Below are positions 1 to 64,000 of a DNA stretch of 64,000 nt, one piece after another. The notes under the pieces were generated by a model. The model did not search any database, was not told the DNA's origin, and saw only the letters and a list, made by a program, of their open reading frames with translations. The stretch is from Chloroflexota bacterium (GTDB taxonomy: Bacteria > Chloroflexota > Anaerolineae > UBA1429). The stretch is taken from NCBI GenBank assembly GCA_012729455.1, contig JAAYDC010000001.1:42482-106481 (forward strand), written 5' to 3'. Every line of letters starts with the position of its first letter. The stretch's first letter is position 1. The position numbers were made by a program, and so were the translations under genes.

Positions 1-1294
1 GCCAGGCGACGGGGATCTCTAGGTCAAGCTCGACGGTCGTATCGATGGCGCGTGCCAGAGGGTTGAACACCACGACCCTTAGCTCATCGCTGGCTGGCTC
101 ACCTGCCACATTGGCAGCGATGCTGCGGGCTGCCTCGACCGTAATACGCTCGGCGATGCCGCGCGTCTGGTGATAGCGATACTGCATGTCGCGGTGCACC
201 GCGTCGATGCTGCAGCCGCAGATCGAATCGTGCGGGTGGTTCTGCAACAGCCACTTCCAGGCCACATCCAGGTAGCCCTGCGGATACTCGCGCCCGATCA
301 GCAAGTTGGCGTAGGTGTTGAGCGGTTCAGCCCACGAGCACAAGGCAGCCTGGCAGGCTGCGTTCTCCTGGCGGATCCAGACGCGGCTCGAAAGCACGCC
401 CGGGATCAGCCACTGGTTGTCGACCTGGCCGTCGCTAATGGCAGCCGGCTCGCGCAGTTCGCCAACCACCTTTTTGGTGACACGATCGCGCTGCGGCAAG
501 GCTTCCTTCAGGTAGGTATCCAGGCTGGTGTGCACGATATCAAACAGCTCGCGGTCAGCCATACGTGCCTCGAGCACCTTGTAGGCGAAAGGATCCCACT
601 CCTGGTGGTCGCCGCCATCAAACAGCAGGATCGGGTCGATCTCGGTGGCATCCGCCTCTTCCTGCAGGTACTCGTCGAGGTTGTGCGCCGCCAGCGCGGC
701 ATCAAAGGGGATCGAGGCATCGCGCGTCTGGCGCACTTTGGAGCAATAGCTACAGTATCCGTTATGCCCAAAGCGATAAGCCAACACCTCGCTGCCATCC
801 GGGCTCTGCCAGATAAAATGGCGGGGGCTGGTCTGGTTGCTGCCGCGCCACACAAATGCTGCCTGTATGCCAAATCCACTCAGGATCTGCGGAAGCTGGC
901 TGTTGTGTCCAAACAAATCGCACACAAAACCGCCCTCTGAAGGCATACCGCCATAGCTGCGCACAATCTTGCGCCCCATCCGCAGGTTGCGGATGAGCGA
1001 CTCGCCCGAGACGAGGAACTCGTCCGGCAGCACATACCAGGGCCCGGCGACGATTTGTCCGCTCTGCACAGCTTGTTCGATCTCGGCGCGCTTTTCGGGG
1101 CGGATCTCCAGATAATCATCCAGAACAATCACCTGACCGTCGGTCTGTAAGGGCCCCTTCAGACGGCCGTCCTCCCAGCCCGCCAGCACGCGGTCGATCA
1201 GCTGGACCAAGCGGTAGCGAAAATCCTGAAAGGTCTGATACCATTCGCGGTCCCAGTGGGTGCTGAGGACATAGTGACAGCGTCTGGTTTGCAT
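1..1294 (-). CDS. alpha-mannosidase, GH38 (C-terminus cut by window edge)
   Basis: Retaining alpha-mannosidase, a zinc enzyme that removes alpha-linked mannose from oligosaccharides. The first 431 residues are present and the frame is still open at base 1. The N-terminus carries the GH38 signature STHWDREWY (residues 11-19), which supplies His and Asp zinc ligands. The nucleophile motif CDLFGHNSQLPQIL follows, with Asp near residue 126, and further on comes NHPHDSICGCS, the conserved HPHDS metal/active-site block. The start was chosen at the ATG preceded by GGAGGAGT with suitable spacing. No signal peptide is seen, so it is probably cytoplasmic and acts on imported oligosaccharides. It lies downstream of a decayed URO-D-like gene on the same strand and has a candidate promoter of its own. 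Family assignment is firm; the substrate linkage is not known. Confidence 0.9.
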   Translation of the reverse strand, partial: MQTRRCHYVLSTHWDREWYQTFQDFRYRLVQLIDRVLAGWEDGRLKGPLQTDGQVIVLDDYLEIRPEKRAEIEQAVQSGQIVAGPWYVLPDEFLVSGESLIRNLRMGRKIVRSYGGMPSEGGFVCDLFGHNSQLPQILSGFGIQAAFVWRGSNQTSPRHFIWQSPDGSEVLAYRFGHNGYCSYCSKVRQTRDASIPFDAALAAHNLDEYLQEEADATEIDPILLFDGGDHQEWDPFAYKVLEARMADRELFDIVHTSLDTYLKEALPQRDRVTKKVVGELREPAAISDGQVDNQWLIPGVLSSRVWIRQENAACQAALCSWAEPLNTYANLLIGREYPQGYLDVAWKWLLQNHPHDSICGCSIDAVHRDMQYRYHQTRGIAERITVEAARSIAANVAGEPASDELRVVVFNPLARAIDTTVELDLEIPVAW

Positions 1295-1305
1295 AATGGA
1301 CTCCT

Positions 1306-1320
1306 CCACAGGTGCTGTGG
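1306..1320. promoter_or_regulatory. 15-bp inverted repeat upstream of GH38 gene
   Basis: CCACAGGTGCTGTGG is a perfect 6-bp inverted repeat around a GTG centre. It lies between the candidate -10 element and the start codon of the alpha-mannosidase gene, about where a repressor operator would sit. No cognate regulator is visible, so operator function is inferred only from position and symmetry. Confidence 0.3.
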
Positions 1321-1322
1321 TT

Positions 1323-1351
1323 AGCGTACCTGCTAGCAGAATGCCTGTCAA
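1323..1351 (-). promoter_or_regulatory. candidate promoter of GH38 gene
   Basis: On the minus strand a consensus TTGACA (1351-1346) is followed 17 bp later by TACGCT (1328-1323). The -35 is perfect and the -10 weak. It overlaps the last codons of the upstream pseudogene, so the mannosidase could be transcribed independently. Confidence 0.4.
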
Positions 1352-1355
1352 GTGC

Positions 1356-2450
1356 TTAGATGCGGCCTTGGGTGCGGTAGTAAGCCAGGCCATCCACCAG
1401 GGTGCGGATATTCTCCCAGCTGACGCCCGGAGCCACCGAGCTGGAGCAGCCCAGGAAGAGCCCGGTGCATGGGCCATACTCGACAAGCTCGCGCAGCTCA
1501 CGGCGCACATCGTCGGGGCTGCCAAAGGGCAGCGTGCGCGTCACCAAGCGCCCGCGATAATGATCATGGCGCCTCCCTGTCGGTCTCGCAGGGCGCAGAT
1601 GCCGGGGTAGTCCATGCCATCCTCGTACTGAAAGCCCTGAAAACCGCTCACACCCGCCTCTAGCAGCATCGGCAGCATGCCCATCAGGTTGCCGTCACAA
1701 TGCCAGATCAGGCGGATGCCGGCACGGTCCAGCTCGTCGAGACTGCGCGCCAGATGCGGCAGCCAGATGCGCACCAGTTCGCTCAGGCGCGGCAACGTGC
1801 CGCGCGAATCGGCCATGTCGTGGTCGAGGCGGCAGGTTGGCTTGCCGATAGGCTGCCAGTGCGGCGCGATTGTTGAGCACTGCCAGATCGGCCTGCAACG
1901 CAAAGCAGCGTTCCATTACCTCGGGATAGAGCGCAAAAGCCGAAAAGTAGGGCACATAGCCGTAGCTGTAGTATTCCAGAGTCGGAAAGCTGATAAAGCC
2001 GTAACCGCTTTTGAGGATATCCTCACCCAGCATGGCTTGGGTAGCGTTCTCCTGATCGATAATATGGCGCACACGCGCGTCGTGATCAAAACGCTGGATT
2101 TGCGCACTGATCTCGGGCATCAGATAGCGCTCCATATGCGTCACGACCGCCTCGGGTGAGTCGATGCGTATGCCATCCACCACCACTTCAACGGCGCCGG
2201 TGGTAGCTGAGAGAGTATGCCCGATGTAACCCTGCGGGCCGATCTCGAGCGGGTTGCGCGGGATCCATTGATCCAACAGACAGGTGCTGATGGCGCGCTG
2301 CATCGTCAGGTAGGTGGCTTCCGGGTCGCGCACATAACTGCCGGGTTCGCAGCCCGCCAGGCGCTCGATGTGGCTGTGATCCATGATGTTCAGGAGCCAC
2401 GAAGGAATCCCATCAGTGGGTTGCTGGTGGATGGCGGCGAGGGCCAGTGC
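1356..2450 (-). pseudogene. URO-D superfamily (MtaA/uroporphyrinogen decarboxylase-like) gene, frameshifted
   Basis: Three consecutive frames together give one URO-D-like TIM-barrel protein. The first runs from about 2450 to near 1825 and contains NIMDHSHIERLAGC and LLDQWIPRNPLEIG. The second runs to near 1548 and contains DHDMADSRGTLPRLSEL and IWHCDGNLMGMLP. The third ends at 1356 and contains RTLPFGSPDDVRREL. Each junction is a one-base slip. No ATG, GTG or TTG and no ribosome binding site is found where the N-terminus should begin; in-frame reading stops at a TGA at about 2504. Homologues of this subfamily are corrinoid-methyltransferase-like and often sit beside sugar or aromatic catabolic genes. 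Two slips plus a missing start favour a true pseudogene, though the slips alone could be assembly errors. Confidence 0.75.
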
Positions 2451-2650
2451 GGCATTGGAGTGTAGTATTATTCGCTTTTGATGTGCGTAAACAGGTCGTG
2501 CTCAACTGCATCCGGCCAGCTGAGCCGGACGGCAACAGATAGCGGCCAGTTATAGCTTGAATTGTCCGACCTGCTCTGACATATCAAACCCTTCATAACG
2601 CTTACGCAGTCTACATCATCGCGCACTACGCCGACAAACGATAACGCCAG

Positions 2651-2678
2651 TGGCAAATTCAGCGCGGCTGCGTATACT
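2651..2678 (+). promoter_or_regulatory. promoter of transpeptidase-like gene, apparently leaderless
   Basis: TGGCAA (2651-2656), a 16-bp spacer and TATACT (2673-2678). The expected transcription start, 6-7 nt beyond the -10, coincides with the ATG at 2685, and there is no ribosome binding site, so the mRNA is probably leaderless. Confidence 0.5.
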
Positions 2679-2684
2679 GCCCTT

Positions 2685-3449
2685 ATGACAGAACCTGATG
2701 TAACTCCACAGTCGAACTTGAATGATGTGCCCGAACCAGCTGCCTGGCCCGAGCGTGATGTCAGGCGCCCTGGCTGGTTTATGACGGTACTGCGCTCACC
2801 GCTCAGTGCCACCCTAGTCTTTCTCCTGCTGGTAGTAGTGGCGGCCCTGGCAGGCGCAGGCCTGCCCGAGCACGTTATCGCACCGCACACACCGCGTGAT
2901 CCCGGTGTGCTAAACGTCTCGGTAGTGACAAACACCCCCAATCCGACTGCGACCATCGCCACGGCGGCATCGAGCCCCACCGCCAGCGCTACGCCAGCAC
3001 CCTTACCGACGGACGACTGGCTCACAGGCAGATACCTGCCGCGCCCGGAGGGCAAGTGGATTGAGATCGATCTAACGAATCAGCGCCTGATTGCCCACGA
3101 GGACGCGAACAGCGCTTTTACCATCACGATCGCCTCGGTGATCAGCCTGCCCGAGGCTGCCGTGGGGCGCTTTCAGGTGAGTGCCAAGTATCGCCAGGAC
3201 GACTTTAGCGGTCCGGGCTACCTGCTGCCCAAGGTACCGTGGGTGGTCGAGATCAGCCCCGATGTAAGTATCCTCGGGGCGTATTGGCTGGAGCACTTTG
3301 GCAAGCCGGTGCCCAACGGCTCAATTAACTTGCCGCCGGACGAGGCCGCCAGGCTGTTCGAGTGGGTCGACCCGCCTCTGCCAGAGGGCAGCGAATCGGT
3401 AGCTTCGAGCGAGGCTAATCCCGGCGGCTGGGTATTGATCCATCGCTAG
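2685..3449 (+). CDS. L,D-transpeptidase (YkuD)-fold protein lacking catalytic residues
   Basis: A 254-residue protein with one membrane anchor (about residues 40-62), a Thr/Ala/Pro-rich spacer (about 80-112) and a C-terminal YkuD-type domain. The domain is recognisable from WIEIDLTNQRLIAHED, the GRFQVSAKYRQDDFSGPGY block and the terminal GKPVPNGSINLPPDEAARL. Active L,D-transpeptidases have a His-Gly pair before the YW motif and a Ser-His-Gly-Cys catalytic motif. Here the first reads LGAYW and the second PNGSIN, so both histidines and the nucleophilic cysteine are gone. It is probably a membrane-anchored, non-catalytic peptidoglycan-associated protein facing the cell wall. Codon use matches its neighbours and the frame is intact, so it does not look like a simple decay product. 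The pyr promoter lies over its last codons. Confidence 0.75.
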   Translation: MTEPDVTPQSNLNDVPEPAAWPERDVRRPGWFMTVLRSPLSATLVFLLLVVVAALAGAGLPEHVIAPHTPRDPGVLNVSVVTNTPNPTATIATAASSPTASATPAPLPTDDWLTGRYLPRPEGKWIEIDLTNQRLIAHEDANSAFTITIASVISLPEAAVGRFQVSAKYRQDDFSGPGYLLPKVPWVVEISPDVSILGAYWLEHFGKPVPNGSINLPPDEAARLFEWVDPPLPEGSESVASSEANPGGWVLIHR

Positions 3450-3463
3450 GGCTATGCTATACT
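3435..3463 (+). promoter_or_regulatory. pyr operon promoter
   Basis: TTGATC (3435-3440), 17 bp, TATACT (3458-3463). It is embedded in the 3' end of the preceding gene. Predicted +1 is at about 3470, exactly the ATG of the leader ORF. Confidence 0.65.
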
Positions 3464-3469
3464 AGCTGC

Positions 3470-3559
3470 ATGCCAATCAAGCATAAGCTTATGCCTCGAC
3501 TTCAAGCCCCTCGGCGATCCGCCGATAAGAGGGGCTTTTTTATGCCTGCTTGCCGGTAG
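3470..3559 (+). CDS. candidate pyr leader peptide, 29 codons
   Basis: A short ORF, ATG at 3470 to TAG at 3557-3559, beginning MPIKHKLMPRL and ending RGFFMPACR. It starts at the predicted transcription start, so it would be leaderless. It reads without interruption through the whole intrinsic terminator (3504-3541), with the U-tract encoding two Phe codons, and stops 7 nt before the pyrC ATG. The arrangement matches the known logic of enterobacterial pyrBI/pyrL attenuation, where a ribosome close behind RNA polymerase prevents the terminator hairpin. Translation and regulation are inferred. The alternative is a chance ORF in an intergenic terminator. Confidence 0.45.
   Translation: MPIKHKLMPRLQAPRRSADKRGFFMPACR
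3504..3541 (+). terminator. intrinsic terminator in the pyr leader (attenuator)
   Basis: AAGCCCCT (3504-3511) pairs with AGGGGCTT (3530-3537), with an inner CGGCG/CGCCG stem (3512-3516 with 3520-3524), followed by a run of six T (3536-3541). It sits between the pyr promoter and pyrC, so unless overridden it would stop operon transcription. A perfect palindrome GCATAAGCTTATGC lies just upstream (3481-3494). No clear PyrR-binding loop was recognised. Confidence 0.7.
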
Positions 3560-3566
3560 GTTGCGC

Positions 3567-4643
3567 ATGAGTTCCAGCATAACACTGCCGGGGCTGATCG
3601 ATTGCCACGTGCATCTGCGCGAGCCGGGTGCCGAGTATAAGGAGGGCATTCTTCGCGGCACGCAGGCGGCGCTGGCTGGCGGATTCACCACTATCCTCGA
3701 AATGCCCAATACTCGCCCTGCCTGTGATTCACCTGAAGCCCTGTACCATAAACAAAGCCTCTACGCAAGCCAGGCTTGTTGCAACTATGCGCTCTTTGTC
3801 GGCTATGATCCGGCACAGCACGAGAAACTCACGGCCATGGCGCCGCATACCGCCGGGTTAAAACTGTACCTTGACCACACTTATAACGGCCAACCGCTCT
3901 CGCCCAGCCTGCTGGATGCCATCATGGAGGCCTGGCCTGGCCCGGGACCGGTGGCGGTGCATGCAGAGAGTGAGACGATCTCGGCGGCGATCGCCGTGGC
4001 GGCGCGTCATGGTCAGCACGTGCACATCTGCCATGTGCCGCATGCCGACGACCTACTAGTGATCGACCGTGCGCGCCAGGCAGGCGCCCATGTGACCTGC
4101 GAAGTTGCACCTCACCACCTGCTGCTCGATTCCAACGATGAAGTGCACCTGGGTGCCTTTGGTCAAATGAAACCGCCGTTGGTGAGCCCCGCAGAGCGCG
4201 CCGCGTTTTGGCAGCGTATCGATCTGGTCGACCTGATCGCCTCCGATCATGCCCCCCATACACGCGCCGAAAAACTGAGTGAGACACCTCCGCCGGGCGT
4301 GCCGGGGCTCGAGACCATCCTGCCGCTCATGCTGCAGGCCGTCGACGAAGGGTTGTTAACCCTCGAACGGCTGGTCGAGCTCCTCTATCATGCGCCAGTA
4401 CGGATCTATAGCCTTCCGCCGGATACCGGCAGCATTCAGGTGGCGATTGAACGTTATCAGGTTCCCGAGCAAGGGTTCATGACGCGCTGCGACTGGTCGC
4501 CCTACAGCAGACGTTGGGTAACCGGGCGTGTCTGCGAGGTTACTCTTAACCAGCAAACTATCTGGCGCGATGGCCAGCTGCTCGTGCAGCCCGGCACTGG
4601 ACGCGATATCCGGCACATTACCACTTCAGAGGAGGCAACATGA
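3567..4643 (+). CDS. pyrC: dihydroorotase
   Basis: Catalyses reversible cyclisation of carbamoyl-aspartate to dihydroorotate, step 3 of UMP synthesis. The 358-residue amidohydrolase shows the metal-binding [10 protein letters not shown] motif (residues 12-21), a candidate bridging lysine in [25 protein letters not shown] and the C-terminal metal Asp in [11 protein letters not shown], ending in [13 protein letters not shown]. The start is the ATG at 3567, with GGTAGG six bases upstream; an in-frame TTG two codons earlier is less likely. It overlaps pyrB by 4 nt (ATGA), so the two are translationally coupled. It is the first gene of the pyrC-B-FE-D-K operon, behind the candidate attenuator. Confidence 0.95.
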
Positions 4644-5620
4644 CACCCGATACGAACGTACGTAAGACCGTGGGCCTGGCAGCAGACCGCCAGCAAAGCT
4701 TTTATGGGCGCGATATCGTTTCGGTTCGCCAGTTCACCCGCGATGATCTCAACTATATCTTTACCGTCTCGGACGAAATGCGCAGTCTGGTGCACCGCGT
4801 GGGCGCTACGGACCTTCTGAAAGGCCACATCCTTGCTAACCTGTTTTACGAGCCCTCAACGCGTACTTTTGCCTCGTTTGCGGCAGCCATGCAGCGTCTG
4901 GGCGGCTCGACCATCCCAATCCACGGCGTGCAGTATTCCTCCGTCAGCAAGGGTGAGTCGCTGCCCGATACCGTCCGTTCGCTGGCGTGCTATGCCGATG
5001 TCATCGTGCTGCGTCACCCCGAGGTGGGGGCATCCGAAGTCGCAGCGCGCTACAGCAGCAAGCCGGTCATCAGCGCCGGCGACGGTGTTGGCGAGCATCC
5101 CACCCAAGGCTTGCTCGATCTCTACACCATCTATGCCGAGTTGGGCACCGTCGATGAGCTGAACGTGACGATGGTAGGCGATCTGCGCAACGGCCGCACG
5201 GTGCACTCGCTGGCCAGGTTACTGAGCATGTATCGTGTCAACCTTACGCTGGTATCGCCCGCTATCCTGCGTCTGCCTGCGCAGCTAAAACAGGAACTGG
5301 TGGATGCCGGCCTGAGTGTGCGCGAGACGGACCGCGTCGAGAATGTGATCAGTGAATCCGACGTGGTGTATGTTACGCGCGTGCAGCGCGAGCGCTTTGA
5401 AGATATGCACGAATACGAGGCTGTGCGCGACAGCTATGAGATTACCCCCGAGTTGATGGCCAATGCCAAAGAAAAGATGGCCCTCATGCATCCTCTGCCG
5501 CGTGTGAATGAGATTCATTACGATGTCGACGATGATCCGCGCGCTGCCTATTTCCGTCAGATGGAAAACGGCATGTACATCCGCATGGCGCTGCTGGCTG
5601 CCGTGCTGGGAAAGGCTTAA
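4640..5620 (+). CDS. pyrB: aspartate carbamoyltransferase catalytic subunit
   Basis: Condenses carbamoyl phosphate with aspartate, the committed step of pyrimidine synthesis. At 326 residues it is typical for the catalytic chain. Visible motifs are the carbamoyl-phosphate loop [20 protein letters not shown], the [12 protein letters not shown] block, [12 protein letters not shown] and the C-terminal [10 protein letters not shown]. An N-terminal extension of about 20 residues precedes the first conserved helix. GAGGAGG provides the ribosome binding site inside the end of pyrC. No regulatory chain gene (pyrI) is adjacent, so it may be unregulated by nucleotides or controlled at the leader. Confidence 0.96.
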
Positions 5621-5623
5621 GCG

Positions 5624-7063
5624 ATGGGCTTTTGGGAGAAACTGCGCGCCAGTATCGCAAAACGCAACAGCCTGTTGTGTGTGGGGCTGGATCCGGTGCC
5701 CGAGAAGATCCCCAGCCGTTATGGCAGCGTTGCCGAATTCGGGCACGCCATCATCGCGGCAACGGCTGAGGTTGCCTGCTGCTATAAACCCAACCTGGCC
5801 TTTTACGAGGCGCTCGGCACGGATGGCATGGCGATCCTGGCGGATACGCTGCAGGCCGTGCCGTCCGATATCCCTGTAATTCTTGATGGTAAACGCAACG
5901 ACATCGCCAACACGGCGGATGCCTATGCGCGCTCAGCCTACGACGTGCTGGGTGGCGATGCCCTGACGGTCAACCCCTACCTGGGGGCAGATGGCGTGCG
6001 CCCCTTTATGCAGCGTGCCGGCAAGGGGGTCTTTATCCTATGCAAGACCTCGAACCCCTCCGCGGGCGAGCTGCAGGATTGGTCCTCGCAGGGAGTGCCT
6101 CTGTACGCGCATGTGGCTGAACTGGCTAACCAGTGGGCAGGCGACGGTGAGGTTGGCCTGGTCATAGGGGCTACCTACCCCGAGGCGATCGCTGAAATTC
6201 GTGCCCAGTACCCCAATAGCTGGTTCCTGATCCCAGGGGTGGGAACCCAGGGCGGCGAGGTAGCGCCTGTGCTGCGCGCCGGCTTGCGCGACGATGGCTT
6301 TGGCGTGCTGATCAACGCCTCGCGCGCGGTATTGTATGCTGATGATCCAGCCCGTGCAGCGCGTGAGCTGCGCGATACCATTAACCGTGAGAGTGTATCG
6401 TCGGTTGAACAATCGTCCGTTGACGATCAGCGCGTGCGCATCGCTCAGCAGAGCATTGATCGCCTGGCACGCGGCTTGTTCGAAAGCCACTGTGTTCAGT
6501 TTGGTGATTTTATGCTGCACTCGGGCGCACATTCGCCCATCTATATCGACCTGCGGTTGCTGGTATCGACACCGGCGCTCCTGCAGGAGGCCGCCGGCCA
6601 CTATGCCCGCCTGCTCAAGGGGCTGCACTATGACCGCCTTGCGGCGATTCCCTACGCCGCACTCCCGATCGGCACCGCTGTGGCACTCCAAACCGGCGAT
6701 CCGCTGATCTATCCGAGGCGCGATGCCAAGGGATATGGCACGCAGCGCCAGATCGAGGGCACATTCAAAGCCGGCGAGCGCGTGGTGTTGCTCGATGACC
6801 TGATCTCGAGCGGCGAGAGCAAGATCGAGGCCATTCAGCCGCTGGTAGCTGCCGGTTTAGTGGTGGAGGATATCGTAGTGCTGATTGACCGCCAGCAAGG
6901 CGGAGCCGAAGAGTTGGCCCAGAAAGGCCTGCGCCTGCACACCGCTGTCACCCTCAGCGAGCTACTCGCGTCGCTTGAACGCCAGCAACTGGTCAGTGGA
7001 GAGGAGGTTGCCCGCGTGCATCAATTCCTGGCCAGCTACCGCCGCGCGGGCGCCCCGCAATGA
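5624..7063 (+). CDS. pyrFE: bifunctional orotidine-5'-phosphate decarboxylase / orotate phosphoribosyltransferase
   Basis: Catalyses the last two steps, orotate + PRPP to OMP and OMP to UMP, in one 479-residue chain. The N-terminal half is a type-2 OMP decarboxylase: LCVGLDPVPEKIP (18-30), catalytic ILDGKRNDIANTADAY with Lys90, TVNPYLGADGVRPF, and the phosphate loop IPGVGTQGGE. After a linker at about 255-280 the C-terminal half is an orotate phosphoribosyltransferase: FGDFMLHSGAHSPIYIDLR, AIPYAALPIGTAVAL, and the PRPP loop VVLLDDLISSGESK. The domain order is decarboxylase first, opposite to eukaryotic UMP synthase. It starts 3 nt after pyrB and overlaps pyrD by 4 nt. Both active sites look complete. 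Confidence 0.95.
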   Translation: MGFWEKLRASIAKRNSLLCVGLDPVPEKIPSRYGSVAEFGHAIIAATAEVACCYKPNLAFYEALGTDGMAILADTLQAVPSDIPVILDGKRNDIANTADAYARSAYDVLGGDALTVNPYLGADGVRPFMQRAGKGVFILCKTSNPSAGELQDWSSQGVPLYAHVAELANQWAGDGEVGLVIGATYPEAIAEIRAQYPNSWFLIPGVGTQGGEVAPVLRAGLRDDGFGVLINASRAVLYADDPARAARELRDTINRESVSSVEQSSVDDQRVRIAQQSIDRLARGLFESHCVQFGDFMLHSGAHSPIYIDLRLLVSTPALLQEAAGHYARLLKGLHYDRLAAIPYAALPIGTAVALQTGDPLIYPRRDAKGYGTQRQIEGTFKAGERVVLLDDLISSGESKIEAIQPLVAAGLVVEDIVVLIDRQQGGAEELAQKGLRLHTAVTLSELLASLERQQLVSGEEVARVHQFLASYRRAGAPQ

Positions 7064-7992
7064 GCCCTTCGCTGGCAGTTGATCTGGCCGGCTTGCGGTT
7101 GGCTAACCCACTGGTGCTCGCCTCTGGCATCTGGGGCTGTGCAGCTGAGACGCTCGTGCGCGCCGCGCGAGCGGGCGCCGGAGCTGTAACCAGCAAGTCC
7201 TGCAGTGTGGCGCCGCGCACAGGTCATCCCAACCCGACGGTGCTGCCCTGGGCGGGCGGATTGATCAACGCCGTCGGACTGGCCAATCCCGGGGCAGCCG
7301 AGGAGCGCCTGATCCTGCAGGAAGCGCACAAGAGCCTGATACCACTCGGTGTATCGCTGATCGCCAGTATTTTCGGCTCGACGCCTGATGATTATGCAGA
7401 GGCGGCCGAGTTGGTGGCTGGCGCACAGCCCGAGATCCTGGAGGTCAACATTTCGTGCCCCAACGTGGCCAGCGAATTTGGCCTGCCCTTTGCCCTTGAG
7501 CCTGATGCTGCTGCCGCTGTTACCCGCGCTGTACGCGCTGCCTATGCCGGGCGTGTCTTTATCAAGCTCTCGCCTAACGCGGTCAACATCGTCGAGGTGG
7601 CGGCAGCCGCAGCAGAAGCTGGCGCAGATGGCTTTACCGCCGTCAACACCCTCGGACCGGGCATGCTGATCGATATTACAGCGCGCCGGCCGATCCTTTC
7701 CAACCGCGTGGGCGGTGTATCGGGTGCGGCATTACGGCCCATCGCGCTGCGTTGTATCCATGATGTGACGCGCGCCATCGGCCTGCCGGTGATCGGCACA
7801 GGCGGGGTGGATAGCGGTGAGGCTGCCATACAGATGATTATGGCGGGTGCCAGTGCGGTGGGGGTTGGCTCTGCCCTGTTGGGTGAAGGCGACGCCGTGT
7901 TTAGCCGCCTGCAGCGCGAGATGCTCACCATCATGCAGCACGAGGGGATTGCCAGCCTTGAAGAAATCCGGGGGTGCGCACATGCTGGATAA
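7060..7992 (+). CDS. pyrD: dihydroorotate dehydrogenase B, catalytic subunit
   Basis: Oxidises dihydroorotate to orotate using FMN. The 310-residue protein matches class 1B: AVGLANPGAAEERL, EVNISCPNVASEFG with the catalytic Cys, FIKLSPN, AVNTLGPGMLID, and the FMN phosphate loops VIGTGGVDSGEAAI and GASAVGVGSALL. The adjacent pyrK supports an NAD-linked class 1B heterotetramer. The start ATG overlaps the pyrFE stop (ATGA), and the 3' end overlaps pyrK by 11 nt, indicating tight coupling. Confidence 0.95.
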   Translation: MSPSLAVDLAGLRLANPLVLASGIWGCAAETLVRAARAGAGAVTSKSCSVAPRTGHPNPTVLPWAGGLINAVGLANPGAAEERLILQEAHKSLIPLGVSLIASIFGSTPDDYAEAAELVAGAQPEILEVNISCPNVASEFGLPFALEPDAAAAVTRAVRAAYAGRVFIKLSPNAVNIVEVAAAAAEAGADGFTAVNTLGPGMLIDITARRPILSNRVGGVSGAALRPIALRCIHDVTRAIGLPVIGTGGVDSGEAAIQMIMAGASAVGVGSALLGEGDAVFSRLQREMLTIMQHEGIASLEEIRGCAHAG

Positions 7993-8719
7993 CATCTACC
8001 AGGTGATGCGCGTCACCGAGCGCATACCGGAGGGAAAGTGCGGTGCCACCCTGGTTCTGGACGGTGAGTTGCCGTGCCAGGCCGGACAATTCGTGATGGT
8101 ATGGCTGCCGGGCGTCGAGGAACGTCCCTTTACGTTGGTCAACGACACACCGGTCACCCTGACCGTCGCGGCAATCGGGCCCCTGACGCGCGCACTGGCT
8201 GGGCTCGAGGTGGGCGCGCGGGTGTGGCTGCGCGGTCCTTACGGCCACGGGTTTCCTCCTCCCGGCCGACGGCTGCTGGTGCTGGGGGGCGGCAGCGGAA
8301 TCGCCTCGTTGGCGCTGCTGGCACGCCGTGCGCTGGCTGAGGGCGCCGAGGTGCGCACCTATATCGGGGCGCGCACGACCGATCTGTTGATGCTGCCTTG
8401 GTATCCGCATTGGAGCACACTGACTCTGACGACCGACGACGGCAGCCAAGGGATTCACGGCAATGTGCTGCAGGCTGCTGCGGAGCAGTTCGCGTGGGCG
8501 GATGGCATCTACGCCTGCGGCCCCGAGCCGATGCTGGCAGCCCTGGCGCGCAGTCGCCGATCAGATTGGCCTCCATGCTGGATCAACCTCGAGCGCGTGA
8601 TGCGTTGCGGCATCGGTGTGTGTGGCAGCTGCCACTGCGGTAGCCACCTGGTATGTGCCGATGGGCCCGTCTTTAACCTCGAACAGGTGACTGCGGAGCT
8701 ACTCGCGCCACCACATTGA
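7982..8719 (+). CDS. pyrK: dihydroorotate dehydrogenase B, electron-transfer subunit
   Basis: FAD and [2Fe-2S] subunit passing electrons from PyrD to NAD+. At 245 residues it shows the FAD-binding RPFTLVNDTPVTLT region, the NAD-binding GGGSGIASLALL, the YACGPEPML motif, and a C-terminal iron-sulfur cluster MRCGIGVCGSCHCGSHLVC in which four cysteines follow the PyrK spacing. The start ATG at 7982 lies inside the end of pyrD; an in-frame upstream extension lacks family similarity. It is the last gene of the pyr operon. No terminator was recognised before the next gene. Confidence 0.94.
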   Translation: MLDNIYQVMRVTERIPEGKCGATLVLDGELPCQAGQFVMVWLPGVEERPFTLVNDTPVTLTVAAIGPLTRALAGLEVGARVWLRGPYGHGFPPPGRRLLVLGGGSGIASLALLARRALAEGAEVRTYIGARTTDLLMLPWYPHWSTLTLTTDDGSQGIHGNVLQAAAEQFAWADGIYACGPEPMLAALARSRRSDWPPCWINLERVMRCGIGVCGSCHCGSHLVCADGPVFNLEQVTAELLAPPH

Positions 8720-8798
8720 GCGCTTTTGGCAGTCTTTGGGTAGTTTTTGATAGCTGCCACCAGCCACAATAAGGGCATCATATGAGGGGAGATGCATT

Positions 8799-10157
8799 AT
8801 GACACTACGCTCTGAACTATCTGAGATAGCCAACGATGCCCCGGCCCTGGAACAGGCCTATCGGCATGCCCTGGAGGCCGACCAGGAAGGTGCCTTTATC
8901 GCCGAGATCATCGCTCTGGCAAATGAACACCCAGATAACATATTGCTGGCAACCTGGATGGCGCGCCTTGAGCCTGCCAAGGCTGCGTCTCGAGCAGCAC
9001 GACCGCGCATTCTCTGGCCAGTACTCGTGATTGTAGGCCTGGTCATGTCGGTACTCTTTTACTTTGGTCTGGATGACGCCGTGCTCGAGCTGCCATCAGC
9101 CCAGTTCTGGCTGCCGTTGGCCTTTGTCGCGGTGGTTGCTGCGGGGGTCTCCGTTTACCTTGTAGCAGCACGGCGACGGCTATGGGGCTGGACGGCGCTC
9201 GTGTTGGGGGTGCTGGTGGTGTTGGGCGCCTATGCTGTGCTTTTTATGATGCGCATCGAGCAGGGTAACCAGGATTCGCTCCTTCCGCTGCAATACCAGG
9301 ATCTGGCGCCGGTCCATTTTGCCGGACTGGCCTTTTTAGCCGTCCTGTGGGCAGTTGGCGGACATCATACTGCGCCTGGCGGCCGGCATGCGATTATCAT
9401 CAAGGTCTTTGAGACGGCTATCACCATCGGGTTGTTGCAGGCTGTCCTGACGGCCGCGGTCCTGCTCTGGGGCACATTGTTTACCATACAGGGCCTGCCT
9501 TTCCTTTTCTTTGATGCGGATACTCCGCTTTGGATAAAGCTCCGCCGTTTTGCAGCCGTGACAGGCGTTACATTCGTTGTATTGCTCTCGACGGCGTTCA
9601 GCTACAACGCGCACACCGCGCCCGAGGAGCAGGATTTCAGCAGCGGGATTTCGATAGTGGTGAGCTTTATGCTGCGCATCCTGCTGCTTGTGAGTGTGGT
9701 GGGGCTGGCTGCGGTTGCGGTGGTAATCCCCTTTACCTTTATGGAACCCTTTAATTCGCGCGATGTGCTCATCGCTTATAACATGCTGCAGTTTGCCGTG
9801 GTAGCCGTAGTGGTGGGCATTGTCCCGCCGTTGCAGGCCCAGGATTCCCTGCGCACCAACAAGACGGTGCGCGCAGGGGTACTGATCCTGATCATCCTCA
9901 CCGTGCTGGTGAGTTTGTACGCGCTGGCAGCGGTGGTCTACCGCACCGCACTGACGGGTCTGACCCCCAACCGTATCACGGTTATTACCTGGAATGCCGT
10001 GAACATTGCCCTGCTGGCGTTAGCCGGTTGGCGCATCTTGCGCACCGGGAAGAACGGATGGGTGGCCGCCATCTCGCGCACTATCCACGTGGGTCTGCTG
10101 GTATACACTATCAGTGCCACGATGCTGCTGGTGGTGCTACCGCTCGTATTTCATTAA
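8799..10157 (+). CDS. polytopic membrane protein of unknown function
   Basis: A 452-residue protein with a soluble, charged N-terminal region of about 65 residues (including PALEQAYRHALEADQEGAF), then about ten hydrophobic segments, the first near residues 70-88. Overall layout resembles DUF4153-type membrane proteins, but no diagnostic motif was seen. GGGGAG lies 8 nt before the ATG. It begins 79 nt after pyrK on the same strand and ends 5 nt before the HAD gene, so it is probably co-transcribed with that. A short ORF at 10894 resembles its N-terminal region. Function not assigned. Confidence 0.7.
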   Translation: MTLRSELSEIANDAPALEQAYRHALEADQEGAFIAEIIALANEHPDNILLATWMARLEPAKAASRAARPRILWPVLVIVGLVMSVLFYFGLDDAVLELPSAQFWLPLAFVAVVAAGVSVYLVAARRRLWGWTALVLGVLVVLGAYAVLFMMRIEQGNQDSLLPLQYQDLAPVHFAGLAFLAVLWAVGGHHTAPGGRHAIIIKVFETAITIGLLQAVLTAAVLLWGTLFTIQGLPFLFFDADTPLWIKLRRFAAVTGVTFVVLLSTAFSYNAHTAPEEQDFSSGISIVVSFMLRILLLVSVVGLAAVAVVIPFTFMEPFNSRDVLIAYNMLQFAVVAVVVGIVPPLQAQDSLRTNKTVRAGVLILIILTVLVSLYALAAVVYRTALTGLTPNRITVITWNAVNIALLALAGWRILRTGKNGWVAAISRTIHVGLLVYTISATMLLVVLPLVFH

Positions 10158-10162
10158 GGGCT

Positions 10163-10882
10163 ATGTCAGGCATCCATACCCTGCTGATTGACGCAGACGA
10201 TACCCTCTGGGAGAACAACATCTACTATGAACGCTGCTCTCAGGCACTGGTCGAGCAGCTCGCGCCTCTGGGGATCGCTGCCGACGATGTGATGCGCGCC
10301 ATCCGCCGCCACAAGCTCGAAGTGATTCCCGATTATGGATACGGCCCGCGCGGATACATTGAGGCGCTCGGGCGCAGCGCCTTGCAGTTGGCGCAGGAAA
10401 AGGGCCTGGCGATCGGGCCTGACTTTCTTGAGCGCTCACGCAGCTGCGGTGCCATGATGCTGCACCCGCCGCTGGAACTGCTGCCAGGCGTAAGAGAGAG
10501 CCTGCGAACGCTGGCAGCTAGTTACAGGCTGGTGTTGGTGACCAAGGGCGACAACGAACTGCAGCGGCGCAAACTGGAACGTTCCGGGTTGGCAGAGCAT
10601 TTTGAGGGCGTGTATGTGCTCGAGGAAAAGGACCTTGCCGCATACCAGCGTGTTGCAGCCGACTTGGGTACTGATCCGGGTTCGATCTGCATGGTGGGCA
10701 ACAGCCCCAAATCGGATATCAACCCTGCCATTGAGGCCGGTATGTGGGCGGTGCTGATCGAGCACCCCCATACCTGGGAGGCTGAGCAGGAGGCCGTGGT
10801 CATCTCGCCCCGCATGTTCCGCTGCAACAGCTTTGGCGAGCTGCCGGATTGTCTGCGCAGCATGGCACAGTTTAGCACCTGA
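10163..10882 (+). CDS. HAD-superfamily hydrolase (phosphatase)
   Basis: A 239-residue haloacid-dehalogenase-fold phosphatase. Motif I is DADDTLW (10-16; nucleophile Asp, with Asp+2), motif II the Thr in LVLVTKGDN, motif III a lysine near EEKDLAAY, and motif IV CMVGNSPKSDI. An alpha-helical cap of about 90 residues lies between motifs I and II. The start chosen is the ATG at 10163, where similarity begins; the frame is open further upstream, inside the previous gene, without homology. Substrate unknown; probably a small phosphorylated metabolite in the cytoplasm. Confidence 0.85.
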   Translation: MSGIHTLLIDADDTLWENNIYYERCSQALVEQLAPLGIAADDVMRAIRRHKLEVIPDYGYGPRGYIEALGRSALQLAQEKGLAIGPDFLERSRSCGAMMLHPPLELLPGVRESLRTLAASYRLVLVTKGDNELQRRKLERSGLAEHFEGVYVLEEKDLAAYQRVAADLGTDPGSICMVGNSPKSDINPAIEAGMWAVLIEHPHTWEAEQEAVVISPRMFRCNSFGELPDCLRSMAQFST

Positions 10883-10893
10883 AAGGAGACACA

Positions 10894-11025
10894 ATGGAGC
10901 CCCCGCTCGATCTGACAGGCAAAATCAGTGATGTGGCGGCTCTCGAGGCACTCTATCAGCAGGCTCAGGATGAGAGCCAATTATCTACATCCTGCGAGCG
11001 CTCTAGACTCCTTTCATCCTGTTAG
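10894..11025 (+). CDS. 43-residue small protein or truncated paralogue
   Basis: ATG preceded by AAAGGAGA at ideal spacing, TAG at 11023-11025. The segment SDVAALEALYQQAQDES resembles the N-terminal segment of the membrane protein encoded at 8799 (APALEQAYRHALEADQEG) in length, register and charge pattern, but no membrane part follows. It is probably the surviving start of a duplicated gene, or a small protein sharing that soluble domain. It lies 11 nt after the HAD gene. Real translation is suggested only by the ribosome binding site. Confidence 0.45.
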   Translation: MEPPLDLTGKISDVAALEALYQQAQDESQLSTSCERSRLLSSC

Positions 11026-11073
11026 CTGGCGTCTATCATACACGCCACGCTAACAGACAGCTGGAGGCTGCCC

Positions 11074-12072
11074 GTGACTGGAAGCAAAGTGAATTGGGTG
11101 CGCATCGCGCCCATGTTCACCGAGTTGTTGCGCGAAACCTGCGCCCTGTGGGAGCCAGGCTGGGTCTCGTATAACTGGCGCGCCTACAGCTGTGACCACA
11201 GCCTGCGGGTGAGGAACCTGGCGGTGCATCTGGCACGTGAGACAGGCGCGGACGTGGCTGTGTGCGATTGTGCCGGGCTGCTGCACGACCTGACCAAACT
11301 CTACGACGGCGATTACCTCACCGACGCACAGGGCAAGCGCCTCACGAACGCGAACGGTTTTTGGATCAGCGCCACCCGTTCGCCGCTCGCACAAAACCGT
11401 GTGACCAAACGCTATGACGAGATGCAGCTGGCTGGCCAAGTGCATAGCCGCTCGGGTGCTGTGCTGGCACGCAGCCTGCTCGACGAAGCCGGTTGCGCGG
11501 CTGCTTTCAGCGAGCGCGTGGCGGAAGCGATCGCACAGCACCTCGGTCCCTCCGTTGATGCCTCAATCGAGGCGTTCTGCCTCTACGATGCCGACCTGAT
11601 CGACGCCAACATCGGCCTGCCGGCCTTTATACGCTTCCTGTACATCAATCAGCACTTTTATGATATGCGCCGTGCCGACGAGTCGGAGCCCACGCTTGAC
11701 CAATTACTCGAGCGAGAACCGGGTGTCTTTTTACGTTCCTTTCTGGGTGAAGCGACGCCGCGCTGGATGGCCGGCAAACGCAGCGATTTTATCCCGCAGC
11801 TGCGTACTGCTGCAGCCCGCGATCTGGCTACACATAGGCAGACGCGCCTGGAAGAGATCGTGACAGCGATGCAGTCCGAGACGCTCTCTGCGCCCGGTTT
11901 CGCCGCCAATGGCGGCAGCGGTTTGCTTCTGCGGCTACTGGCGTATGGCGGAGAACCCGAGATCAATCGCGAACTCGAGGAGCTGGAAGGCGCGCTGGCA
12001 CAGGGCAACTGGCGAGCAAGTGCCCGCGACCTGGTACAGTATGCCAACCGGGAGGTGCTGGGAGTTTTCTAG
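11074..12072 (+). CDS. HD-domain phosphohydrolase-like protein
   Basis: A 332-residue protein with an N-terminal HD domain: His in CDHSLRVRNLAVHL, the HD pair in CAGLLHDLTKLYDG, and later His/Asp residues in QVHSRSGAVL, AIAQHL and LYDADLID. HD proteins are metal-dependent phosphohydrolases acting on nucleotides or phosphorylated metabolites. The C-terminal 130 residues are not recognised. GTG start with GGAGG seven bases upstream. It overlaps the convergent amidohydrolase gene by 4 bases at the 3' end. No partner identifies the substrate. Confidence 0.8.
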   Translation: MTGSKVNWVRIAPMFTELLRETCALWEPGWVSYNWRAYSCDHSLRVRNLAVHLARETGADVAVCDCAGLLHDLTKLYDGDYLTDAQGKRLTNANGFWISATRSPLAQNRVTKRYDEMQLAGQVHSRSGAVLARSLLDEAGCAAAFSERVAEAIAQHLGPSVDASIEAFCLYDADLIDANIGLPAFIRFLYINQHFYDMRRADESEPTLDQLLEREPGVFLRSFLGEATPRWMAGKRSDFIPQLRTAAARDLATHRQTRLEEIVTAMQSETLSAPGFAANGGSGLLLRLLAYGGEPEINRELEELEGALAQGNWRASARDLVQYANREVLGVF

Positions 12073-12824
12073 AGCCCCAGCACGCGGCTGATGTTGCCGC
12101 CGCATACCAGCGCCTTTTCGCTCGGCGATAAATCTTGGTACACCACCTGACGGATGCCCCACTCATAGCGCAGTGGGGTAAAGGGGCTATCAGAGCCAAA
12201 GCAGACCCGGTCGGCACCCAGCTGGCGTAGCGCCTGCAGCACCTTGCGATAGTCAGCCTCGGAATCGATCAGATACCAGTTGGGGTACCGCTCAGCCAGT
12301 TCGATGACGGTATCGTACAGCCCGGGCATGCCCGCTCCGCCCATATGCACCAGCAGGATCTTTAACTCGGGGAACAGGTCCGAGATGCGTGCGACGCGCA
12401 GGGGATGGGTACGCTCATAGTCGTTGGCGCCGCAGTGCAGTGCGAGCACCAGCCCGGCTGAGGCGATCCGTTCGATTAACGGCATGGCCAACTGCGGGTC
12501 ATCGATGGCGTACTGGTCGCGCGCGCCATTGAGCTTGACGCCGCGCACCCCATATTCGGCAATGCAGCGCTCCAGCTCGGATTTGGCCGCCGACAGCCCC
12601 AAGCGGGGGTTGATGCCGCCAAAGGGAATAATACGGCTGGGGTAGCTCTGCGAGCCGCGGTAGATGGCGCGGTTATCGGCTGCCACCTCGCGCGTATAGG
12701 TCAGCATCGGCCAGCACACTGCCTGGTCGATACCGGCGCCATCCATGCGCTTTAGCAGCTCGTCAACCCCAATCTCAAAGCCGACCGGCGCGGCAGAGAT
12801 GTGGCAATCAGCATCAACGATCAT
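12069..12824 (-). CDS. amidohydrolase-related TIM-barrel protein
   Basis: A 251-residue amidohydrolase_2-like (COG2159-type) protein, a group that includes decarboxylases and lactonases for aromatic or sugar acids. Seen: N-terminal IVDADCHISAA, GVKLNGARDQYAI, VLALHCGAND, LLVHMGGAG and the late metal Asp motif VCFGSDSPF. The usual N-terminal H-x-H is reduced to His-Ile-Ser, so the metal site may be altered. Twelve bases separate it from the FAD-oxidoreductase gene upstream on the same strand, suggesting one operon. Substrate not predicted. Confidence 0.8.
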   Translation of the reverse strand: MIVDADCHISAAPVGFEIGVDELLKRMDGAGIDQAVCWPMLTYTREVAADNRAIYRGSQSYPSRIIPFGGINPRLGLSAAKSELERCIAEYGVRGVKLNGARDQYAIDDPQLAMPLIERIASAGLVLALHCGANDYERTHPLRVARISDLFPELKILLVHMGGAGMPGLYDTVIELAERYPNWYLIDSEADYRKVLQALRQLGADRVCFGSDSPFTPLRYEWGIRQVVYQDLSPSEKALVCGGNISRVLGL

Positions 12825-12835
12825 GCGATAACTCC

Positions 12836-14140
12836 TTACAACATCACATCGTCAGCCACCAGTTGGCGGCGCAGCGCATCGATATCCATGTCACTTGGGA
12901 GCACGCCGGCGCGGCAGGCCATCGCGGCGGCTACTCCAGCGGCTTGACCCGTTACCATGGCCGGCGGAATCAAGCGGATTGCCTGTTGGCCATAGTCATC
13001 TGCCCAGATGCAGCGCCCGGCTACCAGCAGGCCTGGTGTGGTCTCGGGCACCAGGCAGCCATAGGCCACGCGGTAGACGCCATCCGGGCAGTTGCTGTTT
13101 CCGGCCTGGCCGATAGTATCGGCAGGATGAGCACCAGCGCGCATCTCGGCCTTGTTCAGTTGGGCTCGGCCTCGGATGCGGCGGCTATCACGCACGCCCA
13201 GCTGCGAGGCGAATTGCAGTAACATGGCATCTTCAAAGCCTGGGATATGGCGCTTGTGAAATTCGAGCGAATCCCACAGCTGCCGGCGCAAGGTCACCTC
13301 CGCATAGGTGAGGTGTTCCCTATCGAGAGCGTTCAGGCTGCCGCGAAAGTATTCGACTGCGTTGCCCGGCTCACGCGCCGCAGCCGGAGTGGCTTCTTCA
13401 GGATGGCGCTGGGTCAACCCCAGGATGTTGATCCAGTACACCCCTGCGCCGCTGTGCGGTGTAAGCCCCGGCCAAAAGGCATACCCTCCCTGTTCCTGCA
13501 GCTGACGATGCAGTTCCTGCAGGGCTTCGGGCTGCTCACGACGGAAGCGATCATATGTGACGCGGTCAATTCCGCCGACTTTGAGGTTCAGGCCGATCGC
13601 CTGGGTATGCAGCTCATAGGCGGCACCTGCCAGAGCGGCCAGGTCGCCATCGCCCGTAGCATCGATGCACACTTTGGCATACCAGGCCTCGCGTCCTTGC
13701 TTGCTTTCGGTGATCACCCCGCGAACAGCACAGTTTTCCATAATAGCGCGCACTGCCCAGCTATGCAGGCGCAGTGACACGCCTGCCTGCAGGCACATGT
13801 CATCGGCCACTACCTTGAGCACTTCGGAATCGGCGTGAATTGCCAGGGGATGTTCCTCGGCCAAGCCGCCCAGCGCACGGCAGCGCTCTAGGGCTTCCCA
13901 AGGCAAGCCGCCGATGGCGCGTTGACCGCTACGCTTGGCCAGAGAATCCATGTACAATACCAGTCCTCCAGTCGCAAGGCCGCCCAAGCATCCATAACGT
14001 TCGATAAGAGTCACCTGTGCGCCGTTGCGCGCCGCAGCCACCGCGGCGATGAATCCGGCTGGACCGCCGCCGATTACCAGCACATCGCATTCGCCGGATA
14101 TCGGCAGATCCTGAGCGCTCTCATGATAGGTTGCTTGCAT
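12836..14140 (-). CDS. FAD-dependent oxidoreductase (FAD_oxidored family)
   Basis: A 434-residue flavoprotein with a Rossmann dinucleotide motif DVLVIGGGPAGFIAAVAA near residue 18, ERYGCLGGLATGG, an FAD-contact Asp in CIDATGDGDLAALAG and the C-terminal LLVAGRCIWADDYG with PAMVTGQAAGVAAA. This family occurs next to sugar catabolic genes and oxidises unknown small molecules. The start at 14140 has GAGGTG upstream. A longer in-frame reading exists upstream but would pass through the promoter. Probably co-transcribed with the amidohydrolase. Confidence 0.85.
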   Translation of the reverse strand: MQATYHESAQDLPISGECDVLVIGGGPAGFIAAVAAARNGAQVTLIERYGCLGGLATGGLVLYMDSLAKRSGQRAIGGLPWEALERCRALGGLAEEHPLAIHADSEVLKVVADDMCLQAGVSLRLHSWAVRAIMENCAVRGVITESKQGREAWYAKVCIDATGDGDLAALAGAAYELHTQAIGLNLKVGGIDRVTYDRFRREQPEALQELHRQLQEQGGYAFWPGLTPHSGAGVYWINILGLTQRHPEEATPAAAREPGNAVEYFRGSLNALDREHLTYAEVTLRRQLWDSLEFHKRHIPGFEDAMLLQFASQLGVRDSRRIRGRAQLNKAEMRAGAHPADTIGQAGNSNCPDGVYRVAYGCLVPETTPGLLVAGRCIWADDYGQQAIRLIPPAMVTGQAAGVAAAMACRAGVLPSDMDIDALRRQLVADDVML

Positions 14141-14158
14141 CGCTTTCACCTCAGCATT

Positions 14159-14186
14159 ATTATAGCCCTTCATGGTGGTGCGGCAA
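14159..14186 (-). promoter_or_regulatory. promoter of FAD oxidoreductase gene
   Basis: Minus strand TTGCCG (14186-14181), 16 bp, TATAAT (14164-14159). It lies 18 bp upstream of the chosen ATG, giving a short leader. Confidence 0.6.
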
Positions 14187-14215
14187 GCAAAATGCTGCCT
14201 TGAGGAGGGTATCGC

Positions 14216-15502
14216 ATGTCGGTTAAACCCCTGCGCCGTTTGCTGCCCTGGGCTCTGATACTCCTGATCGCCGCGCTGAGCTACTGGCGCGCTCCTAACC
14301 TGTTCCACGACCCGCGAATCTGGGCAGAAGAGGGTGCTGTCTACCTGAGCACCGCCTACTATTCGGGCTTTTGGCGGGCATTGGTTGTACCGCATCAGGG
14401 ATACTATGCCCTGGTGCCCAATGTGGCTACCCTCCTGGCGCTGGGAGCCGGCATCCCGCGCGCGGCAATGATCACGACCTTGGTGGCCTTTATTGTGCAG
14501 CTGCTGCCAATCGCGCTAATCGCTTTCAGCCGTTCACAGTGGTGGCAGCGCCCTGCCGTGCGCCTCATAGGCGTGCTGATCGTGCTGTTGGCAGCCTCGA
14601 GCGGCGAGGTCTGGCTGAACACGATCAATTCGCAGTTCTACCTGGCGGTGGCAACCTTTTTGATCCTGGCGGAAGATGGCGTCGATGAAACGCCCGTGCG
14701 CAGCCTCATTTATGCCGCTATCCTGCTAATGGCTGGGTTAACGGCCTGGTATCCTGTTTTATGCTGCCGGCTTTTATCTGGAAGGCCGCGCAGCTGCGCA
14801 CTCGCGGTACCTGGTGGCAGGCAGCCGCCCTGGGACTGGCCACATTGTTGCAGGGCCTGGTTTACCTGCTGGCGAGCAATTCCGAATTGACCCTCAGCGC
14901 GCGCCTAGGCCAGCTCGATCTCACCACGGTGATCGCGGTGCTGCTCAACCGCACCGTGGTGGCAACGATCGCTGGGCAAAGTGCTGCCAGAGTGACCGGC
15001 GAGTGGCTGGCAACGGCCTACGCAAAAGGCGCGCGCGTTTTGCCCATCCTGATGATCCTTGCCTTGGTCATTCATATGACCATATTAGTGATCGCGGCAT
15101 CGGGAGATCGCCGGCGCCTGATACCGCTGATCGGTGCATATCTGGTGGTCGCCATTTTGTCGATCTTGAGTGCCTGGGTCGGGCCAGACCAGCACAAGAT
15201 CGTGCTGGTGCCTCCGGGTGCCGCAATTCGTTACTTTTACGCCCCCTCTGCCGATGCTGCTGCTGATCCTGCTGTTTGGAACGCTGACGAGCGGCGCTGA
15301 CCGCCGGCAGTGCCTGTTGGATACACTCCTGATAATTGGGCTGGTTACTGGTGCGCTGCACTTTGGGCCGGATATGCGTGATTTTAACCAGCCTAGCTGG
15401 CCCAGTTATCGTCGCCAGGTAGAGCGCTGGCAGCTCAACCCTCAGCAAGAGATCATGTTGTGGCCTGCACTATGGAAAATGACTCTCAAACCTCAGCTAT
15501 AA
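14216..15502 (+). pseudogene. polytopic membrane protein gene with two frameshifts
   Basis: Three frames join into one membrane protein of about 428 residues. Frame one (14216 to about 14745) starts MSVKPLRRLLPWALILL and has several membrane helices. Frame two (to about 15245) continues with FMLPAFIWKAAQLRTRG and further helices. Frame three ends at 15502 with EIMLWPALWKMTLKPQL. The second slip falls in a run of five C (15241-15245 region) and the first near GGGTTAACGG. The style (hydrophobic loops, acidic WAEEGAVYL near the N-terminus) resembles GT-C/PMT-like membrane glycosyltransferases, but this is not certain. Either an inactivated gene or assembly errors; the homopolymer at the second site keeps the latter open. 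Confidence 0.65.
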
Positions 15503-15532
15503 TAGTTATGTAAAGACTTTACGCCCTGTGAA

Positions 15533-15561
15533 TTGCATTCTGTGCGCGAACGGGGTATTCT
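15533..15561 (+). promoter_or_regulatory. glucokinase operon promoter
   Basis: TTGCAT (15533-15538), 17 bp, TATTCT (15556-15561); 27 bp before the glk ATG. Confidence 0.55.
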
Positions 15562-15588
15562 GGGTATATCATGTTCGCGGAGTGAGCT

Positions 15589-16590
15589 ATGTTGCTCTTG
15601 GCCGATGTCGGTGGCACCAAGACGGCCCTGGCGGTAGTTGATCCGGCGCGTGACCTGCACCGGCATCTCACCGAGCTGCAGGTGCAATCTGCCGATTTCG
15701 GCAGCTTTAACGATATGCTCGAGTTCGTGCTCGCTAAAGTCAGCTACCCCATTGAATACCTAGCCATGGGGGTGCCGGGGCCGGTGGCCGACGAGCGTGT
15801 GGTTGGCACCAACTTGCCATGGGAAGTCGACAGCCGAAAAGTTCGCGCACGCTTTGGATTCAAGGGTGTCACCCTGCTCAACGACCTGGAGGCTATCTCG
15901 AGCGCTATCCCGCTCCTGACCGAGCATGATGTCATTGCGCTCAACGACGTGCCCCCCAAAGCAGGCGGCTCAATCGCCGTGGTAGCGCCAGGCACTGGCT
16001 TGGGCGAAGGTTACCTCACCTGGGATGGCAAGCGTTACCGAGCACATCCTTCAGAGGGCGGGCATGCCAATTTCGGGCCGGATTCGCACCTGCAGTACGA
16101 GCTCGCCAACTGGCTATGGGCCAGATATGGGCATGTCTCTAATGAGCGCGTCTGTTCGGGGCGCGGGATGCCTAACCTGTACCAGTTCCTGAAGGAAGAA
16201 AAACAGATGCCTGAGCCTGCCTGGCTCAGCCAGGCGCTGCTGGGTGTGGATGACCCGACGCCCATCATCGTGCAGGAAGCCATGCGGCCTGAGGGCGCCG
16301 ATCCGTTATGCCGCGCTACTCTTGAGCTCTTTGTCGAGATCCTCGGCGCCGAAGCCGGCGACTTGGCACTCTCACTGCTGGCGACGGGCGGGGTTTATCT
16401 GGCGGGTGGTATCCCACCGCGCATTGTGAGCGAGCTGCAGCGCGGCGGCTTTATGCAGGCGTTCCGCGCCAAAGGGCGCGTGCAGTATGTAATGGAAGAT
16501 ATCCCCGTTTATGTGGTGCTGGATCCGCGCATCGCCCTGCTGGGTGTGGCGAGCCGCGCCCTAGAGACGATGACGATGGATGACCAATAA
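15589..16590 (+). CDS. glk: glucokinase
   Basis: Phosphorylates glucose with ATP to glucose-6-phosphate. The 333-residue protein is of the E. coli Glk type (not the ROK type). It has the N-terminal ATP phosphate loop LLADVGGTKTALAVVD, MGVPGPVADERV, the catalytic Asp in LLNDLEAIS, VVAPGTGLGEGYL, the HPSEGGHANFGP substrate block and ERVCSGRGMPNLY. GGAGTGAG precedes the ATG. Transaldolase follows after 20 nt, linking glucose entry to the pentose phosphate pathway. Confidence 0.93.
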   Translation: MLLLADVGGTKTALAVVDPARDLHRHLTELQVQSADFGSFNDMLEFVLAKVSYPIEYLAMGVPGPVADERVVGTNLPWEVDSRKVRARFGFKGVTLLNDLEAISSAIPLLTEHDVIALNDVPPKAGGSIAVVAPGTGLGEGYLTWDGKRYRAHPSEGGHANFGPDSHLQYELANWLWARYGHVSNERVCSGRGMPNLYQFLKEEKQMPEPAWLSQALLGVDDPTPIIVQEAMRPEGADPLCRATLELFVEILGAEAGDLALSLLATGGVYLAGGIPPRIVSELQRGGFMQAFRAKGRVQYVMEDIPVYVVLDPRIALLGVASRALETMTMDDQ

Positions 16591-16610
16591 TTCACCATGG
16601 AGGTTCAAGA

Positions 16611-17702
16611 ATGACGCGTCTACATGATCTGTATGCCCAGGGGCAGTCGGTGTGGATCGACTATATCCGCCGCTCGTTCCTGCGCGATGGCGGCCTGCAG
16701 GATTGGCTCGATAAGGGCGCCCGCGGGGTCACCAGCAACCCGACCATCTTTAACAAGGCCATCACTGGCAGTGATGACTATGACGACGAGCTGAGCCGCG
16801 TGGCCGATTCGTCGATGACCACTGAAGAGATTTACCGACTGTTGGCCTTGCAGGATATCGCCGAGGCGGCCGACATTGAGCGCAGCCTTTGGGAATCGAG
16901 CTGCGCCGGCGACGGTTTTGTCAGCATCGAGGTCAGCCCGCTGCTGGCGCATGACACCCCCGGCACCATCGCCGAGGCGCGCGGCATTGTCGCCGAGCTG
17001 CAACGCCCCAACGTGATGATCAAGGTGCCCGCTACGCCGGCAGGCATCCCCGCCATCGAGCAGCTTATCGCGAATGGCACTAACGTCAACGTGACGCTCA
17101 TTTTTAGCCGTGAGGCTTATGCGGCCGCCGCCGAGGCCTATATCCGCGGCCTGGAGCAGCGCCTCGCGCGCAACCAGGATATCAGCAAGGTGGCCTCTGT
17201 GGCGAGTGTGTTCGTCTCGCGTCTGGATACCCTGGCAGACAGCTTATTGCCCGGCCTGGGAGCCCCGGAGCTGTGCGGCAAGCTGGCGCTCGCCAATGCC
17301 AAGCTGACCTATGCCGACTTTGAAATCATCTTTTCCGGGGAGCGCTGGCAGCGCTTGGTAGATGCCGGCGCGCGCGTACAGCGCCCGTTGTGGGCCTCCA
17401 CTGGCACCAAGAACCCGGATTACCGCGATACGCTCTATGTTGACGAGCTGGTTGGCCCGCATACCGTCAACACCATCCCGCCCGCCACCCTCGACGCCGT
17501 CTTTGACCACGGCTCGACCGAGCGCACCATCGAGAAAGGCCTCGACGAGGCGCGCAGTGATATGGATAAACTCGCCAGCCTTGGAGTTTCGCTGGACGAT
17601 TGGACCGACCGCCTGCTGACGGAAGGGGTTGCATCCTTCAGCGACGCCTATAATGCCCTAATTAACGGCATTGCGCTCAAGCGCAACCAACTGCGCAACT
17701 GA
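16611..17702 (+). CDS. tal: transaldolase
   Basis: Transfers a dihydroxyacetone unit between sugar phosphates in the non-oxidative pentose phosphate pathway. The 363-residue form resembles the long (mycobacterial-type) class. Seen: GVTSNPTIFNKAI, the Schiff-base lysine in VMIKVPATPAGI (near residue 139), NVTLIFSREAY, VASVFVSRLDT and the phosphate-site region LWASTGTKNPDY. Ribosome binding site GGAGG lies about 10 nt upstream. The SDR gene starts 7 nt after the stop, so this is an operon. Confidence 0.95.
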   Translation: MTRLHDLYAQGQSVWIDYIRRSFLRDGGLQDWLDKGARGVTSNPTIFNKAITGSDDYDDELSRVADSSMTTEEIYRLLALQDIAEAADIERSLWESSCAGDGFVSIEVSPLLAHDTPGTIAEARGIVAELQRPNVMIKVPATPAGIPAIEQLIANGTNVNVTLIFSREAYAAAAEAYIRGLEQRLARNQDISKVASVASVFVSRLDTLADSLLPGLGAPELCGKLALANAKLTYADFEIIFSGERWQRLVDAGARVQRPLWASTGTKNPDYRDTLYVDELVGPHTVNTIPPATLDAVFDHGSTERTIEKGLDEARSDMDKLASLGVSLDDWTDRLLTEGVASFSDAYNALINGIALKRNQLRN

Positions 17703-17709
17703 ACATGAT

Positions 17710-18438
17710 ATGCAGTTAGATGGTCGAACCGCCCTCGTTACCGGGGGCTGTGTTCGCGTAGGACGTGCCATTGCTGTCGCTCTGGCGAGCAAGGGCGCTC
17801 GGGTCGCGCTGCATTACTTTAGCTCGGCCGATGCAGCGCATGCCGTGGCCGACGAGATCCGCGCGCTGGGCAGCAGCTGCGTGCTGGTACAGGCTGATCT
17901 GGCCAGGCCGGAGGCACCAGCGCGGCTGGTGCGCACCTCCGTCGAGGCATTGGACGGGCTGGATATCCTCATCAACAACGCGGCCATTTTCCCGGAAGGT
18001 GGCTGGCAGGATACCACGCTGCAGGTTTGGGATGAGGTGTTTGCCATCAACCTGCGCGCGCCCTTTTTCCTGGCACAGGCCTTTGGATTGAGCCTGACTG
18101 GTGATGCGCGCGGACACATCATCAACGTGGCCGACTGGCGCGCTCTGCGCCCGGGTGTCGGCCATACCGCCTATACGCTCGCCAAAGCCGGCCTGGTGGC
18201 GATGACCTATAGCCTGGCACAGAGCATGGCGCCGGCGGTGCAGGTCAACGCGGTGGCGCCCGGCGCAGTGCTGCCGCCTCCTGGCGGCGACCAGAGTTAC
18301 CTTGACAAGCTGGCCGCCCAGGTTCCGCTTAAGCGCTACGGTAGTCCGCTGGATGTGGCGCAGGCAGTCGTGTATCTGCTCGAATCTGACTTTGTGACCG
18401 GTGAAGTGCTGCACATCACCGGCGGGCAGCAGCTGTAG
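17710..18438 (+). CDS. short-chain dehydrogenase, pteridine reductase-like
   Basis: A 242-residue SDR with cofactor loop ALVTGGCVRVGRAIA, NNAAIF, catalytic Tyr-x3-Lys in AYTLAKAGLV and C-terminal ITGG. Its position immediately before a folB remnant and folE, and the PTR1/FolM-like GGCVRVGRAI loop, suggest reduction of dihydropterin or dihydrofolate. The usual SDR catalytic Ser is replaced (INVADWRAL), as also seen in PTR1-like reductases. The start is the ATG at 17710; the frame is open upstream into transaldolase without similarity. A generic SDR role is the alternative. Confidence 0.8.
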   Translation: MQLDGRTALVTGGCVRVGRAIAVALASKGARVALHYFSSADAAHAVADEIRALGSSCVLVQADLARPEAPARLVRTSVEALDGLDILINNAAIFPEGGWQDTTLQVWDEVFAINLRAPFFLAQAFGLSLTGDARGHIINVADWRALRPGVGHTAYTLAKAGLVAMTYSLAQSMAPAVQVNAVAPGAVLPPPGGDQSYLDKLAAQVPLKRYGSPLDVAQAVVYLLESDFVTGEVLHITGGQQL

Positions 18439-18448
18439 GCCTATCGCG

Positions 18449-18532
18449 ATGAACCATCTGCTCATCAAAGACCTGCTGGAGCACACCATCATCGGCATCA
18501 TACAGGAGAGTTATGTCACCCCTGAACGTTGA
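18449..18532 (+). pseudogene. folB: truncated dihydroneopterin aldolase (folB) remnant
   Basis: A 27-codon ORF beginning [17 protein letters not shown], which matches the conserved N-terminus of dihydroneopterin aldolase (pattern D-x-I-x-I-K-D-L-x-x-x-x-I-I-G-I). Similarity ends after about 17 residues, where the folE ribosome binding site (CAGGAGAG) begins; the ORF then overlaps folE by 20 nt. The rest of folB, about 100 codons including the catalytic Lys/Glu, is missing. This looks like an in-place deletion in an SDR-folB-folE order. It may still be translated and couple folE translation. Confidence 0.6.
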
Positions 18533-19148
18533 CCCATCCGGATTTGATGTCTTTCGTACCGAGTTGGATGATGATCCACAGGCGAGCTCGGGCGACATCG
18601 CCCGTGCGGTGCGTACCATCCTCGAAACCATTGGCGAGGACGTCTACCGTCCTGGCCTGCAGCGCACGCCTGAGCGCGTGGCGCGCATGTACGAAGAGCT
18701 TACCGCCGGCTACCATGTCGACCCGGTGAAGCTGGTGAATGATGCCATCTTTGACGTGCACTATGACCAGATGGTGGTGGTGCGCGATATCGACTTTCAC
18801 AGCCTGTGCGAACATCACATGCTGCCCTTTGTCGGACGGGCACACGTCGGCTACCTGCCGCGCGGCAAGGTGATCGGCCTGAGCAAGATTCCGCGCATTG
18901 TCGAGATGTTCGCACGCCGCCTGCAGCTGCAGGAGCGTATGACCCAGCAGATCGCCGAGTTTCTCGAACAGACCCTCAACCCTTACGGCGTGGCGGTGGT
19001 GGTCGAAGGCTCGCATATGTGCAACGGCATGCGCGGCGTCAAAAAACCCAACGCGCGCATGGTCACCAGCGCCATGCTGGGTGCCTTTCGCAAGGATCAG
19101 TCCACGCGCGCCGAGTTCCTGCAGTTCATCGGACGCGAAACAACCTGA
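18513..19148 (+). CDS. folE: GTP cyclohydrolase I
   Basis: Converts GTP to dihydroneopterin triphosphate, the first step of folate/pterin synthesis. The 211-residue protein has the [13 protein letters not shown] helix, zinc-site motif [48 protein letters not shown] and the C-terminal [14 protein letters not shown] supplying the second zinc Cys. CAGGAGAG lies 6-7 nt before the ATG, inside the folB remnant. Last gene of the glk-tal-SDR-folE cluster; a hairpin follows. Confidence 0.96.
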
Positions 19149-19162
19149 TCGGCGCAAAAAGA

Positions 19163-19188
19163 AGAGGGCTGCCGACTGGCAGCCCTCT
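19163..19188 (-). terminator. shared terminator hairpin between convergent genes
   Basis: AGAGGGCTGCC (19163-19173), loop GACT, GGCAGCCCTCT (19178-19188). On the minus strand it is followed by TTCTTTTTG, a good U-tract for the Gfo/Idh gene. On the plus strand, for folE, the tail is weak. Confidence 0.65.
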
Positions 19189-19207
19189 ATGTTGTAGTAA
19201 TCAGCGA

Positions 19208-20251
19208 TTAAACCGCTACTTTACAGCCCGTTTCTACTGAACGGTAGGCTCCCGCCAGGATGCGCACTTCGTTAATCGCCAACTGCTGCGGCACCACCAG
19301 CTCTTCTTCGCCCAGGATGGCGCGAACAAAGTTGCCGGGCACGCGCTCAACATGGTCTCGCGAAGGATCGACGCGATAGATGCGCTGTTCGCGATCCGAT
19401 TCGTTACGTATCGTGATCTTGTTTTGAGTGTCTTCAACGAAAATGTAACCGTGTTCGCCCTGGATGAGCATCTGATGCATACCGCAGCGTGCCGGAGTGT
19501 TGCCGTTGGCCGACATGGTCCCTAACAGACCGTTCTCAAAGCGGATCGACACCGCGTCCACAACATCGACGGCCACATCCTGCTTATCCATAAAGGCAAA
19601 CACTTCAAGGGGCTGAGATTCTGTCAGCCAGAGCATCGAGCCCACCACGTGTGATGCCTGGGCGTGCGCTTCGCCGCCGCCAGATACTTCTGGGTCGGCA
19701 TAAGAACTCGCGCTGGGCAGCGGAAAGCCTTCTTTGGTTTCGCCAAACATGCCCTTGAGGTCTGAGCGAAACAGGTCGATCACGCGCTGCGAAAAGTGGG
19801 CTTGCACCAGAAACAGCTTGCCAAGCTCCTCGCGGATTAACTGGCGTGCACGCGTCATAGCTGGAAGGAAAATGAGCGGGTGGCAAACGGTGATGAACTT
19901 GCCGCGCGCTTGGGCCAGCTCACCCAACTCGATTGCCTGCTCGGCGTGCAGCATAAAGGGCTTTTCGACGAGCACGTTCAGGTCATGCTCGAGGGCATAT
20001 TTCGCCTGTGAATAGTGCATGTTGGGCGTCGAGGACACCACGACGCCATCCAGCTCGGTGCTGTCGATCATCTCTTCGTAGTTGGTGAATGCGCGCTTTA
20101 CGCCGTATTTTTCGGCGCGCTGTTTGACCTTGGCCTCAGTGCGCGACCAGATCGCCGCGACCTCGGCTTTCTCATCCTTCAGCAGGGGCTCCAAATGTCC
20201 TACAGTGCCCCACCATCCAACGCCTGAAACTGCAATACGTGCCTTCTTCAT
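19208..20251 (-). CDS. Gfo/Idh/MocA family oxidoreductase
   Basis: A 347-residue NAD(P)-dependent dehydrogenase of the glucose-fructose oxidoreductase / inositol dehydrogenase family. The Rossmann loop is AVSGVGWWGTVGHLEPLL, with VVVSSTPNMHYSQAKYAL and the signature lysine in VLVEKPFMLHAEQA. The C-terminal substrate domain includes SGGGEAHAQASHVVG. The start at 20251 is preceded by GGAGAG; an upstream ATG 14 codons earlier lacks similarity. Sugar or polyol oxidation is likely; the substrate is not determinable. Confidence 0.88.
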   Translation of the reverse strand: MKKARIAVSGVGWWGTVGHLEPLLKDEKAEVAAIWSRTEAKVKQRAEKYGVKRAFTNYEEMIDSTELDGVVVSSTPNMHYSQAKYALEHDLNVLVEKPFMLHAEQAIELGELAQARGKFITVCHPLIFLPAMTRARQLIREELGKLFLVQAHFSQRVIDLFRSDLKGMFGETKEGFPLPSASSYADPEVSGGGEAHAQASHVVGSMLWLTESQPLEVFAFMDKQDVAVDVVDAVSIRFENGLLGTMSANGNTPARCGMHQMLIQGEHGYIFVEDTQNKITIRNESDREQRIYRVDPSRDHVERVPGNFVRAILGEEELVVPQQLAINEVRILAGAYRSVETGCKVAV

Positions 20252-20309
20252 CTTCTCTCCGAGCCACTCTGATATTGGGATGCAATCCCTCAAACTCGCG
20301 CTCTAGTGT

Positions 20310-20337
20310 AGTCTAGTCAATCGCCACGTAAACTCAA
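20310..20337 (-). promoter_or_regulatory. promoter of Gfo/Idh/MocA gene
   Basis: Minus strand TTGAGT (20337-20332), 16 bp, TAGACT (20315-20310), about 60 bp upstream of the ATG and touching the stop of the preceding gene. Confidence 0.45.
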
Positions 20338-21335
20338 GCGCGATCCAGCAGCTTGCGATAGTGTGCAACAAGCAGATCCATGCGCGCGTTGCCCTCGGGG
20401 TTAACCTGACGACGCCTCGCATCTGCGTCGTACCAGGCAAGCGATCTGCGCATCCCCTCGGCAAAGCTGACGCGAGGTGCAAACTCGGGCACAGCCGCCT
20501 TGATCTTGTCATTGATATAGACACAGCTGTACATTTTATCGCCCAGCAAAGTAGGCCCCCAGGCTGGCACCAGTGTCGCGATCACCTCGGACGGCAGGTG
20601 CACGATCTGAGCTTGTACACCCGCCGCCGTGGCGATGGTGTGATAGATCGTATCCCAGTTGAGCACCTCGTCGGAGGTGATGTGGTAAGCCTGACCAAGT
20701 ACTTGAGGGTTCCCGATCAATCCGCACAACCCTACGGCAAAGTCGCTGGCGTGTGTCATGGTCCATAACGACTGTCCGTCGCCATGCACTACCACTGGCA
20801 CACCGCGCCGCATGCGCTCGACGACCAAATATCCGTGTCCGCCTACGCTGACTGGGATCCAGGTCTGGTCGTAGGTATACGATGGCCGCACAATGGTATA
20901 GGGTATGCCAGTCGCGGAAGCACTGTTCTGCAGCAGGGCTTCGCAGGCGATTTTATCGAGCGCATATTGCCAAAAGGGGTTACCATGCGGTGTATCTTCG
21001 GTAATGCGGTAGCATGTTGGCGGCTTCTGGTATACGACGGCTGAGCTGATAAACAGATACTGCCCGGTCTTGCCTCTAAAGGCCGTCAAAGCCAGCTCCA
21101 GTTGGTCAGCGGTATAGCCGATAAAGTCGACCACCGCGTCCGGCCGTAATTCGGCCGCGCGCTCGAGGTCGGCGAGCTGGTAGCGATCGCCGCGCAGGTA
21201 GTTTACGCCGGGACGCGTCTGCGCTTCAGTGCGCCCGCGCGTCATGATCGTGACCTGTTGGCCCAGTGCCAGTGAGCGTGCGACGCAGGCGTTGCTGATG
21301 TTGCCAGTACCGCCCAAATATAGGATATGCATCAT
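20334..21335 (-). CDS. NAD-dependent epimerase/dehydratase family protein
   Basis: A 333-residue extended SDR. Rossmann motif HILYLGGTGNISNACV, VVDFIGYTADQLE, FISSAVVYQKPP and the catalytic Tyr-x3-Lys in FWQYALDKIACE. It resembles nucleoside-diphosphate-sugar epimerases of the isoflavone-reductase-like subgroup. GGGAGG is 4 nt before the ATG, and a TATAAT (21364-21359) sits upstream. Role probably in sugar conversion; substrate unknown. Confidence 0.85.
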   Translation of the reverse strand: MMHILYLGGTGNISNACVARSLALGQQVTIMTRGRTEAQTRPGVNYLRGDRYQLADLERAAELRPDAVVDFIGYTADQLELALTAFRGKTGQYLFISSAVVYQKPPTCYRITEDTPHGNPFWQYALDKIACEALLQNSASATGIPYTIVRPSYTYDQTWIPVSVGGHGYLVVERMRRGVPVVVHGDGQSLWTMTHASDFAVGLCGLIGNPQVLGQAYHITSDEVLNWDTIYHTIATAAGVQAQIVHLPSEVIATLVPAWGPTLLGDKMYSCVYINDKIKAAVPEFAPRVSFAEGMRRSLAWYDADARRRQVNPEGNARMDLLVAHYRKLLDRA

Positions 21336-21434
21336 TACCTCCCTGGTAGAGTGTCCCCATTATAGCCGGTTTGCCTAAATGCTGGCTAAAGAGTAAAACA
21401 GCATCAACCCGAGCCGCACATATCGAGGTGAACC

Positions 21435-22496
21435 ATGAAACTGACTGTTGACCAGGATAAAATCGTTGCGTTTTTGGTGGATCTGCTCAACACACCCAGC
21501 CCAACCGGCTATCACGAAGAAGCCTGCCAGTGTGTGATCCGCACCATTGAGGCTCTGGCGATCCCTGATCTCGTCATCGAGCGTAACCGTAAGGGGTCTG
21601 TGTTGATCACCCTGCCCGGCGCCGCCGACGATCAGCCGCGTGCCACATCGGCGCATATTGATACACTAGGCGCCATGGTACGGCAGGTCAAATCCAACGG
21701 ACGGCTTTTGCTGGTCCAGCTGGGCGGCTATGCTTGGAATGCGGTCGAGGGTGAGAATGTGACGGTGCACACGCGCCTCAGCGGCCGGCGCTTTCGCGGT
21801 ACGATCCAGACCATCACGCCCAGCGTCCACACCTCGCGCGACGCGCGCGAGGGCAAGCGCGATGATGAGCGCATGGAGGTACGCTTGGACGTGCGCAGCA
21901 GCTCCAAGGAGGAGACCGTCGCGCTGGGCATCGGTGTGGGCGATTTCGTGTATTTTGATCCGCGCGTTGAGGTAACGGATACAAGTTATGTAAAATCACG
22001 CCATCTGGACAATAAGGCCGGTGTGGCGGTGCTCTATGGCGCCCTGGAAGCGCTGGCTGCCAGCTCACAACGCCCAGCCCAGCGAACCACTCTGATGATC
22101 GGCGGCTATGAGGAAACCGGCCACGGTGCGGCGACGGGCATCCCGGCGGATGTAGCCGACTATGTGGTACTCGACATGGCTGCCAGTACCACCGGCGAGT
22201 TTCAAAACTCGGATGAATACTCGGTGGGTATTTGCGCAAAGGATGCCACCGGTCCCTACGACTTGTCGCTGACCAATCATCTGGCCGAGCTGTGCAGTGC
22301 CCACCAGATTGCCTACAACTTTGATACCTATCCCAACTATGGCTCGGATGGCTCAGCCTTTTTACGCGCCGGCGGGGATGTGCGCGTGGGGCTGATCGGC
22401 CCGGGCATCGACGCCAGCCATGCCTATGAGCGTACCCACATCGATAGCTTGGTGGCGACCACCCGTCTGTTGCTGGCCTGGCTGCTCACCCCGTAA
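21435..22496 (+). CDS. M42 family metallo-aminopeptidase
   Basis: A 353-residue cytoplasmic zinc/cobalt aminopeptidase of the M42 (glutamyl aminopeptidase/endoglucanase M-like) family. Metal ligands visible in order: His in TSAHIDTLGAM, Asp in SRHLDNKAGVAV, catalytic Glu pair in GGYEETGHGA, Asp in VVLDMAAST, and His in SHAYERTH. The central insertion (about residues 90-170) corresponds to the oligomerisation domain. The 3' end overlaps the convergent recD2 gene by 11 bases. Confidence 0.9.
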   Translation: MKLTVDQDKIVAFLVDLLNTPSPTGYHEEACQCVIRTIEALAIPDLVIERNRKGSVLITLPGAADDQPRATSAHIDTLGAMVRQVKSNGRLLLVQLGGYAWNAVEGENVTVHTRLSGRRFRGTIQTITPSVHTSRDAREGKRDDERMEVRLDVRSSSKEETVALGIGVGDFVYFDPRVEVTDTSYVKSRHLDNKAGVAVLYGALEALAASSQRPAQRTTLMIGGYEETGHGAATGIPADVADYVVLDMAASTTGEFQNSDEYSVGICAKDATGPYDLSLTNHLAELCSAHQIAYNFDTYPNYGSDGSAFLRAGGDVRVGLIGPGIDASHAYERTHIDSLVATTRLLLAWLLTP

Positions 22497-24663
22497 CGAC
22501 CGGCAGCAGCTCGACAAGGCGCTCGGACAAGCCGCTGTAGCGCTCCTGTACGTGCGCGTTGCGTACGGCGATCGCCAGTGCCTTGCGCGAGCCTACCAGG
22601 ATGCACAGCTTGCGCGCGCGCGTGATGGCGGTATAAAGCAGTTTACGCTGCAGCATGATATAGTGGCTGGTCAGGAGCGGTACGATCACTACCGGGAACT
22701 CTGAGCCCTGTGATTTGTGGATACTGATGGCATAGGCCAGCGTCAGGGCATCGGCCTCTGACCACTCGTAACTGACCATGCGGTCGTCATAGAGCACGGT
22801 GAGGGTCTGTTCCTCGCGGTCGATGCGAGCCAGGCGCCCGATATCGCCGTTATAAACCTCTTTCTGATAATCGTTGCGCAGTTGCATCATGCGGTCGCTG
22901 ATGCGCCAGGTGCGGCCCTCCAGGGTTACTTCTGGCAAGCGCCGATTGTTGGGGTTGAGGGCTTGCTGCAGACCATCGTTAAGGGCTGTCACACCGGCTG
23001 GCCCGCGGTGCATGGGCGAAAGCACCTGAATGGCTTCGGGCGGATAACCAAAGGTATTGGGTACGCGCCTTGAGGCGATGTCGACGATCAGTTCGGCGGC
23101 GGATGCGGGCTCATCGCGCCCGAAAAAGTAGAGGTCTCCGGTGCCCTGCTCCCAGGTTGGAACCTCGCCGCGGTTGATGCTATGCGCTGCCTGGATGATC
23201 TGGCTGCCCTGTGCCTGGCGATAGATCTGCATCAGCCGCGTAACGGCAACCCGCTTGGAGGCGATCAAATCGCGCAGGATGTCGCCGATATTGACGGAAG
23301 GCAGCTGGTCGACATCCCCCACCAGCAGCAGGTGTGTGCCGGGCTTGAGCGCCGTCAGCAGGGCATGAAAGAGCGCCAGGTCGAGCATCGAAGCCTCGTC
23401 GACTACCACCAGTTGGGCATTGAGTGGTACGCTGGCATTCACCGTGAACCCTTCGTTGGGGCTGTACCCCAACAGGCGATGCAAGGTTTTGGCATTCTGC
23501 CCGGTGGCCTCGGCCAGGCGTTTGGCGGCCCGTCCTGTGGGCGCCGCCAAAGAACAGGTAATGCCGTTCGCTGCTGCCTGAGCGACCAGAGCATTCAGGG
23601 TGGTGGTCTTGCCCGTGCCGGGCCCGCCCGTCAGCACGGTGATAGGCTGCTGCCAGACCATGGCGATGGCAGCGCGCTGCTCAGGCGAAAGCTCGCTATC
23701 TGGTACGGAGTTCAAGCGCAGCTGGCGCAGGTCGTTAAACCTCGACGAGGCGCCCTGCAGCGCGGCAATACGCGCGGCGGTGTCGCGCTCTATCTGGTAG
23801 AACATGTTCAGGTAGATCGCATCGGCGCCTACGGGCAGGATACCGGCTTGACGCACCAGGTCGCGCCCGGCGACCAGTGCCGCCAACGGCTCCGCGAGGG
23901 AGTCGGGTGGCACATCCAGCCACTCAGCAGCACGCTCTATCAGTACGTCTTCTGGCAGCAGCGTGTGGCCCTCTTCGGCGGCCTGCTGCAGGGCATACCA
24001 GATGCCGGCTTTTAGGCGTTGGGGCGAATCCGCCGGCAGACCCAGCGCGCGTGCGATGCGGTCGGCCGTCTTGAATCCGACGCCCCACACATCGCGGATC
24101 AGTTGGTAGGGGTTTTCGCGCACGCGCGCCAGTGTTTCGGCGCCATATGTGCGGTAGATGCGCAGCCCCAGGCGGGCACCCAGGTCGTAGCGCTGCAGAA
24201 ACACAAGCGCTTCGCTGGCGGCACGGTGTTCTCGCCAGCCTGCCAGCAGGCGCTCGATGCGGCTAGCCGGCAAACGCGGCACCTCGGCGAGTCGTTCGGG
24301 ATGGTGTTCGATCACGTCGAGGGTTTGGGCGCCAAAGGCAGCCACCAGCTTGCGCGCTGTGGCGGGACCGATTCCCTTGATCAACCCCGAGCCGATAAAG
24401 CGTTCGATACCCAGCGGTTCGTCGGGCAAAAGGCGTGCGGCTTCATGGGCCTTGAACTGCTGTCCAAAACGGGGATGCCTGACCCAGCTGCCATGCAGAC
24501 GCAGGCGCTCGCCGGCGCTCACCTCTGGGAGGTTGCCAATCACTGTGATGGGCGCACTGTCGCCATCTTGCACGACACGCAACACACTATAGCCGCTTTC
24601 GGCGGCATAATAAGTCACCCGTTCGATGGTGCCGATGATTTCAGTGGGGGTTGGTTCACTCAT
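22486..24663 (-). CDS. recD2: RecD2-type DNA helicase
   Basis: A 725-residue SF1B 5'-3' helicase of the RecBC-independent RecD2 class. An N-terminal OB-like domain (TIERVTYYAAESGYSVLRV) and helix-hairpin-helix repeats (IKGIGPATARKLV, GVGFKTADRIARALG) precede the motor. Walker A is LTGGPGTGKTTT (about 350), then AAPTGRAAKRLAE, Walker B VVVDEASMLD, GDVDQLPSV, and the C-terminal AISIHKSQGSEFP and TAITRARKLC motifs. The start is the second ATG (24663), 11 nt after GGAG; an ATG 4 codons earlier abuts it. Likely role in replication-fork repair. It follows the helix-hairpin-helix gene on the same strand. Confidence 0.93.
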   Translation of the reverse strand: MSEPTPTEIIGTIERVTYYAAESGYSVLRVVQDGDSAPITVIGNLPEVSAGERLRLHGSWVRHPRFGQQFKAHEAARLLPDEPLGIERFIGSGLIKGIGPATARKLVAAFGAQTLDVIEHHPERLAEVPRLPASRIERLLAGWREHRAASEALVFLQRYDLGARLGLRIYRTYGAETLARVRENPYQLIRDVWGVGFKTADRIARALGLPADSPQRLKAGIWYALQQAAEEGHTLLPEDVLIERAAEWLDVPPDSLAEPLAALVAGRDLVRQAGILPVGADAIYLNMFYQIERDTAARIAALQGASSRFNDLRQLRLNSVPDSELSPEQRAAIAMVWQQPITVLTGGPGTGKTTTLNALVAQAAANGITCSLAAPTGRAAKRLAEATGQNAKTLHRLLGYSPNEGFTVNASVPLNAQLVVVDEASMLDLALFHALLTALKPGTHLLLVGDVDQLPSVNIGDILRDLIASKRVAVTRLMQIYRQAQGSQIIQAAHSINRGEVPTWEQGTGDLYFFGRDEPASAAELIVDIASRRVPNTFGYPPEAIQVLSPMHRGPAGVTALNDGLQQALNPNNRRLPEVTLEGRTWRISDRMMQLRNDYQKEVYNGDIGRLARIDREEQTLTVLYDDRMVSYEWSEADALTLAYAISIHKSQGSEFPVVIVPLLTSHYIMLQRKLLYTAITRARKLCILVGSRKALAIAVRNAHVQERYSGLSERLVELLPVVTG

Positions 24664-24708
24664 GGCACCGTGCATCTCCGCAGCAACCAGCCCTGAAGGC
24701 TACAGATG

Positions 24709-24765
24709 AACCATGCTACCCAGACAGGCTGTGACGGGTGTCGCAGCCTGTCTGGTAGCGTGGTT
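24709..24765 (-). repeat. long near-perfect inverted repeat (hairpin)
   Basis: Left arm 24709-24731 and right arm 24743-24765 pair over about 22 bp with one offset base on each side (AACCA.GCTACC..AGACAGGCTG against CAGCCTGTCT.GGTAGC.TGGTT), closing an 11-base loop. It abuts the stop of the helix-hairpin-helix gene and lies 45 bp before recD2. There is no clear U-tract, so it could be a terminator, an RNA processing or stability hairpin, or a small non-coding repeat. Confidence 0.6.
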
Positions 24766-25170
24766 CTAGTACGTTATCACGCGCGGCAGCGTCTTGGCCT
24801 GCTCAACCCAGGAGGTGACCATCGCGAGGGTCGGCATCTTGCGCACCAGCTTTTTGGCTGCATTGACGGCGGTCATCTTTTCCAGCAGGTTTGCCGGCAC
24901 GCGCTGGGCAAGCTCAACTACGGTGTCCACACCGGCCTCTTCGAGTAAATCCGAATACTCCTCTCCCACACCCTTGATACGCCACAGATCCACGTGGTTG
25001 GTCCATTCCAGGATCAGTTTGGCGCTGATGCCGGTCTTGTCGGCGAGCTGTTTACGGCCATTGGCCGTGGCACCCGCCTGCAGGAGCGCATCGGTGGTAT
25101 AGATACCAGCCTCCTGCAACTTGGCCGCATACTTTGGCCCAATTCCTTCAACATCGATCACTTTTGCCAT
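24766..25170 (-). CDS. DUF4332-like helix-hairpin-helix protein
   Basis: A 134-residue soluble protein made of two helix-hairpin-helix units, VEGIGPKYAAKLQEAGI near the N-terminus and IKGVGEEYSDLLEEAGVDT near residue 70, with a basic C-terminal part. Such repeats bind DNA backbone non-specifically, and DUF4332 proteins are thought to be nucleic-acid associated. Strong AAAGGAGG ribosome binding site before the ATG at 25170. Located upstream of recD2 on the same strand, but a large hairpin separates them. Confidence 0.8.
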   Translation of the reverse strand: MAKVIDVEGIGPKYAAKLQEAGIYTTDALLQAGATANGRKQLADKTGISAKLILEWTNHVDLWRIKGVGEEYSDLLEEAGVDTVVELAQRVPANLLEKMTAVNAAKKLVRKMPTLAMVTSWVEQAKTLPRVITY

Positions 25171-25248
25171 TGCAATCCTCCTTTGGAGCACTTTAGCCAT
25201 CTCTGGCTGGCTGACGACATATTAATATGCTAATGATCTGAAACGGGC

Positions 25249-25277
25249 TTGTCAACCGCTTTTGCATGGGCTAGACT
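25249..25277 (+). promoter_or_regulatory. promoter of GH29 gene
   Basis: TTGTCA (25249-25254), 17 bp, TAGACT (25272-25277), with the ATG 28 bp downstream. Confidence 0.6.
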
Positions 25278-25305
25278 CTGCGCAACAACACAGAGAGGAG
25301 ACCCA

Positions 25306-26286
25306 ATGGAACCGATCAAGCTCAAACACGTGGAGGAATGCGGGCAGGCCAGTGCAGCCGGAGTCAAAGCCTTTGTCGATGCGCGTTACGGCATTACCGC
25401 GCACTGGGGGCTCTACTCGCTAAATGGCCGCGGGGAGTGGGTGTACTTTGTTGAACGCATCCCCTATGAAAAGTACCGCGAGCGCCTGGCGCAGTTCAAC
25501 CCCAAGCGTTTCTGCGCCGAAGAGTGGGCTGACCTGATGCTGGAGACGGGCGCCAAGTTCTTTTTGATCACGACCAAGCACCACGATGGTTTTTGCCTGT
25601 GGGATTCTGACCTGACCGATTTCAAGGTCACCAACTCAGCATTCAAGCGCGATATCATCGCCGAGCTGGCTCCCGCCCTGGCCGATCGCGGCATTGGGTT
25701 TCACTACTATTACTCGCTGGTCGATTGGACCCATCCAGCCTACCGCAACGACTGGGATGCCTATGTGGCTTATTATCAGAGGCAGCTGCGCGAGCTGCTG
25801 ACGCGCTATGGCAAGATCGGCGGGATCGTCTTTGATGGCTACTGGCCGCGTTCTAACATCACCGAAGGCGTCGAGTATTTTCGTGCCGGCGGCGACTGGG
25901 ATCTGACTGGCACCTACAAGCTGATCCACGAGCTGCAACCGGATGCGGTGGTAGCCAACAATACCCACGTGCTGCCCTTCAAAGGCGAGGACTATCAGGT
26001 CTGGGAGCTTGACCTCCCCGGCGAGAACACTATCGGCTTTAACACCACGGATATCGGCACGCTGCCGCGGGTTGCCTGGTGGAACCTCAACCGCGGCTGG
26101 TCGTATGCGCCGCGTACTCATGCCGTCAAGAGCGCCGATGAGATCCTGGGGGTGATGGCGCGGGCACGCGCGAAAGAAGCTGTCTTTTTCCTGAACGTTG
26201 GGCCGCGACCGTTTGGGGATATCCACCCTGACGAACAGGCTGTGCTGCGCGAGATAGGCAAAAAGCGCCGCGTCTACCAGCTGTAG
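25306..26286 (+). CDS. alpha-L-fucosidase-like protein, GH29
   Basis: Hydrolyses terminal alpha-L-fucose (or a related sugar). At 326 residues it comprises the catalytic TIM barrel only, without the C-terminal beta domain usual in GH29. Typical motifs: RYGITAHWGLYSL, AKFFLITTKHHDGFCLWDS, DIIAELAPALADRGIGFHYYYS, and the candidate nucleophile Asp in GIVFDGYWP; the end has FFLNVGPRPFGDIHPDE. No signal peptide, so it is cytoplasmic. GAGAGGAG precedes the ATG at 25306. Transcribed alone from its own promoter. Confidence 0.87.
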   Translation: MEPIKLKHVEECGQASAAGVKAFVDARYGITAHWGLYSLNGRGEWVYFVERIPYEKYRERLAQFNPKRFCAEEWADLMLETGAKFFLITTKHHDGFCLWDSDLTDFKVTNSAFKRDIIAELAPALADRGIGFHYYYSLVDWTHPAYRNDWDAYVAYYQRQLRELLTRYGKIGGIVFDGYWPRSNITEGVEYFRAGGDWDLTGTYKLIHELQPDAVVANNTHVLPFKGEDYQVWELDLPGENTIGFNTTDIGTLPRVAWWNLNRGWSYAPRTHAVKSADEILGVMARARAKEAVFFLNVGPRPFGDIHPDEQAVLREIGKKRRVYQL

Positions 26287-26294
26287 AGTCCACA

Positions 26295-26326
26295 ATACGG
26301 TGAGGAGTATCAACTCCTCGCCGTAT
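26295..26326. terminator. bidirectional hairpin between convergent genes
   Basis: ATACGG-T-GAGGAGT (26295-26308) pairs with ACTCCTC-G-CCGTAT (26313-26326) around a four-base loop, including one T-G wobble. It lies between the GH29 gene and the anti-sigma-like gene, both ending here. T-runs are weak. Confidence 0.5.
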
Positions 26327-26328
26327 CG

Positions 26329-27591
26329 TTAGTCCCACAAAGGCGGTGTTTCCAGGTAGCATGCGTCGATGGCCGGCACATCAAAGATGCCATAGTGCTG
26401 CAGGCCTTCTGCTTGGCTGGGGGCTTGCAGTGTCGGCAACAGCACATAGAAGCGGTAGTATGGCATATAGTAGCGCTCGCGGCTGCCGACTCGGTAGATC
26501 AGCTCGACTCCTGCAACGTGCTCAGCCTTGATGACGCCTCCCTCAAGGAATTCTGACGGCACGTTCGCCACATACCGCCCTGCCAACAGCTCCCCTTGTG
26601 CCTGTTGCGGTGTTACCAGCGGATACATACTCACCAGTTCGTTAATGGATATCAGGTTTCTGAAGACGAGCGCGTAGATCTGGCCCGCTTCGTCGGGCAC
26701 AAACTCAATTGGCGCCAGGCTGTAGGCCGCGATCTGGTCGGCAACACTGCCGATTCCTTCATAGACTATGTATCTGCGCAGCTGCTGTCCCGAAATGATG
26801 TATTGCACCGGCGACGCGGTGTAGGGCTGTTGCAGTTGCAGTAACTCGGCATAGTGTTCAATTAAATAGTCGAGTGCAGCTTGGGCTTGCTCGTTCGATT
26901 CGTCGCTTGCACTAAACTTCAGACCCTTGGGCAGTGCGACGGGCGGGTCAAAGCGTAGATTGACCGCTCCATTACTGGCTACGACGATCTCTCCGGAAGA
27001 GACATCAGCACGCACTCCAGAGAGGATCGACTCCTCGCGATGATCCTTCAATACAATAGTATCGTACTGGTACTGCACCTCGTCAATCTCTTCGCCCAAC
27101 CTGGCTGCGAACTGTTCAGCCAACGCCAAAAGCTCGCTCTCGCTCAGTGCTATGGACGGATAATCCGTGTCTGCGACTGCCAGGTTGCGATACACCGGCA
27201 GCTCGCGTACGACTATGCCGGGCTGCCAGGGATTGCTGATGCCGATCTCGTCCGCGTCGCGCAGTATCACCCCGCCAAAGCCCGCTGATTCGGCGGTATC
27301 GATGCTGATCGTCAGGAGCGGCAGATCAGGATAAACCTGTTTTGCATTTGGCCCATCCCCTTTTTGTCCGGCTGCGCCTTGCACGAGCACGGGAGGATGT
27401 GTAGGCGCAGGAGAGCGCGTTAGCAGCACGCGCATGATCAGGGCTGCCCCAAGCGCCAACAGCACACCAGCGGCAGCCAGCACAGCCCAGCGCAACCCTA
27501 CCGGGCGTGTGCGCATCAAGGGTTGGTCGGCTTCGATCACAAATTCGTCGTCGATCATTCCGATACAGTATAGTAGCTGTTGGCTGTTCAT
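26329..27591 (-). CDS. membrane-anchored protein, probable anti-sigma partner
   Basis: A 420-residue protein with a short cytoplasmic N-terminus, one transmembrane helix (about residues 34-54: WAVLAAAGVLLALGAALIM) and a large extracytoplasmic domain. Its start overlaps the stop of the upstream ECF sigma gene by 4 bases (ATGA), the classic sigma/anti-sigma layout; the topology fits a sensor holding the sigma factor at the membrane. No zinc anti-sigma (ZAS) motif is seen in the short N-terminus, so inhibition is inferred from context. The extracytoplasmic part is unrecognised. Confidence 0.65.
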   Translation of the reverse strand: MNSQQLLYCIGMIDDEFVIEADQPLMRTRPVGLRWAVLAAAGVLLALGAALIMRVLLTRSPAPTHPPVLVQGAAGQKGDGPNAKQVYPDLPLLTISIDTAESAGFGGVILRDADEIGISNPWQPGIVVRELPVYRNLAVADTDYPSIALSESELLALAEQFAARLGEEIDEVQYQYDTIVLKDHREESILSGVRADVSSGEIVVASNGAVNLRFDPPVALPKGLKFSASDESNEQAQAALDYLIEHYAELLQLQQPYTASPVQYIISGQQLRRYIVYEGIGSVADQIAAYSLAPIEFVPDEAGQIYALVFRNLISINELVSMYPLVTPQQAQGELLAGRYVANVPSEFLEGGVIKAEHVAGVELIYRVGSRERYYMPYYRFYVLLPTLQAPSQAEGLQHYGIFDVPAIDACYLETPPLWD

Positions 27592-28148
27592 AGGTTGATT
27601 CCTTTCTGTTCGAGGTACACCTTGAGCGCTTTGCGCATGCGAAAGAGGCTGGTCTTGACCAGGCTCTCGCCCACACCGTAGCGCAGCGCAATATCACTAA
27701 CACGCTCAGCATACCAGTATCGGCGCACGAAAAAGCAGCGCGCACGGGCGGGTTGCTGGCTCAAGTAAACGTTGAGCGCTTCGGCAATAGCGCCATCATC
27801 CAGCGCCTGCTCAACCTGCCCGTCAGCTGGGATGCACTCTTCAAGCTCTGAGAGCAGTAGCTCAACCTGGCCTGCGCCGCGCTTTTGGGCGCTGTAACGC
27901 TCGCGCGTGTTCAGCGACAGGTTGCGCGTCAGCTTGCCCAAAAAGGCCTGCAAACGCTTGGGACGATGCTCGGGCATGGCGTTCCAGGCCTGCCAATAGG
28001 TGCTGTTAACGCACTCTTCCGCGTCGCGCGACTCTTGCAGGATATTGTAGGCAGTGGCCCGGCAATAGGCGCCATATTTGGCTTGAGTAGCGCTGATGGC
28101 GCTCTCTGAGCGCTGCCAGTAGAGCTCGACGATGGCCGCGTCATCCAT
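27588..28148 (-). CDS. ECF-type RNA polymerase sigma factor
   Basis: A 186-residue sigma-70-family protein with region 2 (ILQESRDAEECVNSTYWQAWNAMPEHRP, followed by FLGKLTRNLSLN) and region 4 (VSDIALRYGVGESLVKTSLFRMRKALKVYL) only. The wording of region 2 resembles a subgroup common in Firmicutes. It directs transcription of a small regulon, probably including its own operon. Its start is at 28148, with a candidate ECF promoter 30-60 bp upstream. Translationally coupled to the membrane protein that follows. Confidence 0.88.
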   Translation of the reverse strand: MDDAAIVELYWQRSESAISATQAKYGAYCRATAYNILQESRDAEECVNSTYWQAWNAMPEHRPKRLQAFLGKLTRNLSLNTRERYSAQKRGAGQVELLLSELEECIPADGQVEQALDDGAIAEALNVYLSQQPARARCFFVRRYWYAERVSDIALRYGVGESLVKTSLFRMRKALKVYLEQKGINL

Positions 28149-28179
28149 TCGGCTGCTCCTCGTTGATGCTGTTATCTAT

Positions 28180-28209
28180 ATACACCGGAAAACCTCCCGT
28201 ATGGTTACA
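28180..28209 (-). promoter_or_regulatory. candidate ECF-type autoregulatory promoter
   Basis: Minus strand TGTAACC (28209-28203), 16 bp, then GGTGTAT (28186-28180), the AAC -35 form used by ECF sigma factors. The AACCTCCC/GGGAGGTT inverted repeat overlaps it (28191-28220). Positioned for the sigma/anti-sigma operon. Confidence 0.35.
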
Positions 28210-28334
28210 GCTGGGAGGTTATTTCGGAGCTTGAAGCCGGCGTCGTCGTCGTAAAAAACATTGGAGTTTAACTCTATAGAAAAGGATCTCCAGGCAAATC
28301 CTGCGATACCCTAATGAGATCAAAGAAAATCGTG

Positions 28335-28340
28335 TATAAT
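28335..28340 (+). promoter_or_regulatory. candidate -10 element upstream of low-GC amidohydrolase
   Basis: TATAAT within GTGTATAATGG. No good -35 sequence at normal spacing. If used, the leader is about 175 nt. Confidence 0.3.
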
Positions 28341-28521
28341 GGCGTAGGGTTATTCGATAACATTTACAAAGAACCGATAATCCTAACTGTTTTTTTACAG
28401 ATTGCTTAAGGAGATCACACAGCCGAAGGACAATATATTATCACAATCGTGATACCGAGAATATGAGCACATCCAAGTGCGGCACAATATCGAAAAATAA
28501 CTATTTGTTGAGGTGATTCCT

Positions 28522-29394
28522 ATGTTTTTTGATGTTCATGCCCATGTTTACAAATACCCATATCTGACCCCCGGAGGCTTTGAGCTATTTCTTACGCCTG
28601 AAGAAAGAGTTGTCAGAGAAAAAGAGTTAGGAATTCATCGTTCGGTACTGCTGCCGATAGTGAGCTCGGAAACGTATATGCCGCAATCCGTGGGGGAGGT
28701 GATTGAGCTTGCTGAACGATCTGACGGAAAATGGATTCCGTTCTGCAATATTGATCCGAGGGTATACTCAAATTCCTCAGATGCGCCAATCGGTATGCTG
28801 CTCGAGTTTTATCAGAACAAGGGATGCAAAGGGATTGGCGAGGTATTGCCAAATCTGCAATTGATTGACCCCCGCTTTCAAAATCTATTGAAATGTGTTG
28901 AGCGCATTGGTATGCCATTGCTTTTTGACATCACCGGCTCGCTGAATCGTGGGTATGGCATTTATGATGACCCTGGACTGCCGCAATTGGAATACTGCTT
29001 GGAAAAATATCCGAATCTGCACTTTATCGGACACGGACCGGCTTTTTGGGCAGAAATCGGCACATTGCGGAATCCTGCCGACAGGTTTACCTATCCATCA
29101 TATGAAATCGATGACGAAGGACGCGTTCCTTATTTGTTAAGAACCTATCCAAATCTATGGTTTGATCTATCAGCTGGCTCGGGACTTAACGCGCTCAAGA
29201 GAGACAGCGATTATGCCGTAACTTTCCTTCATGAGTTTTCTGACCGTGGGATGTATGGAACAGATTTATGCTATCGTGATCAGCCAAGCCCGATAGGAGA
29301 TCTATTGGTTGACTTGCGTGATACTGGGAAACTAGGCAATAAAGAGTTTGATGCCATTGCTTGCGGAAACATTACCCGATTGTTGGGCGTTTAG
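28522..29394 (+). CDS. amidohydrolase (TIM-barrel metal hydrolase), low GC
   Basis: A 290-residue amidohydrolase_2-type protein: FDVHAHVY metal motif at the N-terminus, KGIGEVLPNLQL, LHFIGHGPAFWAE (metal His), and the late Asp in GMYGTDLCYRD. Probable hydrolase or decarboxylase; substrate unknown. The ATG at 28522 has GAGGTG seven bases upstream; a GTG three codons earlier is less likely. Codon use is strikingly A/T-rich compared with nearly all other genes here, and the phrasing resembles Firmicutes homologues, so recent acquisition is likely. A relic of an MDR gene lies just downstream. Confidence 0.8.
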   Translation: MFFDVHAHVYKYPYLTPGGFELFLTPEERVVREKELGIHRSVLLPIVSSETYMPQSVGEVIELAERSDGKWIPFCNIDPRVYSNSSDAPIGMLLEFYQNKGCKGIGEVLPNLQLIDPRFQNLLKCVERIGMPLLFDITGSLNRGYGIYDDPGLPQLEYCLEKYPNLHFIGHGPAFWAEIGTLRNPADRFTYPSYEIDDEGRVPYLLRTYPNLWFDLSAGSGLNALKRDSDYAVTFLHEFSDRGMYGTDLCYRDQPSPIGDLLVDLRDTGKLGNKEFDAIACGNITRLLGV

Positions 29395-29455
29395 GTTCGA
29401 TTTATAGTTTTAAGAAGGTCTATTACCTAGTTGTTTCCGATATAACACTGCTATA

Positions 29456-29584
29456 CTAAAAGCGCGCGTAGACGACACCGCTCAAACTCACTGGCGCGGT
29501 GCCTGTGATCAACAACGTGTCGGACGCATCCACCCGTATATACTCAAGCACGTCCATGGTGGGCCCGGCGCGTTCTGTGACTAA
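29456..29584 (-). pseudogene. relic of a zinc-type MDR alcohol dehydrogenase
   Basis: About 40 codons (RAGPTMDVLEYIRVDASD then TLLITGTAPVSLSGVV) align with residues of the intact MDR gene 2 kb away (GPTMGALERMQVDAFD then TVLITGTGPVGLGGVV). Nucleotide similarity is also visible, for example CGGTGCCTGTGATCAAC in both. The nucleotide-binding GxGxxG is eroded (GTAPVSLSG) and the flanking domains are absent. Residue of a duplicated or once-full-length dehydrogenase. Confidence 0.65.
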
Positions 29585-29645
29585 AGACGCAGCAACCGCG
29601 GGCAACGGTTGTGACCCTGCGGTACAACCCCGCCAGTAAAGCGGG

Positions 29646-31187
29646 TTATGCCATGAGGTCGAACTCGATGATGCCATTCTCCGGCAGGATCGAAATGGCG
29701 CACTCTTCGATGCGTTGGAAGCGGCCACGGCGTAACCCCAGCCGGTAGCAGAAGCCCTCGTGCAGGCACTCCAGGGCGCGCTCGTGTACGGCCTGCAGCT
29801 CAGCAAAACTGCCCGCATGCCAGCGCATCTGCAGCTCCCAGCCCTCAGCCTGGCCCCGGATGTTAACGCCAGCCGGCGTGAGCGTCATCTGCAGCGTGCC
29901 CGCTCGGTCGCTATCCCAGCGCATTTCCAGGTTCTCGCCGGATTCCTCTACGCTGGGCACGCCGCCTGTGAGCGGGCTTGCATCGCCATTTTGTGAGGAC
30001 ACAAAACGCACGCGCGCATTCCACAGTAAGCCGTCTACCAATGGTAATGCGTCATAGGTGCAGTCTTTGGTCGGGCAGACCTCTTGGAGGTAGCGCTCGG
30101 CATAACATTCATCAAAGCGTTGCACGTCGCGCACCGCCAACTGATGATCCTCATAGAGCCAGTTGATGCGGTAGTGCTGACTGCAGTACCATACCGAGCC
30201 ACGCCCCTGGCTGCGCCAGTCTTCCAGCGCGGTAATGGCAGAGGTCGGTGTGTGCGCATAGGTGTGCTTGAACCAGCGCCCGGCATCGCCGAGGGTCATG
30301 ACCCTGAGTTTGCCCTGGCGCTGCATTTCGGCTGCCAGGGGAATTTGGTCATTCAGGCCGTCGCGCATGGCGGGCCAGCCGAACGAGTTTTCCTGGCCCA
30401 TCTGGGTATAGCCGAATGACACCGCCGGGGTCTCATAGATGGTGCGCAGGAACCAGCGCACCCAAGCCGGGTCGCCGCCACCGCCCCTGTGGGTATAGAC
30501 CGGCTCCAGCGTGACCACAGTTTGGCCGTTGGCGGTACTGGCAGCGTCATACTGGTAGATTGGGTCGCTGCCCAGCATGCGAAACAGCGGTACCCCGATC
30601 TGCTCCTGTGTAGTCTGTGCCGGCATGAGCATGTTGCGCCGGCTCGGGTAATAAGCCTGGTTATAGTACCCGCCCCAGACGGTGTAGCCATCCGTGCCCC
30701 ACTGCTCTTTGCAGATGCAAAAGGCATCTACCGCATAGCGCTCTGCGAGATACGCCATCACGTGGGCATCCAACAGCCAGCTGCCCACGGACGCCGGGTA
30801 ACGCCCCCATACAGCGTGAAAGCCCTGCATAAAGGTATCCGCCAGGCGCTCGCGCTCGGATGGTGTGTACCCAATCGAAAACGCCACGTGGGCGTGCCAA
30901 TCCCAGGCAAAACGGCCGCGCCAGGGCAGGCCAGCGCGCTCCACCAACGGCTGGTTCATCTCAAACCAGCCGCCCACCTCCTGGCGTTCATCGAGTTCGC
31001 TGGCCAATAGCTCGGTAAAGCGGCTCTGCTGCAGGGCGTCGTATTGGATCAGCCAGGTGCCTGCCAGCCCATGGCGCTGCACCAGGGCGATCTGCTGGGC
31101 GACGGGTTCGACCAGGTCAAGCCGCGGATCGCGCGGCTCATATCCGCGTATAAAGTTGATGATGTTGAGGATGCCAGGCTCTGACAT
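29646..31187 (-). CDS. polysaccharide deacetylase-like / carbohydrate-active protein
   Basis: A 513-residue soluble protein. The N-terminal 300 residues resemble the NodB-like (beta/alpha) barrel of polysaccharide deacetylases: GTWLIQYDALQQSRFTELL, SVGSWLLDAHVMAYLAERY and AVDAFCICKEQWG. A C-terminal beta-rich domain follows (from about 370). The metal-binding Asp-His-His set of active deacetylases is not clearly present, so activity is uncertain. CAGGAG precedes the ATG at 31187. It begins 2 nt after the stop of the MDR dehydrogenase gene, so the two form an operon and probably act on the same sugar. Confidence 0.6.
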   Translation of the reverse strand: MSEPGILNIINFIRGYEPRDPRLDLVEPVAQQIALVQRHGLAGTWLIQYDALQQSRFTELLASELDERQEVGGWFEMNQPLVERAGLPWRGRFAWDWHAHVAFSIGYTPSERERLADTFMQGFHAVWGRYPASVGSWLLDAHVMAYLAERYAVDAFCICKEQWGTDGYTVWGGYYNQAYYPSRRNMLMPAQTTQEQIGVPLFRMLGSDPIYQYDAASTANGQTVVTLEPVYTHRGGGGDPAWVRWFLRTIYETPAVSFGYTQMGQENSFGWPAMRDGLNDQIPLAAEMQRQGKLRVMTLGDAGRWFKHTYAHTPTSAITALEDWRSQGRGSVWYCSQHYRINWLYEDHQLAVRDVQRFDECYAERYLQEVCPTKDCTYDALPLVDGLLWNARVRFVSSQNGDASPLTGGVPSVEESGENLEMRWDSDRAGTLQMTLTPAGVNIRGQAEGWELQMRWHAGSFAELQAVHERALECLHEGFCYRLGLRRGRFQRIEECAISILPENGIIEFDLMA

Positions 31188-31189
31188 GG

Positions 31190-32206
31190 TTATACTCCTG
31201 CCCGTAAAAGCACCTTGGCGCATTCGTGGCTGGCGCAGATCTCCAGTGCCTTCTGCACCTCGGCGAACGGCAGGATGTGGCTGATCAGCTTGGCGGCGTT
31301 GGGTGCATTACGCAGCACCTGTACGATTTTGGGATACAGGTTGAGGTTATAGTGCCACGAGCCGTGGATGCTGATGCCCTTGCGGATCATATCAGGGCTG
31401 ATGCGCACCTCAAGCGGCTGGTCGCATTCGCCCACATAGGCCACCTGTCCGCGTCTGCGTACAGCATCGATGCACAGGCGCTCAGCCGCCACGGTACCGC
31501 TGCAGTCTAGCGCGGCATCCACCCCCACCCAGCCGGTCGCCTGGCGTATCTGTGCGGCGATCTCGGGGTCAGCCGGATCAAATACCTGAGCAGCGCCCAA
31601 CTCGCGCGCCTTATCCGCCCGCCAGGGAATGCCTTCCGCCACCAGCACACGTGCACCGCGGTAGCTTGCATTGACGACGCCGCCCAAGCCTACCGGCCCG
31701 GTGCCTGTGATCAACACCGTATCAAACGCATCAACCTGCATGCGCTCAAGCGCGCCCATGGTGGGGCCCAGCGCACACAGAGCAAGACCAGCCAGCTCGT
31801 CCGAGACATCATCGGGGATGCGCGGCAGGAGCCAGTCTTGCTTGACCACGTATTCGGCATAAGTAGCCGCCCCTTCCGGGGAACCGGTAGAGACAGCCGG
31901 GTTCACGCCGTGTTCGCAGTGGATATAATCCCCTGCCACACAAAGATCACACACACCGCATGGGAATAGCGGCATGACCACAACGTGGTCGCCCACGGCC
32001 ACCCGCCCGGGCTGGGCCACCTCTTCGACCACCCCGACTGCTTCGTGGCCCAAAAAAGCGGTTTGAATCCCGGCGGTAAAGGCCTTGTATTCGGTGCACA
32101 TGGGGATAATAGTGGTGCGCACCACCACCCAGTTATCACGCGCGCGCGGCATCTCGGCTTGAACCAGTTCGGCCTTTCGAACACCGGTGATCGCAGCTTT
32201 GAGCAT
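31190..32206 (-). CDS. zinc-binding MDR alcohol/sugar dehydrogenase
   Basis: A 338-residue NAD(P)-dependent medium-chain dehydrogenase. The catalytic-zinc Cys lies in PMCTEYKAFTAG and the His-Glu in FLGHEAVG; the structural-zinc cysteines are in CGVCDLCVAGDYIHC; the cofactor loop is ITGTGPVGLGGVV. Related to threonine/sorbitol-type dehydrogenases. Transcribed from a good promoter divergent from the neighbouring 518-residue gene, and operonic with the deacetylase-like gene downstream. A decayed copy of its cofactor region lies at 29456-29584. Confidence 0.9.
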   Translation of the reverse strand: MLKAAITGVRKAELVQAEMPRARDNWVVVRTTIIPMCTEYKAFTAGIQTAFLGHEAVGVVEEVAQPGRVAVGDHVVVMPLFPCGVCDLCVAGDYIHCEHGVNPAVSTGSPEGAATYAEYVVKQDWLLPRIPDDVSDELAGLALCALGPTMGALERMQVDAFDTVLITGTGPVGLGGVVNASYRGARVLVAEGIPWRADKARELGAAQVFDPADPEIAAQIRQATGWVGVDAALDCSGTVAAERLCIDAVRRRGQVAYVGECDQPLEVRISPDMIRKGISIHGSWHYNLNLYPKIVQVLRNAPNAAKLISHILPFAEVQKALEICASHECAKVLLRAGV

Positions 32207-32236
32207 GGCAGCTTTCCTCCAGGATGTGGTAGCGCA

Positions 32237-32265
32237 AGCATAACGCGCTTACCACTGCATGCCAA
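32237..32265 (-). promoter_or_regulatory. promoter of MDR dehydrogenase operon
   Basis: Minus strand TTGGCA (32265-32260), 17 bp, TATGCT (32242-32237), 31 bp before the ATG. Confidence 0.55.
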
Positions 32266-32301
32266 GTGCAACGAGGCTGCTACGGGAGCAGCCCGGCACG
32301 C

Positions 32302-32330
32302 TTGACGAAGAGATAACAGCTTGTTACAGT
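32302..32330 (+). promoter_or_regulatory. promoter of 518-residue protein gene
   Basis: TTGACG (32302-32307), 17 bp, TACAGT (32325-32330), 28 bp before the ATG. Divergent from the MDR promoter, with 36 bp between the two -35 elements. Confidence 0.55.
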
Positions 32331-32357
32331 GCACATAATACAGATCTGGAGGCGATT

Positions 32358-33914
32358 ATGTCAGCCAAGATCAGTCCGCTGCGTTGGGGAGTTGATTCTG
32401 CCGGCAGTGTCGAGCACATCGAGCGAAAGCCTTGGGTGCGCGAGCTTCTCGACGAATTTGGGTTCGACCTATGGATGGACCACCTCTCCCCGCAGCCGCG
32501 TGTTGCGGATACGGCCGACAAGCTGCGCGGGCTTGATCAGTTTGCCGGCGAACATGGCATCCGCTGGATGTCGAACGTAGAGCATGCCAACTTTGCCAAA
32601 GGCTTCAAGGACGACCAGGAGCGTGAATGGTATCACAAGCCCGATGGACGTTACTATTTCCAGTTCCCGCCAGAACTGCTCGAGCTGCTCGGTTCTTGCC
32701 GCCACCTGCAGGGGCTGATGTACGACGAAGCCGAACATATGCAGAATTGCGCAAACAGTATTGGGCATGCCAACAAGCCCTGGTTGTATGCACCCGCACC
32801 GGGTACACCATTAAGCGCAGCTGCAGAGGGCTTTGAGGCTGCCGCTGCCGAGATGGCTGCTCTGCACGCACGTTATGGTATTCAGCTTTATACCGAGCAC
32901 GTCTTCCCAGTACTTTTCCATTCCTTTAACCGCGCCGGCTGGACGGCAGGCAGCAAGGGGTTAAAGGAAAACTATACACCTGCCTTTATCGCCTGCGCCT
33001 TGGGTGCCGCCAAGCAGTATGGCCGTGAGCTGTGGCTGACCCCCGACTTTTGGTGGATGTTTGACTGCCCCGGCCACACTCCAGACGAGTATCGCAGCGC
33101 GCTCTTGATGGCCTATCACATGGGGGCTGACTGCATCTATACTGAAAACCTGGCATGGTATCGCGAAGAGCGTTATCCGAGCTGGGGACCGACCCTGATC
33201 GAGGCTGATGAGGGCGGCTACCGCACTGCTCCGCTCGGTGAGGTGGCGCGCTGGTTCCGCAAGGAATACATAAACACACATCCGCGCAGCTATACCTTTG
33301 AAGAGGTGCAGCCCAGGGTGGTGATCATCCGCCAAGAGGATGCCTGCTGGGGCCAGGCCTTTTCCTGGCTGCCCGACACGCTGTTTGGCTCGAGCATGTG
33401 GCCTTCGACGCGCACCACCGAGGCATGGCTGCGACTGTGGCACCTTCTCTCTCGCGGGGTGATCTCGGCTACCAAGCTCAGCTGGAACGCGACTTTCGCG
33501 GCGGCAGAAGAGCGTTTTCGCTTCTTTTGCCCATTGGATGGCGTGGTGGTATACGACCATCGCGTCCAGACGCCTCTGCTGGAGGGCGTCGAGGTTATCT
33601 TTTTAACAGGCATCGGCATCTTACCCGAGACGCAGCAGGCCGCGGCGGATTGTGTGCGCTCTGGGGCGCTATGTGTCAGCCTGCCGCATCTGGCGCCCGA
33701 GAGGGTACGCCGCACCACCGGCGAGGATGGCGAGCTGGCCGATGGTGCCGGTAAGTGGCTGGTGACACCTGACTTTTTAGCCCCGGGTGTGCGCAAGGCC
33801 GTACGGCACATCCTGCCACCTTATGATACCATGCGCTACCGTTTTGGGAACACTGAGGTCCGCTTCCGCATGCTGGATGACGACCCCAGCCGCATCGAGG
33901 TCGAACTCAGCTAA
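32358..33914 (+). CDS. uncharacterised TIM-barrel carbohydrate-active-like protein
   Basis: A 518-residue soluble protein not assigned to a family. Aromatic-rich motifs (FDLWMDHLSPQPR, GLMYDEAEHMQNC, YTEHVFPVLFHSFN, WLTPDFWWMFDCPGHTPDEY) and acidic pairs (DEAEH, TENLAW) look like a glycosidase-type TIM barrel over about residues 20-340, followed by a Rossmann-like segment (VEVIFLTGIGILPETQQAA) and a small beta end. It shares a divergent control region with the sugar-type MDR dehydrogenase. TCTGGAGG precedes the ATG. Glycan processing is inferred from context only. Confidence 0.6.
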   Translation: MSAKISPLRWGVDSAGSVEHIERKPWVRELLDEFGFDLWMDHLSPQPRVADTADKLRGLDQFAGEHGIRWMSNVEHANFAKGFKDDQEREWYHKPDGRYYFQFPPELLELLGSCRHLQGLMYDEAEHMQNCANSIGHANKPWLYAPAPGTPLSAAAEGFEAAAAEMAALHARYGIQLYTEHVFPVLFHSFNRAGWTAGSKGLKENYTPAFIACALGAAKQYGRELWLTPDFWWMFDCPGHTPDEYRSALLMAYHMGADCIYTENLAWYREERYPSWGPTLIEADEGGYRTAPLGEVARWFRKEYINTHPRSYTFEEVQPRVVIIRQEDACWGQAFSWLPDTLFGSSMWPSTRTTEAWLRLWHLLSRGVISATKLSWNATFAAAEERFRFFCPLDGVVVYDHRVQTPLLEGVEVIFLTGIGILPETQQAAADCVRSGALCVSLPHLAPERVRRTTGEDGELADGAGKWLVTPDFLAPGVRKAVRHILPPYDTMRYRFGNTEVRFRMLDDDPSRIEVELS

Positions 33915-34150
33915 GCGCATCCGTGGCAGACCGCATCGAAGCGCTCCATAAAGTACTGGTAGTTGGCAAAGGATACATCCGGCGGGATCGAGTGGTCGGG
34001 GTGCAGCAGGTAGCCGCTCTCTTCCATCAGCGGGCGCAGGCGTTCGAGTTCGGCATCAATTGCTGCCTGGCCATATACCAGCGCATGTTTGTCAATGCCG
34101 CCCCACAATCGCAGCTCACGGCCGTATCGGCATCGGCACTCGTGAGGAGG
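33911..34150 (-). pseudogene. C-terminal remnant of a URO-D-like gene
   Basis: From about 34150 the minus strand reads RYGRELRLWGGIDKHALVYG and goes on to PLMEESGYLLHPDHSIPPDV, ending at 33911. This is the characteristic C-terminus of URO-D superfamily (MtaA-like) proteins. Similarity is lost at about 34150, immediately before the low-GC SDR gene. The N-terminus of the same kind of gene reappears in the same orientation at 35198-35542. Not the same gene as the relic at 1356. Confidence 0.75.
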
Positions 34151-35197
34151 ACTTGAATGAAGACTGTTTTCTTTACTGGTGCTACCGGAGGCCTTGGAGA
34201 ACTATGCGTACGTACCCTGTCAAAGAGAGGATGGCAGGTGTTTGCCGTCGGCACCAACAGAGAAAAACTAGGGGAGCTTGAACAACTGCCCCATGTAATT
34301 CCTCTACACGCCAATGTGCGAGACATGAACAGCCTGAAAGCGGCCAAGGAAAACCTGCTTGAATACACCAACCGTTTGGATGCCGTGGTCAACTTTGCAG
34401 GAATATCGGGTTTTTCTTCTCTTGTTGAAGGAGAGGCAATATCCCTGATGGAAAGGCTTATAGACATCAATGTGTTAGGCACTGCTCGAGTCAATGCCCT
34501 CATGATTGATTTGTTAGAGAGAGGACAGGGGCGCATCATCAACTGTTCCTCTACCGCAGGTTGGGTGGCCTCACAGCCTTTTGCCGGAGCCTACTGTGCT
34601 TCCAAGCGGGCTATCGAAGCCTATAACGACAGCCTGCGACGGGAACTGATGTTTATAGGCATCCCTGTGATTAAAATACAGCCAGGCGCTTATCAGACCA
34701 AGCTGCTCAGCGGTATTGCTGATGAATACTTGAAAACACTAAAAAGCACCACCCGTTATCAGACGGTACTAAGGCGGCTCAAGTTTATGATGGACAAGGT
34801 GCTTAGCGCTGCGGGAGACCCACAGGAGCTGGTCGATACCGTGATAAAAGCGCTGGAAGACAAGCACCCGCGACTAAAATACCGCAAGGGCACCGGCTTT
34901 TTGATGTACCTGATGAGCGTCCTACCTAGCAGGCTTGTGGACTGGGGTTACCGTACGTTACTAAAGTATCCTTGGGGAAAACACGAACATAAAGAGCGTC
35001 TTTAAACAATTATCATGCTTGCACAAGAATACTTGCTGGCACAGTCTGGACACTATATTTTCACATATGCTGCTGAAGCTTAACTTTTTCTGCAGGAAGA
35101 ACCTGCAAAATTATTACCTTTCGTCATCTCAACCAGTGGTGATGTTGGCTGTTTATTCCGTTTCAAGGTAACAAGCTCCTTATCATGTTCTTTTTAC
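34150..35197. other. low-GC segment interrupting a URO-D-like gene
   Basis: About 1.05 kb of visibly lower GC lying between the two halves of a URO-D-like relic. It contains one intact SDR gene on the plus strand and about 190 bases of A/T-rich non-coding sequence (35006-35197) with nothing recognised. No terminal inverted repeats, target duplication or transposase were found. The relic halves do not meet: the middle of the URO-D protein (roughly 150-170 residues) is missing, so this was a replacement rather than a clean insertion. Confidence 0.6.
34157..35005 (+). CDS. short-chain dehydrogenase/reductase, low GC
   Basis: A 282-residue classical SDR: cofactor loop FFTGATGGLGELCV, NFAGISG, catalytic Ser in INCSSTAGW, Tyr-x3-Lys in AYCASKRAIEAY and the PG motif in IQPGAYQT. 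The basic/aromatic C-terminal tail (about 240-282, with FLMYLMSVLPSRLVDWGY) resembles SDRs that act on lipids or retinoid-like substrates and may touch the membrane. AGGAGG is 7 nt upstream of the ATG, at the junction with the relic. Codon use is A/T-richer than its neighbours, indicating transfer. Confidence 0.82.
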   Translation: MKTVFFTGATGGLGELCVRTLSKRGWQVFAVGTNREKLGELEQLPHVIPLHANVRDMNSLKAAKENLLEYTNRLDAVVNFAGISGFSSLVEGEAISLMERLIDINVLGTARVNALMIDLLERGQGRIINCSSTAGWVASQPFAGAYCASKRAIEAYNDSLRRELMFIGIPVIKIQPGAYQTKLLSGIADEYLKTLKSTTRYQTVLRRLKFMMDKVLSAAGDPQELVDTVIKALEDKHPRLKYRKGTGFLMYLMSVLPSRLVDWGYRTLLKYPWGKHEHKERL

Positions 35198-35542
35198 GGT
35201 GCGGAACTCCTCGCGTGTCTCGACCGGATAATGTACGAACTGCGGCATCGACGAGAGCGGGTTATCCTTGCGCTCGCGCATGGTGATGCCTTCTTCGTTG
35301 ATGTAAGTGATGGTGAAATCATCTTTGGCAAGAACGACATGTTCAAAGGGCGGGCTGGAGTACCACCAGGTGCCGATGGTGTTGTGGCGGTCGGATTTGC
35401 CCACCATGTCATAGGTGGCGGGGGCGTAGCCCTCCTACTTCCAGCGCTCCAAGGTCTCTGGCCAACCGCCTCAGATTCAGTAGGGCACGTGGTTGACGTT
35501 CTGGTAGCGCATCATCGCCAGGAAGCGTTCGCGGTCGTTCAT
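35198..35542 (-). pseudogene. N-terminal remnant of a URO-D-like gene with stop codons
   Basis: Begins with a normal start, MNDRERFLAMMRYQNVNHVPY, typical of URO-D superfamily N-termini. It then meets TGA, TGA and TAG in frame within 20 codons, and continues as EGYAPATYDMVGKSDRH and INEEGITMRERKDNPL up to EEFR at about 35198. The first two TGA stops fall where Trp (TGG) is expected, the TAG where Gln (CAG) or similar would fit; all would be single C/G to T/A transitions. The matching C-terminus is at 33911-34150. Confidence 0.75.
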
Positions 35543-35558
35543 GAGATTCCTTACACGG

Positions 35559-38366
35559 TTACTTGACCGTCAGCTCGAGCGGCAGGATCAGGCGGTCGCT
35601 GCCATCCGGCAATGCCAGACGTTGCGAGTTAGCCGGGTCGTAGAGTCCCACCTCGAGCGTGGCAAGGCCGCGGTAATCGGCGGTCTCCTCCAGCCAGACC
35701 AGCGTGTGCGTGTCGCTGACCACCTGATCAAGCAGCCAACTCGAAGTAGGCTGACGGCCTTCGTCGGGCTGGCCGTCGTGCTGGGCGATCAGCCGCCCCG
35801 ATGCATCCAGCAAGTGGGTAAAGACCACATAGTTGCGCGTCAGGGCTTGCTGGTTGAGCGCCTGCCAGTAGAGCGTCAGGGTCAGCGGCTCACCAGCCTG
35901 CAGGGCGGTTGATGCCAGGTCGAACCCGCGCAGGGCCCCTACAGCATCAAAGCGAGCATCGCTGGGGTAGCGCATCTCGGGCAGCGTGAAACTGCGTGTC
36001 GATGGCGCGATGGTTATGCTGCCGAGATCGAGCGACTCACCGCCTTCCAGCTGCAGGCGGATGAGCGCGTTGCCCTTAGGCGCGTTCACCTCGGCGCGCA
36101 GCAGCCTGCGGTCGCGTACCAGTTCACCGCGCTGCCACTGGCTGGTCGGGTAGCGCCCATGAACTGGCGCGCCGCTTTGGCTGCCAACCGGTGTATCACC
36201 ATGAACTATTTCGAGGGTGATCTCTCGTGCTTGCGGTCGATCAGCGATCGCGCGCCAGAAGAGGGTCACAAATAGGCCTTCACCGGGCTGGATCGTGTCG
36301 CGATCGAGCTGGTACCCATCGAGGACAATTCCAGGCACCAACTCGCGCTCCACGGCAGTCATCGCGGTATCTGGCAGGTAGCCTTCCGCCAGATCAGCGG
36401 CACGTCCGAGCGATACCATGCCGACCTGATAGCTGGTGCCGATCGTTTTACCGGTGCTATCAGTGAAGGGAATCTCTCCCTCCGCGGTATAGAGGCTCAC
36501 CTCGACGGAATACGTAAGCGGCGCCGTACCGGGCGCGATCTCTAACAGGTAATAGTTGCGCCCGCCAGCGTTCTCCAGCCAACGCTCAGAGGTGGCATCA
36601 CCCTGTTCGGCCATGAGCAGGCGGTCGTCGCGCGCCACGACCTCACCATCGGGCGAGACCAGGCGTACTGCCGCGCGCAGCTGGACGCCCGGCGGACGCA
36701 CTGCGCGCCACTCGAGCGCTACCGGCAAGCGCTGATCAACGGGCATCTGTTTTGGCAGGGCAGCCGACGCTAGCCTGACCGTATCGGCCGAAACCTGCTG
36801 AGGCACGAATTCAGGCATCTCGAGCGGATTCTGCAGCTCGTAGGCGCTCAGCAGACGGTCGGACGACCATGCCTGGTGTACCATATAGCCGTTACTGCCC
36901 AGGAACCAGGACAGATGGTCTCGCGGGTCGGCATAGACATGCACCCAGCGCAAAAGCACGGCGCGTTGGGCACCCTGTAGTCTCGGCAGTGCCCAGTCCA
37001 TCAGGTCGGCGTCCGGTACGCGCGTATCGAGGTGAAAAACGCGGGCGCGATCACCAAAGTAATAGTCAAAGGCGTGATCATAGTACGACATCAACACCAG
37101 ATCGTTGGGCCCGGCATACTGAGCCGTCAGGTCCACCAGGGCGCGTACATCCGGGCGCAGGCGCTCGGGGTAGCGCATATTGCGGTACTGGGCATATCCC
37201 TGCACCAACAGCACGCTGGCTACCAGGATAATCGCAGCAACGCGCGGCAGCCATACGATGACTCCCCGGTACCGTTGAGCCAGCTGCCATAGTGCCACGG
37301 CGGCACGCGCCAGCAGGATCATCAGCGGCCCGGAAAGCATCATGAGGTGGCGAGGGCTGACCACGCCCGGCCGAAAGTGAAACAGGACCGCAGCGATCGT
37401 CGTCGGCAGCAGGCAGACCGCCAACAGAAAGGCATCGCGTAACAGCAGAGCGTCGACGCTGGTCTCCGGCTTGCGACGCACTTGCACCACACGCACCACG
37501 ACGTATATCAGCAGCGCAGCGATACCAGCTACCGCAACGAGTCCCAGTACGCGGTCGAGGGCGGTATCCCAGATGAGCGGGCCTTGGGTATAAAAGCCAA
37601 TCAGCTGGCCGATGAAATCGCGCACTTGAGGCACGCTGGTATTGACGGGCAGCAGCTCGCTGGCGGTATAATCGCTCAGGCCGCTGCGTCCGCTGCGGAT
37701 CACCAGCCCCCAGGGGGCAAAGGCCACCAACGCAGCCGACTGAACTGCCAGAAAGGCGCGCAGCGTCGACCAACGCCGTTGCCAGGTACTCACGGCGATA
37801 GCCAGCACCGCAATGGCGAGCAAAAAAGGCGCCGAAAAGTAATGGCTGTAGAGCGCCACAACCTCAGCTAGCCATAGGACAGCCCAGTGCCAGTATGTCT
37901 GCCGTTCGCGCAGTACGACCACTCTGGTCGTCAGCAATAACATCAGCATAAAAGCAGCTGTGATCAGGCTGTACATGCGCAGCTCTTGGGAATAGTAGAT
38001 CAGCACAGGCGATGTAGCGGCCAGGATGCCCGCCAGCCAGGCGGTGCCGCGGCCATAGAGTATTTTTGCCGTCAGATATACCAGTAGCAGCGCGGCGATG
38101 CCAAACAGCAATGAAGGCACGCGCAGCCAACCCTCGGTGGAGGGCACCAACAGGTCCCAAATGTGCAGCAGATAGTGGTAGAGCGGAGGCCGGTAAGCTG
38201 TGCGGGCGATGTCGCCCAACGGCAGGCGCGCCACCATGAGGGTTTGGGCTTCATCGTACCAAAAACAACTCTGCCCAATACCCCAAACGCGCAGCAGAAT
38301 ACCGCTGAGCAGGATCGCGCCGGTAATGATGGTACTGCGCCGCACATCCGCCCGCATTGTGTTCAT
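35559..38366 (-). CDS. GT39/PMT-like membrane glycosyltransferase with large C-terminal domain
   Basis: A 935-residue protein. The N-terminal half (about 15-430) has a dozen hydrophobic segments with the GT-C signature acidic pair in SCFWYDEAQTLMVARLPLGD (loop 1), the YRPPLYHYLLHIWD region and YYSQELRMYSL, as in dolichyl/polyprenyl-phosphate-sugar mannosyltransferases. The C-terminal half (about 470-935) is extracytoplasmic, built of repeated beta domains (two segments sharing TLFWRAIADRPQ / TLYWQALNQQAL wording). It probably transfers sugars from a lipid carrier to surface polymers or proteins. Starts 13 nt downstream of the NIPSNAP gene. Confidence 0.85.
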   Translation of the reverse strand: MNTMRADVRRSTIITGAILLSGILLRVWGIGQSCFWYDEAQTLMVARLPLGDIARTAYRPPLYHYLLHIWDLLVPSTEGWLRVPSLLFGIAALLLVYLTAKILYGRGTAWLAGILAATSPVLIYYSQELRMYSLITAAFMLMLLLTTRVVVLRERQTYWHWAVLWLAEVVALYSHYFSAPFLLAIAVLAIAVSTWQRRWSTLRAFLAVQSAALVAFAPWGLVIRSGRSGLSDYTASELLPVNTSVPQVRDFIGQLIGFYTQGPLIWDTALDRVLGLVAVAGIAALLIYVVVRVVQVRRKPETSVDALLLRDAFLLAVCLLPTTIAAVLFHFRPGVVSPRHLMMLSGPLMILLARAAVALWQLAQRYRGVIVWLPRVAAIILVASVLLVQGYAQYRNMRYPERLRPDVRALVDLTAQYAGPNDLVLMSYYDHAFDYYFGDRARVFHLDTRVPDADLMDWALPRLQGAQRAVLLRWVHVYADPRDHLSWFLGSNGYMVHQAWSSDRLLSAYELQNPLEMPEFVPQQVSADTVRLASAALPKQMPVDQRLPVALEWRAVRPPGVQLRAAVRLVSPDGEVVARDDRLLMAEQGDATSERWLENAGGRNYYLLEIAPGTAPLTYSVEVSLYTAEGEIPFTDSTGKTIGTSYQVGMVSLGRAADLAEGYLPDTAMTAVERELVPGIVLDGYQLDRDTIQPGEGLFVTLFWRAIADRPQAREITLEIVHGDTPVGSQSGAPVHGRYPTSQWQRGELVRDRRLLRAEVNAPKGNALIRLQLEGGESLDLGSITIAPSTRSFTLPEMRYPSDARFDAVGALRGFDLASTALQAGEPLTLTLYWQALNQQALTRNYVVFTHLLDASGRLIAQHDGQPDEGRQPTSSWLLDQVVSDTHTLVWLEETADYRGLATLEVGLYDPANSQRLALPDGSDRLILPLELTVK

Positions 38367-38379
38367 GCGTTGGGCACCA

Positions 38380-38700
38380 CTAGCGCAGAGCAGAGGAAGC
38401 AGTCGGCTCCAAGCGGGTTACCACGATGCGTTCGCGATCAAGCAGCTCGTTAATCTGCGGGGCGATCTCGTTGCGCCACTCGTCCGATTCATAAACCACG
38501 CGGTAGAGCGCCTCACGCTGTTCTTCGCTTTCAAAGCGGCGCAGCCACACGTACAGGTCGGGGTCGTTGGGCGCGGTAAAGCTGCCGATCACCACCATAC
38601 CCTTGCCAACCTGGAAGGGGATGATGACCTCTTCCATCAGCGTGACCCACTCGGCTACCCGGTTTTGCTTGATGCGGTACTGGCGCAGTTCGATAAACAT
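38380..38700 (-). CDS. NIPSNAP family protein
   Basis: A 106-residue dimeric alpha/beta-barrel protein beginning MFIELRQYRIKQNRVAEW, followed by VVIGSFTAPNDPDLYVWLRRFES, the standard NIPSNAP pattern. Function in bacteria is unclear; members are small ligand-binding or chaperone-like proteins. The ATG at 38700 is used because the family N-terminus begins there; an upstream in-frame ATG overlaps the previous gene. Part of a four-frame minus-strand run with the GT39-like gene and a small membrane protein. Confidence 0.85.
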   Translation of the reverse strand: MFIELRQYRIKQNRVAEWVTLMEEVIIPFQVGKGMVVIGSFTAPNDPDLYVWLRRFESEEQREALYRVVYESDEWRNEIAPQINELLDRERIVVTRLEPTASSALR

Positions 38701-38707
38701 GGCGTCT

Positions 38708-39106
38708 TTATACCTCGTCAAAGATTCTCCAGATCACCCAGCTCATATAAGCCCACAGGGCAACTAACAGGATGATCGCTATGATGCGAAAGACCAGGAT
38801 CTGCGAATAGCCGTACAAGGCACTGGAAAAGAGCGCCAACATCACAAAACTAAAGATCGGCAGAACTGAAAGTGCGCGGGTATGCTGCGACCCGCGTGTC
38901 AGCAGATACAGCACCGTCAACAGCACGGTCATGATCGCCATCGAATAGACATAGCCGTTCTGTTGGTCAACACCGACATATTGCCAGCCAAAGTTAAACA
39001 CCACCAAAAACGCCGCCAGTACCAGGGCAAGGGGTACAAACAGGATCCAGGGTCCTACAATGGCGATGGCATACTTCCACCAGGGGCTGCGTTCGGTTTC
39101 GTCCAC
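38708..39106 (-). CDS. small membrane protein, four predicted helices
   Basis: A 132-residue protein with hydrophobic segments at about 12-36, 54-70, 80-97 and 103-122. The N-terminus is acidic and the C-terminus ends RIFDEV. No family recognised. It ends 7 nt before the NIPSNAP start, so the genes are likely co-transcribed. Confidence 0.65.
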   Translation of the reverse strand: MDETERSPWWKYAIAIVGPWILFVPLALVLAAFLVVFNFGWQYVGVDQQNGYVYSMAIMTVLLTVLYLLTRGSQHTRALSVLPIFSFVMLALFSSALYGYSQILVFRIIAIILLVALWAYMSWVIWRIFDEV

Positions 39107-39173
39107 GTTGGTTGCCTCTTCTGTACGTCAATATTTCCAGTATTGATCTGTACTTTGCAGTGCAATATCGTTC

Positions 39174-39201
39174 TTGATCGTGACTAGAATGAGACTATAC
39201 T
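39174..39201 (+). promoter_or_regulatory. promoter of lipoprotein gene
   Basis: TTGATC (39174-39179), 16 bp, TATACT (39196-39201), 35 bp before the ATG. Confidence 0.6.
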
Positions 39202-39235
39202 AGCGGTATTCTACATGTGCGTCAAGGAGTAGTTC

Positions 39236-40309
39236 ATGATCAGGCGCATAATCTTGGCTGTGATACTTGTGATCAGTCTGGCGTTAATGGCAGGTTGCAC
39301 CCCGCGGCAATCCGGCGAGAGCAGCTCGCCAACAGTTTCGAATGGTGACGCTGCTTTACAGGATGATGAATCCACCACTGACGATGACGAAAGCGATAAC
39401 AAGCCATTGTCGTCGGATTCGGGCGATTCGCTCGATCTGAACGACCTGTCCTTAACCGAAAAGCTCGATTCGTATCGCGCCACACAAAAGGGCGTCTACA
39501 AACAGACCATCGACGGCGTAGAGACCGTCACCACTTATGAGGTTAACCAACAGGTTGCTCGTGATCCAAAGGCTTCCTCGGCGCTCTACACCACCGCCAA
39601 CGATGAGGTTGAACGAACCTTTGAAGTGATCATCATTGGGCAAGACAGCTACATGCGCTCATCCGAGAGCCCCGGATGGACCGCCATGAGCATCGCTGAT
39701 AGCGGGCCTGCCGGAGCCGATGATTCAGCCTTGTTCACTGACCCGACTAGTGCCCTTTCTGGAGATGCCAGGCTGGTGGGTACCGAGACGGTCAACGGCT
39801 TAGAGAGCAAGCACTATGTCTATGAAGGGCGCGAGACCTTTGGCAACCGCATTGCCTCGGATGCCCAGGTCGAGCTATGCCAAGCCGATGTATGGGTCTC
39901 GACCGAGTACAACGTAGTGGTGCGCTATCAGGCGCATGTTGTCTTTAGTGACAAGTCGAGCCAGTACGACTGGAAGTTTGAATCCAACCTGCTGGACGTA
40001 AACACCCCCGTCACCATTGAGCCGCCTGAAGGGGTCACCAGGGCCGGCTTGCCTGACGACGTGCCGATGATCGATGATGCCTCTGAGGTATCGGCTTATG
40101 GCGGGATGGTGATGTTCTCGGTTAAAGACACTGTTGAGGACATACTCGAGTTTTACGCCAAAAAGCTGCCCGCGAACGGCTGGGAAAAGGGCACGGAGAA
40201 TTTGGGTGCAGGCCAAGCTTCTTACACCAAGGGTAATCGCAAACTGCTTCTAATAGTGTCTGCTGCTGGCGAGGAATCCAGCGTCACGATCATCGTTCAG
40301 GAGCAGTAG
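39236..40309 (+). CDS. lipoprotein of unknown function
   Basis: A 357-residue exported protein with a type II signal and lipobox LALMAGC (Cys at about residue 21), then an acidic low-complexity stretch rich in D/E/S (about 22-70) that spaces the domain from the membrane. The mature domain (YRATQKGVYKQTIDGVETVT onward) is beta-rich, somewhat like LolA/LppX-type lipid-handling folds, but not diagnostic. AAGGAG ribosome binding site. Transcribed alone from a good promoter. Confidence 0.75.
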   Translation: MIRRIILAVILVISLALMAGCTPRQSGESSSPTVSNGDAALQDDESTTDDDESDNKPLSSDSGDSLDLNDLSLTEKLDSYRATQKGVYKQTIDGVETVTTYEVNQQVARDPKASSALYTTANDEVERTFEVIIIGQDSYMRSSESPGWTAMSIADSGPAGADDSALFTDPTSALSGDARLVGTETVNGLESKHYVYEGRETFGNRIASDAQVELCQADVWVSTEYNVVVRYQAHVVFSDKSSQYDWKFESNLLDVNTPVTIEPPEGVTRAGLPDDVPMIDDASEVSAYGGMVMFSVKDTVEDILEFYAKKLPANGWEKGTENLGAGQASYTKGNRKLLLIVSAAGEESSVTIIVQEQ

Positions 40310-40337
40310 CGCTCAAGGAGTGAGCCAGCGGGCAGTC

Positions 40338-41342
40338 TCAGGTCTGCTCTCGGGAACGCTTGGTTCGGGCATTGACGACGGCTGCCTGAATCAGACGCAC
40401 AATCGCGAACCCCCCAAAGAAGAGGGCTGCCACCATCATGATGGCGAATCTGCCGGCATCCGGCAGGGCGCTACCTGGCACTGCAAGAGGGTTAAAGGCG
40501 TCCAACAGCACCGAGAGGATGAACCAGATATCCAGTGCCAGCGTGAACACCGCCGCCAGGTTAGACCACCATGCCATCCATGAGAGTGCAAGAAAGAAAG
40601 CACTGCTGGCGAGAAGGACCCCAATCTCTTTGCTGTTGCCGTAATCGTTCCAGCGCCAGACGTTTAATAATATGCTCGCCAGCAGGCACGCTGATAGCAT
40701 CAAGAAGTAAAAAGCCATACCCTTGCGCTTGAAGAATTTAGTGCGGTGCGCTTCAGCCTCGGCCAGGCGCTCGAGGCATACGGCTTCGACCAGTGGATAA
40801 TCCTCAGGGCTGGCATACAGCCTCGTCACCGAACGCCAGTTGTTGCTAAGCGTAATCACCCCCTCCCTGGGGCGTGAGGTGACTTTGTACACCTCGGACC
40901 AATGGATACGGAACGATTCGGGATACTGCTTTAACACCAGCGGTGCTATCATGCGGAACCCGCCCGCCAGCGGGGCTACCAGGCGTGCCAACCGCGAGAT
41001 CAGGCGGTCATCCGGTATGAGGTCAAAAGACAACCACTTGCTGGTGATCACATAAGAACCGTGCAGCTCGTCCTTGCTGAACAACCCTAATAGGATAAAC
41101 GGCAATAAGAGCAGGAGCAAGATACCGAGCAAGGTTTGCCATGACACAATGATCATTCGCGAGGTGAGGATATAGCTGAATATCGCCACCAGGATCACTA
41201 ACACCAACAGTAAAAGGGCATAGACGCGCAGCACGTCGAACCAGGCAAAGCGGCTGCCGATAATGCGGATATCTGCCTCCCAACGCAGTAACACACGGTT
41301 TTCGTCTGCCAATGTCTCTGCCTGGTTCGATGTTTCTGTCAT
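40338..41342 (-). CDS. membrane protein of unknown function
   Basis: A 334-residue protein with two N-terminal membrane helices (about 38-62 and 67-90), a cytoplasmic region of about 100 residues with SFRIHWSEVYKVTSRPREG (bPH-like beta pattern) and four further helices to the C-terminus. No motif assigns a function. It lies 15 bp downstream of the TIM-barrel gene on the same strand. Confidence 0.65.
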   Translation of the reverse strand: MTETSNQAETLADENRVLLRWEADIRIIGSRFAWFDVLRVYALLLLVLVILVAIFSYILTSRMIIVSWQTLLGILLLLLLPFILLGLFSKDELHGSYVITSKWLSFDLIPDDRLISRLARLVAPLAGGFRMIAPLVLKQYPESFRIHWSEVYKVTSRPREGVITLSNNWRSVTRLYASPEDYPLVEAVCLERLAEAEAHRTKFFKRKGMAFYFLMLSACLLASILLNVWRWNDYGNSKEIGVLLASSAFFLALSWMAWWSNLAAVFTLALDIWFILSVLLDAFNPLAVPGSALPDAGRFAIMMVAALFFGGFAIVRLIQAAVVNARTKRSREQT

Positions 41343-41357
41343 GCTATCTGCCGACCT

Positions 41358-42569
41358 CTACGAATCTCTGGGGGCGGGTCTACCCAGTAACATGCCCATA
41401 CCGGGCGCCAACCAGAGTTGTGCATCTCTCTCATAAGCCTGCCAACAGCCGTTGCCGACATTAAAAGTCTGCCACCCGGCCGTGTCGGCGCGCCAATCGA
41501 GCTCAACACGCGCCGAACGCTCGGGCGAAAGGTTTACCAACATCAGGTACGGTTCTCCGTCCGCTCCGCGGAACTCACCGATCATCAGCGGCATCGCTGC
41601 GCTGGCCTGCTCAATCAACTCGCCGGGCAGCGACGGCAGGTCGGCCATTTCACTGGCTTCCTGCAGGCCTGTGAAAAAGACTCCTGTCGAGGCAAGCTGG
41701 TTCATGATCGATCCCAGTAGCTTGATCTGGCGGTTGGTCTCGGCCAGATAATGCCAGATCCACGTCACACGCTCCTGGTCATCGATGGGCGCGTGCGCCG
41801 AACCATAGCTGTAATAAGTGAACCAGCCGACGCTGTGCCCGCCGGCAGCCAGGGTGGTATAGGCCTGCAAAAGCATCGTAGCGGGAGTGGGCGGCATAGC
41901 AGCGTCAAAGATCTGCATGGCCGAGACAATCTGCCACCAGGGCAGGTCGTGGCGCAGCGCTACCTCGCGCACCTGCAGCAGGTTGGTATAGTAGCTGGCC
42001 ATTTTGTCGGCCTCGCGGGCATCCTGCGAGTACTGTACCTGATAGCTGTCGTACGAGATAAAAGGCGGCTTGACCTCGGTTACAAAGCGCTCGAGGTAGT
42101 CCTCATAGGTATCGGTGCCCAGCTGGGAGCTGCCGGGCGCGCCCATGGTGGCATAGTTGGGGAACAGGTTGATATAGGCTGCCTTGTCGGGCGCGTACTT
42201 ATTCAGGGCAGCTACCGCCCAACCGAGTGCCTGGAAATCCTGCGTGCCGGGTTCGTCGACGATATAGTAACCGTACAAGGAAGGGCTATCACCGGCACGC
42301 TCAACCCAACAGCGGATGATGTCATCGATCTCTTCCTCACTTTTGTCCACCCAGGAAAAGGAGGCTGTGTTCTGCTCTTCGTTAAAGAGGATCGCAGCCA
42401 ACCCTAACTCTTCACAAGCCTTCAGATCCTCAGGCCAGACAAAGCCGGCCATGGTAAAGTTGCAGTCGGCGATACTCTTGAGCCCATGGCGGCGCGTCAT
42501 TTGGCCGTCAAAACCGTGAAACGCGTCCCAGGGGAGGATCGGATACAAGTTGGCCCACTTATCGGTCAT
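41358..42569 (-). CDS. TIM-barrel glycoside hydrolase-like protein
   Basis: A 403-residue soluble protein with glycosidase-like motifs: LYGYYIVDEPGTQDFQALGW (candidate acid/base Glu in DEP), PPFISYDSYQVQYS, WWQIVSAMQIF and GWFTYYSYGS; a short beta domain ends the chain (MLVNLSPERSARVELDW). It resembles the GH42-like/clan A barrels without a definite family. The start at 42569 has AAAGGAG upstream. Cytoplasmic; substrate unknown. Confidence 0.65.
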   Translation of the reverse strand: MTDKWANLYPILPWDAFHGFDGQMTRRHGLKSIADCNFTMAGFVWPEDLKACEELGLAAILFNEEQNTASFSWVDKSEEEIDDIIRCWVERAGDSPSLYGYYIVDEPGTQDFQALGWAVAALNKYAPDKAAYINLFPNYATMGAPGSSQLGTDTYEDYLERFVTEVKPPFISYDSYQVQYSQDAREADKMASYYTNLLQVREVALRHDLPWWQIVSAMQIFDAAMPPTPATMLLQAYTTLAAGGHSVGWFTYYSYGSAHAPIDDQERVTWIWHYLAETNRQIKLLGSIMNQLASTGVFFTGLQEASEMADLPSLPGELIEQASAAMPLMIGEFRGADGEPYLMLVNLSPERSARVELDWRADTAGWQTFNVGNGCWQAYERDAQLWLAPGMGMLLGRPAPRDS

Positions 42570-42717
42570 ACCAGACTCCTTTCGGTGATAGTGCCTACAG
42601 TATACTCTCATCACCTGCCCTACGGCAAGCTTTCTGCGCGCTGCAACCCTGACGCGCTGTGATGTGTCCTATTATGCAGAACGCGTCTAATTGCGCTTTT
42701 GTTTGGAGGAACTATAT

Positions 42718-43698
42718 ATGCTACGAATTGCGGTGACAGGCAGCTCTGGTTTTGTCGGTAAAGCGATCATCCGGCAGCTGGTGGACGATCCCGAAGTCGA
42801 CAAGATCCTGGCTCTCGACCTGGCTCCTTGCGAAGACCATCCCAAGGTAACCTGGCTGAATACCGATGTGCGCGACCCAGTCCTGGCTGAACAGTTCATG
42901 TCGTTTGGTGTGAATGCCGTCATTCACCTGGCGTTTATTATCGAACCCAAAGGCAAGCCCGACCTGATGTATGATGTGAACGTCAACGGCACCGCCAACG
43001 TGCTGCGCGCCGCCGCGGCATCGCATGCCGACCGCTTTATGATGATGTCAAGCCTAGCGATCTATGGCGTCTGGCCGGATAACCCAACACTGCTCACCGA
43101 GGACCTGGTACCGCGTCCCAACCCCGATGATGCCTATGGCCAGCAAAAGCTGCAGGCCGAGTTCATGTGCCACGCTTTTGCAGAAGAGCACCCCGAAGTG
43201 GCGATGTCAATCATGCGCCCCTGCGGTATCATGGGCCCCAAATTGGGTGCCAACTATCTCCTTATGATGCTCAAAGCGCCCTTCCTGCCTCTGCCACAAA
43301 AGGCACGCGGGCGGGCCCAGTTTATCCATGTGGATGACGTAGCGCGTCTGGCCAGCATGCTCATCAAGCAGCGCGCGCGCGGCATCTTTAATGCCGCAGA
43401 GCGCTCAACCTTGCCATGGCGTGCCATCTACGAGCTCCTCGGTCGCCCGATCGTCACCATGCCGCGCTGGCTGCTGAGCAAGTTGATCGGCTTTTTACAC
43501 CGACTGCGTATCCTGCCGGTGATTCCCTCGCAGATGCTGATGGTCTCGTATCCGGCGGTGCTCTCGACCGAGCGAACTGCCGAACGAGTCGGTTTTGAGG
43601 CGCATTATCCCATCCATACTACCCTCGAGCAAACTGTCGAATCACTCAAACAGTTCATCCCGATAAAACGAGGGTGGCGCCGCCGCAAGTCGGATTGA
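42718..43698 (+). CDS. NAD-dependent epimerase/dehydratase
   Basis: A 326-residue extended SDR: cofactor loop IAVTGSSGFVGKAII, AVIHLAFI, MMSSLAIYG, catalytic Tyr-x3-Lys in DAYGQQKLQAE, and RPCGIMGP. Likely acts on NDP-sugars or related hydroxy substrates. TTTGGAGG lies 8 nt before the ATG. The basic C-terminus (KRGWRRRKSD) is unusual for the family. Confidence 0.85.
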   Translation: MLRIAVTGSSGFVGKAIIRQLVDDPEVDKILALDLAPCEDHPKVTWLNTDVRDPVLAEQFMSFGVNAVIHLAFIIEPKGKPDLMYDVNVNGTANVLRAAAASHADRFMMMSSLAIYGVWPDNPTLLTEDLVPRPNPDDAYGQQKLQAEFMCHAFAEEHPEVAMSIMRPCGIMGPKLGANYLLMMLKAPFLPLPQKARGRAQFIHVDDVARLASMLIKQRARGIFNAAERSTLPWRAIYELLGRPIVTMPRWLLSKLIGFLHRLRILPVIPSQMLMVSYPAVLSTERTAERVGFEAHYPIHTTLEQTVESLKQFIPIKRGWRRRKSD

Positions 43699-43750
43699 CG
43701 CCGCGGCTGGATTCAGCCATACTGGAGCAACTCGCGCAGGAGGTGCCCGC

Positions 43751-44443
43751 ATGGCTGATCCGCATGGCCTGATGATTGCTGCTCTGGATGACTTTACTTT
43801 TGATATGAGTGCACTAGCCAGCAAGCTGCGCATCACCGACGACAGCGAACAACTCGAGGAACTGCACGACCTCGCCGCCCAGGCTGCCCCGCTTGCCCGG
43901 CCGCGCTATGCCTATAAGTTGGTGTATATCGACAGCCGCGGCGATGATTATGTCGTTCTGGATGGGATCCGTTTTACCTCGCGCATCCTGCGAAAAAACG
44001 TACTTGAGACCGACCGCGCCTTTGCGGCAGTGGCCAGCTGCGGGCCAGAGCTCGAGCTCTGGTCCGAGACGCTGCACGATCCGCTCTACCAATATTGGTC
44101 GGAAGCCCTGCGTATCCAGGCTCTGGCGGCGGCCTCTGCCAGGCTGGTCGAGGCGATCGACACGCTCTTCAAGCCCGGCCATATTGCCGGCATGAACCCC
44201 GGGTCGCTGACAGATTGGCCGATTTCGGAACAGCGGCCCTTCTTCAAGCTACTGGGCGATACGGAAGCCGCTATCGGCGTCAAGCTGCAGCCCAGCCTGT
44301 TGATGTGGCCGACCAAATCGGCCAGCACCCTGTTCTTCCCTACCAGCAGCGACTTTCAATCGTGCCAGCTGTGTCCACGTGAGCGCTGCCCCAACCGGCG
44401 GGCGCCCTACCAAGCCAACAAGATGTCCGAGTATTTCGCCTGA
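43751..44443 (+). CDS. methionine-synthase-activation-domain protein (corrinoid reactivation)
   Basis: A 230-residue protein matching the free-standing vitamin-B12-dependent methionine synthase activation domain. It ends with SCQLCPRERCPNRRAPY, a Cys cluster (C-x2-C-x4-C) typical of the small corrinoid-associated subgroup, and contains GHIAGMNPGSLTDWPISEQ, the expected AdoMet-binding Pro-Gly-Ser region. Such proteins reactivate or assist corrinoid methyltransferases. No methyltransferase or corrinoid protein gene is intact nearby, but two URO-D-like relics are in the window. AGGAGGTG precedes the ATG. Confidence 0.8.
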   Translation: MADPHGLMIAALDDFTFDMSALASKLRITDDSEQLEELHDLAAQAAPLARPRYAYKLVYIDSRGDDYVVLDGIRFTSRILRKNVLETDRAFAAVASCGPELELWSETLHDPLYQYWSEALRIQALAAASARLVEAIDTLFKPGHIAGMNPGSLTDWPISEQRPFFKLLGDTEAAIGVKLQPSLLMWPTKSASTLFFPTSSDFQSCQLCPRERCPNRRAPYQANKMSEYFA

Positions 44444-44460
44444 GACGAAAGGAGACCGGC

Positions 44461-45597
44461 ATGAGCAACGACGATCTGTTTAGACTGCCCAAACACATCG
44501 AAACGCGTTGGGCCAGCATGGAAAACCCCGATGGCGCGCGCGGCGCCGGCGGCAGCAGCAACCATGGCCGCAAGGGCTCGCCGGCCACCTCGCTGGCTGC
44601 CGGTGCTGAGCTGGTGCTGACACACGCCGAGGGCAGCAGCGGTATGGTACGGCGCATCTGGATCACCATCAACGAGCGCACGCCCGAAATGCTGCGCGGC
44701 CTGGTGCTGCGCGCCTGGTGGGATGGCGCCGACAAGCCCGCTATCGAGGCCCCTCTGGGCGACTTTTTCGGCCTTGCACTTGGCCGCGTGACGCCCTTTG
44801 TCAACGCCTGGTTCGACAACCCCGAAGGACGCTCGTTCAACTGCCGCATCCCGATGCCCTTCCGCACCGGCTTTCGCATCACCGTCACTAACGAAGCGCC
44901 TGTCAACCTGGGGTCATTCTTTTACGATGTAAACTATACCCTCGGCGACAAGCTGGATTCCGATGCCGGCTATCTGCATGCTTACTTTTCACGTCAGGCG
45001 CCTACCACCTATCGCAAGGATTTTGAGATCCTGCCGCATGTCAATGGCCGCGGGCGCTTCCTCGGCTGCACGCTGGGAGTGATCGCCGATACCGAACAGT
45101 ATGGCGCAGCCTGGTGGGGCGAGGGCGAGGTCAAGGCCTATCTGGATGGCGATGACGAGCTGCCGACGCTTTGCGGCACCGGCACTGAGGATTACATCGC
45201 CACCGGCTGGGGCCAGGGCGCCTTTAGCACCCCGTGGCATGGGTGCCCGATCGCCGACCATGAGCAGCTGCGCTACTCGTTCTACCGCTTGCACGGCCCC
45301 GACCCGATCTACTTTCAGCGTTCAGCCAGGGTCACCATCCAGCAGATGGGCGGCTGGCAGGTCAGCCATTCCCTGGCGCATATGCGCGCCCACCTCATCC
45401 CGGCCTACCTGGCCCATGGTGATGGCAACACTTGGATCACCCAGGAAGACCTGGCCAAGCGAGATCAGAAAAGCTTTTTCCTGTTCGAGCGCCAGGACGA
45501 CGTCTGCGCGACAGCTTATTTCTATCTGGATCACCCCAGCTCCGAGCTGCCAGCCATCCAGGGTTATGAGGAACGCGTCGCTAATCTGACGGCATAA
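44461..45597 (+). CDS. DUF2961 / GH172 family glycoside hydrolase
   Basis: A 378-residue protein of the DUF2961 family, now known to contain alpha-fructofuranose/arabinofuranose-active enzymes (GH172). N-terminal FRLPKHIETRWASMENPDGA, RRIWITINERTPEMLRGLVL, and the hallmark LCGTGTEDYI with the candidate catalytic Glu, then FSTPWHG. No signal peptide. GAAAGGAG precedes the ATG; it begins 17 nt after the activation-domain gene, suggesting co-transcription. Followed by a strong terminator. Confidence 0.87.
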   Translation: MSNDDLFRLPKHIETRWASMENPDGARGAGGSSNHGRKGSPATSLAAGAELVLTHAEGSSGMVRRIWITINERTPEMLRGLVLRAWWDGADKPAIEAPLGDFFGLALGRVTPFVNAWFDNPEGRSFNCRIPMPFRTGFRITVTNEAPVNLGSFFYDVNYTLGDKLDSDAGYLHAYFSRQAPTTYRKDFEILPHVNGRGRFLGCTLGVIADTEQYGAAWWGEGEVKAYLDGDDELPTLCGTGTEDYIATGWGQGAFSTPWHGCPIADHEQLRYSFYRLHGPDPIYFQRSARVTIQQMGGWQVSHSLAHMRAHLIPAYLAHGDGNTWITQEDLAKRDQKSFFLFERQDDVCATAYFYLDHPSSELPAIQGYEERVANLTA

Positions 45598-45610
45598 GCA
45601 ACACGGTTAC

Positions 45611-45641
45611 AAAAAACAGGGCACTCGGGTGCCCTGTTTTT
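45611..45641. terminator. bidirectional intrinsic terminator
   Basis: ACAGGGCAC (45616-45624), TCGG loop, GTGCCCTGT (45629-45637), flanked by an A-run on the left and a T-run on the right. It ends the GH172 gene on the plus strand and the M81 gene on the minus strand. Confidence 0.85.
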
Positions 45642-45648
45642 GTTGGTG

Positions 45649-47139
45649 CTATTCAGCCATAGGGGTGTGCTCCAGGTCATCTAGCGGATATATCGGCCGA
45701 CTCAAACGCTGCCACGCCAGGCTGGTGAGCTTGGGTGAGGCTGCTCCCGGAGTATCCAGCAGGATGATCTCGTCGGCGATATCTGCATAGGCGGCGCGAA
45801 AAGCCGCCGGCGATTTTACCTGTACAATCCTGGCATCCTTGGGTTCGAGTCCCAGCGAGCGGTACAGCTCGGGATCCCACTGGGTGACGCCATGCTCCAT
45901 CACTACCACCCTCAGACTGCCGCGCTCGAGCACCGCTGTGCGCCCCATGCGCATCGTTACTCCGCGCATACCCTGCCCCTTGAAGCGAAAGACGCCGTTA
46001 TGCAGGCTTTTGACGATTCCTCGAAAGCGCACCGGCTGATAGTACTGCGGCGCCAGCGAACCGCCCAAATCCACCTCGATCTCGGCGTCCACTCCGGCCT
46101 GGCAAGCCCTCTCCACGGCCGGCGCATCCACCACGTTGGTTAGCACCTCGGCATTTATCTCACTGGCCAGCAGGGCGTGCAGCAGGCTCGAGCTGTCGCC
46201 CGTGGCGCCCGAGGAAGGCGCGTCGGACGAATCACACAAGATCACGGTGCGCGCCTCGCCGTCCAAGGCTTTGGCGATCGCCGCAGCGGGAGTGACCAGC
46301 TCGGGGATAAAGTCGGTGCGCCGCTGCCAGAAGGCGCTGCCCATCTCGAGGGCATAGCTGTGCGCCCTGGCAGCATCCTTATCGGTGACGACCACCACCG
46401 AGCACCCCACGTCGGGAGCATCCAGCCAAGGCTGCACAGGATAAACACCGCCGTGCAGGATTTCGCCGCGCAGCTCGAGTTCCAGAGCGCGGTTGATGAT
46501 ATCCGCCAGCGGACCATCCGTATGGCGGGCATTCTCGGCTGGCACGATCAGCGGCAGCCGGCAGAGCGCCATCTGCGGCTGGATTTTGCCATGCAGGGTA
46601 TCCACCAGGATCTCGGCAGCACGTTGACCGGTCTCATACAAGTCGATGTGCGGAGCGGTGTGATAGCCCACGAGCGCGGTAGCCATCTTTGCCATGCGGC
46701 AGGTCACATTGGCGTGCAGGTCGAGGCTGACGACGATCGGCATGCCCTCGCCCAAAAGCTGGCGCGCTGCCGCCAGGATATCTCCGCTGGCGTCGTCTTC
46801 GCCCTCAGCCATCATTGCGCCGTGCAGCACCAGCAGCAGGCCGTCCACCGGCATAGCTGCCTCGAGGCGCCGCAGCAAGTCGTCACGCAGCGACTGATAT
46901 GTGTCGCGCTCGATCGCAGCGCCTGAGCCCGCCTTGACACCCAGCAGCGGCACAACCTCAATATCGGGCTGCGAGCAAAGGACCGCCAGCGCGCCGGCAT
47001 CCTCAGTGGCAATGCCGCGCGTGGTCTCAAGCAGCTCGGCGCCCGCTTTGTAGTAATGGCGCTGGAAACCGGCCAGGTTGGTAGGCTGCGGACAAAAGCT
47101 ATTGGCTTCGTGCTGAAACAGACCAAATGCAACGCGCAT
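45649..47139 (-). CDS. M81 family metallopeptidase (MlrC-like)
   Basis: A 496-residue zinc peptidase-like protein of the microcystinase C family (DUF1485). Metal-binding candidates: LFQHEANSF at the N-terminus, VVSLDLHANVT and LVGYHTAPHIDLYETG; the C-terminal MlrC domain has VKSPAAFRAAY. In non-cyanobacterial hosts such proteins often sit with sugar or amino-acid catabolic genes. AAAGGAGG is upstream of the ATG at 47139. Follows the ManD-like gene by 16 nt, so they form one operon. Confidence 0.87.
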   Translation of the reverse strand: MRVAFGLFQHEANSFCPQPTNLAGFQRHYYKAGAELLETTRGIATEDAGALAVLCSQPDIEVVPLLGVKAGSGAAIERDTYQSLRDDLLRRLEAAMPVDGLLLVLHGAMMAEGEDDASGDILAAARQLLGEGMPIVVSLDLHANVTCRMAKMATALVGYHTAPHIDLYETGQRAAEILVDTLHGKIQPQMALCRLPLIVPAENARHTDGPLADIINRALELELRGEILHGGVYPVQPWLDAPDVGCSVVVVTDKDAARAHSYALEMGSAFWQRRTDFIPELVTPAAAIAKALDGEARTVILCDSSDAPSSGATGDSSSLLHALLASEINAEVLTNVVDAPAVERACQAGVDAEIEVDLGGSLAPQYYQPVRFRGIVKSLHNGVFRFKGQGMRGVTMRMGRTAVLERGSLRVVVMEHGVTQWDPELYRSLGLEPKDARIVQVKSPAAFRAAYADIADEIILLDTPGAASPKLTSLAWQRLSRPIYPLDDLEHTPMAE

Positions 47140-47155
47140 GGGGTACCATCCTCCT

Positions 47156-48370
47156 TTAGGGTCGTACAATCGTGCCATCCGCACGGCGGTCTTCGGCAGC
47201 AAAGTGGCGGATGCGGGCACGTTCTGGGTCGAGCAGTGCCTCCGCGCGCGCCTCGTCGATATCGATACCCAAACCTGGCTTGCCGCTCAGGTAGAGATAG
47301 CCTCCGGTCAGCTCTGCATGGCCTGGGAACGCCTCCAGCTCCTGCGGTGCAAAGTGGTTTTCTTCCTGCACGCCCATAGCCCAGCTGTTCATATCCAGGT
47401 GCATGGCCGCCACCTGGTTCACCGGATCGTTATCACCGCCCTCTTGCCAGGCGGTGTGTACGCCAAAAGCTTCGCAGATAGCCGCAAGCTTACGGCATGG
47501 CGTAATGCCGCCTGCCTTGGAGACTCTCACGCGCAGGTAATCGATCAGACGGCCTGTCACGAGCGGCAGCCACTCCTGCGGGTTCACAAACAGCTCGCCC
47601 ATGGCCTGCGGGGTGGCGCACTGCTGGCGGATCAGCTCAAACCAGGCAATCTGCTCAGGCGGCAGCACATCCTCCAGGAAAAAGAGGTTATAGGGTTCGA
47701 GCAGTTTGGCCAGACGTACGGCATTTTGCGGACGCAAGTGTTCGTGCACATCATGAGTCAGTTTAGGCTGGTTGCCCAGTGCCGTACGCAATGCTTCGAA
47801 CATGGCCAGCACCTTTTCGAGATAGGCTTCATCGTCAAAGACTTGTTTTGGCGCATACCCTCGCGGTGTACGTGCTTGCGCGGAGCTCAGGAATCCTCCT
47901 CCGCCATATTGGGCGTACTGACAGCGGATCACCTGGTAACCCTCAGCCTGGTAGCGGCGCACATCGTCGATCAGCTCGGCCGTGTCGCGTCCGCCGGCGT
48001 GCGCATACGCCAGCACCGCCTGATGGCAGGCGCCCCCCAAGAGCTGGTAGACCGGCATGCCTGCCTCTTTGCCCTTGATATCCCACAGGGCCATGTCGAT
48101 ACCTGCCAGGGCGGTGTTGAGGATCGAACCGTTGCGCCAATAACCGCTGGTGTAGATGCTCTGCCAGATATCCTCGATGGCTGAGGCATCCCGTCCCGTT
48201 ACGAGCGGCGCTAGGTTGTGCGTGATAACAGCCTCAACCGCTTCGCGTTGGTAATAATCGCTCGCCGAGCCGATGCCATACAGTCCGGGCTGGTCCGTAA
48301 GGACTTTAACGATCAGCCAGCTGCCATCGGAGCGGGTGCGTATGGTGCGGATGCCGGTAATCCGGGTCAT
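47156..48370 (-). CDS. enolase-superfamily dehydratase, ManD/RspA type
   Basis: A 404-residue mannonate/sugar-acid dehydratase-like protein. Metal ligands in order: Asp and His of THDVHEHLRPQNA, Glu of LFFLEDVLPPEQ, Glu of AMGELFVNP; catalytic His region HTAWQEGGDNDPVNQVAAMHLD. YAHAGGRDTAEL and the 150s loop with RCQYAQYGGGG are typical of RspA/ManD. Probably dehydrates a sugar acid such as D-mannonate to a 2-keto-3-deoxy acid. Start at 48370 with GCGAGG nine bases upstream. Confidence 0.88.
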   Translation of the reverse strand: MTRITGIRTIRTRSDGSWLIVKVLTDQPGLYGIGSASDYYQREAVEAVITHNLAPLVTGRDASAIEDIWQSIYTSGYWRNGSILNTALAGIDMALWDIKGKEAGMPVYQLLGGACHQAVLAYAHAGGRDTAELIDDVRRYQAEGYQVIRCQYAQYGGGGFLSSAQARTPRGYAPKQVFDDEAYLEKVLAMFEALRTALGNQPKLTHDVHEHLRPQNAVRLAKLLEPYNLFFLEDVLPPEQIAWFELIRQQCATPQAMGELFVNPQEWLPLVTGRLIDYLRVRVSKAGGITPCRKLAAICEAFGVHTAWQEGGDNDPVNQVAAMHLDMNSWAMGVQEENHFAPQELEAFPGHAELTGGYLYLSGKPGLGIDIDEARAEALLDPERARIRHFAAEDRRADGTIVRP

Positions 48371-48401
48371 AGGTACATGCCTCGCATATAAGTGTGGGAT
48401 T

Positions 48402-48430
48402 ATCATGGCTGAGAGCCGTGGGCTTGTCAA
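48402..48430 (-). promoter_or_regulatory. candidate promoter of ManD-M81 operon
   Basis: Minus strand perfect TTGACA (48430-48425), 17 bp, CATGAT (48407-48402). The -35 is strong and the -10 weak. Confidence 0.4.
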
Positions 48431-48456
48431 CCTCCTTGGCGCAACGCTGGGTTCGT

Positions 48457-48484
48457 TTGACGCCGGCGTGCGCGTGTGTAATAT
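48457..48484 (+). promoter_or_regulatory. promoter giving a leaderless mRNA
   Basis: TTGACG (48457-48462), 16 bp, TAATAT (48479-48484). Predicted +1 at about 48491-48493 coincides with the ATG, and there is no ribosome binding site. Confidence 0.5.
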
Positions 48485-48492
48485 CCATACCC

Positions 48493-49128
48493 ATGAGCAC
48501 ACTTTCAAAGCGTATCTATCTGGCATGGCTGTTGACGGCTGTCGCCGGCATCAGCCTGCTGGTTGCTGCCATACCAGCGCTGCCGGTGAGCTCTCGCAGT
48601 ATCCTGGTGATGATCGGCGCGCTGGCAGCCGCAGGGTTGTGCCTGTTGGGACAACGTCTGCAGCCTGCCAACTGGTGGCTTTTACCAGCAGGAGGTGCGC
48701 TGGCAGTTGCTGCACTCGCCACTCCGGCGCTGAGCATACTGCCAGGCAACCCGTGGCTGATCGGTGGTGGTCTGGTTTTACTGGGTGTCTGCCTAGGGCT
48801 GGCAGCCTCCGATCTGATTCGCCCGCCTGAGCTGGCCAAGCAGGTGCTGGTGCTGGTAACAGCCTTTGGGGCGATCGCCGGCATCGAATATGGCTTGGGC
48901 TATCGTCTGCAGGGCGTCTCGATGCTGGCCGTTATCCTGGCCTATGGAGCAGCCGCATTTGGCATCCTGCGCGGCCGCTGGTTGGTGCTCATCGCCAGTG
49001 TGCTGCTCATCGTGGCTGCTATGGTGGCAGCTCCGCAACCGGCAGCAGTCTTTCGTCTGGTGTTGCCGTTATTGTTAATCCTGGCGGGGCTCTATACGGT
49101 ACGCCTCAGCCGCCAGTTGGCGCGTTGA
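48493..49128 (+). CDS. membrane protein of unknown function
   Basis: A 211-residue, almost entirely hydrophobic protein with about seven membrane helices (first at residues 8-28). No family recognised. The ATG at 48493 is preceded by promoter sequence only, so translation is probably leaderless. A hairpin follows the stop. Confidence 0.65.
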   Translation: MSTLSKRIYLAWLLTAVAGISLLVAAIPALPVSSRSILVMIGALAAAGLCLLGQRLQPANWWLLPAGGALAVAALATPALSILPGNPWLIGGGLVLLGVCLGLAASDLIRPPELAKQVLVLVTAFGAIAGIEYGLGYRLQGVSMLAVILAYGAAAFGILRGRWLVLIASVLLIVAAMVAAPQPAAVFRLVLPLLLILAGLYTVRLSRQLAR

Positions 49129-49133
49129 AACAC

Positions 49134-49161
49134 CACACGGCCGCACTATGGCGGCCGTGTG
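49134..49161. terminator. GC-rich hairpin between convergent genes
   Basis: CACACGGCCGC (49134-49144), six-base loop, GCGGCCGTGTG (49151-49161). Perfect 11-bp stem without a strong U-tract; lies between the membrane-protein gene and the Gfo/Idh gene. Confidence 0.5.
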
Positions 49162-49174
49162 ACAGTAGTTATCA

Positions 49175-50041
49175 CTAGAGCTTGACGGTTTTGCCCGTTT
49201 TGAACGATTTGGCAATTGCCTCCAGCACCTGCACCGGCCTTAGGAGCTGAGCATCGTCCAGCGGCCAGACTCCGTTCTGCACCGCATCGACCAGCGCTTT
49301 AAAGCCATTGTCGTAGCCGTCATCAGCGTTCAATGCGCGATACGCGCTGCCCTGCTCTCCGTGCACCAGCATCTGAAAGATATAAGCCTTGATCATATGC
49401 AGGGTGACGAGTACACCGCTCTGCATCTTTATATTCACTAACGCGCTCTCAGCCGAGCGCACGGCCGACAGGCTCTCCACGTCATAGCCATAGCCCTGCA
49501 GGGCTAACTCGACGGTGTGGATGCCATAAAAGAACACCCCGCCATGCTCGCTATCCAGGTCGCATGGTCCGCCCGCCATGCCGATCTGTGTGGCGCCGGC
49601 TTTTTCCTTGGCCTCTGCCAGAAAGCTGCGGAACGACTCGGTGTGCCATAGGGTCGACCACGACGAGAGCCAGGTGTTGTTCTTGTGCGCCAGGTCGATC
49701 AGCTCGCTCGCTTCGCGCACCGAGCATGTCAGCGGCTTGTCGACAAAAGTCGGCACGCCAGCCCGCAGCGACAGCCTGGCGGAGGGCGTGTGGTACTTGC
49801 CGTTACGGTTCATGATAATAACCAGGTCGCATTTATCGACCAGATCAGCTGGGCGGCGTACCACTTCCGGCACTAGTCCATCTTTGGCAATCTGTTTGCA
49901 ATGCTTCATCGTGTCGCCTTGCCCGGGGCACATGACCACAACTTTGCCTTCCGGGATGGTCTGGTCAACATTAAAGCGCTTGCAGGCTTGTACTGCGTGC
50001 GAGTTCTCTGTTCCGATAATACCAATCCGTAAAACTGCCAT
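49175..50041 (-). CDS. Gfo/Idh/MocA family oxidoreductase
   Basis: A 288-residue NAD(P)-dependent dehydrogenase, at the short end for the family. N-terminal RIGIIGTENSHAVQACKRF, LVIIMNRNGKYHTPSARLSL and the signature Lys in TFVDKPLTCSVREASELI. The C-terminal domain is reduced compared with the other two family members in the window. GGGAGG precedes the ATG. Probable sugar or polyol dehydrogenase. Confidence 0.85.
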   Translation of the reverse strand: MAVLRIGIIGTENSHAVQACKRFNVDQTIPEGKVVVMCPGQGDTMKHCKQIAKDGLVPEVVRRPADLVDKCDLVIIMNRNGKYHTPSARLSLRAGVPTFVDKPLTCSVREASELIDLAHKNNTWLSSWSTLWHTESFRSFLAEAKEKAGATQIGMAGGPCDLDSEHGGVFFYGIHTVELALQGYGYDVESLSAVRSAESALVNIKMQSGVLVTLHMIKAYIFQMLVHGEQGSAYRALNADDGYDNGFKALVDAVQNGVWPLDDAQLLRPVQVLEAIAKSFKTGKTVKL

Positions 50042-50119
50042 GGGTTCCTCCCATTGATATTGAGTATCCCTATGCTACTGCAAGTCCGCCATCTGGCAAG
50101 TGCCCGCAGAATGCGTTAT

Positions 50120-50148
50120 TTGCGAAAACCCTTTCGGGTGCCTATACT
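50120..50148 (+). promoter_or_regulatory. promoter of FmdB-like gene
   Basis: TTGCGA (50120-50125), 17 bp, TATACT (50143-50148), 55 bp before the ATG. Confidence 0.6.
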
Positions 50149-50203
50149 AGATCAGATCACGGGGCGGGTGCCTGTTATGTCTACCCCGAGGAGGATGCTC
50201 TGA

Positions 50204-50515
50204 ATGCCCACATATGCCTACCGCTGTAACGAATGCGGAATCACCTTTGAGCGAATGCAGCACTTTACCGACGAGCCGCTCAAGGTCTGTCCAGAGTGCC
50301 AGGGCGCTGTGCAGCGCGTGATCTGCCCGGTTGGCATTGTCTTCAAGGGCTCGGGTTTTTACGTGACCGACCATCGTTCCAAGAGCCCCACCAGCCTGGC
50401 GGGAAACCGAAAAGAGGATACTCCCCCGGCTGCTAGTGATTCCGGGCATACCGAAGAGGCCAAAACGCCCGCTCCGGCAAGCAGCGAGGCCAAGACCAAG
50501 ATGCCCCAGCCATGA
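50204..50515 (+). CDS. FmdB-family zinc ribbon protein
   Basis: A 103-residue protein with an N-terminal zinc ribbon, YAYRCNECGITFERMQ and VCPECQGAVQRVI, followed by GSGFYVTD and a low-complexity tail rich in S, T, A and P (from about 68). FmdB proteins are putative regulators or small adaptors of unknown mechanism. GAGGAGG ribosome binding site. Confidence 0.87.
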   Translation: MPTYAYRCNECGITFERMQHFTDEPLKVCPECQGAVQRVICPVGIVFKGSGFYVTDHRSKSPTSLAGNRKEDTPPAASDSGHTEEAKTPAPASSEAKTKMPQP

Positions 50516-50534
50516 GGCGACCGAGCCCATGGCG

Positions 50535-50834
50535 CTAGAGCTGGAACGACCCGCTGCCTTTGACCACCTTGTAGACAAAATCGGTGACCAGTTCATCCAG
50601 CCGGGTAGTGAGTTGGCGCCATTCCGGGCTGGCCAGGGCCGCCTCCATCTGCTCGAGATCGGGCACCACTGCGCCAGCCATCACCTTGGGGCCAAAGCCC
50701 CACACCTGGTACCAGGCATCCGAAAGCTGCATCCCCGCTGCTTCGATCATCTTGATAAACTCGCGGTTCAGAAACTCGAGGTACTCGCTTTCCTTACCCT
50801 CGCGGATACTCCAAGTCATCAGCAGCTTGATCAT
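50535..50834 (-). CDS. small alpha/beta-barrel protein of unknown function
   Basis: A 99-residue protein, [21 protein letters not shown] onward, with the alternating beta/alpha pattern of dimeric ferredoxin-like barrel proteins (NIPSNAP/Dabb-like). No catalytic motif. Lies convergent to the fmdB gene and divergent from dtd. Confidence 0.65.
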
Positions 50835-50871
50835 CTGGTCTCACCTTTGCCGTTAGCCAGCCTACTATACA

Positions 50872-50890
50872 CCGAACCCTGAGGGTTCGG
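50872..50890 (+). other. short hairpin before dtd ribosome binding site
   Basis: CCGAACCC-TGA-GGGTTCGG, a perfect 8-bp stem ending two bases before AAGGGAG. It could influence dtd translation or end upstream transcription; there is no U-tract. Confidence 0.4.
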
Positions 50891-50902
50891 CAAGGGAGCC
50901 GC

Positions 50903-51376
50903 ATGCGCGCACTCATCCAACGTGTCAGTCAGGCAAGTGTTTCAGTCGATGGTCGCCAACTGGGCACCATCGGAGCAGGTCTGGTCGTGTTGCTGGGCAT
51001 CCACTCCAGCGACGGTACCCATGAGTTGGCATGGATGGCGGAGAAGATCGTCAACCTGCGCATCTTTAGCGACGACGAAGGCCGCTTTAACCGATCATTG
51101 TTGGATGTCGGCGGCGAGGTGCTCCTGATTTCGCAGTTCACCCTTTACGGAGATGCGCGCCGCGGGCGGCGCCCCAGCTTCTCCGATGCGGCTGCGCCCG
51201 AACTCGCCGCCCCTTTGGTGGACCAAATGGCCATCGCTTTGCGTCAGGCCGGGGTGGTCAAGGTCGCCTGCGGTCAGTTTGGAGCACATATGCAGGTTGC
51301 ACTGGTCAATGACGGCCCGGTGACGCTGATGCTGGATAGCGCAGTAACGCGTTCCATCAATATTCGAGAGCCTTGA
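50903..51376 (+). CDS. dtd: D-aminoacyl-tRNA deacylase
   Basis: Removes D-amino acids (and mischarged glycine) from tRNA. At 157 residues it is slightly longer than the usual 145-150. N-terminal [17 protein letters not shown], the [17 protein letters not shown] block and the active-site Gly-cisPro motif in [20 protein letters not shown] precedes the ATG. The frame is complete and all motifs are intact. Confidence 0.95.
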
Positions 51377-51403
51377 GAAGTTGTTCCAGCCGGAGCAGAA
51401 CCC

Positions 51404-51432
51404 TTGCCAGCTAACGACCATCATGATAGAAT
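51404..51432 (+). promoter_or_regulatory. promoter of the 974-residue protein gene
   Basis: TTGCCA (51404-51409), 17 bp, TAGAAT (51427-51432), 31 bp before the ATG. Confidence 0.6.
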
Positions 51433-51463
51433 AAAAAAGCCACTTTCGTTCAGGAGATGTACA

Positions 51464-54388
51464 ATGCCGAGTTGGTTACAGCGCTTTATAACTGTTGATC
51501 CTGCTAATCCGCGAGCTGCCTATACCCGATGGGGGCTGACAGCCTTTGCCGTCGTGGTAGTGGTTGCGGTGCTCTTTGTACCGCCTTTTTCGCTTGTTCA
51601 ACGTGTATTTCATACTGACTATGCCCCCATCACGCCCGCTAATGGCGGATCCACCAGCTTGGGCGAGCTTGCTGTTGTGCAGGTAGCGCCCGGAGGTACC
51701 AGCGGCAGAGGCCGTTTTCTGCTGACCTCATACAGCGGTGAACAGTTGGCTGCCCTCTCGGCAGATAGCCCCGAGCGCAGCATGCTTTCGGAGCTGCCCG
51801 CCGAGGTGATCGGCCGCGGGGCGCTTTACCGTCTGCTAATGAGCGGCACGCAGCCCACGACTGCCACTATCACGCTCCCTCTGCCCGCGGACCTGACCCC
51901 GCCGCATCTGGCTGATCTCTACGCCTGGGATGGTTCAAGCTGGCGTTGGCAGCCCTCCCAGCCGACGACCGATGGGCGTGCCCTTACCAGCACAAGTGTT
52001 CCGCTTTACACGGCTTATCTGGTGACCCAAGCACAGCCGCAACCGTTGCGCCTGATCGAGCTGGGCGCTGACGCGGCCGAGGCAGATAGTGTTATCCGTT
52101 ACCGTGTCACTCCTCCGACCATCCTGAACGCCGATGGGTCGCTCGCGGAGTTACCCAAGGCGCCGGTAGCTGCCGATGACGTGCTGCTGAGCATTGACAC
52201 GACGAAAGCCGGCTTACCAGCATTGCTGGGCGATGCGGCAAAGCAGCCGGCGCTTATCACTGAGCTGCAGGTCGCGGCCCAGACCTACGGCGGGCTTGAG
52301 CTGCAGTTGGCTGCGGATACAGCGACTGATCCTACACTGCCCGATTTTATTGGCGAACTGGCCGACAACCTGCGCACCCAGAACAAGACCCTGGCGCTGC
52401 GCCTCGACCTCGAATCCGCCTCAAAAGCAGCTCAGCTGGCCAGCTTGGCGGCCAAAGCCGACCTGGTGAATGCCGCCATGCCTGCGGATCCTCGGGTATT
52501 GGACGAGTCCGCCCTGAGTGGCGCGTTACGAGCCCTTACTCAGGCAGTCGATCGCCGCAAGGTTAACCTGCTCAGCAGCGCCTATAGCTGCCATCTCGAA
52601 GGCGATGCCACGCAACCCCTCAGCTACAAGCGGGCACTGGGGTTGCTGGTAGATGACGCATCGACTGAAAACAAGGGCATTGCGCTGCCTTCGGGCTCGC
52701 TGACGGTCACGATTCCTGCTTTGGACGCCGCCAAGATGCAATACGACGCCGCGCGCGGCCTCAGCTGGTTCAACCTGCCCGATAAGAGCACCGTTTGGCT
52801 GGCCAATCGTGCCAGTGTGCTCGCCGTCACGCGCCTGGCAAGTCAATATGCCCTCGGCGGGGTAGCCATAGACGGTCTGCATGACCCCGAAAACGACCCG
52901 ACCATCCTGGCAGCGCTAAAAGACGTACAAGCCAGTGTCCCCGCTACCGCGCCCAGGTACGCGATCGTGTGGACGGTCACCGACCGCTCTGGCAAGGTGG
53001 TGATCGATCACATCACGACCCTGGTGGAACCAAAGTTGGCCTGGCGCGCCCCAGCTGTGCCAGGTGAGTATACCATCCGCGGTGCTCTCTCAGATGACGG
53101 CGGCCAGACCAACCTGGGTGATGTGGCCAATATCCTATTCCGTGTGCCCAGCCTGACGGCTACGCCCTCCCCGGATATCTCAGCCACCTCAGAGCTGAAC
53201 AGCACGCCCACTGCAACTGAGACGCCCTCGGGTACCCTGACGCCCACGCCCACCATCGACCCGAACGCGACCCTCACGCCCACGCCGGAAGCGACTGCCA
53301 CCCCAGAACCGACCACACCGCCTGCGCCAGTCAATGCCCCGCCTCCCAGCGGCGGTAGCGGCTTTGGCTATGGAATCCAGGCGGACTTTATCTCGGATGG
53401 CGATTATGCCCGGTTGTTTGGCGCCATCAACGAGCTGGGCTTGAGATGGGTCAAGCAGCAGGTCGAGTGGTTCCGTTACAATCCTGCTCCCGGCGTTTAT
53501 GACTGGGGTGCGCTGGATCGCCTGGTCGATACTGCCAACGCCAATGGCATTAATGTGATGTTCAGCGTGGTCAAGGCTCCCAGTTGGGCACGCCCGGCGG
53601 GTGATACCGAACAGGGACCTCCGGCTGACCCCGCCACCTATGCCGCCTTTGTAGGAGAGATGGCGGCACGCTACCGCGGCCGTGTGCGCGCCTACGAGAT
53701 CTGGAACGAACAGAACCTCTACTATGAGTGGGGAGGACGCGGCGGCAAGCTCAGCGCGGCGCGTTATGTCGAGCTTTTAGCGGCTGCCTATGCTGCCATC
53801 AAGACCAACGACCCGAATGCGATCGTAATCAGCGGAGCGCTCACCCCCACCGGCGTGACAGATTACGACATTTCGGTGGACGATCGTCTCTATCTCGAAC
53901 AGATGTACCAAGCCGGGCTGGCACGTTACTGCGACGCGGTCGGCATCCATCCCAGCGGATTCAACAATCCGCCGGAAGCCAACTGGTACGACTGGAGCGA
54001 TAGTAGCGCGCCCAGTTTCAAGGGGCATCCCAGCTTTTTCTTCCGCTCCAATATGGAGGCTTACCGTAACATCATGGTAGCATATGGCGACGGCTGGAAA
54101 AAACTGTGGGTGACAGAGTTCGGCTGGGCCAGCGTGGATGGCCTTGGGGTTGGACCTGCTTACGGCTATGGTTACGCAGCCGATAACTCTGAGGCTGAAC
54201 AGGCCGCCTGGATTACCACCGCCTACCGCATGGGCGCTAACTGGGGTTGGGTTGGACCCATGTTTCTATGGAACCTGAACTTTGCACCCGTCTCGGGTCC
54301 CAGCGACGAAAAGGCCGCCTTTGGCATCGTGCGCGCGGATTGGAGCCCGCGTCCCGCCTATGCAGCCATCCGTGATATGCGTAAGTGA
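51464..54388 (+). CDS. large anchored multi-domain protein with GH18-like and GH39/GH5-like modules
   Basis: A 974-residue protein: N-terminal membrane anchor (about 22-45: TAFAVVVVVAVLFVPPF), a beta domain (to about 200), a GH18-like barrel remnant (about 230-495, with NLLSSAYSCHLEGD and YALGGVAIDGLHDPEND), an Ig-like domain (about 500-560), a Thr/Pro-rich linker (about 565-630, TPTPT repeats) and a C-terminal clan-A glycosidase-like domain (about 635-974). The last has the acid/base motif YEIWNEQNLYYEWGG and the candidate nucleophile in WVTEFGWASVDG. The GH18 part lacks a clear DxxDxDxE, so it may bind rather than cut. Extracytoplasmic glycan binding or cleavage. CAGGAG precedes the ATG at 51464. 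Confidence 0.75.
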   Translation: MPSWLQRFITVDPANPRAAYTRWGLTAFAVVVVVAVLFVPPFSLVQRVFHTDYAPITPANGGSTSLGELAVVQVAPGGTSGRGRFLLTSYSGEQLAALSADSPERSMLSELPAEVIGRGALYRLLMSGTQPTTATITLPLPADLTPPHLADLYAWDGSSWRWQPSQPTTDGRALTSTSVPLYTAYLVTQAQPQPLRLIELGADAAEADSVIRYRVTPPTILNADGSLAELPKAPVAADDVLLSIDTTKAGLPALLGDAAKQPALITELQVAAQTYGGLELQLAADTATDPTLPDFIGELADNLRTQNKTLALRLDLESASKAAQLASLAAKADLVNAAMPADPRVLDESALSGALRALTQAVDRRKVNLLSSAYSCHLEGDATQPLSYKRALGLLVDDASTENKGIALPSGSLTVTIPALDAAKMQYDAARGLSWFNLPDKSTVWLANRASVLAVTRLASQYALGGVAIDGLHDPENDPTILAALKDVQASVPATAPRYAIVWTVTDRSGKVVIDHITTLVEPKLAWRAPAVPGEYTIRGALSDDGGQTNLGDVANILFRVPSLTATPSPDISATSELNSTPTATETPSGTLTPTPTIDPNATLTPTPEATATPEPTTPPAPVNAPPPSGGSGFGYGIQADFISDGDYARLFGAINELGLRWVKQQVEWFRYNPAPGVYDWGALDRLVDTANANGINVMFSVVKAPSWARPAGDTEQGPPADPATYAAFVGEMAARYRGRVRAYEIWNEQNLYYEWGGRGGKLSAARYVELLAAAYAAIKTNDPNAIVISGALTPTGVTDYDISVDDRLYLEQMYQAGLARYCDAVGIHPSGFNNPPEANWYDWSDSSAPSFKGHPSFFFRSNMEAYRNIMVAYGDGWKKLWVTEFGWASVDGLGVGPAYGYGYAADNSEAEQAAWITTAYRMGANWGWVGPMFLWNLNFAPVSGPSDEKAAFGIVRADWSPRPAYAAIRDMRK

Positions 54389-54405
54389 CAAGGAGTGCTA
54401 TTACT

Positions 54406-55653
54406 GTGAAGGACTCGTTACGCGATGTGCTTTTGCTGCTGACGGCGATCACGCTGGTGGCTCTGACGGCGTGTTCGAATCCCGCCGCGCCGGCCAGCGA
54501 ACCCAGCGCACCGACTGAACCAACTGCCGAAGAGACCCTCTACCCTACCATTACGCCCGAAGGTGTCGAGGCCAAAGCAGAGCTGACTCCGACCGCCCGG
54601 CCTCTGCCGCCGCCGCAGGAAAAGGTGTTGGCCTCGCCTGAATATGGTATGCAGGTATTTCCCTGGTGGCGCCCCGAAGTGGGCAGCCGCGACATGCAGG
54701 TGGTGCGTGATGCCGGCTTTACGTGGGTCAAGGTGGGCTTTGGTTGGCGTGAGATTGAGGGTGCCGCAAAAGGAGCCTTTGACTGGACGCGCACCGACAT
54801 GATCGTCGATATGGCCAACGATATCGGCGTCAAGCTGCTGATCCGCATCGACCACCAGCCCGAATGGGCTGGCGGAGGCTTTCCGCTCAACGGCCCGCCC
54901 GATAATATGCAGGACCTGGGAGATTTCCTCACCGCCTTAGCTCAGCGCTACAAGGGACGGGTCAACGCCTATCAGATCTGGAACGAGCCCAATCTTGCAC
55001 GTGAATGGGGCGGACAAACGCCCGACCCGGCTGGCTTTGCCGAAATGCTCAAAGTGGCTTACGCCGCCATCAAGTCTCAGGATGACAACGCCCTGGTAAT
55101 CAGCGGCGGCCTCAGCCCCACAGGCACCTGGGATGCAGAGAACCGCCCTGACGACTGGTATCTCGAGACGCTCTACATCGACATGGATAACAACTCGGAC
55201 GGCTACTTTGACCTGCTGGGCTTGCACGCCCCTGGCTTCAAGGTCTCGCCCGAGACCGATCCGGCTGAAGTCGAGGCCGACCCGGAGCTGGGCGGCACGC
55301 GCGCGTTCTGCTTCCGCCACATCGAAGATATGCGCCAGATCATGGTGCAATATGGCGACAAAGACAAGCAGATCGCCATCCTCGAGTTCGGCTGGACCTC
55401 AGACCCGCGCCAGGATTCGCCTTATGCCTGGCACGCCGTCTCGGAAGAGTCCAAAGCCGACTACCTGGTCCGCGCTTACCAGTATGCCGAGGAAAACTGG
55501 TCGCCCTGGATCGGGTTAATGAACCTGATCTATATCGTTGACCCGGATTGGACTCAAGACAACGAGCAGTATTGGTGGGCCATCAGCGATCCTGGCTATC
55601 CCGATTTCATCGCCCGCCCGGCCTACAACGCCCTTAAAGAGATGCCCAAATAG
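54406..55653 (+). CDS. glycosidase-like lipoprotein, paralogue of the preceding C-terminal domain
   Basis: A 415-residue lipoprotein: signal with lipobox LVALTAC (about residue 24), a Pro/Thr/Glu-rich spacer to about 75, then the same clan-A barrel as the previous gene. YQIWNEPNLAREWGG (acid/base Glu) and ILEFGWTSDPRQ (candidate nucleophile Glu) are intact. Start is the GTG at 54406, ten bases after AAGGAG, 17 nt downstream of the previous stop. The two are a tandem duplication in which one copy gained the long N-terminal half. Followed by a terminator. Confidence 0.82.
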   Translation: MKDSLRDVLLLLTAITLVALTACSNPAAPASEPSAPTEPTAEETLYPTITPEGVEAKAELTPTARPLPPPQEKVLASPEYGMQVFPWWRPEVGSRDMQVVRDAGFTWVKVGFGWREIEGAAKGAFDWTRTDMIVDMANDIGVKLLIRIDHQPEWAGGGFPLNGPPDNMQDLGDFLTALAQRYKGRVNAYQIWNEPNLAREWGGQTPDPAGFAEMLKVAYAAIKSQDDNALVISGGLSPTGTWDAENRPDDWYLETLYIDMDNNSDGYFDLLGLHAPGFKVSPETDPAEVEADPELGGTRAFCFRHIEDMRQIMVQYGDKDKQIAILEFGWTSDPRQDSPYAWHAVSEESKADYLVRAYQYAEENWSPWIGLMNLIYIVDPDWTQDNEQYWWAISDPGYPDFIARPAYNALKEMPK

Positions 55654-55669
55654 GACTGTACCAGATACA

Positions 55670-55704
55670 AACAGGGCTGGCATTCATCGCCAGTCCTGTT
55701 TTTG
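55670..55704 (+). terminator. intrinsic terminator
   Basis: AACAGGGCTGGC (55670-55681) pairs with GCCAGTCCTGTT (55689-55700) with one G-T wobble, followed by a T-run. Ends the tandem glycosidase operon. Confidence 0.85.
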
Positions 55705-55721
55705 TTCCGTTAGTCAATGAT

Positions 55722-56879
55722 CTAGCTAGGCATCACCACATCGCAGTAGCAGCGTGTCTCGGCGGATTCGCGCGCCCACAGGCAGGTGAGGGCGCTCAGC
55801 ACGCCGGCCTCGATCGGGCTGCGCGAGGGTGTGCCATCTCGCATGGCATGTAAAAAATCGAGGCACAGCTCGCGGTCACCGCCAAAGTGTGGCATCTCGC
55901 CGGTAAACGTAATCGTATCTACCGCCGGCGTGCGGTGCTTGAAGACCTTGATGACGTTTTCGTACCAGTCGAAAAAGATAGTGCCCTCGTAGCCGTAAAA
56001 GCGGGCGCCGCGCTGGCCAGCAGCGTTGCGCGCAAAGACATTTTGGGTGTAGGAAACCTGGGCGCCATCCTCATACTCGATGATGACACTGCTGATATCT
56101 TCGTTACGGATCTCTTTGCTGAACACGCACATGCGCTCGGATTGCATGTTGACTTGCATACCCTGGAAGCGCTCGTAAAAGAGGTTGAATGGGCTTTCGG
56201 AGCAGGTCTCGAACTCGTCGCAATCGACGCAGCGCAGATCGTGCGGTTTGTCGCCGCCGTAAACCAGCAGGGCCTTCATGGCGCACAGCTGCTTGGGCTT
56301 TTGCCCCATCACATAGGTGATATAGTCGAGGTCGTGAGTGGCTTTCTGCAGAAAGAGCCCGCCCATCAGCTCATAGTTGCGGTACCAGTGGTAGAAATAC
56401 ACGTCACCATAAGGTACATCGTTAAAGGCCACCACCTGTTCGATCTGGCCGATCGTGCCGGCCTCGATCATCTCTTTAATAGTCTGTATATGCACCGTCA
56501 GTCTCAGCGGAAATGAGACCACTGTCGGAGCCGGATAGTTGCGAAAGGCAGCATCTAACCGCTTGATCTGATCAAAGGTGGTCGCCACCGGCTTTTCCAA
56601 AAAGAGCGGCAGCTTGTACTGTGCTACCAGGCAGGCCATATCGGTATGCAGGTGGCAGCGCGTGCCGATCATCACCCCATCCAGTCCGCCGGCAGCGAGC
56701 ATCGCCTCAGCGCTGTCATAGTAGATGGTGTCCTCAAGGAAGGGGTCGTTTGCGGCCTGAATCTCGGCAGCACGCGGGTCGGTAATGGCGGCTACGCGAT
56801 AAGGTATGCCAAACATCCCCAAGGCTTTGGCCATTGATGAAACCCGTCCGCCATAGCCGATAATGCCTACATTCAACAT
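55722..56879 (-). CDS. Gfo/Idh/MocA family oxidoreductase with Cys motif
   Basis: A 385-residue NAD(P)-dependent dehydrogenase: GIIGYGGRVSSMAKALGMF, VMIGTRCHLHTDMACL, Lys-Pro in LFLEKPVATTFDQIK, and the histidine-bearing HDLDYITY of the substrate domain. It also contains RCVDCDEFETCSESP (C-x2-C-x6-C), a possible metal site that the other two family members here lack. Role in sugar oxidation is likely. Divergent from the GH2 gene. Confidence 0.88.
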   Translation of the reverse strand: MLNVGIIGYGGRVSSMAKALGMFGIPYRVAAITDPRAAEIQAANDPFLEDTIYYDSAEAMLAAGGLDGVMIGTRCHLHTDMACLVAQYKLPLFLEKPVATTFDQIKRLDAAFRNYPAPTVVSFPLRLTVHIQTIKEMIEAGTIGQIEQVVAFNDVPYGDVYFYHWYRNYELMGGLFLQKATHDLDYITYVMGQKPKQLCAMKALLVYGGDKPHDLRCVDCDEFETCSESPFNLFYERFQGMQVNMQSERMCVFSKEIRNEDISSVIIEYEDGAQVSYTQNVFARNAAGQRGARFYGYEGTIFFDWYENVIKVFKHRTPAVDTITFTGEMPHFGGDRELCLDFLHAMRDGTPSRSPIEAGVLSALTCLWARESAETRCYCDVVMPS

Positions 56880-56909
56880 GCGTGTGTATCCTCCGCTGAT
56901 GATGGCGCC

Positions 56910-56937
56910 ATTATAGACCCCTGACAGGTTCTGACAA
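56910..56937 (-). promoter_or_regulatory. promoter of Gfo/Idh/MocA gene
   Basis: Minus strand TTGTCA (56937-56932), 16 bp, TATAAT (56915-56910). One of the best promoter matches in the window. Confidence 0.7.
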
Positions 56938-56942
56938 GCGCA

Positions 56943-56970
56943 TTGCCGGATTCCGTGCTTGGGTTATAAT
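56943..56970 (+). promoter_or_regulatory. promoter of GH2 gene
   Basis: TTGCCG (56943-56948), 16 bp, TATAAT (56965-56970). It faces away from the Gfo/Idh/MocA promoter; the -35 elements are 5 bp apart, so one regulator could control both. Confidence 0.65.
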
Positions 56971-57004
56971 GGCCCTGCCCACAACCGATACGGAGTTCTT
57001 TTCT

Positions 57005-58696
57005 ATGCACCGAACCTTTAGGACCACGACGGCCCGCCGTCAGACCTATTTGGATGGCTATTGGGATTTCATCACCGATCCGCTCGACCAGGGCGTCGAC
57101 CAGGGCTGGTACAGCGACTTTCCGAGCGCCAGTCACCAGGTGTGGGTGCCAGGGGTCTGGAACACCCAGCGCGGCTTTCTGAACTATGAGGGCATCGCCT
57201 GGTACCGCACCAGCTTTGAAGTGATCGATTGCCGGGCACTGGCGATCTGTTTCGGCGCCGTCACCCACCTGGCCAACGTCTGGCTGGATGGCGAACTCCT
57301 CGGTGAGCACTATGGCGGTTTTTTACCTTTCAGCTTTCTGGTATCTCACCCCGAATGCCGGCGCCACGAGCTGGTGGTGCGTGTCGATAACACGCACGAT
57401 CTGACAGGCACGATCCCCTCAGCGCGCCTTGACTGGTTCAAGTATGGCGGTATCTTTCGCCCGGGTTGGGTCGAGGAACTCGCCCACGATGGCTACATCG
57501 CCTCATTACGCCTGACGGGCGGGGTCGAGGATGGCACCCCTACCCTGCAGGCAGCCGCCGAGCTCACCAACCTCACCGAGTTGCCGCTCGAGACGGATTG
57601 GACCTTGCAGATCGACGGGCGCACACTGCACCGCGAAAAGCTGCGCTTGAATCCGCTCGATACCATCCAGCGCACTGCCGAGCTACAGGTGCCGGATGCC
57701 GAACTGTGGTCCCCACAGCAGCCCCAGCTGTATACGGTGACGAGCACCTTTGGCTCTGATAACCTGATCGAGCGGGTCGGTTTTCGGCAGATCAGCGTGC
57801 AAGGCACCCAGGTACTCTTAAACGGCCAACCGCTGCGGTTGCACGGCGTGCACCGCCATGACGACCACCCCGAGTGGGGCTTTGCAGTGCCAGAACCGCT
57901 CACCCTGCGCGACCTCGAGATGATCGGCAGCCTGGGGCTTAATGCCCTGCGCAGCGCGCATTATCCCTCCGACCAGAGACTGCTGGATCTGTGCGATGAG
58001 CGCGGAATCATGGTGATCGAAGAGATCCCGCTCTCTGATTTCAGTGCTCAGCAGCTGGCGCTCAGCCTGATCGGTGACCGCGCCTCGGCTATGCTGTGGG
58101 CCATGATCCAGCGCGACATCCATCACCCATGTATTTGGGCCTGGAGCCTGCTCAACGAATGCGAGACTAACTCGCAAGAGGGCTATGCGGTGGTCGAGCG
58201 CCTGGCAGCCACCGCGCGCGAGACGGATCCCTCGCGGCCGATCACCTTTGCCAGCCGTGATGCGCTCAACGACATCAGCTTTGAGCTGGTAGATTTCGTG
58301 ACAGTGAACTCGTTCATCGGCTGGTATACCTTTGATATGACCCTGCCAGCCTTCCTCGACCGCATCCGTGCGCGCATCGGCGACAAACCGCTCCTGATTG
58401 GCGAATTTGGCGCAGAAGGCCTGTATGGCACGCGCACTCTCGAAGAGGATATCATGTGGAGCGAGGAATACCAGCGCAAGGTGGTCTGTGAGCAGACAAA
58501 ATACTTGCTGGGACGCCGCGATATCATCGGATTTTACATCTGGCAATTTGCCGATTCGCGCTCCGATGGCGAGCTTTATGCTCTCGGTCGCCCGCGCAGC
58601 TATAACAACAAAGGTCTGTTGGATGAATACCGGCATCCTAAACTGGTGTACTATGCCCTGCGCGATCTCTTAACTAATGCACATCAAGGTTGTTAA
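57005..58696 (+). CDS. GH2 family glycosidase, beta-glucuronidase-like
   Basis: A 563-residue three-domain GH2 enzyme: N-terminal jelly roll (VPGVWNTQRGFLNYEGIAWY, ANVWLDGELLGEHYGGFLPF), immunoglobulin domain (about 170-265) and TIM barrel. The barrel shows LRLHGVHRHDDHPEWG, the acid/base Glu in WSLLNECETNSQEG and the nucleophile in KPLLIGEFGAEGLYG. Size and motifs are closest to beta-glucuronidases. No signal peptide. The ATG at 57005 is used with GGAG nine bases upstream, because the earlier in-frame ATG lies in the promoter. Followed after 24 nt by a DUF362 gene. Confidence 0.88.
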   Translation: MHRTFRTTTARRQTYLDGYWDFITDPLDQGVDQGWYSDFPSASHQVWVPGVWNTQRGFLNYEGIAWYRTSFEVIDCRALAICFGAVTHLANVWLDGELLGEHYGGFLPFSFLVSHPECRRHELVVRVDNTHDLTGTIPSARLDWFKYGGIFRPGWVEELAHDGYIASLRLTGGVEDGTPTLQAAAELTNLTELPLETDWTLQIDGRTLHREKLRLNPLDTIQRTAELQVPDAELWSPQQPQLYTVTSTFGSDNLIERVGFRQISVQGTQVLLNGQPLRLHGVHRHDDHPEWGFAVPEPLTLRDLEMIGSLGLNALRSAHYPSDQRLLDLCDERGIMVIEEIPLSDFSAQQLALSLIGDRASAMLWAMIQRDIHHPCIWAWSLLNECETNSQEGYAVVERLAATARETDPSRPITFASRDALNDISFELVDFVTVNSFIGWYTFDMTLPAFLDRIRARIGDKPLLIGEFGAEGLYGTRTLEEDIMWSEEYQRKVVCEQTKYLLGRRDIIGFYIWQFADSRSDGELYALGRPRSYNNKGLLDEYRHPKLVYYALRDLLTNAHQGC

Positions 58697-58720
58697 TATG
58701 TTTGCTGGGGTTGATGCGAG

Positions 58721-59947
58721 ATGACAGATGTCCGATTCAAGGTACGTGCCGTACACTGTGCTTATGATGCCGAGGACGAGGCCGTTTATGAGGCCTTGTG
58801 CCGAGCGGTGGATCCGCTTGATCGATCCTGGGCCAAGCTCAAGGCTGCTAGAAAGATTGCGATCAAGTTCAACCAAGATTGGCCGCCCGCCAAAGTGGTA
58901 CGCTATGAGGGCCAGCTGCAGGAGCTGGTCAGCGAAAAGGTAGCGCGCGCCCTTTTGCGTGTCCTGCGCGAGCGCCTGAACGCCGAGATCGTCTCGTGTG
59001 ATACTTCTGTGCATGTCAAGGCCTACCGCAACCTGACTGTCCGAGAATGCATGACCCTGCCGGATGTCCTGGCCGAGTTCGATGTTCCGCACTATGACAT
59101 GAACCAGGTACCCTCCTCAGTCGTGCCGGTGCCTGGCGGCGGTTTCATGTTCCGCGAGTACCGCCTGCCCCAGCCGATCGTCGATGCTGACGAAACCATT
59201 TCGGTGCAGGTGATTAAAAACCACCGCTTTATGGGCACTACATTGTGCTTAAAGAACCTGTTCGGCCTGCTGCCGCAACAACCGCACTATCATGCACGTC
59301 AGTACTTTCATCATATCATCCGCATGTCGTACATCCTGCCGGATCTGGGGATCACGATTAACCCGGCGCTGAACATTCTGGATGGCCTGGTCTGCCAAGC
59401 GCGCTCCGAATGGGGCGGTGAGGGCCGCGTGGGCAACACCCTCCTGGCGGGCGACCATGTGATCGCCACCGATACCGTTGCTACCCACCTGATGGGTCAC
59501 GATCCCACAGAGGATTGGCCCACCCAGCCCTATGTGCGCGACCGCAACCCGTTGCTGGTGGCAGCTGAGGGCGGTTTTGGCACGGTAAAACTGGATGAGA
59601 TCGACTGGCAATCCGAGGTCTCAGCGCCGATTGCCGAGTTCGGTGTACACGAGACCGATTCGTACGAGACGATCCTCGAATGGCGCCGTTCGACCTGCGA
59701 ACAGGCCCTTTACTATCGCGACAACATGGCCAAATATCAGGCGCTCTATCCGGGGCAGTACATCATGCTACAAGATGGGCAGGTGGTCTGGCACGATGTC
59801 TCCAGCAACCTGACAATCTCACGCCGCATACTGGCCGGTACTTCGAAGGATTCGGCATTGTGGTTCAAGTTCGTCGATCCGGAAGAGCGCGAGAGCGAAC
59901 ACTTTGAGGTCTACGAGCAGGTACTCGAGGGCCTGCGCGGCCTCTAG
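58721..59947 (+). CDS. DUF362 domain protein
   Basis: A 408-residue soluble protein of the DUF362 group: KIAIKFNQDWPPA, VSCDTSVHVKAYRN, ISVQVIKNHRFMGTTLCLKN, LFGLLPQQPHYHARQYFH, and GDHVIATDTVATHLMG are the usual blocks. No ferredoxin cysteines follow, so this is the iron-sulfur-free form. Function is unknown. Probably co-transcribed with the GH2 enzyme. Confidence 0.8.
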   Translation: MTDVRFKVRAVHCAYDAEDEAVYEALCRAVDPLDRSWAKLKAARKIAIKFNQDWPPAKVVRYEGQLQELVSEKVARALLRVLRERLNAEIVSCDTSVHVKAYRNLTVRECMTLPDVLAEFDVPHYDMNQVPSSVVPVPGGGFMFREYRLPQPIVDADETISVQVIKNHRFMGTTLCLKNLFGLLPQQPHYHARQYFHHIIRMSYILPDLGITINPALNILDGLVCQARSEWGGEGRVGNTLLAGDHVIATDTVATHLMGHDPTEDWPTQPYVRDRNPLLVAAEGGFGTVKLDEIDWQSEVSAPIAEFGVHETDSYETILEWRRSTCEQALYYRDNMAKYQALYPGQYIMLQDGQVVWHDVSSNLTISRRILAGTSKDSALWFKFVDPEERESEHFEVYEQVLEGLRGL

Positions 59948-59997
59948 CGACCTGCTCGGTGATTAGTTAAGCATCAAGGGTGGCTGCCTGCAGGCAG

Positions 59998-61437
59998 TCA
60001 CCCTTTGTCGTGCCAGGAAAGGATCAGCCGGCGAGCGGCCTGCACTTCGTCCAGGCGCCCGACGGGGGCATTATGCGGAGCCTCGCGCAGGAGAGCCGGG
60101 TTGCTGTGCGCTTCAGCAACGATGCTTTGCACAATCTCGACAAAGCGATCGAGTGTCGCCAGCGATTCTGTCTCTGTAGGCTCGACCATCAGCGCCTCGG
60201 GGACGATCAATGGAAAGTAGTTGGTGGGCGGATGGATGCCATAATCGATCATGCGCTTTGATATATCTAGCGCGCGCACATCCTCGGCACCCTTGATGCG
60301 TCCTTCAAACACGCACTCGTGCATGCAGGTACGCTCGTACGGAAGCGGCAACGTGCCGCGCAGTTTGGCTTGCAGATAGTTGGCCGCCAGCACGGCCGAC
60401 TCGGCCGCATCGCGCAGCCCCTCGGCTCCCAGCATGCGGATATAGGTATATGCCCTTACCAGGATGCTAAACTGGCCGTAAAAAGCCTTGATCGCGCCAA
60501 TCGAATGCTTGGGCATATGCAGGACATAGCTATTCTCATCCCGCACCGCGATAGGCCCGGGCAGAAATGGTGCCAGGTCACTGCGCACTGCCACGGGGCC
60601 CGAGCCAGGTCCTCCGCCGCCGTGCGGTGTCGAAAACGTTTTATGCAGGTTAAAGTGCATGATGTCGATACCCAGCTCGGCCGGGCGAACCTTGCCCATC
60701 AGCGCGTTAAAGTTGGCGCCGTCGCCATACACCAGCGCGCCGGCGGCGTGCACAGCCGCGGTTACCTCGAGAATGCGCTCCTCAAAGAGGCCCAGCGTAC
60801 TGGGGTTGGTGAGCATGATGCCGGCTACCTGCGGCCCCAATTTGCTGTATAAGTCATCCAGGTCGACATTGCCGCGCGCGTCAGAGGCCACCTCAACAGC
60901 CTCATAGCCCGCCATAGCAGTAGAGGCCGGGTTGGTGCCATGCGCTGTATCGGGGATCAACATGACTTTGCGCGCTGTATCGCCGCGAGCTTGATGGTAG
61001 GCGCGGATCATCAGCACGCCCGCCAGCTCGCCCTGTGCGCCGGCAGCAGGCTGCAGGCTGACGCCTTCCAGTCCGGTGAGGGCAGCCAAGGCATCCTGCA
61101 GGCGGCAGAGCAATTCGAGTGATCCCTGCGTGAGCACCGCAGGCTGCAGCGGATGTGAGGCCGCAAAGCCCTCCAGGCGCGCGGTATCCTCGTTGATGCG
61201 CGGGTTGTATTTCATCGTGCACGAGCCCAGCGGGTAAAAGCCAATGTCGACCGCATAGTTGAGCTGCGAGAGGCGCACATAATGGCTCACCAGGTCGCGT
61301 TCAGAGACCTCGGGCAGGGCCAGGTCGTCGCGCAACCATTCATCTGGCAGTTCTGCGGCTTGCGGCACATCCAGCTTGGGCAGGCTGACGGCGCAGCGTC
61401 CCGGGCTGCTGAGTTCGATGATGAGTGGTTCGGTCAT
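59998..61437 (-). CDS. gcvPB: glycine dehydrogenase (P-protein) subunit 2
   Basis: PLP subunit of the glycine cleavage system, decarboxylating glycine and loading the lipoyl H-protein. At 479 residues it shows YPLGSCTMKYNPRIN, SLQPAAGAQGELAGV, IPDTAHGTNPASTAMAGY, the PLP-Lys motif HFNLHKTFSTPHGGGGPGSG, and GAIKAFYGQF. The start ATG overlaps the gcvPA stop by 4 bases. This is the two-subunit form of P-protein. Confidence 0.96.
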   Translation of the reverse strand: MTEPLIIELSSPGRCAVSLPKLDVPQAAELPDEWLRDDLALPEVSERDLVSHYVRLSQLNYAVDIGFYPLGSCTMKYNPRINEDTARLEGFAASHPLQPAVLTQGSLELLCRLQDALAALTGLEGVSLQPAAGAQGELAGVLMIRAYHQARGDTARKVMLIPDTAHGTNPASTAMAGYEAVEVASDARGNVDLDDLYSKLGPQVAGIMLTNPSTLGLFEERILEVTAAVHAAGALVYGDGANFNALMGKVRPAELGIDIMHFNLHKTFSTPHGGGGPGSGPVAVRSDLAPFLPGPIAVRDENSYVLHMPKHSIGAIKAFYGQFSILVRAYTYIRMLGAEGLRDAAESAVLAANYLQAKLRGTLPLPYERTCMHECVFEGRIKGAEDVRALDISKRMIDYGIHPPTNYFPLIVPEALMVEPTETESLATLDRFVEIVQSIVAEAHSNPALLREAPHNAPVGRLDEVQAARRLILSWHDKG

Positions 61438-62777
61438 TGAACCACCTCTTTCAGGCCAGCGAGCAGACGTTCGATCTGGTCGGCTGTGTTCATTTCCGTA
61501 ACGCACACCAGCATCTGGTGCTCCAGGCGCGCTTCCAGTGAGCCGAGTGCGTAGCCGCCGATGATGCCGTACTCCTCGTAGAGGCGCTTGTTAAGTGCCT
61601 CAGCGTTGGCGGGGCACTCGATGATAAACTCGTTAAAGAACGGCGCATCATAGACCAGCCGGTAGCCGGGCAGTTTGGCGATTTCGCTGGCGGCATAGTG
61701 CGCCTTGTGGTAGCACAACTCCGCCACCTGACGCAGGCCGTTCTTGCCCATGGCAGCCATGTACATGGCGGCGACCAGCATATTGAGGCCCTGGTTGCTG
61801 CAGATATTTGAGGTGGCCTTTTCGCGGCGGATGTGCTGTTCCCGGGCAGAGAGTGTTAGCACAAAGCCGCGCCGCCCGTGAGTGTCGACTGTCTCGCCAA
61901 CCAGGCGGCCGGAAAGGCGCCGCACATGCTCGCGGCGGCATGCCATGTAGCCCAGGTAGGGGCCGCCAAAGGAGAGGGCGTTGCCGAGTGGTTGGCCATC
62001 GCCCACTACGATATCAGCGCCGTACGCCCCTGCGGGTTTCAGCATCCCCAGCGCGATCGGGTACTGTACCACGATCAGCAGCGCGCCATGGCGATGGGCG
62101 GCATCGGCCAACTTTTCGAGGCTGAACAGGCGCCCGGCGAAATCGGGCAGTTGCACCGCCACACAGGCGGTCTGGCCGTCGATGCGCTCGGCGAGGGCAT
62201 CGACATCGCCATCCAAAAGCGGGCTGCTCTCCAGTTCCAGGTCGGTGCCCTGGGTATAGGTGCGCACCGTCTGCAGATACATCGGGTTAATCCCGCCATT
62301 CAACAGCACCCTGGTGCGTTTGCCGCGCGCGATGTTGGAAGCCATCAGGATTGCCTCAGCCAGGGAGGTGGCGCCGTCATAGTGCGAGGCATTGCTGACT
62401 TCCATGCCTGTGAGGGCGCAGATCATGCTCTGGTATTCAAAGATCACCTGCAGCGTGCCCTGGGCGATCTCAGGCTGGTAAGGGGTGTAAGCAGTAACAA
62501 ACTCGCTGCGGTTGGCGATATGGCTGACGGCACTGGGGATAAAGTGGTTATAGGCGCCCGCTCCCAGAAAACAGGGCGAGGTATGTGTGTTGGCGTTGCG
62601 GTCAGCCATCTCGCGTAATTCGGCCATCACCTCCAGTTCGGAGAGAGCCGGCGGTAGAACGATCTCGGGGTCACGCAGCGCCTCGGGAATCACCTCAAAG
62701 AGCTCGTCAATGCTGCTTACCCCGATGCCAGAGAGCATCGTTGCTCGATTCTCGGGGGTATGGGGGATGTAAGTCAT
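61434..62777 (-). CDS. gcvPA: glycine dehydrogenase (P-protein) subunit 1
   Basis: Partner subunit of the split P-protein, 447 residues: YIPHTPENRATMLSGIGVSS, FLGAGAYNHFIPSAVSHI, TPYQPEIAQGTLQ, NASHYDGATSLAEAILM and GDGQPLGNALSFGGPYLGYM. It begins 6 nt after the gcvH stop and is coupled to gcvPB. The gene order gcvH-gcvPA-gcvPB is complete except for gcvT, which is not in the window. Confidence 0.96.
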   Translation of the reverse strand: MTYIPHTPENRATMLSGIGVSSIDELFEVIPEALRDPEIVLPPALSELEVMAELREMADRNANTHTSPCFLGAGAYNHFIPSAVSHIANRSEFVTAYTPYQPEIAQGTLQVIFEYQSMICALTGMEVSNASHYDGATSLAEAILMASNIARGKRTRVLLNGGINPMYLQTVRTYTQGTDLELESSPLLDGDVDALAERIDGQTACVAVQLPDFAGRLFSLEKLADAAHRHGALLIVVQYPIALGMLKPAGAYGADIVVGDGQPLGNALSFGGPYLGYMACRREHVRRLSGRLVGETVDTHGRRGFVLTLSAREQHIRREKATSNICSNQGLNMLVAAMYMAAMGKNGLRQVAELCYHKAHYAASEIAKLPGYRLVYDAPFFNEFIIECPANAEALNKRLYEEYGIIGGYALGSLEARLEHQMLVCVTEMNTADQIERLLAGLKEVVQ

Positions 62778-62783
62778 TCGATA

Positions 62784-63185
62784 TCAGGCCTGTTTCTGCG
62801 CACGCTTGATCAAGGCTTCATAGGCTTTGGCGTCCATCAGAAAGTCCAGCTCACCCAGATCCTCGATCGCTATCTTGACCAGCCAGCCGTCACCGTAAGG
62901 ATCCTTGTTAACCAGCTCAGGGGTATCCTCCAGGTCCAGGTTGACCTCGACCACCTCACCAGCAACCGGCAGGTTGAGTTCGGAAGCTGCCTTGACGGAT
63001 TCGATCACCCCAAAAACCTCGCCCTGCGAAAACGAATCGCCCACTTCGGGGACTTCGACATATACGACATCGCTCAGCTGCGACTGGGCATAGTCGCTGA
63101 CACCGATATAGCCAAACTCGTCATCAACGCGAATCCATTCGTGGGATTTGGTGTAGAGGCATTTCTGGTCGAAACGGATAGCCAT
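62784..63185 (-). CDS. gcvH: glycine cleavage system H protein
   Basis: Lipoyl carrier of the glycine cleavage system, 133 residues. YTKSHEWIRVDDEFGYIGVSDYAQ and the lipoylation motif FGVIESVKAASEL with the target Lys near residue 67. AAAGGAG lies seven bases before the ATG at 63185. First gene of the gcv operon; the leader is short and shows no glycine riboswitch. Confidence 0.96.
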   Translation of the reverse strand: MAIRFDQKCLYTKSHEWIRVDDEFGYIGVSDYAQSQLSDVVYVEVPEVGDSFSQGEVFGVIESVKAASELNLPVAGEVVEVNLDLEDTPELVNKDPYGDGWLVKIAIEDLGELDFLMDAKAYEALIKRAQKQA

Positions 63186-63272
63186 AGATCTCCTTTGATG
63201 CACTTTGATAGCAGCAGACATATATAACCCAGTCTGTCGTTGACTGCTATTATTGACACATGTGGGAAAAAC

Positions 63273-63308
63273 ACAAAACCTGCCGGCCAAGCAGCCGGCA
63301 GGTTTTGT
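63273..63308 (-). terminator. intrinsic terminator
   Basis: ACAAAACCTGCCGGC (63273-63287) pairs perfectly with GCCGGCAGGTTTTGT (63294-63308). On the minus strand a T-rich tail (TTTTGTGTTTTT) follows, ending the beta-sandwich gene before the gcv operon. Confidence 0.85.
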
Positions 63309-63317
63309 CCAAGTACA

Positions 63318-64000
63318 TTACTCTACTTCCCAGACTATCACATCGGAAAACGAGATAGTTACATTGTCGTCTTGGTTGCTGGCGGCCATCAGTCCGATAT
63401 CGCCCATATCAAAAGTATCATCGTTCAGACTGGCTACGATATCGCCATTGATTTTGAGGATAAACCGCGGACCTTTGCAAGTGACTTCAATATAGTTCGC
63501 TTCCTCGCCCTGATTAATGGAATCCGAAGGCGTCCAATCTACCAACGGAACCCATTCGTCATCGAGATAGTAGCCAAACACATAGTAGCCATCCGAGCTG
63601 ATGCTGAACACGTAAAAATTGTCAACATCCTGATAGCGCAGCACAATACCCATGGCGTTATCGTCGGAACCAGCCACTTTGCGCACATCCATGCCGATGC
63701 TGACATCAGCAAATGACTCATACGCGTTGGACCAGCGCATGGTCCGCGATTCGGTGATATCTACGATAAACTCACCTTTGTTGTAGCGCCCGGTCGAGTC
63801 GGAAGCATCCCACTCATCCCAGCCAGTATCCGAGTTGGTAAAGTCTTCGTGATAGATCACCTCTCCTTCTATATAATCCGGATCGTCGACAACGCCCGAC
63901 ATCGACTCGTCATAGCTGTAGACATTCAGCTCGGTGTACAGCACCTCGAGGTCGCCTTCGTCATAGGTACTGCCAAAGATGGCAAAGTTGCCATCTTCAA
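63318..64000 (-). CDS. DUF1080/LamG-like beta-sandwich protein (N-terminus outside window)
   Basis: 227 residues of an open frame running off the window edge. The last 170 residues form one concanavalin-like jelly roll (EDFTNSDTGWDEWDASDS, GIVLRYQDVDNFYVFSISSD, FILKINGDIVASLND, DIGLMAASNQDDNVTISFSD). The visible first 30 residues (DGNFAIFGSTYDEGDLEVLY) look like the end of a second copy of the same domain, so the protein is a tandem repeat. Very acidic, with no Cys or basic patches, consistent with a secreted carbohydrate-binding protein. Not in the gcv operon, since a terminator separates them. Confidence 0.7.
   Translation of the reverse strand, partial: EDGNFAIFGSTYDEGDLEVLYTELNVYSYDESMSGVVDDPDYIEGEVIYHEDFTNSDTGWDEWDASDSTGRYNKGEFIVDITESRTMRWSNAYESFADVSIGMDVRKVAGSDDNAMGIVLRYQDVDNFYVFSISSDGYYVFGYYLDDEWVPLVDWTPSDSINQGEEANYIEVTCKGPRFILKINGDIVASLNDDTFDMGDIGLMAASNQDDNVTISFSDVIVWEVE

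Follow-up and report, generated by a model that had tools for sequence, protein, structure and literature searches.

A leader ORF running through a predicted terminator precedes pyrC in many families of Anaerolineae and may form a ribosome-controlled attenuator

Introduction

To our knowledge, leader-peptide control of pyrimidine synthesis is known only from enterobacteria and their kin. PyrR-dependent attenuators also place a terminator in the leader of the pyr operon. PyrR motifs controlling pyrimidine genes in other bacteria are described in PMC3766115, which lists RF00515. In pyrBI the terminator lies inside the leader gene, an arrangement that PMC4824070 presents alongside the repression of terminators by ribosomes, and PMC5021804 employs the terminator of pyrL likewise. 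In the model given in PMC10135430, low UTP makes the polymerase pause within pyrL, and the ribosome coupled to it keeps the hairpin from forming. Leaders whose RNA starts with the peptide are reported for other pathways: in Sinorhizobium meliloti trpL, the RNA begins at or near the leader-peptide AUG (PMC7298713), and mycobacterial polycysteine ORFs are leaderless leader peptides (cited in PMC13236596).

Here we analyse the leader of a pyrimidine operon from a bacterium of the phylum Chloroflexota, class Anaerolineae. The window, the whole stretch of DNA considered, spans 64,000 nucleotides of a 2.6 Mb genome assembled in 30 contigs. On balance, we favour a ribosome-controlled transcription attenuator in front of the pyrC-first operon, working like the E. 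coli pyrBI leader.

Results

Anatomy of the leader

The predicted promoter ahead of pyrC has the −35 element TTGATC (3435–3440), a 17-nt spacer, the −10 element TATACT (3458–3463) and a TG at 3455–3456, and it was the single site found in a scan of 601 bases in which 0.3 were expected. Six nucleotides past the −10 element, at the predicted +1, lies the ATG (3470–3472) of a short ORF that contains a complete predicted terminator (Table 1). These elements, from the promoter to the stop just ahead of pyrC, had been proposed in a preliminary description of the DNA, and all of them held on re-reading the sequence. The hairpin arms AAGCCCCTC...GAGGGGCTT (3504–3537) fold with −20.6 kcal/mol (z −2.87), a value equalled in 4 of 200 shuffles; a simple terminator scan with a loop limit of 8 nt missed this hairpin (0 found, 0.5 expected). 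Any transcript from the predicted promoter must cross the hairpin and its T-run before pyrC. The preceding gene, weakly YkuD-like (below cut-off), ends at 3449, ahead of the −10 element, and the genes behind the leader follow the order pyrC-pyrB-pyrF/E-pyrD-pyrK.

Table 1. Features of the leader and operon, in window coordinates. The start codon of the pyrK-like gene was picked by eye.
Feature	Position	Strand	Details
Predicted sigma-70-type promoter (extended TG)	3435..3463	+	9/12 consensus positions
Leader ORF MPIKHKLMPRLQAPRRSADKRGFFMPACR	3470..3559	+	29 sense codons + TAG; stop 7 nt before pyrC ATG (3567)
14-nt perfect palindrome GCATAAGCTTATGC	3481..3494	+	Weak 5-bp RNA hairpin; candidate pause site
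Predicted intrinsic terminator, within leader ORF	3504..3541	+	Stem-loop 3504–3537 with inner hairpin, T-run 3536–3541
pyrC, dihydroorotase, first operon gene	3567..4643	+	TIGR00857, E 5.8e-73, 246 bits; below curated cut-off 279
pyrB, aspartate carbamoyltransferase	4640..5620	+	TIGR00670, above cut-off
pyrF-pyrE fusion, single gene	5624..7063	+	TIGR02127 and TIGR00336, above cut-off
pyrD, dihydroorotate dehydrogenase	7060..7992	+	NF005574, above cut-off
pyrK-like electron transfer subunit of dihydroorotate dehydrogenase	7982..8719	+	NF000796, E 1.5e-60, 204.6 bits vs cut-off 224; PF10418

The layout resembles E. coli pyrBI with its leader peptide PyrL (b4246; PF08052) in that a leader ORF runs through an intrinsic terminator before a pyrimidine operon. 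In both E. coli MG1655 and the window, the distance from the start of the T-run to the first gene, pyrB in E. coli and pyrC here, is 31 nt, and the leader stop lies 3 nt from that gene in E. coli and 7 nt in the window. In other respects the two differ: pyrL of E. coli possesses a 5′ UTR with a GGGAGG site as well as a U-rich tract, whereas the window has a predicted near-leaderless start and no U run longer than 2. The stem arms AGCCCCTC/GAGGGGCT are common to both, a match that we take as coincidence. The PF08052 profile recognizes E. coli PyrL at 3.1e-34 and gives no match to the window peptide, so the window leader appears to resemble pyrBI in its working without being filed in the PyrL family. 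A Pfam profile scan of the window peptide returned no match, and scans of the leader peptides of its relatives likewise returned nothing. The predicted start recalls S. meliloti trpL and the polycysteine ORFs, whose RNA starts with or near the leader AUG; those leaders are tied to tryptophan or cysteine, whereas this one precedes pyrimidine genes and has no run of one regulatory codon.

When the ATG and terminator were held fixed and the 31 nt between them shuffled, 47% of 20,000 shuffles reached the same stop, because the terminator and the stretch downstream are already open in the leader frame. The window alone thus proves little, and its relatives decide the case.

Terminators upstream of pyrC across the class

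Of 60 relatives, 58 gave a pyrC match at E <= 1e-3, a count that takes in paralogues, and a search of 296 class genomes gave a match in 139 (E <= 1e-75). Weak or partial matches from the first search that lacked a full gene were not carried forward. Pooling both searches gave 139 usable upstream regions, from which four loci with a contig end in or near the gene start (L012, L014, L178 and L179) had been left out. A hairpin followed by a T-run lies within 200 nt upstream of pyrC in 90 of the 139 regions, representing 33 of 42 families, and all 90 pass the detector cut of −9 kcal/mol; the same detector found no terminator in the other 49. Upstream of carA it found one in 4 of 26 regions (26 of 27 carA matches were examined). 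These carA regions had no common feature that we could see, and the layout found at pyrC is not general there. Two of them (L251 and L261) have terminator-like hairpins shortly upstream of carA that could represent more attenuators; most of the 26 have none.

The end of the T-run is a median of 28 nt from pyrC (at most 35 nt in 52 of 90), a gap too small to hold another promoter. In 76 of the 90, a promoter judged by its −10 and −35 elements only lies upstream of the terminator.

A second design was also seen, in which a strong terminator-like hairpin sits almost at the predicted transcription start, directly upstream of pyrC. It was detected by script in L038, L040 and L080 (family f15) and L144 (f17), and by eye in L193–L195, L199, L205, L212, L224 and L234 (f28). 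With the hairpin at the promoter and no space for an ORF, this design cannot work by leader-ORF attenuation.

The leader ORF recurs in many families

An ORF was taken to begin with the first ATG found no farther than 30 nt past the −10 element, and such ORFs were sought in the 72 of 76 promoter-bearing leaders that are at least 25 nt long. The ORF reaches the terminator in 40 of the 72, compared with 12.6 ± 3.1 expected from dinucleotide shuffles of the leader. Among these leaders, 23 have an ORF that runs through the terminator and 17 one that ends at or in it; 12 have an ORF stopping before it and 20 lack such an ATG. Averaged by family, the reaching fraction is 0.65 against 0.18 in shuffles (27 families, p = 2e-4), with at least one reaching leader in 20 families and none in 7. 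Crossing itself was seen in 23/52 cases in the leader frame and in 28/104 when the remaining two frames were read from that position. Leader-frame stops concentrate no more than 15 nt from the pyrC start (17/52 vs 8/104 in the remaining frames; p = 1e-4), and the stop overlaps the pyrC start as ATGA or GTGA in 9 of the 23 crossing ORFs, against 1 of 28 in other frames. The arrangement of a leader ORF through a predicted terminator is thus found repeatedly, in many of the families that make up the class.

The first codon is placed close to the promoter: ATG is commonest 8 and 9 nt past the −10 element (15 of 76 loci), and GTG occurs at 9 nt in 14 of 76. These peaks suggest that leader transcripts carry little or no 5′ UTR. 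Leaderless genes are reported for Chloroflexi in PMC3160421, in 4 of 12 genomes and for about 5% of genes.

Outside the class, 18 of 151 sampled phylum genomes gave a match, two of them from outside the class; five added loci brought these to seven. By eye, two of the seven (L270 and L271) carry an ORF that crosses a terminator and finishes in ATGA, and in the other five another gene's ORF runs up to pyrC and no leader was seen.

Within its own family, the window is less typical. Its order comprises 15 genomes, the nearest PyrC being 58% identical, and 12 of the 15, window included, have upstream sequence to compare. Only in the window (L001) and L009 does an ORF cross a terminator, and the weak terminator of L009 was missed by the detector. 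The ORF of L013 ends inside the terminator and that of L002 before it; L003 and L005 retain the near-leaderless ATG and lack a terminator; in L006 and L007 pyrC stands directly behind the preceding gene, whose end is straddled by the detector match of L007; L011 and L127 have no terminator; and a hairpin, though no ORF of the leader type, is present in L170 and, judged by eye only, in L008. Eight of the 12 thus lack the terminator, the ORF or both. In L003 and L005, the RNA 5′ end might base-pair with the sequence immediately ahead of the pyrC start, perhaps as a translational switch. Conservation of the reading frame in relatives, whose failure the preliminary description had named as a refutation, came out differently at the two levels: the frame is poorly kept in the window's own family (2 of 12), which counts against the proposal among close relatives, and it recurs across the class.

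This poor conservation, the ease with which the window ORF stays open by chance and the 49 pyrC regions that lack a terminator would fit a hairpin that does no more than terminate transcription of the YkuD-like gene ahead of it and an ORF that crosses this hairpin by accident. We consider this improbable, although it is the alternative that we take most seriously: the window's T-run ends 25 nt from pyrC, too close for another promoter, the predicted promoter lies upstream of the hairpin, and the layout recurs across families beyond what shuffles give. The hairpin may also have a double use, serving both the preceding gene and the pyr leader.

Pyrimidine-rich sequence before the terminator

Just before the terminator, the U content of leaders is 0.305 versus 0.203 (higher in 18 of 24 families, p = 0.0035), and C+U is 0.575 versus 0.469 (p = 2e-4); the U test covers leaders of at least 50 nt, 62 of the 76, and the window leader is not among them. 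The U-rich stretch matches the site at which the pyrBI model needs a slow polymerase. In the window, the 25 nt before the terminator have a U content of 0.28, near the class mean, with no U run longer than 2.

The weak hairpin of the palindrome may be one candidate sensor in the window. Its proposed role as a pause site gained little support: as RNA it forms a 5-bp hairpin of −3.8 kcal/mol (z −1.47), and the exact 14-mer is unique in the genome. We also set aside the palindrome as a regulon operator; besides that single exact site, the genome has six that differ by 2 mismatches, compared with 1 for a control pattern. Hairpins stronger than this one fold at a similar place in three own-family members (L002, L009 and L170).

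In family f43 (L155, L163, L166 and L171), a small hairpin and then a U-rich run precede the terminator upstream of pyrC, making a good candidate for a pause site. The leader peptides of these four loci have in common an Arg-rich and then a Phe-rich stretch.

The frequent contact between leader stop and pyrC start, with its ATGA or GTGA overlaps, would also suit a leader that serves mainly translation, in which ribosomes load at the near-leaderless start and reinitiate at pyrC with no attenuation involved. Leader genes are indeed proposed as a reinitiation antenna in PMC4833913, which holds short-distance attenuation unlikely. We give this account a small probability, as it leaves unexplained the recurring terminators, the U-rich stretch before them and the leaders of family f28, which stop at the terminator, far from pyrC.

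Signs of translation in family f28

In family f28, a pyrC match was found in 64 of 80 genomes. In a picked set of 43 loci, from which 22 f28 loci without such a leader had been excluded by eye beforehand, promoter, ATG and terminator are all present in 28, one of which (L149) belongs to f52. In all 28, the ORF ends no more than 6 nt short of the terminator or extends farther. Of the remaining 15, 11 lack a terminator, 3 a promoter (by script) and 1 an ATG. Many of these leader peptides group into homologous sets, and several f28 stops fall on the first bases of the terminator.

Comparing codons within groups chosen because they could be aligned, we found that 149 of 300 differences are synonymous in frame, against 58 of 280 and 61 of 266 in the other frames (all pairs, five groups). 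Six independent f28 pairs gave the same direction, with 20/43 in frame and 14/83 otherwise (p = 6e-4), and the f16 and f22 groups taken alone show little in-frame excess. Such an excess points to selection on codons, which makes translation of the f28 leaders very probable. Part of their amino-acid sequence is also conserved, something that the pyrBI model does not need.

That the amino acids are in part kept, that synonymous changes prevail and that several stops fall on the terminator's first bases would fit a nascent peptide that is itself the sensor and stalls the ribosome at the terminator depending on the presence or absence of a ligand. We hold this to be quite unlikely, because the peptides vary between families, the window's is unlike the others, and low-complexity U-rich codons can by themselves keep residues such as Phe and Leu.

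No PyrR and no antiterminator detected

A search of 60 genomes turned up no PyrR gene; of 14 control genomes, 6 were positive. An Rfam search of the window gave no match, PyrR RNA motif included. Leaders paired with the terminator arm no better than shuffled sequences did (p <= 0.05 in 1 of 72). Features of amino-acid-type attenuators were also lacking: leader peptides show no single-codon run by eye, and no alternative pairing was found. Like PyrR-dependent attenuators, the locus has a terminator in its pyr leader; it differs from them in that none of PyrR gene, PyrR RNA motif and antiterminator was found. Control by PyrR or an Rfam element was therefore set aside, and control of the terminator by another PyrR-like RNA-binding protein or a riboswitch, for which the use of PyrR motifs in other bacteria (RF00515, PMC3766115) speaks, is very unlikely in view of the same searches. 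With no antiterminator, direct occlusion by the ribosome is the simplest switch.

Discussion

The attenuator that we favour would operate as follows. RNA would start at or within a few nucleotides of the leader AUG, and this AUG would be translated by leaderless initiation. With pyrimidine nucleotides plentiful, RNA polymerase would outrun the ribosome, the terminator would fold and transcription would stop. When UTP (or CTP) is scarce, the polymerase would slow in the leader, letting the ribosome catch up and cover the 5′ arm of the hairpin; with that arm covered, the polymerase would continue into pyrCBFEDK. The ribosome would finish at the pyrC start and may help translation of pyrC to begin. 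Neither a regulator protein nor an antiterminator would be required.

The preliminary description had proposed just such a leaderless, pyrBI-like attenuator. It is supported in part: its class-level outline stands, made up of promoter, near-leaderless ATG, ORF to or through the terminator, stop at pyrC, a U-richer stretch and the absence of PyrR and antiterminator. The pause at the palindrome gains little support, the frame gives a mixed picture in the window's own family, and control by UTP remains a prediction.

In a literature search that covered few subscription journals, we came across no report of pyrimidine genes controlled by a leader peptide in Chloroflexota. The leader-gene survey in PMC4833913 places Chloroflexi among the groups with too few genomes to judge.

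A bolder version, which we offer as speculation and think unlikely, is that Chloroflexota, independently of enterobacteria, evolved a PyrR-free, class-wide, near-leaderless attenuator for the whole operon and, in some families, a conserved nascent arrest peptide that parks the ribosome on the terminator at pyrimidine shortage.

If such a PyrR-free attenuator does recur in many families, transcription–translation coupling would sense the supply of nucleotides in a deep phylum of mostly uncultured organisms, and would do so via near-leaderless initiation. The leaders of the class are very different from one another, and they would form a natural set for testing what the mechanism needs.
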